Positions 1 through 40,409 of a stretch of DNA of 40,409 nucleotides are shown one piece after another (position 1 is the stretch's first letter; each line of letters starts with the position of its first letter). This DNA comes from Deltaproteobacteria bacterium (lineage in GTDB: Bacteria; Desulfobacterota; Desulfobacteria; Desulfobacterales; Desulfobacteraceae), in the NCBI GenBank assembly GCA_027858995.1, contig JAQIBP010000081.1:1-40409 (forward strand), in the 5' to 3' direction. The notes under the pieces were generated by a model. The model saw only the letters and a program-made list of their open reading frames with translations, searched no databases and had not been told where the DNA came from. The translations under genes were made by a program, and so were the position numbers.

Positions 1-248
1 ATGGACTTAGGATCAATACGCTCGTGCACATGCAGGCTCACCGTGGGCACTTCAAAACTAGTATGTTCGGCTTTTCCTGCCCACTGCAATTGCGGGTCAA
101 GATGCGGGTCATACTCGTAGGTTTTCTTCTTCCCAGTATCCGGGTCACTGGCAGGTGTTACCAAGCCAACAGGGGGGATATTTGCACGGTCTTTGTCTTT
201 ATGCTCATATTGTTCAATCTGTTTTTTACTCTTTTTTCTTTTTGCCAT
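1..248 (-). CDS. Site-specific DNA-methyltransferase (Mod-like), N-terminal part, cut by window edge
   Basis: Reading the minus strand from the ATG at 248 gives an open frame of 82 complete codons that leaves the window at position 1. It starts with a lysine-rich stretch (MAKRKKSKKQ). It continues through PPVGLVTP, DPHLDPQLQWAGKAEHTSFE and VPTVSLHVHERIDP. The DPQLxWxGKxE block followed by an xxVPTxxLxxHER block is, as I recall, typical of the N-terminus of type III-like (Mod) adenine methyltransferases. The catalytic NPPY and FxGxG motifs would lie outside the window, so activity cannot be judged. The Shine-Dalgarno sequence before 248 is weak (AAGAGA). The same frame also stays open upstream, through codons that complete the SAP motif of the neighbouring reading frame at 349-549, so the true start may be further upstream. 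Family call is good; start is uncertain. Confidence 0.72.
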   Translation of the reverse strand, partial: MAKRKKSKKQIEQYEHKDKDRANIPPVGLVTPASDPDTGKKKTYEYDPHLDPQLQWAGKAEHTSFEVPTVSLHVHERIDPKS

Positions 249-348
249 TTTATTATCTCTTTTTGAGTTTTCTTCCCGGTTATTTTTCTTCTTTACACCA
301 GAAATACCATTAATCAAATCCGCCTTTCTGTTTGATTCTGTCTCTATA

Positions 349-549
349 TCATAACATAAATCTTTTATTTAATTCATTTACTTTTAGCAATGGTAGGATT
401 TCATCAAGGGATATGATCTTGTACCCCATGAGTTCATCTACGATGTCATCCTTCTTACTTGCCAACAGACCCACTATTTCAAAATATTTGCATATCTCAA
501 GAAGTTTTCTTTTTGTTAAATACTCAAGTATTTTGCACTTTTTTAGCAT
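349..549 (-). CDS. Small tandem SAP-like DNA-binding reading frame, apparently frameshifted relative to the Mod gene
   Basis: This 66-codon frame has an ATG at 549 and a good Shine-Dalgarno AAGGA 5 nt before it. It encodes one SAP-like helix-extended-loop-helix unit (YLTKRKLLEICKYFEIVG followed by KKDDIVDELM) and the beginning of a second (LLKVNELNKRFML, then stop). If one A is dropped from the AAAA run (plus-strand 363-366), the second unit becomes NELNKDLCYDIETES followed by NRKADLINGI, a well-formed SAP motif. That frame then runs without a stop into the methyltransferase starting at 248. The gene is therefore either a broken N-terminal part of a SAP-Mod fusion, a sequencing artefact, or a case of recoding. 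SAP domains bind DNA or RNA and would fit a restriction-modification enzyme. Function is inferred from pattern only. Confidence 0.5.
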   Translation of the reverse strand: MLKKCKILEYLTKRKLLEICKYFEIVGLLASKKDDIVDELMGYKIISLDEILPLLKVNELNKRFML

Positions 550-942
550 GCTTATCCTTATTTCTTTGCCCGCCAAGAAAACTTACATCTACCGGGTATA
601 AATCTCAATTTTCGACAGGGCTAACAATTATTATACGTCTTAATGTAATCCTCTTAAGTGCTGTAATTATTTCAAATATCATATATTGAACCCCTTGTAA
701 TATCAATAAAGAATGTAATATATTACTTATACGTCATGACGTATAAGTAGTATTGATATGAGAAAAATTTTCCATAACATTGGCTCTTACAGGTGTACTT
801 ATTTTCCATCTATTCCGATATTTTTTTGTACAATAGAACATGAACTATATTAACTGGTTATCTCTTATTTTATATTATTACACACGCTATGAAATATATT
901 ATGGAAAGTCAATTTAAAAAATTGCTATTACACTAAATGGAA
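550..942. other. AT-rich intergenic stretch with a long palindrome, no gene seen
   Basis: Between the 3' end of the TraB-family gene and the SAP/Mod reading frames I see no convincing coding frame. Short frames that cross 332-689 on the plus strand lack recognisable motifs and overlap the SAP-like gene. The stretch contains the 26-bp palindrome at 724-749 and an isolated copy of its half-site (TTATACGTC) at 631-639. A TATAAT on the minus strand (plus-strand 628-633) lies about 80 nt before the ATG at 549 but has no good -35 element. Confidence 0.6.
724..749. promoter_or_regulatory. 26-bp perfect palindrome, candidate operator upstream of the SAP/Mod genes
   Basis: The half-site TACTTATACGTCA is followed directly by its exact reverse complement, with the centre CA|TG between 736 and 737. 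There is no loop and no following T run, so a bound dimeric regulator is more likely than a terminator. The nine bases TTATACGTC recur at 631-639, about 90 bp closer to the SAP/Mod start, next to a TATAAT. A controller-type or other homodimeric repressor is a reasonable guess; no regulator gene for it is in view. Confidence 0.5.
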
Positions 943-2136
943 TCAGTTAATAAGCTTAAGCATTAATGGTACAGCTATCATGGTTCCTATGGATGATCCA
1001 AGATTGGTGAAAATTACAACAAGAAGAATCCTTGTAACATTGTTTCGCCAGAAACCTTTTATGGAGACGATATCTTCAGGAATTGCCTCAAGATCTTTTA
1101 CTTTAGGTTTTCTTGCAAAAGCTTCCACAAGTCCTGACACCCAGCCTGCTGCTATCATGGGATTTAAAGAAGTTAAAGGAGCTGCAAGGATGGATGAAAT
1201 AATGGTAATGGGGTGGGCAAGAGCCAAAATTGCTCCAATGCCGGCAAAGATACCATTGGCAGCAATCCAGATCCAGATCATATCTGTACCGGCATTTTTG
1301 CCTTCCATTAAAAAGCCTGCCACAAACAGTAGTAAAATAGCAATTGGAATTGCCCATTTTAGAATTTTCCCGGTCTTACCGGCAACTGGAACTCTGTTTA
1401 ATTCATCAAGATCTATTGCTTCATTGTTTGCAAGATATTTTTTAATCCCTGGAGTGTGTGCAGCACCCACTACTGCCACTATTTTATCTCCTGGTGCAGA
1501 TCTGATTTTTTCTGCCAGAAACTGATCCCTTTCATTGATCAGAGACTTTTCAATAATGGGATGTGATTTTTTTACATCAGATAAAAGAGTCTGCAGAATA
1601 TCTTCCTGCTTCATATTTTCTATGTCTTCTTCACTGATATCATCTGAAGCACCAAAAGAAAAAACCAGGGCAAACATAAGTTTGAGTTTTTCCCACAGCC
1701 CCATACCTCTCCAGACCCTTGAAAGGGTAATCTGGATTTCCCGGTCTGCGGGAACAATCAAAGCTTCGCATTCATCGGCAGCCTTTATGGCATTTATCAT
1801 TTCCTGACCAGGCTTGATACCAAATTTATCAGCCATTTTTTTCTGGAACGATGCCAGAAGAAGATTAATAAAGAGTAATAAAGCCTTTTTTTCTTTGATA
1901 ACCTTGACAATATCCATATTACGCCATCTGTCAGCATCCTTAAGTGATGCAAGGCGGGTTTGACAAAGTTCAACACAGACAGTATCAGGTTTTTGTTCAT
2001 GGATTGTCTCTTGAACAAGTTCTGCACTCTGTTTTGAGACATGGGCAGTACCGATTAAAAGAATCTCTTTTCCATTGCAGGATATCTTGTTTATCATTTT
2101 GTCTTTTTTATCTTCTTTATCCGGATCATTCTCCAT
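943..2136 (-). CDS. TraB/PrgY family membrane protein
   Basis: The protein has the TraB/PrgY N-terminal domain: GKEILLIGTAHVS close to the start, a VCVELCQTRL block, then PGQEMINAI and a VPADREIQITLSRVWRG block. These carry the conserved GTxHVS and ExR-type residues seen in TraB, PrgY and the related TIKI/EreA-like fold. The C-terminal third holds several hydrophobic segments (around AIPIAILLLFVAGFLM, IAANGIFAGIGAILALA and a final LLVVIFTNLGSSIGTMIAVP), so it is an integral membrane protein. PrgY limits pheromone signalling in Enterococcus; the role in anaerobic proteobacteria is unknown. I start it at the ATG at 2136. A TTG seven codons upstream (2157) and an ATG thirteen codons downstream are alternatives, and none has a clear Shine-Dalgarno. 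Confidence 0.82.
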   Translation of the reverse strand: MENDPDKEDKKDKMINKISCNGKEILLIGTAHVSKQSAELVQETIHEQKPDTVCVELCQTRLASLKDADRWRNMDIVKVIKEKKALLLFINLLLASFQKKMADKFGIKPGQEMINAIKAADECEALIVPADREIQITLSRVWRGMGLWEKLKLMFALVFSFGASDDISEEDIENMKQEDILQTLLSDVKKSHPIIEKSLINERDQFLAEKIRSAPGDKIVAVVGAAHTPGIKKYLANNEAIDLDELNRVPVAGKTGKILKWAIPIAILLLFVAGFLMEGKNAGTDMIWIWIAANGIFAGIGAILALAHPITIISSILAAPLTSLNPMIAAGWVSGLVEAFARKPKVKDLEAIPEDIVSIKGFWRNNVTRILLVVIFTNLGSSIGTMIAVPLMLKLIN

Positions 2137-2282
2137 GGACTTAATACAGCCTTTCAATTCAGTTAATTAAAATCTGGTTTGACAGATTATAACCACTATA
2201 TTTTCCATGGCAACTCAAAATCACTCCAATATTAAATACTCTCTGTTGACCTTGGGTATAAGTTTTGATATTTATAATATTT

Positions 2283-2465
2283 ATGAACAAAACAGATGAA
2301 TATATATTAAGAACCACAAAAGAAATTATAGTGAAATTCATTGAAATGGGAAGATTGTCTCCTTCAAATATTCATGAATCCTTTAAGGATATTTATTCCA
2401 CGGTCAATGAGACTATTAAAGCAAATGTGAGCAAAAAAGCTCCTTCAAATGACAAACAAACCTGA
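2283..2465 (+). CDS. Small helical protein resembling the N-terminal part of MucR-type proteins
   Basis: This 60-residue frame (MNKTDEYILRTTKEIIVKFI, then SPSNIHESFKDIYSTV) resembles the short helical segment at the start of MucR/Ros-type proteins, in which xxTxxIVxxFVxxxxVxPxxLPxLIxxVxxxL is usual. No zinc finger follows, so it is not a MucR regulator. Similar stand-alone small proteins are, to my recollection, seen in deltaproteobacteria. The stop overlaps the start of the Gate-domain gene by 17 nt, so the two are probably translated together. There is no clear Shine-Dalgarno, and a possible TATAAT at 2273-2278 lies only a few bases before the ATG. Moderate confidence that it is expressed. 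Confidence 0.5.
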   Translation: MNKTDEYILRTTKEIIVKFIEMGRLSPSNIHESFKDIYSTVNETIKANVSKKAPSNDKQT

Positions 2466-3441
2466 AGATATTTCCCTGAAAATAAAATCCGGGATAAAAC
2501 AAGGCTTGATTAAAGGTTGGAAAGGGCTTTTATGGTTGTTAAAGATTATTATCCCCATATCCCTTGCCACAAATCTGCTGGTTCATTTTGGAATTATTTA
2601 TAAACTTGATTTTTTACTGGCTCCAGTAATGACATGGCTGTGTCTGCCTGCCTCTGCAGCCCTTGTATTAATCATGGGCTTTTTTACCGGAATTTATGGG
2701 ACCGTGGCAGCCCTCTCTGTTATGCCTTTTTCTATGGAGCATATGATATTAATAGCCATATTCACCCTGATATCCCATAATATGATCCAGGAGAGTATGG
2801 TCCAGGGAAATTCAGGGATTAATCCTTTTTTTGCAGGTTTTTTCAGACTGTTCATGTCTTTTATAGTAACCTTTATATGCGCTAAAATAATGGGAATAAC
2901 CCCTGAAACAGGTGGACAAATAATATCCCAGGCAGACCTTACCAATGGAACAACATCTTTTGCAATAATGCTTAAATCCTGGGGCTGGGGAACATTTAAA
3001 CTCATAGTTCAGATTTTCTGTATTATTATGCCGCTAATGGTGATTCTGGAACTTGCCAAAACATTTAATATTATAAATTTTATCACCAGGATGATATCTC
3101 CTGTTTTAAAAGTTATGGGCTTAAGCCACTCAACAGGAATGCTCTGGCTGACAGCAACTGTTTTTGGATTGACATATGGAGCAGCTGTTATTGTTGAAGA
3201 GACACAATCAAATAATTTTGAGAAACAAGAGTTGAACAAACTTCATCTCTCCATTGGAATCAACCATGCCATGATAGAAGATCCAGCTCTGTTTCTACCC
3301 TTTGGTCTGCCACTGTTCTGGCTGTGGATACCAAGGATTGCTGCTGCCATGATTGCAACCTGGATGTATACACTGTTTTTATTTGCAAGGAGGCTTTATG
3401 TTAAGCACACTGAACATAAAAAACTTTGCAATCATAGATGA
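2449..3441 (+). CDS. Nucleoside recognition (Gate) domain membrane protein
   Basis: The 330-residue protein is strongly hydrophobic, with about eight membrane segments (for example GLLWLLKIIIPISLATNLL and ALVLIMGFFTGIYGTVAALS). It shows two copies of the Gate-type pattern GLxxGWKxLLxxLKIIIP and FKLIVQIFCIIMPLMVILE. Gate-domain proteins include SpmA/SpmB and nucleoside or ion permeases; the substrate here is unknown. An acidic ExPALFLPFGLP stretch sits before the last membrane helix, as in deltaproteobacterial homologues. It overlaps the small gene before it by 17 nt and recN after it by 44 nt, suggesting one transcript. The start ATG at 2449 has no obvious Shine-Dalgarno, consistent with translational coupling. 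Confidence 0.8.
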   Translation: MTNKPEDISLKIKSGIKQGLIKGWKGLLWLLKIIIPISLATNLLVHFGIIYKLDFLLAPVMTWLCLPASAALVLIMGFFTGIYGTVAALSVMPFSMEHMILIAIFTLISHNMIQESMVQGNSGINPFFAGFFRLFMSFIVTFICAKIMGITPETGGQIISQADLTNGTTSFAIMLKSWGWGTFKLIVQIFCIIMPLMVILELAKTFNIINFITRMISPVLKVMGLSHSTGMLWLTATVFGLTYGAAVIVEETQSNNFEKQELNKLHLSIGINHAMIEDPALFLPFGLPLFWLWIPRIAAAMIATWMYTLFLFARRLYVKHTEHKKLCNHR

Positions 3442-5116
3442 TATACAAATTTCATTTAAGAACGGATTTTCTGTATTAACAGGTGAAACCGGTGCAGGAA
3501 AATCAATTATTCTTGAGGCTGTAAATCTTTTGCTTGGCTCAAGAGTTTCAGCAGACCTTGTAAGATCGGGCTGTAAAAGTGCAGAACTTGAAGCCTTTTT
3601 TGAAATTGATGAACATTCCAATGCTGTAAAAATTTTAGAAAACCAGGGAATTGAAAATTCCAACGGCCTGATTATTCGAAGGATTATAACATCTTCGGGT
3701 AGAAGCCGTCTATTTATCAATTCAAGGCAGTCAACCTTGGAACTTTTAAAACAGGTAACTCAAAATCTTGCTGGTATTTCAAGCCAGCATGCCCACCAAG
3801 GACTTTTAAAAGAAGATAATCACCTTGATATACTTGATGAATTTGCAAACACAATTGATTTGAAAAATGAAGTAAAAGGTATTTACCAGAAGATTATACC
3901 CTTGAAAAAAAAAATTAAGGAGCTTAATCAGGATCTGGAGCAGCAGAAAAAAGAGAAGGATTTTTTACAATTCCAGATAGATGAAATCAGTGATGCTGCC
4001 ATTCACCCCAAAGAAGATAAAGAACTTGAAAAAAAACGCCAAAGCCTTGTAAATGCTGCAAAAACATTTGAAACTGTCAATGCGGGTATGCATGAAATCT
4101 ATGACAAAGAGGGATCAATTATTGAAAAATTGTCTTCTCTTAGAAATAATCTTGAAAAAGCCGGCATAACAGAAGAGGGCCTTGAAAAAATTGCAGAACA
4201 ATTGTCTTCAACTCTGTTTGACTTGCAGGATATTGCTCAAGGATTAAGAGATTTTTCTTCATGTATTGACTTAGACCCGGCATCACTTGAACATACTGAT
4301 CAAAGGCTGGATCTGATTTCCAGGCTGAAAAGAAAATATGGTGGAAGTCTTGAAGCTGTGTTCAGTGAGTATGAAATTATGGAGAATAAGCTTTCCACTG
4401 CTGCCAGGATGGGAAATCAGATCAAAACCTTAGAAAAGGATATGCAGGATTTTTCAAAACAGATCGTGCAAAAAGCAGAAAAACTATCAGGCTTGCGAAA
4501 AACAGCAGGAGAAAAGTTATCCGTTCTGGCCAGAAAAGAGCTGAATGCCCTTGAAATGGGAAAAGCAAAATTTGAAGTTGCCTTTAATTTCCAAACAACA
4601 AAAGACTCTAACGATATTGCGACATCAGATAGGAAAAAAATTGGACCTGATGGAGTGGACAGGGTCAGCTTTCTTATGAGCCCCAATCCAGGGGAAGCAT
4701 TAAAACCGCTGGTTAAAATTGCTTCAGGTGGTGAATTGTCCAGAATTGTTCTTGCATTAAAAGCGGTTCTCTCAAAAAACAACTCCCTGGAAACATTAAT
4801 TTTTGATGAAGTTGATTCTGGCATAGGGGGAGCCACTTCTGAAAAAGTCGGATTGAAGTTAAAGCAATTATCACAAAAGCATCAGGTCATTTGTATTACA
4901 CACCTGGCGCAGATTGCAAAATATGCTGTAAATCAGTTTAGAATATCCAAAGATGTTATGAATGATAGAACATTTACAACTATTGTTCCTTTGGATACAC
5001 CCGATCAGAGAGTTGAAGAAATAGCCAGAATGATAGGCGGTAAAGATATTACTCAGGCGACCTTAACCCATGCCAGAGAGCTTCTTGAACAATCTGCTGA
5101 ACCGGAATTATCTTGA
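3398..5116 (+). CDS. recN: DNA repair ATPase RecN
   Basis: RecN is a cytoplasmic SMC-like ATPase acting in recombinational repair of double-strand breaks. The protein opens with MLSTLNIKNFAIIDDIQISF and a Walker A loop GETGAGKS at residues 29-36. A long charged coiled-coil follows (about residues 160-380). Near the C-terminus are the ABC signature KIASGGELSRIVLALK and a Walker B LIFDEVDSGIGG, with the switch-region histidine in CITHLAQIAK. At 572 residues it is the usual size. I chose the ATG at 3398 because AAGGAGG stands 4 nt before it; an in-frame TTG 45 nt upstream would add an unrelated N-terminus. The gene starts 44 nt inside the Gate-domain gene. Confidence 0.96.
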   Translation: MLSTLNIKNFAIIDDIQISFKNGFSVLTGETGAGKSIILEAVNLLLGSRVSADLVRSGCKSAELEAFFEIDEHSNAVKILENQGIENSNGLIIRRIITSSGRSRLFINSRQSTLELLKQVTQNLAGISSQHAHQGLLKEDNHLDILDEFANTIDLKNEVKGIYQKIIPLKKKIKELNQDLEQQKKEKDFLQFQIDEISDAAIHPKEDKELEKKRQSLVNAAKTFETVNAGMHEIYDKEGSIIEKLSSLRNNLEKAGITEEGLEKIAEQLSSTLFDLQDIAQGLRDFSSCIDLDPASLEHTDQRLDLISRLKRKYGGSLEAVFSEYEIMENKLSTAARMGNQIKTLEKDMQDFSKQIVQKAEKLSGLRKTAGEKLSVLARKELNALEMGKAKFEVAFNFQTTKDSNDIATSDRKKIGPDGVDRVSFLMSPNPGEALKPLVKIASGGELSRIVLALKAVLSKNNSLETLIFDEVDSGIGGATSEKVGLKLKQLSQKHQVICITHLAQIAKYAVNQFRISKDVMNDRTFTTIVPLDTPDQRVEEIARMIGGKDITQATLTHARELLEQSAEPELS

Positions 5117-5227
5117 CAATAATCCATATTATGGTTAATCTCCATATCAATTAAATTGCTACCGTTTTTAGAGGTAGGATAGACTAAAAAAAAGACAGGT
5201 ATGGTTTTTATTAAATAAGGAGGAATG

Positions 5228-5476
5228 ATGCCAATATATGAATTTAAATGTTCAAAATGCGAAGAATTTTTTGAAGTCATTGTAATGGGTTCAGATGATA
5301 ATAATATTGTAAGCTGTCCTGAATGTGATTCCAAGGAATTTGAAAGAGTTGTTTCAAAGACCAATTTTAATATGGGAACATCATCTGCAGGAGGATCAAA
5401 AGGGGTTCAAACCCAGGATAGGGAATGCTCAGGCGGATCATGCAAAACCTATACAGTACCAGGAGAGACTCAATAA
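5228..5476 (+). CDS. FmdB-type zinc ribbon protein
   Basis: A small protein of 82 residues with the FmdB regulatory-protein zinc ribbon: MPIYEFKCSKCEEFFE, then VSCPECDSKEFERVVS. The two Cys-x2-Cys knuckles should bind one zinc. The tail contains two further cysteines (ECSGGSCKTY). The family was named after a proposed regulator of formamidase/amidase genes, but in most bacteria its role is unknown. Two ATG codons are adjacent at 5225 and 5228. The second is 4 nt after AAGGAGG and gives the family's standard MPIYEF start, so I use it. It lies between recN and citrate synthase, 35 nt from the latter. Confidence 0.9.
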   Translation: MPIYEFKCSKCEEFFEVIVMGSDDNNIVSCPECDSKEFERVVSKTNFNMGTSSAGGSKGVQTQDRECSGGSCKTYTVPGETQ

Positions 5477-5511
5477 TACCTGACTGAAAATAGTATTTGA
5501 AGGAGATTTTT

Positions 5512-6792
5512 TTGAAAGAGTTTGCAAAACTTATCATTGACGGTAAAGAATTGACACTACCTGTAATTGAAGGCTCTGAAGGAGAAATGGCCATTGATAT
5601 CCGAAGTTTAAGACAAGAGACAGGATACATAACATTTGATCCTGGCTTTGGAAATACCGGAACCTGCAAAAGCACCATTACCTATATGAATGGTGAGCAG
5701 GGTATTTTAAGATATCGTGGAATTCCTATTGAGCAGCTTGCCGAATATTCAAGTTTTGTGGAGACCGCTTTTCTATTGATTGCAGGTATGCTGCCCACCA
5801 GAGAAGAATTAACCAGAACAAGCGTCTATTTAAATGATTTTTCTCTTCTCCATGAAAACATGAAAGGGTTTTATAGAAATTATCCTCCAAAATCCCATCC
5901 AATGGGTATCCTGTCTGCCATGATAAATGCAATGAGAAGCTTTTACCCTGAGCTTATAGATATAGATGAAGATATTAATAAAACCTATCTTCGTCTGATT
6001 TCAAAAATCAGAACAATGGCTGCAATGGCATATAGGATTTCAAAGGGAGAAAAGGTTGTCTCCCCAAGACCTGATCTCTGTTATTGTGCCAATTTTCTCA
6101 ACATGATGTTTAACAATGCAGTAGTGCCTTATCGTTTGGATGATGACATGGTAAAAGCATTAAATATATTTTGGATTCTCCATGCTGACCATGAGCAGAA
6201 TTGTTCAACAACGGCCGTAAGGGTTGTGGGAAGTGGAAAAGTCAATATTTATGCAACAATTTCAGCAGGAATTTCAGCCCTTTGGGGACCTTTGCATGGT
6301 GGTGCTAACCAGGCTGTAATCAATATGCTAGAAACAATCCAAAAAAATGGAATGACAATCAAAGAGTGCATTGCAAAAGCAAAAGATAAAGATGACCCTT
6401 TCAGGCTTATGGGATTTGGTCACAGGGTGTATAAAACCTATGATCCAAGGGCAAAGATCATGAAAAAAATGACAGATGTTCTTCTGTTAAAAACCAAGAG
6501 AAAAGATCCCCTTCTGGATATTGCAAAAAAACTTGAAGAAGCAGCATTAAAAGATACCTATTTTAAAGAGAAGAATCTTTATCCCAATGTGGATTTTTAT
6601 GCCGGTATATTATTGCGTGCCCTTGGAATCCCCACAAATATGTTTACAGTGATGTTTGCCATTGGCCGTCTGCCGGGATGGATTGCCCAGTGGAAAGAAG
6701 ATGTGTCGGATCCTGAAACAAGACTTACAAGACCGCGCCAGATTTATACAGGTAACCAGATTCATGATTATATTCCCATTGATAAGCGATAG
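5512..6792 (+). CDS. gltA: Citrate (Si)-synthase
   Basis: Condenses acetyl-CoA with oxaloacetate, the entry step of the TCA cycle, which complete-oxidising sulfate reducers can use to oxidise acetyl units. Catalytic residues are in place: His262 in GPLHGGAN, His304 in MGFGHRVYK and Asp361 in YPNVDFY, essentially the numbering of the E. coli enzyme. The HADHEQNCSTTAVR block and the C-terminal GWIAQWKE block are also present. I start the gene at the TTG at 5512, which is preceded by GAAGGAG at a 6-7 nt spacing and yields MKEFAKLIIDGKELTLP. The TTG at 5497 would lie before that ribosome site. Length 426 residues, normal for the long hexameric type. Confidence 0.95.
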   Translation: MKEFAKLIIDGKELTLPVIEGSEGEMAIDIRSLRQETGYITFDPGFGNTGTCKSTITYMNGEQGILRYRGIPIEQLAEYSSFVETAFLLIAGMLPTREELTRTSVYLNDFSLLHENMKGFYRNYPPKSHPMGILSAMINAMRSFYPELIDIDEDINKTYLRLISKIRTMAAMAYRISKGEKVVSPRPDLCYCANFLNMMFNNAVVPYRLDDDMVKALNIFWILHADHEQNCSTTAVRVVGSGKVNIYATISAGISALWGPLHGGANQAVINMLETIQKNGMTIKECIAKAKDKDDPFRLMGFGHRVYKTYDPRAKIMKKMTDVLLLKTKRKDPLLDIAKKLEEAALKDTYFKEKNLYPNVDFYAGILLRALGIPTNMFTVMFAIGRLPGWIAQWKEDVSDPETRLTRPRQIYTGNQIHDYIPIDKR

Positions 6793-6839
6793 GTTGTTAT
6801 TTCTGTTCCGGCTTTAAAAAATAATCAACATTAATATTT

Positions 6840-6853
6840 TGGTCAATTGACCA
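6840..6853. promoter_or_regulatory. Operator-like palindrome, upstream copy
   Basis: TGGTCAATTGACCA is a perfect 14-bp palindrome sitting just upstream of the -35 box of the DUF134 promoter. Its half-sites TGGTCA/TGACCA are repeated exactly in the copy at 6893-6906. Confidence 0.65.
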
Positions 6854-6862
6854 TTATTTTCC

Positions 6863-6891
6863 TTGACAGCTTAAATTTCCATGTATATATT
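6863..6891 (+). promoter_or_regulatory. Sigma-70 type promoter for the DUF134/DUF5320 genes
   Basis: A consensus -35 TTGACA at 6863-6868 is separated by exactly 17 bp from TATATT at 6886-6891. The start codon at 6922 follows about 30 nt downstream of the -10, with AAGGAG before it. Both sides of the promoter carry the same palindrome, so a dimeric repressor could block it from either side or by looping. Confidence 0.7.
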
Positions 6892-6892
6892 A

Positions 6893-6906
6893 TGGTCAAA
6901 TGACCA
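6893..6906. promoter_or_regulatory. Operator-like palindrome, downstream copy
   Basis: TGGTCAAATGACCA has the same TGGTCA/TGACCA half-sites as the upstream copy, with one centre mismatch to perfect symmetry. It starts 1 bp after the -10 box, across the expected transcription start. The two centres are 53 bp apart, close to five helical turns. Confidence 0.65.
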
Positions 6907-6921
6907 AAACAAGGAGAATTT

Positions 6922-7278
6922 ATGCCACGTCCTAAAAGACCAAGATGTATTTCAGCCCGCCCTGAAACAAAAGGTTTCATACCCCGTGGCACCATAGAAA
7001 CAGGAGAGGTCATACTCTCGCTGGAAGAGTTGGAAGCAGTGAGGCTTATTGATTATGAAGGCTTTGACCAGTCAGGTGCTGCTGCAATTATGAATGTCTC
7101 AAGACAGACATTCGGCAGGATACTGAAACAGGCACGATACAATATTGCCAAAGCGCTTGTTACTGCCAAAAGACTTACTATTCAAGGCGGGTGTTATGAA
7201 ATGCGAAGGTGTGGCAGAGGAAAAGGAAGGATGCGAATAGATGGACAAAGAAAAAGATATGGACAAAATAAAAGATAA
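6922..7278 (+). CDS. DUF134 (UPF0251) family DNA-binding protein
   Basis: The 118-residue protein has the DUF134 pattern: MPRPKRPRCISARPE, then a VILSLEELEAVRLIDYEGFDQ block and a helix-turn-helix of the sigma-region-4 type (GAAAIMNVSRQTFGRILKQA). The tail CYEMRRCGRGKGRMR is basic. DUF134 proteins are small putative transcription factors, often next to glycine-rich DUF5320 proteins and NifX/NifB-like iron-molybdenum cofactor proteins in anaerobes; those last partners are absent here. The gene begins 7 nt after AAGGAG and directly downstream of the double operator, so autoregulation is likely but not shown. The DUF5320-like gene follows at once. Confidence 0.88.
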   Translation: MPRPKRPRCISARPETKGFIPRGTIETGEVILSLEELEAVRLIDYEGFDQSGAAAIMNVSRQTFGRILKQARYNIAKALVTAKRLTIQGGCYEMRRCGRGKGRMRIDGQRKRYGQNKR

Positions 7279-7294
7279 AAAAGGAGGTGATATT

Positions 7295-7582
7295 ATGCCG
7301 GGATTTAATCAAAGAGGACCAGAAAATCAAGGTCCCATGACAGGAAGACGACAGGGAAGATGTGCAGACAATGACAACGCCGGTGATTTTGGTAGACGAT
7401 GCCAGGGTGGCAGATCAAGAAGAGGCAACAGAGGCATGGCTAATGCCCAATGGGACAGGCCTGCCCAACAGACTCCCAATAGCTTTGTTGACAACAAAGA
7501 GGCTCTCAAACAGAGGGCTCAAAATCTTGAGAATGAACTTCAAGCAATCAAACAGGAGCTGAACAACCTGTCTAACTCTTAA
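7295..7582 (+). CDS. DUF5320-like small glycine/arginine-rich protein with C-terminal coiled coil
   Basis: A 95-residue protein starting MPGFNQRGPENQGPMTGRRQ, the usual opening of DUF5320 proteins (MPGxxxxGPxxxGPxTGRxxG). A low-complexity Gly/Arg/Asn/Gln middle follows, then a C-terminal heptad-rich helix (ALKQRAQNLENELQAIKQEL). I start it at the ATG at 7295, which has a near-ideal AAAGGAGGTGAT 6 nt before it; an upstream in-frame ATG lies inside the DUF134 gene. Family function is unknown. The Cys/His residues common in other members are almost absent here (one Cys), so metal binding is not obvious. Confidence 0.8.
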   Translation: MPGFNQRGPENQGPMTGRRQGRCADNDNAGDFGRRCQGGRSRRGNRGMANAQWDRPAQQTPNSFVDNKEALKQRAQNLENELQAIKQELNNLSNS

Positions 7583-7590
7583 TTGTTCAC

Positions 7591-7623
7591 ATGAACAGCC
7601 TGCTTTATCAACAGGCTGTTCAT
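7591..7623 (+). terminator. Hairpin terminator after the DUF134/DUF5320 pair
   Basis: A perfect 12-bp stem, ATGAACAGCCTG pairing with CAGGCTGTTCAT, encloses a 9-nt loop and begins 8 nt after the stop codon. The following T tract is weak, so it may be a leaky terminator or an mRNA-stabilising hairpin. Confidence 0.65.
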
Positions 7624-7749
7624 GCTTCCTATCATTTTATATGGAATTTTCTTATCATTTAATGTATGTAACAACCTGTCGATACAGGAATTTAATCTGG
7701 TTGTGCGATATATCTATATTGCAGACAAACTTTTTAAAAAGAGGTAATA

Positions 7750-8928
7750 ATGTTTTTTGTAGATAAGCCATATATTTCAGATTTTTTAAAAACTACTCTT
7801 AAAGAGAGCAGCATCCCTGTAGTTGGTACTGACATCGCACAAAAGTTGGATTTATATAAAGGCACAAAAATTATCAGTAAAGATGAAGCTGTGAAAATGG
7901 TTCAAAAGCAAGGAACTTCTATAATTTACACCACATCTGAAAACTCAATAGGATGGATTGCAAAATATTTACAATTCACCGGTCTTCCCAGGAAAATAGA
8001 TTTGTTTAAAAATAAATTAAAATTCCGCCAATTAATAGAGCCAATGTTTCCTGAATTTTATTTCAAGGAAGTTTATGTTAAGGAGTTAAAACAAATTCAA
8101 TTTGACAGCTTACCACTGCCGTTTATCATAAAACCCAGAGTTGGTTTTATGAGTATGGGAGTTTATAAGGTTGCAAATGCTGATGATTGGGCTATTACAA
8201 TAAATTCAATTATTAAAGAGATAGATAAGAATAAGGATCTATATCCTGCCCAGGTTGTGGATACAAGTTCATTTATTATTGAACAATGTATTGAAGGTGA
8301 GGAGTTTGCTGTTGACGTCTATTTTAATTCAGCAGGGGAACCTGTTGTATTAAATATATTGAAACATGTTTTTTCTTCAGATGCTGATGTTAGCGACAGA
8401 GTCTATACTACTTCCAAAAAAATCATTGAAAAAAACCTTGAAGAGTTTACAAAATTTGCAGGAAAAATCGGTAAACTTGCAGGAATAAAAAATTTCCCCA
8501 TGCATATTGAACTTAGAAGGGATGATAATGGGATGATCCTGCCCATTGAAATCAATCCAATGAGATTTGGCGGCTGGTGTACGACTGCTGATATATCGTT
8601 CATGGCTTATGGATTCAACCCTTACTTATATTATTACTCACAACAAAAACCTGACTGGTCAAAAATTCTCAAAGGGAAAGAGGGTAAACTTTTCAGTATT
8701 ATTGTGCTGGATAATTCAACAGGCATAAATATTGATCAAATTACTTCATTTGATTATGACAAACTGCTTTCAAATTTTGAAAAACCCATGGAACTGCGGA
8801 AAATTAATTTTAGAGAATACCCTGTTTTTGGATTTTTGTTCACAGAAACCAGAGAAGAGAATTTTATTGAACTTAAAAATATACTGCATTCAGATCTTAA
8901 TGAATTTATCTCAATCAGGCCTGCGTAA
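7750..8928 (+). CDS. ATP-grasp domain protein
   Basis: The 392-residue protein shows the ATP-grasp layout: an N-terminal domain (VDKPYISDFL) and the first nucleotide-contact strand LPFIIKPRVGFMSMGVYKV. Then come the acidic adenine-side segment SFIIEQCIEGEEFAVDVYF and the metal-binding ILPIEINPMRFGG with the E-x-N pair. Such enzymes activate a carboxylate as an acyl phosphate and ligate it to an amine or thiol; the substrate cannot be read from sequence. The ATG at 7750 follows AGAGGTAAT. Its last 18 nt overlap, tail to tail, with the decarboxylase gene on the other strand. Confidence 0.82.
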   Translation: MFFVDKPYISDFLKTTLKESSIPVVGTDIAQKLDLYKGTKIISKDEAVKMVQKQGTSIIYTTSENSIGWIAKYLQFTGLPRKIDLFKNKLKFRQLIEPMFPEFYFKEVYVKELKQIQFDSLPLPFIIKPRVGFMSMGVYKVANADDWAITINSIIKEIDKNKDLYPAQVVDTSSFIIEQCIEGEEFAVDVYFNSAGEPVVLNILKHVFSSDADVSDRVYTTSKKIIEKNLEEFTKFAGKIGKLAGIKNFPMHIELRRDDNGMILPIEINPMRFGGWCTTADISFMAYGFNPYLYYYSQQKPDWSKILKGKEGKLFSIIVLDNSTGINIDQITSFDYDKLLSNFEKPMELRKINFREYPVFGFLFTETREENFIELKNILHSDLNEFISIRPA

Positions 8929-10338
8929 TCTGGAAAACCAGTTCATAACCCTGGCTCCTGCACGGATGGAAAAAGGTTCTTTTCCTGGTTGATCCATAGG
9001 CATTTCACAATCTGGTCCATACATTTTTTCCATCATTTTCATGACTTGCTTTTTAACCATTCCCCTGAAAGGTATTTTGGCAATCATGCCATACATGGCT
9101 GCATTGCCACGGGCTCCGCTGCCTGGGTCTGCTCTGACCTGTTCCACTGCTTTTTTAAGATCATAAAGATATTGATCTGCCACATTTTCATGGACAGGTG
9201 TGACCATGGCATGAAGACCTTCCGGTCTCTGCAGCCTGTCTATATGCCATCCCTTTGAATCCATGACATCACCGACAGCAAAGATATTGAGTTCTGGATC
9301 TGTGGAGCAATATCCAAACAGACTGGCATGGGGTCTGCCCATAATTGCAAGGCCTTCAATACTATTGATACCTTTTAAAAGTTTTTTTGTTGTTATCATT
9401 GTACGGAGGGTAATATCCTGATAACCCTTTTGACCGAGAGCATTTATGGCAGCCCATGCTGCGGCAATGGGTCCACCCGGCCTGGTGCCGAGAAGGGCAG
9501 GAGAAGCAAATACTCCGCCGGGCCAGTCCTGCTGAATAAAAAACTGATGTTTCAAATACTCCATGTTCCGGTAAATTAAAATAGAAGCTCCCTTTGCTGC
9601 AAATCCATATTTATGGATATCTGCTGACATGGATGTCACCCCCGGCACCCTGAAATCAAACAGAGGCAGTTTATATCCGATCTGCTCTGCAAAAGGAAGA
9701 ATGAATCCACCCACACAGGCATCAACATGAAAGGGAATCTTGTTTGTTTTGGCAATTTCACCGATCTCTTCAATGGGATCAATAATGCCATGGGGATAGG
9801 AAGGTGCAGATGCTACAATCATGATGGTATTTCTATTGATTTTCTGTTTTAAAACCTCCACATCCATTTTAAATTCAGATGTCAAAGGAGTGTTTACCAT
9901 TTTTACACCAAAATATTTGGCTGCTTTGGACCATGCCACATGGATGCTTTGAGGGACAATCATTTCAGGCACTATTTTTTTAAATCTTTTTTTTGACAGA
10001 GCCAGCTCCCTATAGGCCATTACAGGCAGAAGACAGGATTCAGTGCCTCCTGAAGTTAATGTGCCGGCAGCATCTTCTCCTGCATTTAAAAGAGAGCCTG
10101 TCATTTGAACAACTTCATGTTCAAATCTCTTCAGACTTTTAAAAGCCATTGGATTTAATGCATTTTCACTGAAATAAAGGTTGTGAGCCTTTTTTAAAAA
10201 TTCAGTGTGATCTTCATTTAAATGATAAACAAGGGACCATGTCCGCCCATCAATATAATTGGCATCTTCTTTGCGGAATGATTTCATTTCAGATAAAACT
10301 TTTTGAAAGGATTGTCCTTCAGAAGGTATAATTTTCAT
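8911..10338 (-). CDS. PLP-dependent group II decarboxylase / sphingosine-1-phosphate lyase-like enzyme
   Basis: A 475-residue fold-type I PLP enzyme. Visible are the phosphate-binding TSGGTES (95-101), the PLP-stacking His133 in SIHVAWSKAA, the Asp206 that pairs with the pyridine nitrogen in HVDACVGG, and the Schiff-base Lys243 in SADIHKYGFAAKG. The PDxC/DxHKYG arrangement and overall pattern are closest to the sphinganine-1-phosphate aldolase branch of the glutamate/tyrosine/aspartate decarboxylase family, common in archaea and anaerobic bacteria. The substrate (aspartate, glutamate, tyrosine or a phospho-amino alcohol) cannot be chosen from sequence. The C-terminus is a basic, proline-containing tail. 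ATG at 10338 has AGGGGTT before it. Confidence 0.85.
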   Translation of the reverse strand: MKIIPSEGQSFQKVLSEMKSFRKEDANYIDGRTWSLVYHLNEDHTEFLKKAHNLYFSENALNPMAFKSLKRFEHEVVQMTGSLLNAGEDAAGTLTSGGTESCLLPVMAYRELALSKKRFKKIVPEMIVPQSIHVAWSKAAKYFGVKMVNTPLTSEFKMDVEVLKQKINRNTIMIVASAPSYPHGIIDPIEEIGEIAKTNKIPFHVDACVGGFILPFAEQIGYKLPLFDFRVPGVTSMSADIHKYGFAAKGASILIYRNMEYLKHQFFIQQDWPGGVFASPALLGTRPGGPIAAAWAAINALGQKGYQDITLRTMITTKKLLKGINSIEGLAIMGRPHASLFGYCSTDPELNIFAVGDVMDSKGWHIDRLQRPEGLHAMVTPVHENVADQYLYDLKKAVEQVRADPGSGARGNAAMYGMIAKIPFRGMVKKQVMKMMEKMYGPDCEMPMDQPGKEPFSIRAGARVMNWFSRLRRPD

Positions 10339-10449
10339 AATAACCCCTGATTTTTGATTTCATATCTTTTCCGCATCTGTAAACAATACAGTGTGTTAAT
10401 ATATTGTTTTGAATCATTTTTTACCCCATGAGAGATTTAAATCCAATAT

Positions 10450-11595
10450 TTAAAACCAATATCTAAAAATATAAGCAAAACTGATACCAAGATAATTACC
10501 CACAGCATACCCGATAATACCTGTTGTCAGGCCTGAAAGAATGATCTGCTTATTGTTCAGGGCACTTGCCACCATTGGCACAAATGGCGGAGAACAGATA
10601 GCAGCCATGGATGTGACAATAAAGGTATCCGTATCAATTTTCATGATACGGCAAAAGAGAGCATGGAGAATAAATGTCCCAAAAATACAGAAAGATATAT
10701 AAAACAGTAAAACCCAGTTGATGTGAACCAGATCCTGAATGCGTGCCATTGACCCCACCACAAGGCAGAAAATCAAAACAATATACATACCCAGCTGAAA
10801 TGTTTTTGTAATTTTTTGAATTTTGGGAATAAAGGATGCTGCAATTCCCAGGGTGGTAATCAGCAGAATGGTAACCACTGTAGAATACTCTTTAGGAAAA
10901 AGCCCTGAAATTCCCAGGGCAGTTCCCAAAATAATCAGGGACAGGAGAAGAGCAATCAACAAACCTTTGATGACCGGCCAGTTCAGCATATTACCATAGG
11001 AGCTGATATTCTCTATCTCTATCTCTGAGCTGTCACAGGAGAGTGCAGATGGTTTGAATTTTAACAAAAATTTATTCATCACTTTCTGGGCAATGGTTAT
11101 ACTGAAGATAATATAAATAAGGCTGATGAGAATGTCATAGGTATGCATAGTGACATAGATCGTAGGATCAACATCTAAAGCGGTTTTAATGGCAGCAAGG
11201 TTTGGAGTTCCTCCTGTATAGACACCAATGGCAAGTCCTGCAAGTTTCCACGAATCTGATACATATTCCCCAATCAAAATACTGCCTGCACCTGCCACTG
11301 CCACTATTATAATGGTGGCTCCCACCATGGACAAAATAGCCTTCCCCGCCATTTTGATCCAGGCCTTTACATTGAGGGAAAACAAAAGCAGGGGCAAGGC
11401 TATGGCAATTGATGCACCACTCAAACTATCCTGAATTGCTGCTGTATTTTCAGGTAGAATCATAAAATTCCCCAAAGCCGCACCCACAATATAGCAGATA
11501 AGCACAGCACCAATCTTGTCCAAAAAAGCAGATTTCATACATAGAAAAATCACGAGAAGCGGAAACAGAACATAAAAACCGATTAATATTGCCAA
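10450..11595 (-). CDS. DUF819 family membrane protein
   Basis: The 381-residue protein has about ten hydrophobic segments and the DUF819 (YjcL-like) signatures LIGEYVSDSWKLAGLAIGVYTGGTPNLAA and a C-terminal CSPPFVPMVASALNNKQIILSGLTTG block. The twin GGTPN and PPFVP loops in opposite halves suggest an inverted-repeat transporter fold. The family is thought to transport small solutes, but no substrate is established. The likely start is TTG at 11595, preceded by AAGGGGTTAAA. The gene lies 23 nt after the threonine aldolase gene, so the two probably share a transcript; amino-acid export or uptake would be a speculative link. Confidence 0.82.
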   Translation of the reverse strand: MAILIGFYVLFPLLVIFLCMKSAFLDKIGAVLICYIVGAALGNFMILPENTAAIQDSLSGASIAIALPLLLFSLNVKAWIKMAGKAILSMVGATIIIVAVAGAGSILIGEYVSDSWKLAGLAIGVYTGGTPNLAAIKTALDVDPTIYVTMHTYDILISLIYIIFSITIAQKVMNKFLLKFKPSALSCDSSEIEIENISSYGNMLNWPVIKGLLIALLLSLIILGTALGISGLFPKEYSTVVTILLITTLGIAASFIPKIQKITKTFQLGMYIVLIFCLVVGSMARIQDLVHINWVLLFYISFCIFGTFILHALFCRIMKIDTDTFIVTSMAAICSPPFVPMVASALNNKQIILSGLTTGIIGYAVGNYLGISFAYIFRYWF

Positions 11596-11618
11596 TTTAA
11601 CCCCTTATTTTCATAAGT

Positions 11619-12650
11619 TTAATCATTGCTGGTAAAAAAGTCTTTAAAAGTCTGGATGGTATAATCAATATCATCCTTTGAAATATCAAGATGGGTTACA
11701 AGCCTTAGATGACTGCTTGTGCCAATAACAACTCCCTTTTGTTTTAAAAAATTACAAAGATTGAACATATCAGCATTGATGTCTGCAAAAACCATATTGG
11801 TCTGCACGATTTTCATATTAATATGGATATCCTTAATTTCAGACAATCCTTTTGCCAAAGCCAGGGCATTTATATGATCCTGTTCCATGCGCTCAATATT
11901 ATTCAAAAGAGCATAAATTCCTGCCCCTGCCAGGAACCCAGCCTGCCTCATGCCTCCGCCAAGAACTTTTCGCCAGCGCCTTGCTTTTTTAATCTGTTTT
12001 TTTGAACCGCAAAGAACAGATCCCACAGGAGCACCCAGACCCTTTGACAGACAGCAGGAAATAGTATCAAAATATTTTGTAATCTCTTTAACATTAACTT
12101 TAAGTTTGACTGCTGCATTAAAAACTCTTGCCCCATCAAGATGAAAACTTAACCTGTTATTATCGGCTAATTTTTTTGCTTTTTCTAAATAGTCCAATGG
12201 CAGGACTTTTCCTGCCTGGGTATTTTCAAGGCATAAAAGTTTTGTGTTTGCAAAATGGATATCATCTGGTTTTATAAATTGTGATACTTTTTCAAGATTC
12301 AGAGTTCCATCCTCTTCAAAATCCAGGGGCTGTGGCTGAATACTTGCCAGTACGGCAGCACCTCCTCCTTCATATTTATAGGTGTGAGCATGCTGTCCCA
12401 CAATATATTCATCTCCCCTTTCACAATGGGTCATCAATGCCAGGAGATTGGTCTGGGTTCCACTGGCACAAAATATTGAATCCTGAGTTCCCAGCATGTT
12501 TGCAGCCAGTGCTTCAAGTTCATTTATGGTGGGATCTTCTCCATAAACATCATCCCCGACTTTGGCTGCCATCATAGCTTTTTTCATGGCAGTTGAAGGT
12601 TTGGTAACAGTATCGCTTCTTAAATCAATTTGTTTTTTCATAATTTTCAC
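11619..12650 (-). CDS. ltaE: Low-specificity L-threonine aldolase
   Basis: A PLP enzyme that cleaves L-threonine/allo-threonine into glycine and acetaldehyde. The sequence starts with the diagnostic IDLRSDTVTKPSTAMKKAM and has FCASGTQTNLLAL, HLDGARVFNAA (Asp172 to the PLP nitrogen) and the Schiff-base Lys203 in SCCLSKGLGAPVGS. 343 residues is typical. The GTG at 12650 has AGGA 7 nt before it, whereas the ATG nine nt later is too far from that site, so I prefer GTG. Its first 26 nt lie inside the end of the HNH nuclease gene of the defence operon, which may couple its translation to that operon. Confidence 0.92.
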   Translation of the reverse strand: MKIMKKQIDLRSDTVTKPSTAMKKAMMAAKVGDDVYGEDPTINELEALAANMLGTQDSIFCASGTQTNLLALMTHCERGDEYIVGQHAHTYKYEGGGAAVLASIQPQPLDFEEDGTLNLEKVSQFIKPDDIHFANTKLLCLENTQAGKVLPLDYLEKAKKLADNNRLSFHLDGARVFNAAVKLKVNVKEITKYFDTISCCLSKGLGAPVGSVLCGSKKQIKKARRWRKVLGGGMRQAGFLAGAGIYALLNNIERMEQDHINALALAKGLSEIKDIHINMKIVQTNMVFADINADMFNLCNFLKQKGVVIGTSSHLRLVTHLDISKDDIDYTIQTFKDFFTSND

Positions 12651-13701
12651 TAAAAAGTCCTAAATTATTGCAAGCGACTAAATATGGCCTGCGTAAAAAG
12701 TTTATTTCATGATAAGGGTTCTTGCCCGCCTCTTTGGTTTTAATGTTATAAAATTCTATTGCCGACTTACCATAATTCTCACATTCTTCTATAATTTGAT
12801 TCAACCAATACCTACCATCACAACCTGCGCATACGGATTTATATCTTTTAGTAATTCCAAACAGATTATCCCATGTTTTTATCTCTTCAGATAATTCAAC
12901 AGGACCAAATACCATTTCAATATTTTCAGATTTCAGATCGGAGATTGTCTGTGTATCGAAAGAAATTTCTATTTCAATATCATCAGAGGATTGGTCATAT
13001 AGATAGAATGCTTTGCGCCTCTCTCTTGATTCATCATGGAGTGGGTCTTTAGCACCTTTGTTAGAACTATTGCATTTGTGACATATTGGAATTAAGTTTT
13101 TAAAATTAATTGAATTAAATGGATATTTGGATTTTGGTAAATAATGATCATAGGCTTCACGAGTATGATTATATTCATTATCAAGAGGATATAAACCGCA
13201 AACAGGGCATTGGCCAATATTGTTTATTTTTACAAAATCTTTGTAATGTTCATCAATTGTTCCAATACGATTTTGTATTAATTTTAGATTAATAACACTG
13301 TCAAAAAGGCTTTTAAAGAAATTTTCAAACACTGATTTTAGTTCAGGGTGTAATAAATCAAGCTCACTGTATAAAAAAGGCGTGCAGTCTAATACACCCT
13401 TACACAAATTTTTAATTTCATTATTATCTTTATAATGTTTAATCAGGTCATCTTTTTCCGATTGATCAAAAGATTGAAAAATTTCATATACTTGTTGAAT
13501 AGGACCATAGAAGTAATCTTGAGTTATACGGTCGTTATAATGAATCTCAAGAGTGATTTCTTTTATCTCGTCAGGCAGTAGCTCCACACTATATTCAACA
13601 GCAGGATCTGCCTTGCACCAGACGTTATAAAAGAGCTGGTCAATCCAGTCCTGAAGTTTATAAATGCTATGCTCAGGCAATAATACATAAGGGAACAGCA
13701 T
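12625..13701 (-). CDS. HNH nuclease, last gene of the type I RM-associated defence operon (PtuB-like)
   Basis: A 358-residue protein with a helical N-terminal half and a central HNH nuclease core. Cys165-x2-Cys168 (QCPVCG) and Cys207-x2-Cys210 (ICHKCNSSNKG) form a zinc frame around Asp185-His186 in AYDHYLPKSKYPF and Asn202 in FKNLIPIC. The x-DHYLPKSxYPxxxxxxxNLIPxCxxCNxxK pattern is that of Septu PtuB and related abortive-defence HNH nucleases. The start ATG abuts the ATPase stop with no gap (13702/13701), so the two must be coupled. The ATPase+HNH pairing is what defines Septu-like modules. The C-terminal end overlaps ltaE by 26 nt. No catalytic residue appears to be missing. Confidence 0.85.
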   Translation of the reverse strand: MLFPYVLLPEHSIYKLQDWIDQLFYNVWCKADPAVEYSVELLPDEIKEITLEIHYNDRITQDYFYGPIQQVYEIFQSFDQSEKDDLIKHYKDNNEIKNLCKGVLDCTPFLYSELDLLHPELKSVFENFFKSLFDSVINLKLIQNRIGTIDEHYKDFVKINNIGQCPVCGLYPLDNEYNHTREAYDHYLPKSKYPFNSINFKNLIPICHKCNSSNKGAKDPLHDESRERRKAFYLYDQSSDDIEIEISFDTQTISDLKSENIEMVFGPVELSEEIKTWDNLFGITKRYKSVCAGCDGRYWLNQIIEECENYGKSAIEFYNIKTKEAGKNPYHEINFLRRPYLVACNNLGLFSENYEKTN

Positions 13702-15396
13702 TTATTTTTTCTCCATACTGTTCAAGATTCTTTTAATAAAAAGTATTTTCTCTACAGAATCACCAAGCAGGGCATTGACCTCATCAAGTAATGCCTGTTT
13801 TGACTCCCCTGCTTCAAATCGTTTTTTAATATCGTCTAACAGTGTTTCTGCATAGCCTCCAATGGTTTCCAGTTTTCCAAACGCTTTCATGGTTATTTTA
13901 TTAATGGATGCACCAAGAGTATTAAAATCAGGGTTTGTAACTTTTATGTTATTAGTTGTAAAAGACTTATCACAAAGCAGGACATGTTCAGGTCTGCTGT
14001 CAGAAATCATATAAGGCGTATGCGTAGTAATCAGCATCTCTCTCATTGTTGTAGATGCATGCCCTGTTTTAAAACAATCTCTTAGAGTGGAAATGAATTT
14101 TGCCCGCCAGTCAGGATTAAAATGTGTTTCCGGTTCATCAAGAAGGATCAGAGCATTCTCTTCTCTGAAAAGCAGACTCAGACCAATTGCATGTAAAAAT
14201 TGATGTTCACCGTCTGATAATGATTTATTATAAACAGTGCCAGATATACCCTTTTTCTTTAATACAAAATCTTTAAATCTGAAAATGCGTTCATCTGAAG
14301 GAAGCACCGGCACGGTTTCATTAACGTATAAACTTGATGACTCATATAACTCTTTTTTTAAATTTTCACTCACAGAAAATAAGTTTAAGGTAAGAAGTAT
14401 TTGAAAAGTTTTAAAAAGATCAATTGGATTGCCAAAATGAAGATTAAATGCCTCTTTGGTTGCTGCATTCACCTTATAATCCAGATATAACATCTCTGAG
14501 GAGTATTCATAATACTGACATGTTGAGCATTTTTTCAATTTATCAATTGCAGTTTGTAATTGCTGAGTGATTTTTAGTGTCTTGTATGTTTCTCCAAACT
14601 CATCTTCATTCTCTTCTAAAAGAGTTTTCGGGAAATCTTCATCAAATGATTTTATATGTGTACGAATTATTATACGAAAAGTCTTTATATCTTCAATGCC
14701 CAACTCTTGGTCAAAAGGTTTTAATATTTCCTTATCCTGTAATAATAAGTTGCTCAGAAGTACAGCCTGGCTGAAATCATTATCAAGGAAAACAAGCCTT
14801 CCTTCGGGTTGTGTCCTATAACCGGTTTGATTTTTGATGCTGTCTTTATATTCATCATAATGAATAAACCTCATTTTAAAAAATGGCAGGCTGAGAATCT
14901 CATTTTGCCCGGAAGAATAGCCGATGATATATGATGGTAAAAATTTTTTTATTTCTATACTTGAAAGCTTTGTTTCTTTTTTATCCTCAAAATCTCCCCG
15001 ATTTATCCAATGTACTTCCGGCTCTTTTTGACTCTCTTTTTTTATCAGGATACGAGCATTTGAAGTTTGTCTGTCCCATGAAAAAGGAAAGAAATATTCT
15101 ATTACAAAGGCATCCGGTGCTGCAAGTTCTGCTCTGAAACCATTTGGATTTGTCTCTTCATCATACTCAAAATTATCAGGTCTATAATTTAAATGACAGC
15201 ACTCAATATGATAAAATATTGATGCCAGCACTTCTAAAATATTAGATTTACCACTGCCATTGCGACCTGCAATTACATATGGATTAAATTCATCAATTTT
15301 ATCAAAATTTAATTCTTTTAAAAATCGGATTTCAAAGCCCGGTTGAAAGCTTCTAAAACCTTTTGGATCATCAATTTTCAATCGAATCAGTTTCAA
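13702..15396 (-). CDS. Restriction system-associated AAA/SMC-like ATPase (PtuA-like)
   Basis: A 564-residue ATPase of the OLD/RecF/SMC-like branch. Walker A GRNGSGKS is at residues 44-51 in the context FNPYVIAGRNGSGKSNILEV. A long insertion (about 90-380) follows. The ABC-type signature is SLSDGEHQFLHAIGLSLLF, and Walker B LILLDEPETHFNPDW comes directly after it, with the switch histidine in LITTHTPYMISDSRPEHVLL. There is no Toprim domain, so the nuclease function would come from the HNH partner. Proteins of this type are known as restriction-system-associated AAA ATPases because they sit beside type I hsd genes; PtuA of Septu is the functional analogue. It abuts hsdS (15397/15396) and the HNH gene without spacing. 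Confidence 0.85.
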   Translation of the reverse strand: MKLIRLKIDDPKGFRSFQPGFEIRFLKELNFDKIDEFNPYVIAGRNGSGKSNILEVLASIFYHIECCHLNYRPDNFEYDEETNPNGFRAELAAPDAFVIEYFFPFSWDRQTSNARILIKKESQKEPEVHWINRGDFEDKKETKLSSIEIKKFLPSYIIGYSSGQNEILSLPFFKMRFIHYDEYKDSIKNQTGYRTQPEGRLVFLDNDFSQAVLLSNLLLQDKEILKPFDQELGIEDIKTFRIIIRTHIKSFDEDFPKTLLEENEDEFGETYKTLKITQQLQTAIDKLKKCSTCQYYEYSSEMLYLDYKVNAATKEAFNLHFGNPIDLFKTFQILLTLNLFSVSENLKKELYESSSLYVNETVPVLPSDERIFRFKDFVLKKKGISGTVYNKSLSDGEHQFLHAIGLSLLFREENALILLDEPETHFNPDWRAKFISTLRDCFKTGHASTTMREMLITTHTPYMISDSRPEHVLLCDKSFTTNNIKVTNPDFNTLGASINKITMKAFGKLETIGGYAETLLDDIKKRFEAGESKQALLDEVNALLGDSVEKILFIKRILNSMEKK

Positions 15397-16851
15397 TTAT
15401 ATTCCCTTTAAAACAATCTCTTTTCTATCTTCATCAAAGGATTGTGACAGTACCGGCTCTTTATTTTCCAGCATCATAAAAATCATCTCTTTAATCTCAT
15501 CATATGTTGGCATTTTAATAAAATCAGCTTTTTCCAAATCATCCCAAAGTTCATCAAAATTAAAAGGATTTCCATTCCTGCTTTTAATAATGTTTAATAG
15601 TTCTTGCTTTGAAAATGGTTTTTGAACTTTCAATTGCGCTTTTACTGATGTGGCGACCCTAACAGGCTCAGGCTTTATTTCAATATCTTTTTTTATAGGG
15701 ATTTTACTCAAATCCAGCTCTCCTTTAAAAGCACGCTGGCTTAATGCACCATAAAGGTTTTCAAGTTCTGTAAGGCTTTGTTTGTATTTTGATTTTATGG
15801 ATGTTATTTTTTCTACTATTTGAGCAAACTTGTTTTGGAGGAGAAGAGGAGGTGTAATAAAATTAATTTTTTTCATGACTGACATTGGTGGGATGTTAGG
15901 TATGCCAGCACCTCTGTTTGGAGTTATATATTTTGTTCTGAATGATGGGTGGCTAAAAACATAAATAAAAAATATTTGGAGCATTTCTTCTGTGTTTAGT
16001 GTAATTTTTAACAATGCCTGATTAATTATACCTGGCAAAGCATCTTGTGGTACAATTGATAATTTACCCAAGTAAACACCAGAACAACTAATTAAAATAT
16101 CACCACCTTTTACCTCGAAGTCTTCCAGTTTTTCAAAATCACTCTGATTAATATAGTATCGTTTGAAAGAATAATCATTATTCAGTGCATGATATTGTTC
16201 ATAAACAAGATAACCCTTATCAACAAATATTTCTTTTTTTAAAGAGCCACCGAAGGGTCCTCTTTTTAGCGAATTCTTTTTTTTTGAAACTAAGTCTGGT
16301 AATTTTTTCAAATCCCAGTTTTTTTCATTATTTATTGGATTCCCAAACATCTCCCAAAATGCACTTTTCAGCAATTCATCAAAAAGCTCAATGCTCTCTT
16401 TACGTTTAGCAATTAAGTTTTCTGCGCTGGAAAGAATTGTGGTTATACGGATTTGGTCATCGTAGCTTTTTGGAATTGGAATTGGAATTTTGCTTATATA
16501 CTTTTTTGAAATATGTTTTAAGCCAGCACCTTTAAATCCTTTTTCCAAGACACGAATATTATTTAATAAGTACAAATAAGCATAAAAAGTATGAATGTCG
16601 ACCTCTGGCTTGGCTTGCGCAATAAGACAGTCATTAGTAGTAGAAAATTTGTTTTGTTGATAATGAATACTTGCATTACCGCCAGTTCCAAAAATTAACG
16701 ATTGCCCTATATAATCAAAATCATTAATATATTTGGATAACATACTACTTGAAGTATAAAACGGATATTCTCCAGTTTTTGCCCCGTCCTTTGCTTTTTT
16801 TCCAGATTTTGGTAAGAACTCAAAGAGTTCATTAAACGTTTTCATTCTCAT
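15397..16851 (-). CDS. hsdS: Type I restriction enzyme specificity subunit HsdS with C-terminal extension
   Basis: HsdS sets the DNA target of the type I complex. The protein has two target-recognition domains: TRD1 about residues 1-140 and TRD2 about 185-345. Each is followed by a coiled-coil spacer: residues ~140-180 with IRITTILSSAENLIAKRKES, and ~345-385 with NKFAQIVEKITSIKSKYKQS then LSQRAFKGELDL. After that point typical HsdS proteins end, but this one continues for about 100 residues. The tail has a Lys/Pro/Val linker and a compact helical part (KPFSKQELLNIIKSRNG, then NFDELWDDLEKADF). The tail may dock the AAA/HNH pair. The start shares one base with the hsdM stop (TAATG); an ATG two codons later is an alternative start. 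Confidence 0.93.
   Translation of the reverse strand: MRMKTFNELFEFLPKSGKKAKDGAKTGEYPFYTSSSMLSKYINDFDYIGQSLIFGTGGNASIHYQQNKFSTTNDCLIAQAKPEVDIHTFYAYLYLLNNIRVLEKGFKGAGLKHISKKYISKIPIPIPKSYDDQIRITTILSSAENLIAKRKESIELFDELLKSAFWEMFGNPINNEKNWDLKKLPDLVSKKKNSLKRGPFGGSLKKEIFVDKGYLVYEQYHALNNDYSFKRYYINQSDFEKLEDFEVKGGDILISCSGVYLGKLSIVPQDALPGIINQALLKITLNTEEMLQIFFIYVFSHPSFRTKYITPNRGAGIPNIPPMSVMKKINFITPPLLLQNKFAQIVEKITSIKSKYKQSLTELENLYGALSQRAFKGELDLSKIPIKKDIEIKPEPVRVATSVKAQLKVQKPFSKQELLNIIKSRNGNPFNFDELWDDLEKADFIKMPTYDEIKEMIFMMLENKEPVLSQSFDEDRKEIVLKGI
15400..15699 (-). other. Extra ~100-residue C-terminal domain of HsdS
   Basis: These codons encode the part of HsdS beyond the second conserved spacer. The first 25 or so residues are a Lys/Val/Pro-rich linker. 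The remainder is a mixed helical segment with an acidic patch (FDELWDDLEKADF) and a closing ILENK/SFDEDRKEIVLKGI-like strand. I know of no assigned function. Its position next to the ATPase gene suggests a protein-interaction role, which is inference. Confidence 0.5.
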
Positions 16852-18413
16852 TACAACAAACCTTTAACTATTTTTAGCTCAACTATTATCTGCTTTTCAA
16901 TTTCTTCCAGTTTTTTCATAATTTCTTCCGGTTTTTTATACTCTATCTCTTCAAACACATCATCTTTATAAAGACTCAAACTCAAATCATATTTTTCATC
17001 AACGACCTCTTGCTTTGGTACAAAGAAATATTTTTTCTTCCTGTCAGTGTCTTTTTTTTGGTCACGCTTTTTAAATTTTTCAACAATATCCTGTAAATCC
17101 CCATACCCTTTTAGTTTTGTGCGTTTATCATCAAGGCTGTACCCGTCACTCTGCATATCATAAAACCATATATTTTCGGTTTCTCCGGCTTTGGTAAAAA
17201 TAAGGATTGCCGTACTGACTCCGGCATAGGGTTTAAAAACACCGCTCGGCATGGTAATAACAGCTTTGAGTTCTGATTTTTCAATAAGCAGTTTTCGTGC
17301 GTTTACAAAAGCTTTTCCTGCTCCAAAGAGTACACCCTGGGGAACAATCATGGCTGCTGTTCCACCAATTCTGAGCATGTTGAAAATACGTTCTACAAAC
17401 AAAAGCTCTGTTTTTGTGGTGTTCAGCTTAAAACTTTCATTTATATCGCCTTTATCAATACTGCCTTTAAAGGGTGGATTTGCCATTACAATATCAAACT
17501 GGTTTTCTTCATTATAGGCTTTGCTTAAAGTATCTTTATAATCAATTTCCGGATCGTCAATACCATGCATCATCAGGTTCATTAAACCAAGGCGAACCAT
17601 GGTTACATCAAAATCATAGCCAAAAAAACTTTTGGTGAGAACTAATTTTCTTTTTTCGTTAAGTGATGCGCTTATTGAATTTCTTATAAAACCATCTTCA
17701 TCGGGTTTGTGTTTGGTTTTTTTCTTATCAAATTGAGTAACAATATATTGGTATGCTCCAAGTAAAAAGCCTGCGGTACCGCATGCAGGGTCTGCAATCT
17801 TGTGACCGTATTTTGGTTCCACAAGTTCTGCCATCAGTTTTATTATATGGCGGGGTGTCCTGAATTGACCGTTTTTCCCGGCACTGGCAATTTCTGAAAG
17901 AAGCATTTCATAAACATCACCCTGAATATCCTGAAAAGTCTGCCCACCCTCTTGCGTATCTTTTTCTATCTCTTCAAAAATCTCTTCAATGGTTTTGATT
18001 GCTTCAACAAGCAGTGTCGGCTTCGGAATTATAAAAACAGCATTTTTTATATGTTTTGTAAAAGGTGAAGACCCTCCGTTTAATTCTTTTAAAAATGGGA
18101 AGACTTTTGTTTGAACATGCACCAGCATTTCGTCTGCCTGCATATGTTTAAAATAGCTCCAGCGAAGTTCTTCTTTTTTAATTTCTTCTTTGGAGCCTGG
18201 AAGAGTAAATGTTCCTTCAAATTTTGAAGTATATGACTCTCCTGTAAACTCAGCATCTGCTTTTCTCTTTAAATCTAGATCATCAAGACGTTTCATGAAA
18301 AGCAGATAGGTAATCTGCTCAATAGCGGTTAATGGATTGGCTATCCCACCGCTCCAGAATTTATCCCAAAGCTGGTTTATCTTATTTTTCAATGTCGGGT
18401 TGTTTTGTAACAT
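16851..18413 (-). CDS. hsdM: Type I restriction-modification DNA methyltransferase subunit HsdM
   Basis: An N6-adenine methyltransferase subunit that, with HsdS, modifies the host's own sites. The helical HsdM N-terminal domain (ITYLLFMKRLDDLD) occupies about residues 10-150. QFRTPRHI is at 183-190, motif I ADPACGTAGF at 207-216 (AdoMet binding), the catalytic motif IV NPPF at 312-315, and a C-terminal coiled coil (EEIMKKLEEIEKQI). All key residues are present, so modification activity is expected. 520 residues is normal. The gap to the preceding AlbA_2 gene is 3 nt, and the stop overlaps the hsdS start by one base. Confidence 0.95.
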   Translation of the reverse strand: MLQNNPTLKNKINQLWDKFWSGGIANPLTAIEQITYLLFMKRLDDLDLKRKADAEFTGESYTSKFEGTFTLPGSKEEIKKEELRWSYFKHMQADEMLVHVQTKVFPFLKELNGGSSPFTKHIKNAVFIIPKPTLLVEAIKTIEEIFEEIEKDTQEGGQTFQDIQGDVYEMLLSEIASAGKNGQFRTPRHIIKLMAELVEPKYGHKIADPACGTAGFLLGAYQYIVTQFDKKKTKHKPDEDGFIRNSISASLNEKRKLVLTKSFFGYDFDVTMVRLGLMNLMMHGIDDPEIDYKDTLSKAYNEENQFDIVMANPPFKGSIDKGDINESFKLNTTKTELLFVERIFNMLRIGGTAAMIVPQGVLFGAGKAFVNARKLLIEKSELKAVITMPSGVFKPYAGVSTAILIFTKAGETENIWFYDMQSDGYSLDDKRTKLKGYGDLQDIVEKFKKRDQKKDTDRKKKYFFVPKQEVVDEKYDLSLSLYKDDVFEEIEYKKPEEIMKKLEEIEKQIIVELKIVKGLL

Positions 18414-18416
18414 TTT

Positions 18417-19781
18417 TTATTTATCCTTTAAAAAATATCCACCGGTTTTTCTGCTGCCCCGGCGCTCTATAAGTTCTTTTTTTATCAATGTTCTAATCTG
18501 TTTATGAATTGTATCAACAGGGCGTTTCAGGTTGCTTGCTATATCATTTGCCTGTGTCCCCGGGTGTTTCGCTATATATTCTAACAATAAAAGTAATTCA
18601 GGATTTAACTTGCCATTTAACTTGCCATTTAACTTGCCACTGTCCGGCACATTATTTTTCACAGGGTTACGTTCAAAAATAACTGTAACAAAATTGTCAA
18701 ACTCAAACTGAATAGGATTAAGACTTGATTTTTTCATTAACTCCTGCATCCTTATAATACCGGTTCCCATCTTTTCTATATAGCCCATGCGGTGAAAAAG
18801 GCTTGCAATGTTGGCATTACGCAGAATACTTTTCTTTCCAAAGTTCCTTTTATTAATACCTTTTACAAGAGTGCCAGGGCTTGATATCTCCACTCTGTCA
18901 TCAAATATTGCAATCATAACATTTGCCCCTTTTTCAAAATAATCACGGTGGCATACTGCATTGATAACAGCCTCTCGCAATGCCTCAAAAGGGATCTCAG
19001 GAATTTCTATTCTTTTAGGTGACCCGTCAAATTCATATCGAATAGAAATATGTTGTTTTAGAAAAAGCATAGCATTGTCAACGCTTGTTACAATATCTTC
19101 ATTAAAATCTTTTCTATCCAATATATTTACTTTATTGATTCCTTTAAAAAGTGCACAGGTTATAGTGGTATGTCTGTATGTATTTTCAAGATTTTTAGCA
19201 AAAAACAGAATCCCTGTATTGTTGAAAAGTACCTTGCCACCTTGTTTTTCAGCAACTCCAAGGTTTTGAAGAATAGTTGGAACAGGAACAACCAAGGATA
19301 TATTGGATATTTTCAGAAAGTTATTTAATTTTTCCTTATCAAAATCTTTATTATAATTAAAATCAATGTTTGTTAATTCATCATATCTTATTTTACCTTC
19401 AGATTGGAAAAACTCAATTATCTGGTTCCGAGTCATCTTTTGTGCATTGGGTCCGATTCTGGTATAGAATCCTGAAGAACAACAGTATGGTTTATCTGCT
19501 CCGCTTCGGACATGGACAATAAGTATATCCTGTACTTCTTTTAATATTATTTTAATTGCAGGCTCGCAATTGTTGGCAATATCCTGTATTTGAGATTTCA
19601 GTTTATTGGTTATTTTTATTCCCTTTAACTCACCATTATCAGAAATCCCAATAAAAATTCTTCCTCCGGATCCATTGGCAAAGGAGACCATCTCTTTATC
19701 AATATTTCCCATTTTTTTTTTAAATTCAACAAGATACCCTTCACCATCTTCGATTATCTGTTTAAGTTCTTTAGGATTCAT
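18417..19781 (-). CDS. AlbA_2 (Schlafen-type) / RecG-like C-terminal ATP-binding protein with winged helix
   Basis: A 454-residue protein of a family often annotated as transcriptional regulator or RecG-like ATP-binding protein. The N-terminal AlbA_2 (Schlafen core) domain shows YLVEFKKKM, MVSFANGSGGRIFIGISDNG and a DKPYCCSSGFYTRIGPNAQKM block. The middle has the HATPase_c_4-like segment EALREAVINAVCHRDY with DDRVEISSPGTL. The C-terminus is a winged-helix domain (LEYIAKHPGTQANDIASNLK). Between ATPase-like and winged-helix parts is a KLNG linker repeated three times. It lies between hsdR and hsdM, overlapping hsdR by one base, so it is a structural part of the operon. It may regulate the operon or act as an RNA/DNA effector. 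Confidence 0.85.
   Translation of the reverse strand: MNPKELKQIIEDGEGYLVEFKKKMGNIDKEMVSFANGSGGRIFIGISDNGELKGIKITNKLKSQIQDIANNCEPAIKIILKEVQDILIVHVRSGADKPYCCSSGFYTRIGPNAQKMTRNQIIEFFQSEGKIRYDELTNIDFNYNKDFDKEKLNNFLKISNISLVVPVPTILQNLGVAEKQGGKVLFNNTGILFFAKNLENTYRHTTITCALFKGINKVNILDRKDFNEDIVTSVDNAMLFLKQHISIRYEFDGSPKRIEIPEIPFEALREAVINAVCHRDYFEKGANVMIAIFDDRVEISSPGTLVKGINKRNFGKKSILRNANIASLFHRMGYIEKMGTGIIRMQELMKKSSLNPIQFEFDNFVTVIFERNPVKNNVPDSGKLNGKLNGKLNPELLLLLEYIAKHPGTQANDIASNLKRPVDTIHKQIRTLIKKELIERRGSRKTGGYFLKDK
18603..18638 (-). repeat. Three perfect tandem copies of a 12-bp unit inside the AlbA_2 gene
   Basis: The plus-strand unit ATTTAACTTGCC occurs three times head to tail with no mismatch. On the coding (minus) strand it reads in frame as a GKLN repeat in the linker before the winged helix. 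Because 12 is a multiple of three, slippage would change linker length without a frameshift. Confidence 0.85.
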
Positions 19782-22600
19782 CAGGCTGCCAGCTCTTTGG
19801 TTAATATTAAAATTTCATCTATTTCAGGTGGAGTAAAAATACCACGAATTCCTTTCGGGTGTATAATGGTAAATGGCGATTCTATTAAGTCTCTCTTATT
19901 TATTGACTCGCGTTCAATCATTACCTCTTTTAAAAGGTTTAAAAATTCCATCTGCCTTGAATTTAAGTTTGAATGCTTTTTAATGAATTGATCAAATGCT
20001 TTAGTGACGGTATTTGAAAAAGTTTCTAAAATTTCAATACCTAAAATATGACGGATAAACTGAATAAATTTTGCCTTGGGATTATCATAGGTCTTTCTTA
20101 AAAGGTCTATGGTTATGTGAGGGTGCTCATTGTTCAGAGTGTCAGCAAGTTGGTTAATTTGTGATTCACTTATTGCTTTTCCCTGTTTGATTTTTTGCAG
20201 GATTGGATTGTTCAAAGTCAGTTCAAGGATCATCTTTTCAACCATTTCACGATATTTTGAAATGCTTACGGATTCATGCTCAGGACCAAACTCTACCATC
20301 TCTTTTAAGAAAACACTGTCTTTGAAATCAAATACTACAGGTCCTGTTTCAGATCCAACAATATTTCTATATTTTGCCAATGGTGCAAGCTTCAAGGCAA
20401 GTTCATTAAAAGTATCATCAATGGCCTTAGCCCAGTAATGATTTGTTTGAGCTTTATTAATCAATGTTTCTTCTTTAGCCACAATATTGACAGAAAGAGG
20501 GAGTTCACTTATCTGTTCCATAAGATTGTCTTTTAATGTTGAGTACTTATCTTTTTCTTCAGATAAAGCAGCTAAAGATATTTCAAGAACATCTTTTTGA
20601 AACCGCATGGCTTTAAAATCAGTTTGAGAAATTGTTCTAAACAAAGGTTTTATATTATTACGCAAAAATTCAATTTTTTCATGGGACATCTTTTTCCAGA
20701 ATTCATCACTCTCTATTGTGTTTAAATCTTCTGCAGCATCTTTGATTACAACAGAATCTTTGGGAAGTTCTTTGATCTGCTCTCGTAAATAGAGTATCTC
20801 TTTTTCAGCAATTTCATTTCTGCCTGTATCAATAGCTTTTTCAATCTTGTCTATTCTGACACCAACAAATTTTACAGGCAGAGGTATTTGCTGCTTGGTT
20901 TCTTTGCCTTTAGGATTAAGCTTAAAATATTCAAAATTATCCCAGCAATCGATAATAAGGAACATATCTTTCTCAGGGCACCATGGCTTTATTTTGTTCT
21001 CTTCTAAAAGCCTTGTTCCCCGCCCGATCATCTGCCAGAATTTTGTATAGGAGTAGACAGGTTTGGCAAAAACAAGATTTACTATTTCTCTTATATCTAT
21101 GCCTGTATCCAGCATATCTACGCTGATAACAATGCGGGGCATATTATTATTGGTGAACTGGTCTAAAAGCCCTCCTTTACCATATACACGAGAATCATCT
21201 GAAACCAGTACTTTTGCAAGTTCTCCGCAGTATTCCGGATATAGAGAATCAAAAATTTTTTGCATTCTTCTGGCATGAGACATGGATGAGCAAAAGAAAA
21301 TTGTTTTACCCGGCAATACACCATCAGGGTCTTTTACACACTCTTCCATAAACTCTTTTACAATTAAAGCATTGGTGCCTTTATTGATTATGGTTTTCTC
21401 AAGTTGAGTGCCTTCAAAATTGATCTCTTCAACTTCTTTACCCTCTAATATCAACTTCTTCTGATCTTCAAGGCAGATCGTTCTTTTGCTGATTCCCTTG
21501 TCTTGAAATTTTGTATGAATTTTCATTACCTGAAAGTTGCAGAGAAATGGTGGAATATGATTTATAGCTTCTTCGTAAGAGAAAGCAAAAGAGGGAATAC
21601 CATCTTCACATTTAAACAGCTTAAAAGTATTGTGGTCAATTATATCTGTCGGAGTTGCAGTTAAACCAAGGCTGATTGTATTAAAATAATTAAGAATTTC
21701 ACCATAGGTATTGTAAATAGAACGGTGACTTTCATCAATAATAATCAAGTCAAAAAAATGGGGCGATAAGGAATTTTTCTCATCACGTATAATATTCAGC
21801 ATGGAAGGGTAAGTTGATATATAAATCCTTCGGTCTTTTGTAATTTGCTTTTCCCCTGGTTTAGGCCATCTTGGTTCATTGGGAAGATACTCTTTAAATG
21901 CAGCAAGCCCCTGTTCTCTGAGAGCAATCCGGTCAACCAGGAAAAGAACTCTTTCAGCCCATCCTGCCCGCATTAAAGCATCAACAATGGCAATGCACAC
22001 TCTTGTTTTTCCAGTACCGGTTGCCATTACTAATAAAAAATTGCGTTGTCTGCTCTCTATCTCTTCCATTACTGCCCGGATAGCCCGGATCTGGTAATCA
22101 CGCCCGGCAATATCGGTATTTATCAGTTCCTCTGACAATAATTTCTTATTATTTTTTATGTAATGGTAGCGTTCAAGGTCATCACGAGTTGGATATCCAA
22201 TTGTTTTTCTTGGAGGATAGTTTTCCAAATCCCAGAAAAATATTTCAAGTCCATTTGTATAAAAACAGAATGGAAGTGTGCAATCGTATTGTTTATGGAT
22301 ATTATAGCAGTATTGTTTAGCCTGCTCGCGACCAGCTTCAGCATCTTTGGATGTTTTTTTAGCTTCAATTACAGCAAGTGGTTTACCATCTTTGCCCAAA
22401 AGCACATAGTCGCTGAATTGATGAGTGTTATATTCAGTTATATCCTCTGCAACGTTGCCAGGCATTGCAACTTTTATATCAAATTCTTCAATTACTTGTG
22501 TACGGTCAGTGATATCCCAACCTGCAACCAATAATTGCTTATCTATTATTATTTTTCTTGTTTGATTTTCCGTGTTTGTCATTATATGTTTTTTATCCAT
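19781..22600 (-). CDS. hsdR: Type I restriction enzyme endonuclease/translocase subunit HsdR
   Basis: The motor and nuclease of the type I enzyme. The N-terminal nuclease domain (PD-(D/E)xK) is visible as SDYVLLGKDGKPLAVIEAKK, with the QAKQYC helix after it. The SF2 translocase follows: the TGTGKTR Walker A loop, IIIDESHRS (DExH), LGLTATP, and in the second RecA lobe SVDMLDTGIDI and the arginine-finger motif WQMIGRGTRL. The C-terminus is the helical HsdM-contact region. At about 939 residues it is complete. I use the ATG at 22600; a TTG six codons earlier (22618) and an ATG six codons later (22582) are alternatives, and none has a clear Shine-Dalgarno. First gene of the six-gene defence operon. 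Confidence 0.94.
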   Translation of the reverse strand: MDKKHIMTNTENQTRKIIIDKQLLVAGWDITDRTQVIEEFDIKVAMPGNVAEDITEYNTHQFSDYVLLGKDGKPLAVIEAKKTSKDAEAGREQAKQYCYNIHKQYDCTLPFCFYTNGLEIFFWDLENYPPRKTIGYPTRDDLERYHYIKNNKKLLSEELINTDIAGRDYQIRAIRAVMEEIESRQRNFLLVMATGTGKTRVCIAIVDALMRAGWAERVLFLVDRIALREQGLAAFKEYLPNEPRWPKPGEKQITKDRRIYISTYPSMLNIIRDEKNSLSPHFFDLIIIDESHRSIYNTYGEILNYFNTISLGLTATPTDIIDHNTFKLFKCEDGIPSFAFSYEEAINHIPPFLCNFQVMKIHTKFQDKGISKRTICLEDQKKLILEGKEVEEINFEGTQLEKTIINKGTNALIVKEFMEECVKDPDGVLPGKTIFFCSSMSHARRMQKIFDSLYPEYCGELAKVLVSDDSRVYGKGGLLDQFTNNNMPRIVISVDMLDTGIDIREIVNLVFAKPVYSYTKFWQMIGRGTRLLEENKIKPWCPEKDMFLIIDCWDNFEYFKLNPKGKETKQQIPLPVKFVGVRIDKIEKAIDTGRNEIAEKEILYLREQIKELPKDSVVIKDAAEDLNTIESDEFWKKMSHEKIEFLRNNIKPLFRTISQTDFKAMRFQKDVLEISLAALSEEKDKYSTLKDNLMEQISELPLSVNIVAKEETLINKAQTNHYWAKAIDDTFNELALKLAPLAKYRNIVGSETGPVVFDFKDSVFLKEMVEFGPEHESVSISKYREMVEKMILELTLNNPILQKIKQGKAISESQINQLADTLNNEHPHITIDLLRKTYDNPKAKFIQFIRHILGIEILETFSNTVTKAFDQFIKKHSNLNSRQMEFLNLLKEVMIERESINKRDLIESPFTIIHPKGIRGIFTPPEIDEILILTKELAA

Positions 22601-22629
22601 GGGATAGAAAAATGTCAAGAAAGAAGCGT

Positions 22630-22657
22630 TTTATAAGCAATTAGTGTTTTGTAACAA
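22630..22657 (-). promoter_or_regulatory. Probable promoter of the defence operon
   Basis: On the minus strand TTGTTA (plus-strand 22652-22657) and TATAAA (22630-22635) are 16 bp apart, ending about 30 nt before the HsdR start. It is the best promoter-like pair between hsdR and the divergent dehydrogenase gene. Moderate match only. Confidence 0.4.
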
Positions 22658-22731
22658 GCTGTTGATATTGATTAAGTCTTAAAAAACTGGCATTAATATG
22701 AAAATATAATAATTATACGGAGATAAGGTCT

Positions 22732-23610
22732 ATGGATATTGAACCTGAAAAAACAATTATAGGGTTTATTGGATTGGGTGTTATGGGTAAAAGTATGGCC
22801 GGACATATTTTAGATGCAGGATTTGAATTACATGTTTATACCCGCACAAAAAAAAGTGGAGAAACACTTCTTGCACAAGGTGCTGTATGGGAAAATTCTG
22901 TGTCTGAACTAAGTGGTAAATGTGATATTATAATTACAATTGTAGGCTTTCCCGCTGATGTTGAAGAAATTTATTTTGGTAAAAATGGTATTTTAAGCCA
23001 GGCAAAAAAAGAGACCATTTTAATAGATATGACTACATCAAGCCCTGATCTTGCTATGAAAATTTATAACAAAGCAAAAGAAAAACAGATTGAATCCCTT
23101 GATGCCCCTGTCTCAGGAGGTGATCTTGGAGCCAGGAATGCCACTCTTTCCATAATGGTTGGCGGCGATAAAAAGACCTTTGACAAAGTTTTTCCAATTT
23201 TTAAAACTTTGGGTAAAAATATTGAACTCCAGGGAAAAGCCGGTGCAGGCCAGCATACTAAAATGGCAAACCAGATTGCCCTTGCAACGGGTATGATAGG
23301 AGTGTGTGAGTCCCTTGCCTATGCCGAGAAATCAGGGCTTGACCCTGAAACAGTGTTGAAAAGTATTGGCCAGGGAGCAGCCGGCTCTTGGTCATTGAAT
23401 AATATGGGACCACGGATGATTGCTGGAAACTTTGATCCAGGATTTTATATCAAACATTTTATAAAAGATATGAACATTGCTGCTGAATCTTCAAAAAGTT
23501 TAGGACTTGCAACGCCAGGACTTGATCTTGTGTTGTCATTGTATAAAAAAATGGCAGATGATGGATTTGAAGATTATGGAACGCAGGCTTTATACAAATT
23601 ATTTAAGTAA
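22732..23610 (+). CDS. NAD(P)-dependent beta-hydroxyacid dehydrogenase (3-hydroxyisobutyrate dehydrogenase family)
   Basis: A 292-residue Rossmann enzyme. The nucleotide motif is IGFIGLGVMGKSMAGHIL (GxGxMG) at about residues 10-27. The substrate-binding block is DAPVSGGDLGARNATLSIMVGG and the catalytic lysine lies in GAGQHTKMANQI. The family oxidises 3-hydroxyisobutyrate or reduces tartronate/succinic/glyoxylic semialdehydes; the R/T after the second beta-strand (VYTRTKKSGE) suggests NADP preference, which is inference. The ATG at 22732 follows GGAGATAAGG. It is divergent from the hsd operon and convergent with upp. A role in valine or isobutyrate metabolism alongside the IcmF gene downstream is possible but unproven. 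Confidence 0.85.
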   Translation: MDIEPEKTIIGFIGLGVMGKSMAGHILDAGFELHVYTRTKKSGETLLAQGAVWENSVSELSGKCDIIITIVGFPADVEEIYFGKNGILSQAKKETILIDMTTSSPDLAMKIYNKAKEKQIESLDAPVSGGDLGARNATLSIMVGGDKKTFDKVFPIFKTLGKNIELQGKAGAGQHTKMANQIALATGMIGVCESLAYAEKSGLDPETVLKSIGQGAAGSWSLNNMGPRMIAGNFDPGFYIKHFIKDMNIAAESSKSLGLATPGLDLVLSLYKKMADDGFEDYGTQALYKLFK

Positions 23611-23616
23611 AAAAAC

Positions 23617-23654
23617 CTCTGGAAAATGAGATGTTAAAGATCTCTTTTCCAGAG
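23617..23654. terminator. Bidirectional hairpin terminator between the dehydrogenase gene and upp
   Basis: CTCTGGAAAATGAGAT pairs with ATCTCTTTTCCAGAG across a 7-nt loop, with one bulged T. It lies between two convergent genes with A-rich sequence on the left and T-rich sequence on the right, so it can serve both strands. Confidence 0.75.
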
Positions 23655-23693
23655 ATTTTCAAACTTTTAATTTTTTATTTTTTAAAGAAAATC

Positions 23694-24320
23694 TTATTTG
23701 GTACCAAAAATTTTATCGCCTGCATCACCAAGGCCCGGCAATATATAACCAATGTCATTGAGACATTCATCAACGCTTGCTACATAAATATCTACATCAG
23801 GGTGTTTTTCTTTCACTTTTGCAATCCCTTCAGGAGCTGCTACGAGAAAAAGTCCTTTAATAGTTTTACATCCTGTCTCTTTAAGCAAATCAATTGTGGC
23901 AATCAGGGTTCCTCCCGTTGCAAGCATTGGGTCAAGGATCAAAGCAATTCTATCCTTCATGACACTTGCTGTTTTAACATAATACTGTACTGGTTTTAAA
24001 GTCTCTTCATTCCTGTAAAAACCCACCACACTCACCTTAGCAGAAGGTATAAGGTCAAACACGCCATCCATCATGCCAAGCCCTGCTCGTAAAATAGGAA
24101 CAATGGTAATTTTTTTACCTTTGATTGTTTCAACTTTAACTTTTCCAGCCCACCCCTCAATTACTTTTGTTTCTGTTTCAAGGCTCTTTGTAGCCTCATA
24201 GGTTAAAAGCCTTGCAACTTCTGAAGATAGATCTCTAAAATCTTTTGTGCTGATATCTTTTTGCCGCATCAGCCCTAATTTATGTTTTATAAGGGGATGA
24301 TCCTCTACAAATACTGTCAT
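23694..24320 (-). CDS. upp: Uracil phosphoribosyltransferase
   Basis: Salvages uracil: uracil + PRPP gives UMP + pyrophosphate. The 208-residue protein has the standard opening ([17 protein letters not shown]), the flexible-loop block [17 protein letters not shown] and the PRPP-binding loop [17 protein letters not shown]. The uracil-binding C-terminal segment is [18 protein letters not shown]. The ATG at 24320 is preceded by AAAGGAGAG at the normal spacing. No permease gene (uraA) follows. Confidence 0.96.
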
Positions 24321-24370
24321 GCTTTCTCTCCTTTATTTTAAATATCTCTTAAACAAAAAACCGTAACAGG

Positions 24371-24399
24371 AAATTAGTAAAATCCCATGATCTAGTCAA
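24371..24399 (-). promoter_or_regulatory. Probable upp promoter
   Basis: On the minus strand TTGACT (plus-strand 24394-24399) is followed after exactly 17 bp by TAATTT (24371-24376), about 50 nt before the upp ATG. The -35 is good and the -10 moderate. Confidence 0.45.
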
Positions 24400-24511
24400 G
24401 CAAATAAGTTTTTACTTCAATATAGTGAAACATTTGAACAATCTTCAATTTTGTTCACATTCCATTTCAATTTGGCCAAAGGGTGTGTTGCTCAAAGGTC
24501 TCATATTGTCC

Positions 24512-24541
24512 TTGACAAGTTAGATATAAATAATGTAAAAA
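24512..24541 (+). promoter_or_regulatory. Probable promoter of the TetR-icmF operon
   Basis: A consensus -35 TTGACA at 24512-24517 is followed after 18 bp by TAAAAA at 24536-24541, which has TG just upstream of it. The -10 is weak, as expected for a regulated promoter. The TetR-type palindrome at 24549-24566 would cover the transcription start. Confidence 0.45.
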
Positions 24542-24548
24542 TTTTATA

Positions 24549-24566
24549 TGACTGAGCGCTCGTTCA
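24549..24566. promoter_or_regulatory. TetR-type operator palindrome
   Basis: TGACTGAGCGCTCGTTCA is an 18-bp palindrome symmetric at 14 of 18 positions (TGAnnGAGCGCTCnnTCA), a usual size and core for TetR-family operators. It lies 43 nt before the TetR gene start and just downstream of the promoter, so it is likely the site through which that protein represses itself and icmF. Confidence 0.65.
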
Positions 24567-24608
24567 AGCATTTTTTATTGATAGGATATTAAAAAAGGAA
24601 GTAAATAT

Positions 24609-25259
24609 TTGGAACAGATTAAAACAGCCACAACTTCAACAGCCGATGCTGACGTTCCCACACAAATTAAAAACCCTGATCTGGTAAGGGAAAGAAGGCG
24701 CCAGATCATTGATTCCACAGTTAAACTTTTCATCCAGCATGGATATCACAAAACCACAACCAGAATGATTGCAAAGGCTTCCGGTTTTTCCATTGGCTCT
24801 TTGTATGAGTATGTCTCCTCCAAGGAAGATCTGCTTTATCTGGTATGCAAAACCATCCATGAAGAGGTCCAGGAAGCTGTTGAAAATGCCCTTTCCAAAA
24901 CTGATATGGGCAAAGAACAGCTTGCGCAGGTTATCAGACAGTATTTTTATGTCTGTGATAGAATGGGCGACCATATTTTGATGATGTATCAGGTCACCCA
25001 GTTCCTGCCGGAAAAATGGAAAGCCAAAGTTTTAACCAATGAATTGAATATAACAAATATTTTTATTAATGCACTTTTATCCCTGTCCGGTAAAAATAAT
25101 TTCCCAAAACTTGATAATCAAATTGTAAATCTTGTGGGTCACAATATTTCAGTGCTGGGTCAGATGTGGGCATTCAGGCGCTGGCATTTAAAAAATAGTT
25201 TCACCATTGACGACTATATTAAAATTCAGACAGATTTTATCCTCGGGCATATATTTTGA
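24609..25259 (+). CDS. TetR/AcrR family transcriptional regulator
   Basis: The 216-residue protein has a TetR DNA-binding domain at about residues 29-75: RRRQIIDSTVKLFIQHGYHK, TTTRMIAKASGFSIGSLYEY and VSSKEDLLYLV. A helical ligand domain follows. The ligand is probably an acyl-CoA, by analogy with TetR regulators of fatty-acid and aromatic catabolism and because the next genes act on acyl-CoAs; this is inference. The start is TTG at 24609, 7 nt after AAGGAAG. An 18-bp operator lies directly upstream. icmF begins 62 nt after its stop with no terminator between. Confidence 0.88.
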   Translation: MEQIKTATTSTADADVPTQIKNPDLVRERRRQIIDSTVKLFIQHGYHKTTTRMIAKASGFSIGSLYEYVSSKEDLLYLVCKTIHEEVQEAVENALSKTDMGKEQLAQVIRQYFYVCDRMGDHILMMYQVTQFLPEKWKAKVLTNELNITNIFINALLSLSGKNNFPKLDNQIVNLVGHNISVLGQMWAFRRWHLKNSFTIDDYIKIQTDFILGHIF

Positions 25260-25321
25260 TATATGAAGTATTCATTGTCAGGTTTAAAAGTTGAATTTTG
25301 AAAAAAGGAGAAATTTAAAAT

Positions 25322-28300
25322 ATGGAAGAACAAGTCTATAAACCAAAAAATTCAGTGAAAATCGTTACAGCAACCTCGCTTTTTGATGGCCATGACGCAG
25401 CCATTGGCATAATGAGAAGAATTTTGCAGGATTCAGGTGCAGAAGTAATCCATATTGGTCATAACAGATCTGCAAAGGAAGTTGTGGATGCAGCCATTGA
25501 AGAAGATGCCCAGGGAATTGCCGTATCAAGTTACCAGGGTGGTCATGTTGAATATTTTAAATATATGGTGGACCTTTTAAAGGAAAAAGGGGCTTCACAT
25601 ATAAAAATTTTTGGCGGCGGCGGCGGTGTTATCATTCCCATGGAAATAGATGAACTGCAAAATTATGGAGTGACAAGAATTTATTCGCCTGAAGATGGTG
25701 CCAATATGGGTTTACAGGGCATGATCAATGATATGATGCGCTCCATGGACATACCCACGGTTGATTATGAAAATCTTGATTATGAAAAATTGAATATTGA
25801 AAATAAATATGTAACAGCCAATTTTATCTCTGCTGTGCAGGAAGCCAAAGCAAATAATAAAGATGCCTTTGACAAAATAAGCTCAGAAATTTTTCAGATT
25901 GCAGATAAAAAAGATGTGCCGATCATCGGGTTAACTGGAACCGGCGGCGCAGGCAAATCCTCTTTAACAGATGAATTGATTATCAGAATTTTGCGAGACC
26001 TTAAAGATGTCAATATTGCAATTATCTCCTGTGATCCATCAAGGCGTAAAACAGGTGGTGCTCTTCTTGGTGACAGAATAAGGATGAATTCCATTGAAAC
26101 AGGCCGGGTTTATATGCGGTCCCTTGCAACAAGGAGATCCCAGACTGAGCTTCCTGAAGCTTTGCCCGATGCAATCAATGTGGTTAAAGCTGCCGGGTAT
26201 GATATAATCATTGTTGAAACAGCAGGTATTGGCCAGGGTGATTCACGGGTTGTAGATCTTGTGGATATGTCCATCTATGTCATGACAGCAGAATTTGGTG
26301 CGCCCTCCCAGTTGGAAAAGATAGATATGCTGGATTATGCTGATATTGTTGTGATTAACAAATATGAGAAAAAAGGTAGTGAAGATGCATTGCGGGATGT
26401 GAGAAAACAGGTACAGAGAAATCGCAAAGCCTGGGAAACAGATCCAAAAGATCTGCCCGTGTTTGGAACCATTGCATCAAAATTTAATGACGATGGAATT
26501 ACCTCTTTTTATCACGGGCTTCTTGATCTTATTGAAGAGAAGAAAAATATTAAATATGAGTCTGATATTCCAAGATCTGGGGAAAAAGTATCCTCGTCAA
26601 AAACAATTATTATCCCGGGAGAAAGAACAAGATATCTTGCTGAAATTGCCAAAACCATTAGAAAATACCATGCAACCACTGAAGAGCAGGCCGAATCTGT
26701 ACGCAAACGGTGGCATTTGACTGAGTCAAGCAAAACCATGAAAGATATGGGGCTTGATGAGCTTCCACAGGCTGTGGACAAGTTCAAAAAGGCAATTGAT
26801 GATGCTGTATCAAAGGTGGACACAGAGACTGATACTATAATCAATGACTATAATACCTGCAAAGAGATGTATGATAACGATGAACTTGTATATCATGTAC
26901 GCGATAAGGAGTTCAGGCTTCCTCTGTTTCGCAGATCTCTCTCCCATACAAAGATTCCCAAAATTTCCCTGCCTCAGATTAAAGATCCTGGAGCGCAGTA
27001 TCAATGGATGAGAAAAGAGAATTTTGCAGGTAATTTCCCCTATACAGCAGGTGTTTTTCCATTAAAACGGGCAGATGAAGATCCCACAAGAATGTTTGCA
27101 GGAGAAGGCGGCCCCGGTGATACCAATAAAAGATTTAAACTGCTTTCAAGCAATTATCCTGCAAAAAGACTTTCAACAGCTTTTGATGCAGTAACCCTTT
27201 TTGGTTATGATCCAGATACCCGTCCTGATATTTATGGCAAAATTGGCACTTCAGGGGTGAGCATCTGTTCCCTTGATGATATGAAAGTGCTTTATGACGG
27301 ATTTGACCTTTGTGCTCCAAATACATCAGTATCCATGACAATTAACGGCCCTGCTCCAATGATGCTTGCCATGTTTGTCAATACTGCCATTACCCAGCAG
27401 ATGGATAAATTCAAAGATGAAAATGACCGGGAACCAACCAAAGAAGAAGCCGCAGAAATCAAGCAATTTGCCATGTCCAATGCAAGAGGAACTGTCCAGG
27501 CAGATATTTTAAAGGAAGATCAGGGACAGAATTCCTGTATTTTTTCCATTGAATTTGCTCTGAAAATGATGGGTGATATTCAGCAGTACTTTATTGATCA
27601 TCAGATAAGAAATTTTTACTCTGTCTCCATTTCAGGATATCACATTGCAGAAGCAGGAGCTAACCCCATTACCCAGCTTGCTTTAACCCTTGCCAACGGA
27701 TTTACCTATGTTGAGTATTATCTCTCCCGCGGTATGGCTATTAACAGCTTTGCACCATCTCTCTCCTTTTTCTTTTCCAATGGTATGGATCCTGAATATA
27801 CTGTTATAGGAAGGGTGGCAAGAAGAATATGGGCTGTTGCCATGAAATACAAATATGGTGGTAATGAAAAATCCCAGAAGCTTAAATATCATATCCAGAC
27901 TTCAGGTAGATCCCTGCACAGCCAGGACATCCAGTTTAATGATATAAGAACCACCCTCCAGGGGCTTTGCGCCATTTATGATAATTGCAACAGCCTTCAC
28001 ACCAATGCATTTGATGAAGCCATTACCACCCCTTCTGCTGAATCTGTCAGAAGAGCCCTTGCCATTCAGCTTATTGTCAACCGGGAATGGGGCCTGGCCA
28101 TGAATGAAAATCCTCTGCAGGGCAGCTTTATTGTGGATGAACTTACTGATCTTGTAGAAGAGGCAGTCCTTATTGAGTTTGAAAAAATCACTGAAAGAGG
28201 CGGTGTGCTCGGTGCCATGGAAACCGGATATCAGAGAGGCAAAATCCAGGAAGAATCCATGTATTATGAACATCTTAAACATTCAGGCGGCCACCCGATA

Positions 28301-28591
28301 ATCGGTGTAAACACATTTGAAGATCCTGATGCAGATTATGCTGACATGGCAAACCATCTTGAGCTTGCAAGGGCAAGTGATGATCAGAAAGATGCCCAGC
28401 TTGAAAGATTAAAGATATTTAATGATAGAAATGCAGATAATGCCGAAGAAGCGCTTGAAAAACTAAAACTAACTGCTTTAAACAGTGGAAATATGTTTGA
28501 GCAGTTGATGGAGACTGTTAAGGTTTGCAGTCTTGGAGCTATCACACAGGCATTATATGAGGTAGGCGGCAAATACAGAAGAAACATATAA
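25322..28591 (+). CDS. icmF: Fused isobutyryl-CoA mutase (adenosylcobalamin-dependent, IcmF)
   Basis: A 1089-residue fusion of three parts. Residues ~10-140 are the cobalamin-binding domain, with FDGHDAAIG (His24 as lower axial ligand) and the glycine-rich [10 protein letters not shown]. Residues ~195-410 are the MeaB/ArgK-type G-protein chaperone, with Walker A GTGGAGKS at 206-213 and [12 protein letters not shown] at ~298-309. Residues ~545-1080 are the acyl-CoA mutase domain. The residues that separate IcmF from methylmalonyl-CoA mutase are both of IcmF type: Phe592 (RMFAGEGG; Tyr in MCM) and Gln736 ([10 protein letters not shown]; Arg in MCM). It should interconvert isobutyryl-CoA and butyryl-CoA, possibly also isovaleryl/pivalyl-CoA. 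The guanine-specificity motif reads NKYE (346-349) instead of NKxD. Thiolase follows after 14 nt. Confidence 0.93.
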
Positions 28592-28605
28592 GGAGAATTG
28601 ATAAT

Positions 28606-29781
28606 ATGAATAAAGCCGTGATAGTAAGTGCAACAAGGACACCGCTTGGAAGTTTTGGTGGGACTTTAAGTAAAATTGGGGCAACAGATCTTGGTGCCCA
28701 TGTTATAAAAGAAGCTATTAAAAGAGCCGGTATTGAGAACAAAGAAGTCAACGAATGTATCATGGGTATGGTGCTGCCCTGCGGATATGGACAGAATCCA
28801 GGAAAAATTGCAGCAGTAAAAGCAGACCTTCCCTGGGATGTTGAATCCATTACAGTGAATAAGGTGTGCGGTTCATCACTGAAAGCTGTAATGCTTGCTG
28901 CTCAGGCAATCCAATGCGGTGATGCCGATGTTGTGATTGCAGGCGGCATGGAAAACATGAGTATGGCACCCTATTATATGGACAAGGCCCGCTGGGGTCA
29001 TCGCATGGGACCTGGAAAAATTGAAGATCATATGGTTCATGACGGACTGTGGGATGTTATTAATGATTTTCACATGGGCATGTCCAATGAGCTAAGCTCT
29101 GAAAAGTGGGAAATATCAAGGCAGGATCAGGATGAATTTGCAGCAAGATCCTATATAAGGGCTAATGCAGCGGTTGCCCAGGGTAGATTCAAAGATGAAA
29201 TTGTTCCTGTGGAGATCCCCCATAGAAAAGGCGATCCTAAAATCTTTGATACTGATGAATGCCCCAAAGAGACAAGCCTGGATTTTCTTGCAAAGATGAG
29301 ACCTGCCTTTAAAAAAGATGGAGTGGGCACTGCCGGAAACGCTTCCATTATAAGTGACGGCGCTTCAGCCCTTGTTATCATGAGTGAAGACAAGGCAAGG
29401 GAACTCGGGTGCACAATAATGGCAACTATCGGCTCCCAGGCATCCTATGGCATTGATATGAAATATGTTTTAATGGCTCCCATTTATGCTATTCCAAAAG
29501 TATTGAAAAAAGAGGGTCTCTCCATTTCAGATATTGATCTTTTTGAAATCAATGAAGCTTTTGCAGGAAGCTCCACAGGTATTAACAAGGTCCTTGAATT
29601 AGACCCTGAAAAAGTAAATGTAAACGGTGGCTCTGTAGCTCTTGGGCATCCAATTGGTGCAAGCGGTGCAAGAGTTTTGACCACCCTTTTATATGAAATG
29701 GAAAAAAGAGACTTAAAAACAGGCCTTGCCTCCCTCTGCCTTGGCGGCGGAGAAGCTGTTGCCCTTATTGTAAATAGATAA
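28606..29781 (+). CDS. Acetyl-CoA acyltransferase (thiolase)
   Basis: Splits 3-oxoacyl-CoA with CoA to acetyl-CoA plus a shortened acyl-CoA, or condenses two acetyl-CoA. The 391-residue protein has the nucleophilic Cys88 in NKVCGSSLKAV, NEAFAGSS near residue 320, His348 in GHPIGASGAR and Cys378 in SLCLGGGEAVAL. The active-site loop is CGSS where most have CGSG. Start ATG with AAGGAG upstream. In this setting it may act on acetoacetyl-CoA from the butyryl-CoA route and/or 3-oxopimelyl-CoA from ring cleavage; sequence alone does not decide. A long palindromic repeat begins at its stop codon. Confidence 0.93.
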   Translation: MNKAVIVSATRTPLGSFGGTLSKIGATDLGAHVIKEAIKRAGIENKEVNECIMGMVLPCGYGQNPGKIAAVKADLPWDVESITVNKVCGSSLKAVMLAAQAIQCGDADVVIAGGMENMSMAPYYMDKARWGHRMGPGKIEDHMVHDGLWDVINDFHMGMSNELSSEKWEISRQDQDEFAARSYIRANAAVAQGRFKDEIVPVEIPHRKGDPKIFDTDECPKETSLDFLAKMRPAFKKDGVGTAGNASIISDGASALVIMSEDKARELGCTIMATIGSQASYGIDMKYVLMAPIYAIPKVLKKEGLSISDIDLFEINEAFAGSSTGINKVLELDPEKVNVNGGSVALGHPIGASGARVLTTLLYEMEKRDLKTGLASLCLGGGEAVALIVNR

Positions 29782-29929
29782 TGTTTGAACGGCTCGTAGA
29801 GGAGCGTATGCTCACAAACTCACCCATCTGCTTCGTTGCTTCAAAATTTTGAAATCCTCATGTACTTCAGTATACTCCGGTTTCAAAATTTCTTGCGCCT
29901 CACATATGGGCAACTTTTCATCCAAACAT
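29781..29929. repeat. Long palindromic intergenic repeat, copy A
   Basis: This 149-bp near-palindrome begins on the last base of the thiolase stop codon with ATGTTTG and ends with CAAACAT. The inner arms pair CACCCATCTG with CATATGGGCA, and CAAAATTTTGAAATCC with GGTTTCAAAATTT. The tip is TGTACT/AGTATA, with one G-U pair. Sequence matches copy B closely, except for an extra ~25 bp (GGCTCGTAGAGGAGCG and following) near the left end that is itself partly palindromic. The remainder of the gap to 29988 holds only the Shine-Dalgarno AGGAG of the next gene. Confidence 0.8.
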
Positions 29930-29988
29930 AGGTTATCGATCAGGCACTAGAAAGTATAGATTAATTTTATAAATATACAGGAGAAACA

Positions 29989-30840
29989 ATGGAGATAAAA
30001 AAATTTGGAGTTATAGGATCAGGTCAGATGGGCAATGGTATTACACAGGTTGCAGCAGCCAGCGGCCTTGATGTTGTAATGAGTGATATTAAAGAAGAAT
30101 TTTGTGAAAACGGTTTTGCAGCAATTTCCAAAAATCTTGACAGAATGGTAAAAAAAGAGAAGATATCAGAAGATGACAAAAGTTCCATTCTTGACAGAAT
30201 TACCACCACCACAGATTTAAAAGAGATGGAATCAGCAGATTTTATTGTTGAAGCAGCTGTGGAGAGAGAAGATCTTAAATTTAAAATTTTTGAAGATCTT
30301 GATAAAATATGCCCGCCAGAGGTTATTTTATCCACAAATACATCCTCCATCCCCATTGGAAGAATAGCCGCAAGAACTTCAAGACCTGAAAAAATAATCG
30401 GCATGCATTTCATGAACCCTGTTCCTGTTATGAAACTTGTTGAGGTTATTAAAGGTCTTGCCACATCCACTGAAACATTCGATATTACATGGAAACTAAG
30501 CCAGGACTTTGGAAAAACTCCTGCTGAAGCCAATGATTTTCCAGGCTTTATTGCCAACAGAATCCTGATGCCTATGATCAATGAAGCTATCTTTTGCCTC
30601 TATCAAAGCGTGGGTAAAGCAGAGGATATTGATACAGTAATGAAACTTGGAATGAATCACCCCATGGGTCCTCTTGCTCTGGCAGACCTCATCGGCCTTG
30701 ACACATGCCTTGCCATCATGGAAACACTCTATGATGGATTTAAAGATCCTAAATACAGAGCCTGTCCATTATTAAGAAAATATGTTGAGGTTGGGTGGCT
30801 TGGACGTAAAACCGGTAAAGGCTTTTATGATTACAAGTAA
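29989..30840 (+). CDS. hbd: 3-hydroxybutyryl-CoA / 3-hydroxyacyl-CoA dehydrogenase
   Basis: Oxidises (S)-3-hydroxyacyl-CoA to 3-oxoacyl-CoA with NAD. The 283-residue protein has GVIGSGQMGNGI (Gly10, 12, 15), the catalytic dyad His140 (GMHFMNPVP) and Glu152 (KLVEVIKG), and the NDxPGFIANRILMP and NHPMGPLALADLIGLD blocks. Length matches the stand-alone short-chain type. It follows the thiolase after 207 nt containing a palindromic repeat, so it probably belongs to the same transcript. It could serve 3-hydroxybutyryl-CoA (from crotonyl-CoA, the end of both butyrate and benzoyl-CoA routes) or 3-hydroxypimelyl-CoA. Confidence 0.93.
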   Translation: MEIKKFGVIGSGQMGNGITQVAAASGLDVVMSDIKEEFCENGFAAISKNLDRMVKKEKISEDDKSSILDRITTTTDLKEMESADFIVEAAVEREDLKFKIFEDLDKICPPEVILSTNTSSIPIGRIAARTSRPEKIIGMHFMNPVPVMKLVEVIKGLATSTETFDITWKLSQDFGKTPAEANDFPGFIANRILMPMINEAIFCLYQSVGKAEDIDTVMKLGMNHPMGPLALADLIGLDTCLAIMETLYDGFKDPKYRACPLLRKYVEVGWLGRKTGKGFYDYK

Positions 30841-30878
30841 ACTTGTGGTACAAAAGAGACTTCTTTGAATGATGCTCA

Positions 30879-30919
30879 TTACACCCCCATTTAAAATAAT
30901 TTATTAAATGGGGATGTAA
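30879..30919 (+). terminator. Hairpin terminator after hbd
   Basis: TTACACCCCCATTTAA pairs with TTAAATGGGGATGTAA (15 of 16 positions) around a 9-nt loop, 38 nt after the hbd stop. A run of A/T follows rather than a pure T tract. With the promoter at 30999-31027 it divides the catabolic region into two transcription units. Confidence 0.65.
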
Positions 30920-30998
30920 AAATTTAATGGTGGAGGTATCTATTGAAAATCAGGAAAGAATGTCAAGGAAAATTTTGTTTTACAAAGAAAATAAATGG

Positions 30999-31027
30999 TT
31001 GACATATAGCTGTAATATAACTATAAA
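30999..31027 (+). promoter_or_regulatory. Strong sigma-70 promoter upstream of had
   Basis: TTGACA at 30999-31004 and TATAAA at 31022-31027 are exactly 17 bp apart, about 130 nt before the had start codon. The long 5' leader leaves room for post-initiation control. The spacer is an inverted repeat, see the separate entry. Confidence 0.72.
31005..31025. promoter_or_regulatory. Inverted repeat within the had promoter spacer, candidate operator
   Basis: TATAGCTGTA and TATAACTATA flank a central A and are complementary at 8 of 10 positions, filling the space between the -35 and -10 boxes. A protein bound here would block RNA polymerase. The regulator is not identified; the sequence differs from the TetR operator at 24549. 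Confidence 0.45.
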
Positions 31028-31157
31028 ATATCCAGAATAATAGTAGAAATGTGTCATAATTTGAGTGTGCTTCAAATCAAAAGTTTACAGCATAAATAAC
31101 CCTAAGAAGTGATAAGCTTGTATGCTTGAGCTTTGCAAAATAAAAAAGGAGAAAAAT

Positions 31158-32264
31158 ATGGGAAACATTCCTGATAAAATTCTGACATGGCAGATGGTCT
31201 CTCCATTTAAAAAGGACAGGGAAACAGGAGAAGTTACTCCTGGAAAATTAGAAAAAACACAAATTGATGTACCCGAGCTTAAACAAGGTGAAGTATTGGT
31301 TGAGGTGGCCGGCTGTGGTGTATGCCATACAGATTTGGGATATTTTTACCAGGGTGTGCCCACTGTAAACAAACCCCCTTTGACACTGGGTCATGAAATT
31401 TCCGGAACAGTTGTTGATGGTGAAAAAGCCTGGATTGGAAAAGAGGTCATTATTCCAGCTGTTATGCCTTGCAGGCAGTGCCATCTTTGCAAAACCGGAA
31501 GAGGCAATAGATGCCTTGCCCAGAAAATGCCGGGCAACAGCATGGGAATATATGGCGGTTTTTCAAGCCATATTCCAGTTCCTGCCATTGATATCTGCGA
31601 AGTTAAAAACCGTGGAAATATTCCGCTTGAGAAACTTGCAGTTGTTGCAGATGCAGCAACCACACCTTTCCAGGCTGCCAAACGTGCTGATATCCAGGTG
31701 GGAGATAATGTTATTGTCATTGGTGTAGGCGGTGTTGGCCAGTATATGGTTCAAATTTTAAAAGCCCTGGGAGCTGCAAATGTTGTTGCCGTTGATATTA
31801 ACCAGGAAAGATTGGATACCATGCTTAAAAATGGTGCTGATTTTGCTGTCAATTCCATGGGTAAAAGTGCCAGAGATGTTTCAGGAGAGATTAAAGCCCT
31901 GAGAAAAGAGAATGGTCTTCCTTCAACCGGCTGGAAAATTTTTGAAGTTTCCGGAACCAAACCTGGACAGGAGCTTGGGCTTGCTCTATTGAGCTTTACC
32001 GGCAAAATGATTGTGGTTGGATTTGGCCCGCATAAAGTTGAATACTCCATTTCAAGACTCATGGCATTTGATGCTGAACTGATTGGATCATGGGGATGTC
32101 TACCGGAGTATTATCCAGCAGTATTAAGCATGGTTACAAGCGGTAAAATTAATTTTGAAGAATTCGTCCAGACACGACCCATGAGTACTATACAAAAAAG
32201 CTTTGACGAAGCCCATAAACAATCACCTGATCAAAGGATAGTACTTGTACCTGATTTTGATTAG
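31158..32264 (+). CDS. had: 6-hydroxycyclohex-1-ene-1-carbonyl-CoA dehydrogenase
   Basis: Oxidises 6-hydroxycyclohex-1-ene-1-carbonyl-CoA to the 6-oxo compound with NAD in the lower benzoyl-CoA pathway (Had; BamQ in Geobacter). The 368-residue zinc alcohol dehydrogenase fold shows the catalytic zinc ligand region GCGVCHTDLGYF (Cys53) and LGHE (His79). Structural zinc cysteines are 105, 108, 111 and 119 in PCRQCHLCKTGRGNRC, and the NAD motif is GVGGVGQYMVQ. The N-terminal KILTWQMVSPFKKDRETGEVTPG stretch is characteristic of Had rather than of ordinary alcohol dehydrogenases. I use the ATG at 31158, 5-6 nt after AAAAGGAGA. The ring hydrolase two genes downstream supports the call. Confidence 0.9.
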   Translation: MGNIPDKILTWQMVSPFKKDRETGEVTPGKLEKTQIDVPELKQGEVLVEVAGCGVCHTDLGYFYQGVPTVNKPPLTLGHEISGTVVDGEKAWIGKEVIIPAVMPCRQCHLCKTGRGNRCLAQKMPGNSMGIYGGFSSHIPVPAIDICEVKNRGNIPLEKLAVVADAATTPFQAAKRADIQVGDNVIVIGVGGVGQYMVQILKALGAANVVAVDINQERLDTMLKNGADFAVNSMGKSARDVSGEIKALRKENGLPSTGWKIFEVSGTKPGQELGLALLSFTGKMIVVGFGPHKVEYSISRLMAFDAELIGSWGCLPEYYPAVLSMVTSGKINFEEFVQTRPMSTIQKSFDEAHKQSPDQRIVLVPDFD

Positions 32265-32390
32265 TGTTTAAACATAAACTCACCCATCTGCTTTGTTACT
32301 GCAAACTTTTGTAATCCTCATGTACTAAAGTACACTCAGGTTGCAAAAGTCAATATACCTAACATATGGGCAACTTTTTATTTAAATACT
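32263..32390. repeat. Long palindromic intergenic repeat, copy B
   Basis: A 128-bp near-palindrome starting within the had stop codon (AGTGTTTAAA) and ending TTTAAATACT. It shares with copy A the blocks AACTCACCCATCTGCTT, AATCCTCATGTACT and CATATGGGCAACTTTT. The tip TGTACT-AA-AGTACA pairs perfectly. Confidence 0.8.
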
Positions 32391-32424
32391 GGTTTTTAGA
32401 TACTAAACTAAAAGGAAAATAGAG

Positions 32425-33174
32425 ATGAAATTAGAAGGAAAAAAAGCCATTGTAACCGGTGGAAGTCGTGGAATTGGAAGAGCCATTGCCCTTATGTATG
32501 CAAAAGAGGGGGCAGACGTACTTGTGAACTACCACTCCAATGATGCTGCAGCCAAAGATACTGTGGCTGAAATTAAGAAACTCGGAAGAAAAGGTATTGC
32601 TGTGGCAGCTGATGTAGCTGATTACACAAGCGCACAAAACATGGTTGATGAATGTGTAAAACAGCTGGGCGGAGTTGATATCGTTGTAAATAATGCAGGG
32701 ATTTCAAGACCTTCCATGCTTCTTAAAATGAAGGAAGAGGATTGGGATGCCATTATTAATATCCACTTAAAAGCTGCTTTTAATACCACCCAGGCAGCAG
32801 GCCGTTACATGAAAGAGAAAAAATACGGCAAAATTATTAATGTAATTTCAACTGCTGGTATTTTCGGTACTATTGGCCAGATTAATTATGCATCTGCAAA
32901 AGCCGGCATTATCGGCTTTACAAAATCAGCTTCCCGGGAACTTGGAAGATATGGAATTAACGTTAATATCATCTGTCCTGGAATTACAAAAACTGAAATG
33001 ACAGGCAAACTCCAAGCCGATGAAAAACTTCGAAAGATTTATGAAGGCAGAATTCAACTTGGCAGATTTGCAGAGCCGGAAGAAGTAGCACCTGCATTTG
33101 TATTTCTTGCTTCTGATGATGCAAGTTATATTACGGCCCAGGTATTGGGCGTAGATGGTGGATATATAGGATAG
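32425..33174 (+). CDS. SDR family 3-oxoacyl reductase / 3-hydroxyacyl-CoA dehydrogenase (FabG-like)
   Basis: A 249-residue classical short-chain dehydrogenase: TGGSRGIGRAIA (residues 11-21) binds the nucleotide, NNAG is at 89-92, and the catalytic Ser142 (NVISTAG), Tyr155 and Lys159 (YASAKAG) are present. ICPGITKTEM and the C-terminal VLGVDGGYIG complete the fold. It resembles FabG, but the nearest genes are had and oah, with no fatty-acid synthesis gene nearby. I infer that it more probably handles a CoA ester of the ring-cleavage route, for example 3-hydroxypimelyl-CoA. Flanked on both sides by palindromic repeats. ATG at 32425 follows AAAGGAAAA. Confidence 0.87.
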   Translation: MKLEGKKAIVTGGSRGIGRAIALMYAKEGADVLVNYHSNDAAAKDTVAEIKKLGRKGIAVAADVADYTSAQNMVDECVKQLGGVDIVVNNAGISRPSMLLKMKEEDWDAIINIHLKAAFNTTQAAGRYMKEKKYGKIINVISTAGIFGTIGQINYASAKAGIIGFTKSASRELGRYGINVNIICPGITKTEMTGKLQADEKLRKIYEGRIQLGRFAEPEEVAPAFVFLASDDASYITAQVLGVDGGYIG

Positions 33175-33184
33175 TACCTGATTG

Positions 33185-33303
33185 AAAACCGATAATTTGC
33201 CCAATTACGGCGTTGGTAAAAAATTTTAATCCTCAACATACTACTTGTATGTCTTCGGTTAAAAATTTTTTTCGCCTTGTACTTGAACAAATTATCTGGT
33301 TTT
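33185..33303. repeat. Long palindromic intergenic repeat, copy C (diverged)
   Basis: A 119-bp near-palindrome 10 nt after the SDR stop, with outer arms AAAACCGATAATTTG and CAAATTATCTGGTTTT, then GGCG/CGCC, then AAATTTTAATCC and GGTTAAAAATTTTT. The tip is ACATAC/GTATGT. Primary sequence differs from copies A and B, but the AATCCTCA and CGGTT shoulders and the fold are the same. Confidence 0.75.
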
Positions 33304-33350
33304 AGATTCATGTTCTGTCATAAATAAATATAAAGAAAAGGAGAAACAAA

Positions 33351-34493
33351 ATGAGTCTTGACTGGATGCCAAGAGATAATGAGATTAAAGATCACTCTCT
33401 GCACAGAGATCCCCACTGGGGAACAGAAGCGGATGCACCATGTGTCATATATGAAAAAAAACCATTAACAGACCCTAAGGGTGAAGTTGTTGATGGATTG
33501 TATGTATCATGGATTACATTGAACAACCCCAAACAATACAACTCTTATACAACAGATATGGTAAAGGGTGTTATTGCAGGTTTTGAAAATGCTTCCCTTG
33601 ACAGAAGTGTTGTTGCAGTTGTGTTTACAGCAGTTGGCCCCTATGCATTCTGCACAGGCGGCAACACAAAGGAATATTCTGAATTTTATTCAAAAAGATG
33701 TGACGAATATGGTCAGTATATAGAGCTTTTCAACCACATGGTTGATTCCATCCTTGCATGCCACAAACCTGTTATCAGCCGGGTTAACGGAATGAGAGTT
33801 GCCGGCGGCCAGGAAATCGGTCTTGCATGCGATCTTGCAATCTCTTCTGACCTTGCCATTTTCGGCCAGGCAGGACCAAAACATGGTTCCTCACCTGCCG
33901 GTGGTTCTTCAGATTTCCTTCCCTGGTTTCTTACCATGGAGGATGCCATGTGGAACTGCGTATCCTGTGAAATGTGGTCAGCCTATAAAATGAAAGCCAA
34001 AGGCATGATTTCCAAAGTTGTTCCTGTTCTTAAAATAGATGGTGAATGGGTGAGAAATCCTACTATTGAAACTGACCAGTATATTAAAGATGGTGAAATC
34101 GTTTATGGAGAATATAAAACAGGTCAGGAGTTAAAAGATGGCAGGGCTCTATTGAAACAGCACCAGGCAAATGCTGATTTTGAACTTCTTGACAAAGAAG
34201 TTGACAAAATTATCTGGAAATTTGCCAACCTTTTCCCTGCTTGCCTGCATAAATCCATTGAAGATATCCGTCAGAAGAAAAAATTCTTCTGGGATACCAT
34301 GAAAAACTCTCACAGACACTGGCTTTCAGCCAATATGAGCGGAGAAGCATTCCTGGGCTTTGGTGCATTTAACACCAAAAAAATTACTGGCCAGGATACA
34401 ATTGATTTTATCAAATTCCGTCAGAATGTTGCTGATTCCAGATTGTGGAATGAAGAGATGTTCTCGGAAGTAATGGGTAAACCAAAAGAGTAA
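33351..34493 (+). CDS. oah: 6-oxocyclohex-1-ene-1-carbonyl-CoA hydrolase (ring-cleaving)
   Basis: Opens the ring of 6-oxocyclohex-1-ene-1-carbonyl-CoA by water addition and C-C cleavage to 3-hydroxypimelyl-CoA (Oah/BamA), the marker reaction of anaerobic aromatic degradation. The 380-residue protein belongs to the enoyl-CoA hydratase superfamily but has the BamA-specific blocks LDWMPRDNEIKDH, WITLNNPKQYNSYTTDM, GPYAFCTGGNTKEYSE, QEIGLACDLAISSDLA and GPKHGSSPAGGSSDFLPWF. The C-terminal HRHWLSANMSGEAFLGFGAF block is present too. The ATG follows AAAAGGAGAAACAAA. It ends the catabolic transcript, with a strong terminator 23 nt after the stop. Confidence 0.95.
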   Translation: MSLDWMPRDNEIKDHSLHRDPHWGTEADAPCVIYEKKPLTDPKGEVVDGLYVSWITLNNPKQYNSYTTDMVKGVIAGFENASLDRSVVAVVFTAVGPYAFCTGGNTKEYSEFYSKRCDEYGQYIELFNHMVDSILACHKPVISRVNGMRVAGGQEIGLACDLAISSDLAIFGQAGPKHGSSPAGGSSDFLPWFLTMEDAMWNCVSCEMWSAYKMKAKGMISKVVPVLKIDGEWVRNPTIETDQYIKDGEIVYGEYKTGQELKDGRALLKQHQANADFELLDKEVDKIIWKFANLFPACLHKSIEDIRQKKKFFWDTMKNSHRHWLSANMSGEAFLGFGAFNTKKITGQDTIDFIKFRQNVADSRLWNEEMFSEVMGKPKE

Positions 34494-34515
34494 CTCTAAT
34501 ACCTGTTTCAGACAA

Positions 34516-34558
34516 AAAAAGGTTCATCAGACTTTTTCACAGCCTGATGAACCTTTTT
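34516..34558 (+). terminator. Rho-independent terminator after oah
   Basis: AAAAAGGTTCATCAG pairs perfectly with CTGATGAACCTTTTT (15 bp) across a 13-nt loop, with flanking A and T runs. The symmetric A/T runs allow it to stop transcription from both sides. Confidence 0.9.
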
Positions 34559-34633
34559 ATGTTCTGACGCAAGATCTGGAACCAGGAGACACTACATTCT
34601 CGAATATCAAAAAGATATACGTATTCCAAGTTT

Positions 34634-35116
34634 TCAGTGCCTGATGGATCCGTCGGGCAGGGATGCTTTCATGGATTCTAATTTTTGAATATGGCTTTTT
34701 TCTTCGAGAATAATATTTTTTAACCCGTCTAATACATTCTCTTCCTGGATAAACGTTTCAAGGAGTTCATAAAACATGATTGTATCATTCTCAAATCCAA
34801 TAAATGTGTCTAAAAGGTGTGAAACAGTTTTTATCTCACTAAAATCGATCTCTTCCAGACCAAGTGTGTTGTCACCCATCATTTCCTGGAATACCTGCGG
34901 CACCATTTTTTTAAGACGGATCTCCTCTATTTCAAGGTGAAGGCTGTTTTTTTTATCTGCGAACCATCGAGCATGGGATGCTTCTTCATTGGCCATCCAC
35001 TTCAGCATGGATTTTAAATCCTGGTCTTCAATTTTTTCAGTAGTGTTTGTGTAAACAGACTCTCCGTTTTTTTCTATTTTAATTGCAATATCAAAAAGAT
35101 CATCCATTGTGAACAT
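34634..35116 (-). CDS. Ferritin-like diiron protein (rubrerythrin-type), second of two
   Basis: A 160-residue all-helical protein with ferritin-like metal-ligand spacing. These are DIAIKIEKNGESVY (Glu at the first helix), NEEASHARWF (ExxH) in the second, ENDTIMFYELLETF in the third and ILEEKSHIQKLE (ExxH) in the fourth. This matches the erythrin-like branch of the superfamily. No rubredoxin or C-terminal Cys4 domain is present. Members act in peroxide reduction or iron handling in anaerobes. ATG at 35116 has AAAGGAAA upstream; it is 15 nt after the Fe-S flavoenzyme gene. Confidence 0.85.
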   Translation of the reverse strand: MFTMDDLFDIAIKIEKNGESVYTNTTEKIEDQDLKSMLKWMANEEASHARWFADKKNSLHLEIEEIRLKKMVPQVFQEMMGDNTLGLEEIDFSEIKTVSHLLDTFIGFENDTIMFYELLETFIQEENVLDGLKNIILEEKSHIQKLESMKASLPDGSIRH

Positions 35117-35131
35117 GTATAGTTTCCTTTC

Positions 35132-36253
35132 TTACAACGGTAAATTTTTATTAACCTTGCAACCTATGGGAGAACCCTTTCCAATAGTTGCAAAGCATTT
35201 TAAGCATTCATCACAGGGAATAATTTCATCATCATTTCCATTGAGTATTTTTTTTGCCGACCAAGGATCGCAGATCATCTGCCTGCCAATGGCAACCAAT
35301 TCAATTTGTTCGTTTTCCACAGCATGAACCGCAGCATTACCAACACCAAATTTCCCCACTACGATCACCGGACGTCCGACCTCTTTTTTAAATGCAGCGG
35401 TAAAAAAAATATTGGCCCCTGAAGGCTTATCTTTGGCTAATGCAGAAGATCCCACAAGATAATTTTTATCTTCATCTTTTTTCCAGCCTCCATGGGCGAT
35501 CAAGCTTATATCAAATATATCCACACCTTCATTGGCCAGCAATTTACCAATGATAATCGCATCCTCAAGGGTCTGCCCCCCGTCAATTTTTTCTTCGGCA
35601 TTAATCCTGAAAAAAATGGGATATTGGTCTCCTATATTTTGACGTACCTTTTTTACTATCTCCAACGCCAGTGTTGCCCTGTTGTTGGCGGCACCGCCAT
35701 ATCGATCATCCCTCTTGTTGGTCAACGGAGATAAAAATTGACTCAATAGATACAGATGAGCCCCATGAATTTCAACACCGTCAAACCCTGCTTTGCAGGC
35801 CCTGACAGCTGCCCTGGCAAAATCGTCTACCAATTGTTCAATATCTTTCATATCCATGATGATCGGTTCAATATCCGGGCGAAACGCCATGCCGGAAGGC
35901 GAAAACCCCTGTCTAACATTTTTACGCGGAAAGCATCTCGGTCCTGCATGGTTTAATTGAACGACAGCCAGAGCCCCTTGTTCCTGTATGTTTTTTACAA
36001 GTCTGGCCATCCCCGGAATCTGGGAATCCTCCCACAGCCCAAGACTGTTGGGAACAATACACCCGCCCGGATGAACAGATGTTGCTTCCACAATGGTGAG
36101 CCCGACATCCCTTGACCGCTCTTTATAAAAAATAAGAATATCTTCAGTGACAAATCCTTCCGGCGATCCATAGTTTGTGGTAATTGGTGGCAGAACAAGC
36201 CTGTTTCTAAACTTCATCTGTTTTATTGATAATTCACTATTTAGCTTTGCCAT
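35132..36253 (-). CDS. NADH:flavin oxidoreductase of the old-yellow-enzyme family with Fe-S motif
   Basis: The 373-residue TIM-barrel FMN enzyme has NRLVLPPITTNYGSPEG, VQLNHAGPR, the substrate-site pair in GVEIHGAHLYLLSQFLSP and LTNKRDDRYGG. The FMN phosphate segment is VIVVGKFG, then VAIGRQMICDPW. After the barrel come Cys347, 350, 353 and 365 (CDECLKC ... GCKVN), the [4Fe-4S] ligands of the 2,4-dienoyl-CoA reductase/trimethylamine dehydrogenase branch. The second, FAD/NADH-binding half of those enzymes is absent, so electrons must come from a partner. Substrate is probably an enone or dienoyl-CoA, by family. It sits between two ferritin-like genes with short spacers. Confidence 0.88.
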   Translation of the reverse strand: MAKLNSELSIKQMKFRNRLVLPPITTNYGSPEGFVTEDILIFYKERSRDVGLTIVEATSVHPGGCIVPNSLGLWEDSQIPGMARLVKNIQEQGALAVVQLNHAGPRCFPRKNVRQGFSPSGMAFRPDIEPIIMDMKDIEQLVDDFARAAVRACKAGFDGVEIHGAHLYLLSQFLSPLTNKRDDRYGGAANNRATLALEIVKKVRQNIGDQYPIFFRINAEEKIDGGQTLEDAIIIGKLLANEGVDIFDISLIAHGGWKKDEDKNYLVGSSALAKDKPSGANIFFTAAFKKEVGRPVIVVGKFGVGNAAVHAVENEQIELVAIGRQMICDPWSAKKILNGNDDEIIPCDECLKCFATIGKGSPIGCKVNKNLPL

Positions 36254-36280
36254 TTGTCTTTTCCCCCCTTGCAGAATATC

Positions 36281-36754
36281 CTAAAAAAAGGACCAATTTT
36301 TTCGGGCCAGTAGTTTCCTGATTTTATTACAATGCTCCTGGGTTTCTACGTCCAGAGTTTCCAGCATCATTTGAAATTCCGGAGAATCTCCCTCAAAAAC
36401 ATTAAGATAACCCCTCTCCAGCATCCCTGTTTCAATATCCAGTGCAATGGACAAAGCCTCCTTAAAGGATAATGTCTCTTTTGCCGCCTGCTCTCTTTTT
36501 TCTTCCAAATATCGAAATGAAATCTTGAATACTTCGGGGGTAAATCTGTCTTTTATTTTTGAAATAGAAACATCTTCTCTCTTTGACAGTTTTTCAATCA
36601 AACGGGCGTGTTGAATTTCCTCCCTGGCAAGATCATTCCAGAATTTCTGATGCTTTTTATATTGTTGTGCGTAAATCCGATATATTTCAGAGATGGCTGT
36701 TTCGTTGTCCACCATCATTTTCAATATATCGTTATTTTCTTGTTCACTGTCCAT
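36281..36754 (-). CDS. Ferritin-like diiron protein (rubrerythrin-type), first of two
   Basis: A 157-residue helical protein. Its ligand pattern is DNETAISEIYRIYAQQY (Glu), REEIQHARLIEKL (ExxxH), LDIETGMLERGYLNVF (Glu) and LDVETQEHCNKI (ExxxH). It differs clearly from the downstream ferritin-like protein, so the two are paralogues rather than a recent duplication. A role in peroxide/iron defence is likely from the family. ATG at 36754 lies 7 nt after AAAGGGAG. It belongs to a four-gene minus-strand cluster with spacers of 15-50 nt. Confidence 0.82.
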   Translation of the reverse strand: MDSEQENNDILKMMVDNETAISEIYRIYAQQYKKHQKFWNDLAREEIQHARLIEKLSKREDVSISKIKDRFTPEVFKISFRYLEEKREQAAKETLSFKEALSIALDIETGMLERGYLNVFEGDSPEFQMMLETLDVETQEHCNKIRKLLARKNWSFF

Positions 36755-36800
36755 GGATTTCTCCCTTTTGAGATTTGTTTTAAATTTTATAAATTATTTT

Positions 36801-37697
36801 TTACTGCATCATTCGAATAATTTTTTCATAGGCAGTCATATCATCTAACCATTGCTTTGGAAGGGTTTCAAGCCCCTGATGGCATCCGAGGATAAATCCT
36901 GCAAGCATTCCCCTTGCAGATGAATCTCCTCCTGCCATTATATTTTCGATCAATGCCTCTTTCAAATTATCTTCATACTTTACAATAAGATGAATAGTTG
37001 ACGGCAGAGCTGCCTTAACCGAACACATCTGACCAAACTTTACAATTGTTTCACGGGTATCTTCCGATCGGCTTTCAAGGCCTGCCCTGACCATTTGTTG
37101 AATTTTTACTGCATTTGGTATCTCTTTAAGAGCTTTCTCAAACGCATCTACTGGATTTGCTCCCTTGAGAACCATTACCGATACCATGGCAAACAGTTCA
37201 GCACATGCAATCACCTCTACCTGGTTATGCGTCATAGCTGTCTGTGATCCAGCTGCATCTATAAAAGTATTAACAGCGTCGCCATAATATAGAGCTAACG
37301 GTGCTATTCTGGATGCGCCACCAAGATCCAATGACAGGGAGCCTGATTCATCCGGTTTCTTTCCCGAATTAAAATTTTGCATGGTTTCTATAGTCGCATG
37401 ATCCATATATCCATTGTAAGATTGAAACATTTTTTGCCATGCTGCGCTGAAATGGATCAAATTAAACCCGGAACTTTCAGTAACAGATTCAAGCAGTACC
37501 ATCATCTGGTCACCGTAATGGGTAAATTCTCCTTTTTGCTTAGATTTATGATACGGCACCAGTTCCGGTTTTACTATTGATTGCAGCCTGCCGTACTTTT
37601 TTTCAATCTCCGATATATCGTACACCCAGTGTACCCCGAGAGATAAGGCATCAGCAACAAATGCCGCCATGATTGCCTCTTTTACATTTGAATTCAT
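36801..37697 (-). CDS. ADP-ribosylglycohydrolase (DraG) superfamily protein
   Basis: The 298-residue protein shows the superfamily framework: AFVADALSLGVHWVYD near the start, GEFTHYGDQMMVLLES where DraG enzymes have a metal-binding GxxTDDT, and MAGGDSSARGMLAGFILG where they have GGDTDT. A MTHNQVEVIACAE helix lies between. The family normally removes ADP-ribose from proteins using two magnesium ions. Here the first aspartate pair is HYGD and the last is DSS, which fits a recognised divergent subfamily of unknown substrate, or a non-catalytic member. ATG at 37697 has AAGGAG 8 nt upstream. First gene of the ferritin/flavoenzyme cluster. Confidence 0.85.
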   Translation of the reverse strand: MNSNVKEAIMAAFVADALSLGVHWVYDISEIEKKYGRLQSIVKPELVPYHKSKQKGEFTHYGDQMMVLLESVTESSGFNLIHFSAAWQKMFQSYNGYMDHATIETMQNFNSGKKPDESGSLSLDLGGASRIAPLALYYGDAVNTFIDAAGSQTAMTHNQVEVIACAELFAMVSVMVLKGANPVDAFEKALKEIPNAVKIQQMVRAGLESRSEDTRETIVKFGQMCSVKAALPSTIHLIVKYEDNLKEALIENIMAGGDSSARGMLAGFILGCHQGLETLPKQWLDDMTAYEKIIRMMQ

Positions 37698-37864
37698 TTT
37701 TAAACTCCTTATATTGTAGAACTCCAGAAAGACCGGATCTTAAAAACCCTTCCATTGTATTTTTTAATGTTATCCTTATATTAAAAGTATGAACAGCATA
37801 ATTTTCAATAAATGAATTTCAAAATGCTGTCATATCCTTGAAAGCTATGGAAAAGGAGGATATC

Positions 37865-38074
37865 ATGAAAACAACAGAATGTGTCCCTCAGAAAATATCA
37901 AAATTCATGCTTGGGTTAATATTGATGGGCTTTGCTTCAGCTCTTATTATTATTGGTGTTACACTGCTGCCAGTTTTCGGTTTTATATTAGCTTTGCCTG
38001 TAATTGTTCTGGCAATTTATATTTTCAGACTTCATTTGAATGACCAATGTGAGATTGATTTTCCTGCTGAATAA
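37865..38074 (+). CDS. Small membrane protein of unknown function
   Basis: A 69-residue protein with two adjacent hydrophobic segments (FMLGLILMGFASALIIIGVTLL and FGFILALPVIVLAIYIF), a short cytosolic-type N-terminus with one Cys, and an acidic end (NDQCEIDFPAE). I see no family motif. I start it at the ATG at 37865, which is 5 nt after AAAAGGAGG; upstream in-frame starts lack a ribosome site. It stands alone between genes on the other strand. Confidence 0.65.
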   Translation: MKTTECVPQKISKFMLGLILMGFASALIIIGVTLLPVFGFILALPVIVLAIYIFRLHLNDQCEIDFPAE

Positions 38075-38180
38075 TTTTTAGTCTGATATAGAAACCCTGT
38101 CCCTGTGAGCCAGGGGCTGGACGAAGTCAGCACCGGGATTCATGGTGGCCATTGATATTGTTCCCACGGCTGTTTTTTCC
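38075..38180. other. Intergenic stretch without a recognisable gene
   Basis: The 106 nt between the small membrane protein and the nuclease remnant are GC-richer than their surroundings (CCCTGTCCCTGTGAGCCAGG) with a short CCCTG/CAGGG hairpin. They may be debris from the same rearrangement that deleted the nuclease gene. Confidence 0.35.
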
Positions 38181-38414
38181 CTAAATATTGCTCCATTCAA
38201 ACCGTGCTTGAACCGGGTAATGATCCGAGGGAAATCGATTCAAAGAAGAATATTTGACTACCTGCCGGAAAACCGGAACCAGCCCACCCCTGAAAAGTAT
38301 CCAGTCCAAATGCTTTCGATGGGTCCAGCCGTTTTCACCGTCCCGTGCAAGGCCGAACCTGAGATTCATGGTCATCACTGTTACCTGAGACATATTTCCT
38401 TCATTGTTTTCCAA
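38181..38414 (-). pseudogene. Internally deleted endonuclease/exonuclease/phosphatase family gene
   Basis: This 77-codon frame joins the two ends of an EEP-family protein. Its start is the family N-terminus (VTVMTMNLRFGLARDGENGW, then THRK), with the metal-site Asn in TMNLR. Directly after it comes material of the family C-terminus (LDWILFRGGL ... VVKYSSLNRFPSDHYPVQARFEW), including the final SDH catalytic motif. Intact members are about 250-290 residues, so roughly 200 residues from the middle are missing, with the frame kept. The catalytic Glu and Asp of the middle are gone, so it should be inactive. A TTG or ATG start is possible; the ATG seven codons in (MSQVTV) fits the family. Confidence 0.65.
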
Positions 38415-38459
38415 ACAAAACAGAGTCTATAAAAAAATAAGGTTTATTTTTATAAACGG

Positions 38460-39746
38460 CTAATTTAATAACAGTGTACAAGCCAGGATAGCGAACAGGA
38501 TGCCGGCCACATCTGCTGTTAACGCTGTCACAAGAGCGTGCCGGATTCTTTTTATCTGAACTGCTCCAAAATATACAGCCATGACATAAAATGTGGTTTC
38601 TGTTGATCCTTGTAATGTAGAAACCAGAAGCCCTGTATAACTGTCCGGTCCTATTGCCGGGTCATTAATAATAGATGCCAGGATGGCATATGCACCAGAT
38701 CCGGAAAGCGGTCTCATTAAAGCCATGGGCAATGCCTCTGCCGGAAGACCGAAATTTGATGTAACACTTGAAAGCGCATTGACAATCATCTGCAGCCCTC
38801 CACTGGCCTTTAGCATACCCACTGCCACCAGGATGGCAACCATGTAAGGAATAATTCGCAATGCTACCTGGAACCCTTCTTTAGCCCCTTCCACAAAAAC
38901 CTCATAGATTTTAACCTTTTTAACCAGGCCAAATCCTAAAAATCCAACCATTAAACTGGGTAAAATCCAGGGTGATACTAAACGCCCAAAAAGTATTGCC
39001 ACTGGAATCAGTGAAGCAAGAATGCCAAGTGCCAAAATAGAAACCCACATGGGGTATCCGTTTGATGCATCTTTTAATGTATCACTTGCTGAAAGGCCTT
39101 TTACACCCTCTCTGTTTTTTATATGAGCTGCCTTGCTTTGTGAAAAAAAACGTTGATAAAATTTGGCAGCAATAATGGCAATGCTTGTCGAACCAATGGT
39201 GGCAAATAGTGTGGTGGGTAAAATAGCAGCCGGGTCCATGGAACCTGCTGCTGCCCTCAGGGCAATCACTCCGGTGGGCAGAAGCGTAACCGAAGATGTA
39301 TTTATAGCCATGAAAAGTGCCATGGCGTTCGTGGCCTCACCTTTAACCGGATTGAGCCTGTCCAGTTCCTGCATGGCCCGTATGCCAAAAGGGGTGGCAG
39401 CATTGCCCAGCCCCAATGCATTGGCAGCAAGGTTTAAAATCATGGCTCCCATGGCAGGGTGGTCCGCCGGCACATCCGGAAAGAGCCTGACCATTAACGG
39501 GCGTATCAATTTTGCCAGAATAGTTAGCATTCCACCGACTTCAGCAACTTTCATCAACCCGAGAAACAGGGCCATAACCCCTACAAGACCAATGGCGAGT
39601 TCAACAGCAGCACCAGCAGAATCAATCATTGCCTTTGAAAGGATCTCCATCGGCATTTGATCTGCCTGACCCGGAATAAAAATAATCTGCTGCCATCCTG
39701 CATAGGCAAAAGCTAAAAAAACAATAATGATAAATATTTTATTCAT
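38460..39746 (-). CDS. Fused SpmA-SpmB-type nucleoside recognition (Gate) membrane protein
   Basis: A 428-residue membrane protein in which an SpmA-like half is followed by an SpmB-like half. The first half has VELAIGLVGVMALFLGLMKV, NLAANALGLGNAATPFG, and NAMALFMAINTSSVTLLPTG. The second has RIIPYMVAILVAVGMLKASG, MALMRPLSGSGAYA and GSTETTFYVMAVYFGAV. In Bacillus the two are separate genes needed for spore maturation; fused copies in non-spore-formers are common and their transport role is unknown. It has a signal-like first helix. ATG at 39746 is 5 nt after AAAGGGTG. The window also holds a second Gate-domain protein at 2449-3441. Confidence 0.88.
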   Translation of the reverse strand: MNKIFIIIVFLAFAYAGWQQIIFIPGQADQMPMEILSKAMIDSAGAAVELAIGLVGVMALFLGLMKVAEVGGMLTILAKLIRPLMVRLFPDVPADHPAMGAMILNLAANALGLGNAATPFGIRAMQELDRLNPVKGEATNAMALFMAINTSSVTLLPTGVIALRAAAGSMDPAAILPTTLFATIGSTSIAIIAAKFYQRFFSQSKAAHIKNREGVKGLSASDTLKDASNGYPMWVSILALGILASLIPVAILFGRLVSPWILPSLMVGFLGFGLVKKVKIYEVFVEGAKEGFQVALRIIPYMVAILVAVGMLKASGGLQMIVNALSSVTSNFGLPAEALPMALMRPLSGSGAYAILASIINDPAIGPDSYTGLLVSTLQGSTETTFYVMAVYFGAVQIKRIRHALVTALTADVAGILFAILACTLLLN

Positions 39747-40123
39747 TTCACCCTTTTCATTAAAAACATATTCTGTTGTTTCTCGCTTAACATAACTTGC
39801 AGTTTCTTAATAGAGCAATTTTTAAAAATATTCTAAAAAACTGTTCCTGAATTGAGCTATTTTCAATTCTTTCTTTGCTCTATTTTCAGATTTTTTCTTA
39901 TCAATTTAATGAAATCTAATAAATGCCGATTTAGAGTTAGAGATAGATATCTTAAAAACATGGGCGGACAGATCCCCTGGCCGGGATATCTGAAAAATTT
40001 TTCAATCTACCGGGGAGCACTATTTATATATCATTGACATAATATGTACTTGCCTTAGAATTACGGGGTTGATACACATCAAAGTCGATTATTTGTATTG
40101 CACAAGGAGAAACACAACTATTA
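39747..40123. other. Intergenic region between divergent genes, no gene seen
   Basis: This 377-bp stretch is AT-rich and must contain the promoters of the SpmAB fusion (minus) and the MFS gene (plus). A 61-codon plus-strand frame at 39852-40037 has no motif, no ribosome site and unusual composition, so I do not call it. No strong palindrome stands out. Confidence 0.5.
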
Positions 40124-40409
40124 ATGGAATCAAATAAACTGACCGGGCCTCCCATGACACTAGCCTGGTTTGTCTGGGGCCTGGGCGCTCTTTTTTACCT
40201 GGCCGGATTTTTCCAGCGGGTAGCCCCGGCAGTCATGACCCAGGAACTGATGCAGGATTTTCATATCTCTGCCTCGGGTCTGGGCCATCTGTCCGGGCTC
40301 TATTTTTATGCCTATGTGGCCATGCAGATTCCCACGGGGATCTTGGCCGATACCCTGGGCCCGAGAAAACTTTTGACAGCTGGTTGTATGGTGGCGGGAC
40401 TTGGCACCC
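40124..40409 (+). CDS. MFS transporter, N-terminal part, cut by window edge
   Basis: From the ATG at 40124 an open frame runs to the window end (95 codons). It reads MESNKLTGPPMTLAWFVWGL, a first membrane helix (GALFYLAGFFQRVAPAVMTQ), MQDFHISASGLGHLSGLYFY, then AYVAMQIPTGILADTLGPRK. The last block is the MFS loop 2-3 signature (GxLADxxGxRK), so it belongs to the major facilitator superfamily, by pattern the anion/nitrate-type or general metabolite branch. AAGGAG lies 14 nt before the ATG, longer than usual. The coding part is about 60% GC in its first bases, against roughly 30% just upstream, which is unlike the neighbouring genes. Substrate unknown. Confidence 0.82.
   Translation, partial: MESNKLTGPPMTLAWFVWGLGALFYLAGFFQRVAPAVMTQELMQDFHISASGLGHLSGLYFYAYVAMQIPTGILADTLGPRKLLTAGCMVAGLGT

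Follow-up and report, generated by a model that had tools for sequence, protein, structure and literature searches.

The window is a DNA stretch of 40,409 nucleotides, positions 1–40,409 of contig JAQIBP010000081.1 (assembly GCA_027858995.1). Its ORF listing places six open reading frames on the minus strand in the order hsdR, AlbA_2, hsdM, hsdS, ATPase and HNH (Table 1), with junctions of -1, +3, -1, 0 and 0 nt from hsdR to HNH; the ORF coordinates therefore bear out the six co-oriented and tightly spaced genes of the original prediction. Pfam, NCBIfam and PADLOC back the gene identities, with the HNH protein as the one exception. The six genes are likely to form a single transcript; promoter-like matches in a promoter scan did not clearly exceed chance (56 seen, 43.9 ± 6.9 expected). 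The first available start of hsdR is a TTG at 22618, and the likely start is the in-frame ATG at 22600, where the original prediction had ended the operon. The next gene, absent from the original prediction, encodes a threonine aldolase (ATG at 12641) and has 17 nt in common with the HNH gene. The phage collection searched gave no match at E ≤ 1e-8.

Table 1. Coordinates of the operon genes and of the HsdS tail domain in the window
Feature	Position	Strand	Description and basis
hsdR	19781..22618	-	EcoAI/EcoEI-like type I restriction subunit; Pfam HSDR_N, ResIII, EcoEI_R_C
AlbA_2/HATPase_c_4/winged-helix gene	18417..19781	-	Accessory cargo in the hsdR-hsdM slot; Pfam
hsdM	16851..18413	-	N6-adenine methyltransferase subunit; Pfam HsdM_N, N6_Mtase
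hsdS	15397..16851	-	Specificity subunit with C-terminal extension; Pfam Methylase_S
EXT, HsdS C-terminal winged-helix domain (residues 398-484)	15400..15660	-	Conserved pattern, AlphaFold; proposed docking domain
ATPase	13702..15396	-	TIGR04435, PtuA-like, ABC-type; TTG start right after the hsdS stop
HNH nuclease	12625..13701	-	358 aa, fold probably PtuB-like

Judging from the translations, the hsd genes are predicted to encode a complete type I enzyme with intact catalytic motifs, as originally proposed. HsdR contains the nuclease motif D...EAK and the helicase motifs ATGTGKT and DESH; HsdM contains the motifs DPACGTAGF and NPPF; and HsdS contains two Methylase_S stretches. The predicted enzyme has the make-up of an EcoAI/EcoEI-like type I system, with nuclease, helicase and EcoEI_R_C parts in HsdR, an N6 methylase in HsdM and two recognition domains in HsdS. 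Against the NCBIfam model restrict_EcoAI, HsdR scores 275 bits, under the cut-off of 550. The window HsdM is mostly 66–77% identical to the HsdM proteins of ATPase-linked loci from several phyla (59% for genome G472); in genomes G454 and G463, hsdM is split or broken.

The ATPase is a member of the NCBIfam family TIGR04435, ‘restriction system-associated ATPase’, which it matches over residues 1–561 of 564 with 741 bits (cut-off 300). The association with restriction genes is thus already contained in the family name, which refers to the ATPase alone and takes in neither its HNH partner nor the tail of HsdS nor the hsdR-less loci described below. As first described, the protein is an ATPase, but ‘AAA’ is merely a Pfam label, since it carries the ABC-type signature LSDGEHQ. 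This signature is common to RecF, SMC and PtuA. The ATPase also matches PADLOC PtuA1 over its full length (172.9 bits) and, in profile comparisons, the solved PtuA proteins of retron Ec78 (E=1.7e-12) and Septu (8ee4; E=1.3e-7) as well as AriA (E=5e-6), while the NCBIfam PtuA model, a retron Ec78 equivalog, gives 44.8 bits at a cut-off of 500. The HNH protein falls below every curated cut-off in Pfam and NCBIfam and scores 31 bits against PADLOC PtuB; a PDB sequence search with the protein and Foldseek alone with its model had no useful outcome. Its HNH residues are invariant across 60 aligned sequences. The two proteins are remote relatives of the PtuA and PtuB of Septu and of type I-A retrons, so that the proposed likeness to Septu stands at the level of remote homology and fold; the best solved relatives of both are those of the type I-A retrons Ec78 and Ec83.

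The original prediction missed a feature of HsdS that accompanies this pair. The window HsdS comprises 484 residues, compared with a median of 390 across the 39 counted loci that have no ATPase, and ends in an extra domain, which we refer to as EXT. Its AlphaFold model has an H-H-H-beta-beta topology with a mean pLDDT of 87.7 (91–96 from residue 21), a confidently predicted winged helix. Sequence searches with EXT returned HARE-HTH alone in Pfam (E=0.18) and no credible match in the PDB, and Foldseek found nothing useful at E ≤ 0.001. Between loci, EXT has a low median identity of 27%, yet its pattern is conserved, and dN/dS lay between 0.08 and 0.59 in all 22 of the 25 listed pairs for which it was computable. 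That the HsdS proteins of ATPase-linked loci end in an extra winged-helix domain is a new finding of this study.

Among the relatives retained, the best 80 of 114, the order hsdR-hsdM-hsdS-ATPase-HNH, with inserts allowed, is complete in 62 of the 64 loci with room for it. The HNH gene lies within 100 nt of the ATPase gene in 79 of 80 loci. Above its cut-off, TIGR04435 was found in two of 398 Pseudomonadota genomes, both times adjoining hsdM by coordinates; in the relatives searched, these genomes included, every such member had hsd genes nearby. Since the pair is tied to the hsd genes in a conserved order, it is not found mostly away from them, an outcome that the original prediction had named as speaking against it. 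On the basis of the order counts and the Pseudomonadota survey, we also reject the idea that the ATPase and HNH genes are chance neighbors of the hsd genes. Two loci deviate: L147 (genome G220) has an ATPase above the TIGR04435 cut-off, yet its hsd genes are broken and no HNH gene is matched; in L041, hsdS, ATPase and HNH are present, but the stretch read contains neither hsdM nor hsdR.

The pair could nevertheless be an autonomous Septu-like system whose only link with the hsd genes is a common promoter. A GmrSD-like system, TgvAB, is reported to lie inside a type I locus (PMC12409362), and the type I locus L221, whose HsdS lacks EXT, includes genes for an HNH protein and a PtuA-like ATPase. 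We nonetheless consider this improbable: unlike in the self-contained two-gene operon of Septu, no more than 100 nt separate the ATPase gene from hsdS in 77 of the 78 ATPase-chosen loci with room, no above-cut-off member stood apart from hsd genes in the searches made, and HsdS itself varies in step with the pair, as detailed below.

The strict co-orientation of the six genes and their spacing of -1 to +3 nt had suggested a machine of three layers, in which AlbA_2, the type I enzyme and the ATPase/HNH pair act jointly and the pair is licensed by HsdR-stalled DNA. This now appears very improbable. Within the same family, AlbA_2 occurs independently of the ATPase, in four of ten loci that have the ATPase and in five of 15 that lack it, and elsewhere the slot between hsdR and hsdM holds the unrelated KilA-N, Bro-N, PDDEXK_3 or RhuM-Fic; we therefore reject AlbA_2 as a core part and regard it as an interchangeable, separate cargo. 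Furthermore, four loci (L283, L286, L074 and L131, the last on a Priestia plasmid) have the arrangement hsdM-hsdS(EXT)-ATPase-HNH without a neighboring hsdR, and because they retain the pair, its licensing by HsdR-stalled DNA is weakened.

The presence of EXT agrees with that of the ATPase in all 111 counted loci, 72 of which have both and 39 neither. Among these, the 49 loci reached via a search with HsdM divide into ten with EXT and ATPase and 39 with neither. The count left out 20 of 81 ATPase-chosen loci: L006, L010, L011 and L025 as twins of loci with G handles, L103 since it is counted in the HsdM set, and the remainder because hsdM, hsdS or HNH was incomplete or absent. In total, 82 loci made up the HsdM set, namely 21 of 22 match rows (the window being the other one), 20 of 31, 40 of 49, and L105; weaker rows, second pieces of one gene and G464, G443, G438 and G447, which are genomes behind ATPase-chosen loci, were left out. 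From these 82, 33 were dropped for an absent, weak or short hsdM, an absent or cut hsdS, or less than 1500 nt downstream. Six of the ten EXT loci in this set (L211, L273, L278, L281, L283 and L286) did not contribute to the EXT model; L102, L103, L104 and L106 were first picked by their ATPase and are also HsdM matches, and the model draws on them or on their twins. When a further EXT model was built from half of the loci, it matched all 37 held-out loci with the ATPase; within the HsdM set, its matches were confined to ATPase loci. In an HsdM tree, computed by a quick method with 38 of 61 ATPase-chosen loci and subject to a long-branch warning (L065, L074, L275, L281 and others), the presence of the ATPase changes about ten times, and EXT follows in eight of eight independent pairs. 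In this family, gains and losses of EXT thus coincide with those of the ATPase/HNH pair. At the margins, EXT is just detected in L131 (E=0.03) and recognized by eye only in L130; in L221 and L275, weakly similar ATPase genes adjoin an HsdS without EXT, and in the more distant L305, the ATPase scores 154–173 bits, under the cut-off, and HsdS has no EXT match.

As EXT comes and goes with the pair, we suggest that it is a connector between the type I system and the ATPase/HNH pair. Divergence data are consistent with this, since the distance between EXT domains tracks that between ATPases beyond the HsdM distance (partial rho 0.39, 0 of 300 permutations, 68 loci), although this correlation shares the weakness of adjacency: EXT and the ATPase gene adjoin and can travel on a single DNA segment, so that the correlation may reflect block transfer. 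With the rest of the ATPase accounted for, its variable stretch (residues ~80–160) gave a partial rho of 0.01 with EXT divergence and was rejected as the EXT partner for lack of evidence; the corresponding value for the HNH body was -0.11.

Block transfer could also account for the pattern without any contact between the proteins. Recombination in a conserved HsdS repeat, just past which HsdS ends in L210, would swap a single segment made up of the hsdS 3' end and the ATPase and HNH genes, and EXT would have a role of its own. The EXT fold is widespread in DNA-binding proteins, and the ligand of the winged helix could be DNA rather than the ATPase. Moreover, loci that are otherwise close diverge strongly in their HNH genes and first recognition domains, so exchange within the locus is common. 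Even so, we regard this explanation as rather unlikely: EXT is kept with a conserved pattern despite its low identity, is absent every time the pair is absent, and also accompanies the pair in type I families other than this one (L304 at E=6e-7 and, by eye, L130), all of which is suggestive rather than decisive.

We therefore favor, as reasonably probable, a PtuAB-type effector that is docked on a type I methyltransferase through HsdS and serves as a guard or second effector. EXT would tether the ATPase to the HsdM2-HsdS methyltransferase complex, whereby the HNH nuclease would be kept silent or positioned. The trigger may be a disturbance of HsdM2-HsdS, for instance by a phage anti-restriction protein, or an encounter with unmodified target DNA; the ATPase would then free the nuclease, nucleic acid would be cut and the infection blocked. 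HsdR would perform ordinary restriction in parallel and be dispensable for the pair. Precedents have been described: PrrC is kept silent by the linked EcoprrI (PMC2610378), and the PtuAB of retron-Eco7 alone halts growth, is neutralized by RT plus msr-msd, and differs in its nuclease targets from the PtuAB of another retron (PMC11555353). Here, the neutralizing partner would be HsdM-HsdS; unlike in a type I-A retron, no reverse transcriptase domain was found by Pfam in the six operon proteins. More tentatively, HsdS might be a plug-in adaptor, where the gain of a C-terminal winged helix lets a type I methyltransferase take over PtuAB as a third mode of control (cf. retron RT with RNA/DNA) and where, without hsdR, the pair replaces HsdR as the sole effector.

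Such a connector between two defense systems that are usually treated apart is concrete and testable, and close restriction systems with and without EXT and the ATPase/HNH pair provide natural pairs. If the HsdS tail does serve as a dock for the ATPase, nucleases of the PtuAB type could be regarded as general effectors that plug into free, retron and restriction-methyltransferase sensors, and software for finding defense systems would have to be revised where it tallies Septu and type I systems separately. Different HsdS tails next to other clades of PtuA-like proteins would imply a repeated origin of the adaptor solution.

Two further systems invite comparison. Like the window ATPase, PrrC is an ABC-type ATPase protein encoded in a type I system, EcoprrI, by which it is held (PMC2610378, PMC12707154). 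PrrC is a single protein with an anticodon nuclease, whereas the nuclease here is the separate HNH protein and the window ATPase has ATPase-type Pfam matches only, with no fused anticodon nuclease. PARIS (AriAB) resembles the pair through its related ATPase AriA. To our knowledge, it does not require a type I enzyme. PARIS guards against anti-restriction proteins (PMC12707154, PMC12839542). Pfam gave no TOPRIM match in the operon; AriB is a TOPRIM nuclease, whereas the partner in the window is an HNH protein with invariant residues.

The original prediction had described six co-directional genes with junctions of -1, +3, -1, 0 and 0 nt, and our reading of the open reading frames gave the same arrangement. 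The source assembly comprises 4.0 Mb in 172 contigs, of which the window is one (C98). The G+C content of the operon (33.9%) is lower than that of the remainder of the window (39.1%), which is in line with acquisition. At its downstream end, the ATG of a threonine aldolase gene (12641) lies within the final HNH codons, resulting in a 17-nt overlap (12625-12641); in an ORF search of the loci compared, the aldolase was seen in the window's own copy only.

Genes of the type I operon and the basis of their assignment
Feature	Position	Strand	Basis
Six-gene operon	22618-12625	minus	ORF reading
hsdR	first gene of operon	minus	Pfam/NCBIfam, EcoAI/EcoEI-like
AlbA_2/HATPase_c_4/winged-helix gene	second gene of operon	minus	Pfam/NCBIfam
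hsdM, hsdS	third and fourth genes of operon	minus	Pfam/NCBIfam
ATPase	fifth gene of operon	minus	strong TIGR04435 member, 741 bits (cut-off 300)
HNH gene	last gene of operon	minus	HNH/zinc-type motif

Gene order was analyzed with home-made profiles for all six genes in the loci of the best 80 of 114 ATPase relatives from a scan of genome contigs and in one further locus, L103. According to their record titles, these best 80 of 114 include Desulfobacterota, Bacteroidota/Chlorobi, Gamma- and Betaproteobacteria, Cyanobacteria, Firmicutes, Planctomycetes, Verrucomicrobia and others. Where the contig leaves room, the HNH gene lies at most 100 nt downstream of the ATPase gene in 79 of 80 loci, the exception (L010) having a split ATPase frame; in 77 of 78 loci, all but L076, hsdS lies no more than 100 nt upstream, and 63 of 65 loci, all but L041 and L074, have hsdR upstream. 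The complete order hsdR-hsdM-hsdS-ATPase-HNH, inserts allowed, is present in 62 of 64 loci with room; AlbA_2 is not a constant member. In L041, an hsdS-like ORF (8523-10004) follows a 390-aa ORF that by eye could be an integrase, and neither hsdM nor hsdR was found within its reach, which may reflect an hsdS arrangement that can invert, or a break in the assembly.

Searches with TIGR04435, the NCBIfam family of restriction system-associated AAA ATPases, in three genome sets are less tied to the contig scan. The cut-off was exceeded in 6 of 38 genomes (the window's own and relatives), all with hsdS and HNH as neighbors, one locus being read via its twin (L011). It was exceeded in 2 of 395 genomes of the window's phylum, namely the window's own and G220, where the hsd genes are broken and the HNH search of the locus (L147) gave no match. 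Both carriers among 398 Pseudomonadota genomes adjoin, by coordinates, an hsdM from the HsdM search, and two weaker ATPases of this set (G524, G673) likewise lie within type I loci. Furthermore, hsdS-ATPase-HNH is kept in three plasmid copies and in two of seven IMG/VR matches (L306, L307).

AlbA_2 had been proposed as a further layer of the system, which the loci argue against, because its slot holds unrelated genes. Among the 64 ATPase-chosen loci having both hsdR and hsdM, the gap between them exceeds 200 nt in 20. AlbA_2 fills it in the largest cluster (5 of 20), while other inserts are Bro-N, KilA-N, PDDEXK_3 or RhuM-Fic genes (e.g. L051, L020, L103, L047), in one locus a piece of hsdM, and in some cases sequences without an assigned identity. 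Two loci have AlbA_2 upstream of hsdM at a contig edge (L002, L025) and four elsewhere nearby (L004, L027, L044, L058). Moreover, among 25 countable same-family loci reached by the HsdM search, 4 of the 10 that have the ATPase and 5 of the 15 that lack it carry AlbA_2. AlbA_2 is cargo.

The locus is best described as a type I system that incorporates a PtuAB-type ATPase/HNH pair, the C-terminal winged-helix domain of HsdS (EXT) being a candidate adaptor. Natural swaps are seen among related loci. In L210 (genome G503), which has hsdR and hsdM of the window's family (HsdM 70% identical), HsdS ends directly after the repeat, EXT is absent, and the position of the pair (9678-13677) is taken by a 309-aa gene and a 1012-aa reverse-transcriptase-domain protein, presumably of the DRT kind. 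Likewise, in the clade including a Chlorobiaceae record (L027), L273 carries the pair and its close relatives L259, L265 and L266 do not. Two loci of the HsdM search (L261, L264) have a 114-aa HNH piece (63 bits) that directly adjoins hsdM, with neither ATPase nor hsdS; this piece may be what is left of a former pair. As hsdS is missing, both loci were left out of the EXT/ATPase count.

The arrangement hsdM-hsdS(EXT)-ATPase-HNH occurs with hsdR absent from the stretch read in L283 (G1062), L286 (G1034), L074 (G472) and a Priestia plasmid locus (L131; weak EXT match, E=0.03). These four loci indicate that the pair is independent of a neighboring HsdR of the window's family. A query with the window's HsdR (E<=1e-10) found none in G1062, G472 or the Priestia plasmid record; the single match in G1034 (42 bits) lies at a distance of about 145 kb. 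Their partner may be another kind of HsdR or, in L131, a Priestia chromosome gene or the product of an opposite-strand gene annotated as 'restriction endonuclease', which is separated from the ATPase gene by about 8 kb.

The association seems to extend to other type I families. A Sphingobium plasmid locus (L130) has a 1120-aa HsdR, an HsdM scoring merely 159 bits and an ATPase scoring 403 bits to TIGR04435; its HsdS end looks EXT-like by eye and falls below the EXT-model threshold. In L304, the EXT model matches at 6e-7 and the ATPase frame is split. Against the rule, L305 has an HsdS without an EXT match beside an ATPase scoring 154 bits to the home-made profile and 173 to TIGR04435, below the cut-off. 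As a lead, other HsdS tails stand beside other PtuA-like ATPases: HsdS proteins of 530-644 aa with different C-terminal tails neighbor a different PtuA-like ATPase in L144, L309 and the plasmid loci L313-L316 (four of five plasmid matches). These tails are alike in L144 and L309 and just loosely alignable in L313-L316. An HNH-like third gene was recognized in four of the six, by weak TIGR02646/PtuB scores (L144) or DHF/DHY motifs (L313, L314, L316), and was not identified in L309 and L315. An ATPase-less HsdS of 596 aa (L279, 6183-7973) also has a long tail, unlike EXT.

The ATPase-restriction link is already contained in the name of TIGR04435, and earlier work, presumably including Krishnan et al. 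2020, may describe these loci. In the accessible literature on HsdS, TIGR04435 and PtuAB, largely outside subscription papers, we found no report tying an HsdS tail to the pair. In the PADLOC paper of 2021, Septu type II denotes the retron form (PMC8565338).

The correlation between EXT and ATPase is strong and repeated; their physical link is putative, and the adjacency of EXT and the ATPase gene is the chief ground for caution. The ATPase would be docked onto HsdM2-HsdS via EXT. In a guard version, HsdM-HsdS might then keep PtuAB silent until anti-restriction frees it; in a guided-effector version, HsdM-HsdS might position PtuAB at unmodified sites. Findings on related systems are as follows: PrrC forms a physical association with the type I enzyme to which it is linked and is kept silent by that enzyme, whose neutralization by phage T4 Stp turns PrrC on (PMC2610378); PtuAB of retron-Eco7 halts growth unless reverse transcriptase and msr-msd are both present, and depletes tRNA-Tyr, while that of retron-Eco4 is toxic without tRNA loss (PMC11555353); and a Septu cleaves tRNA-Tyr, requiring both ATPase and HNH motifs (PMC13096335). 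The retention of hsdM and hsdS and the dispensability of hsdR fit both versions alike. We consider docking through EXT, with the two versions taken together, somewhat probable.

The HNH protein reached none of the curated Pfam and NCBIfam cut-offs; an alignment of 60 sequences shows no variation at its motif residues C165, C168, D185, H186, N199, N202, C207, C210, N211 and K215. In the ATPase, the residues of Walker A, ABC signature (LSDGEHQ), Walker B and H-loop are near-invariant in 78 sequences. In three pairs of loci (L017/L018, L060/L078, L016/L032), the ATPases are about 87-90% identical and the HNH proteins just 39-44%. Conservation of these HNH proteins is higher in their first ~40 residues (50-78%) and in the HNH core, and alleles seem to exchange this gene. 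Finally, residues ~80-160 of the ATPase, possibly a sensor surface, are hypervariable among otherwise similar proteins (L021/L032, L053/L058, L078/L211).
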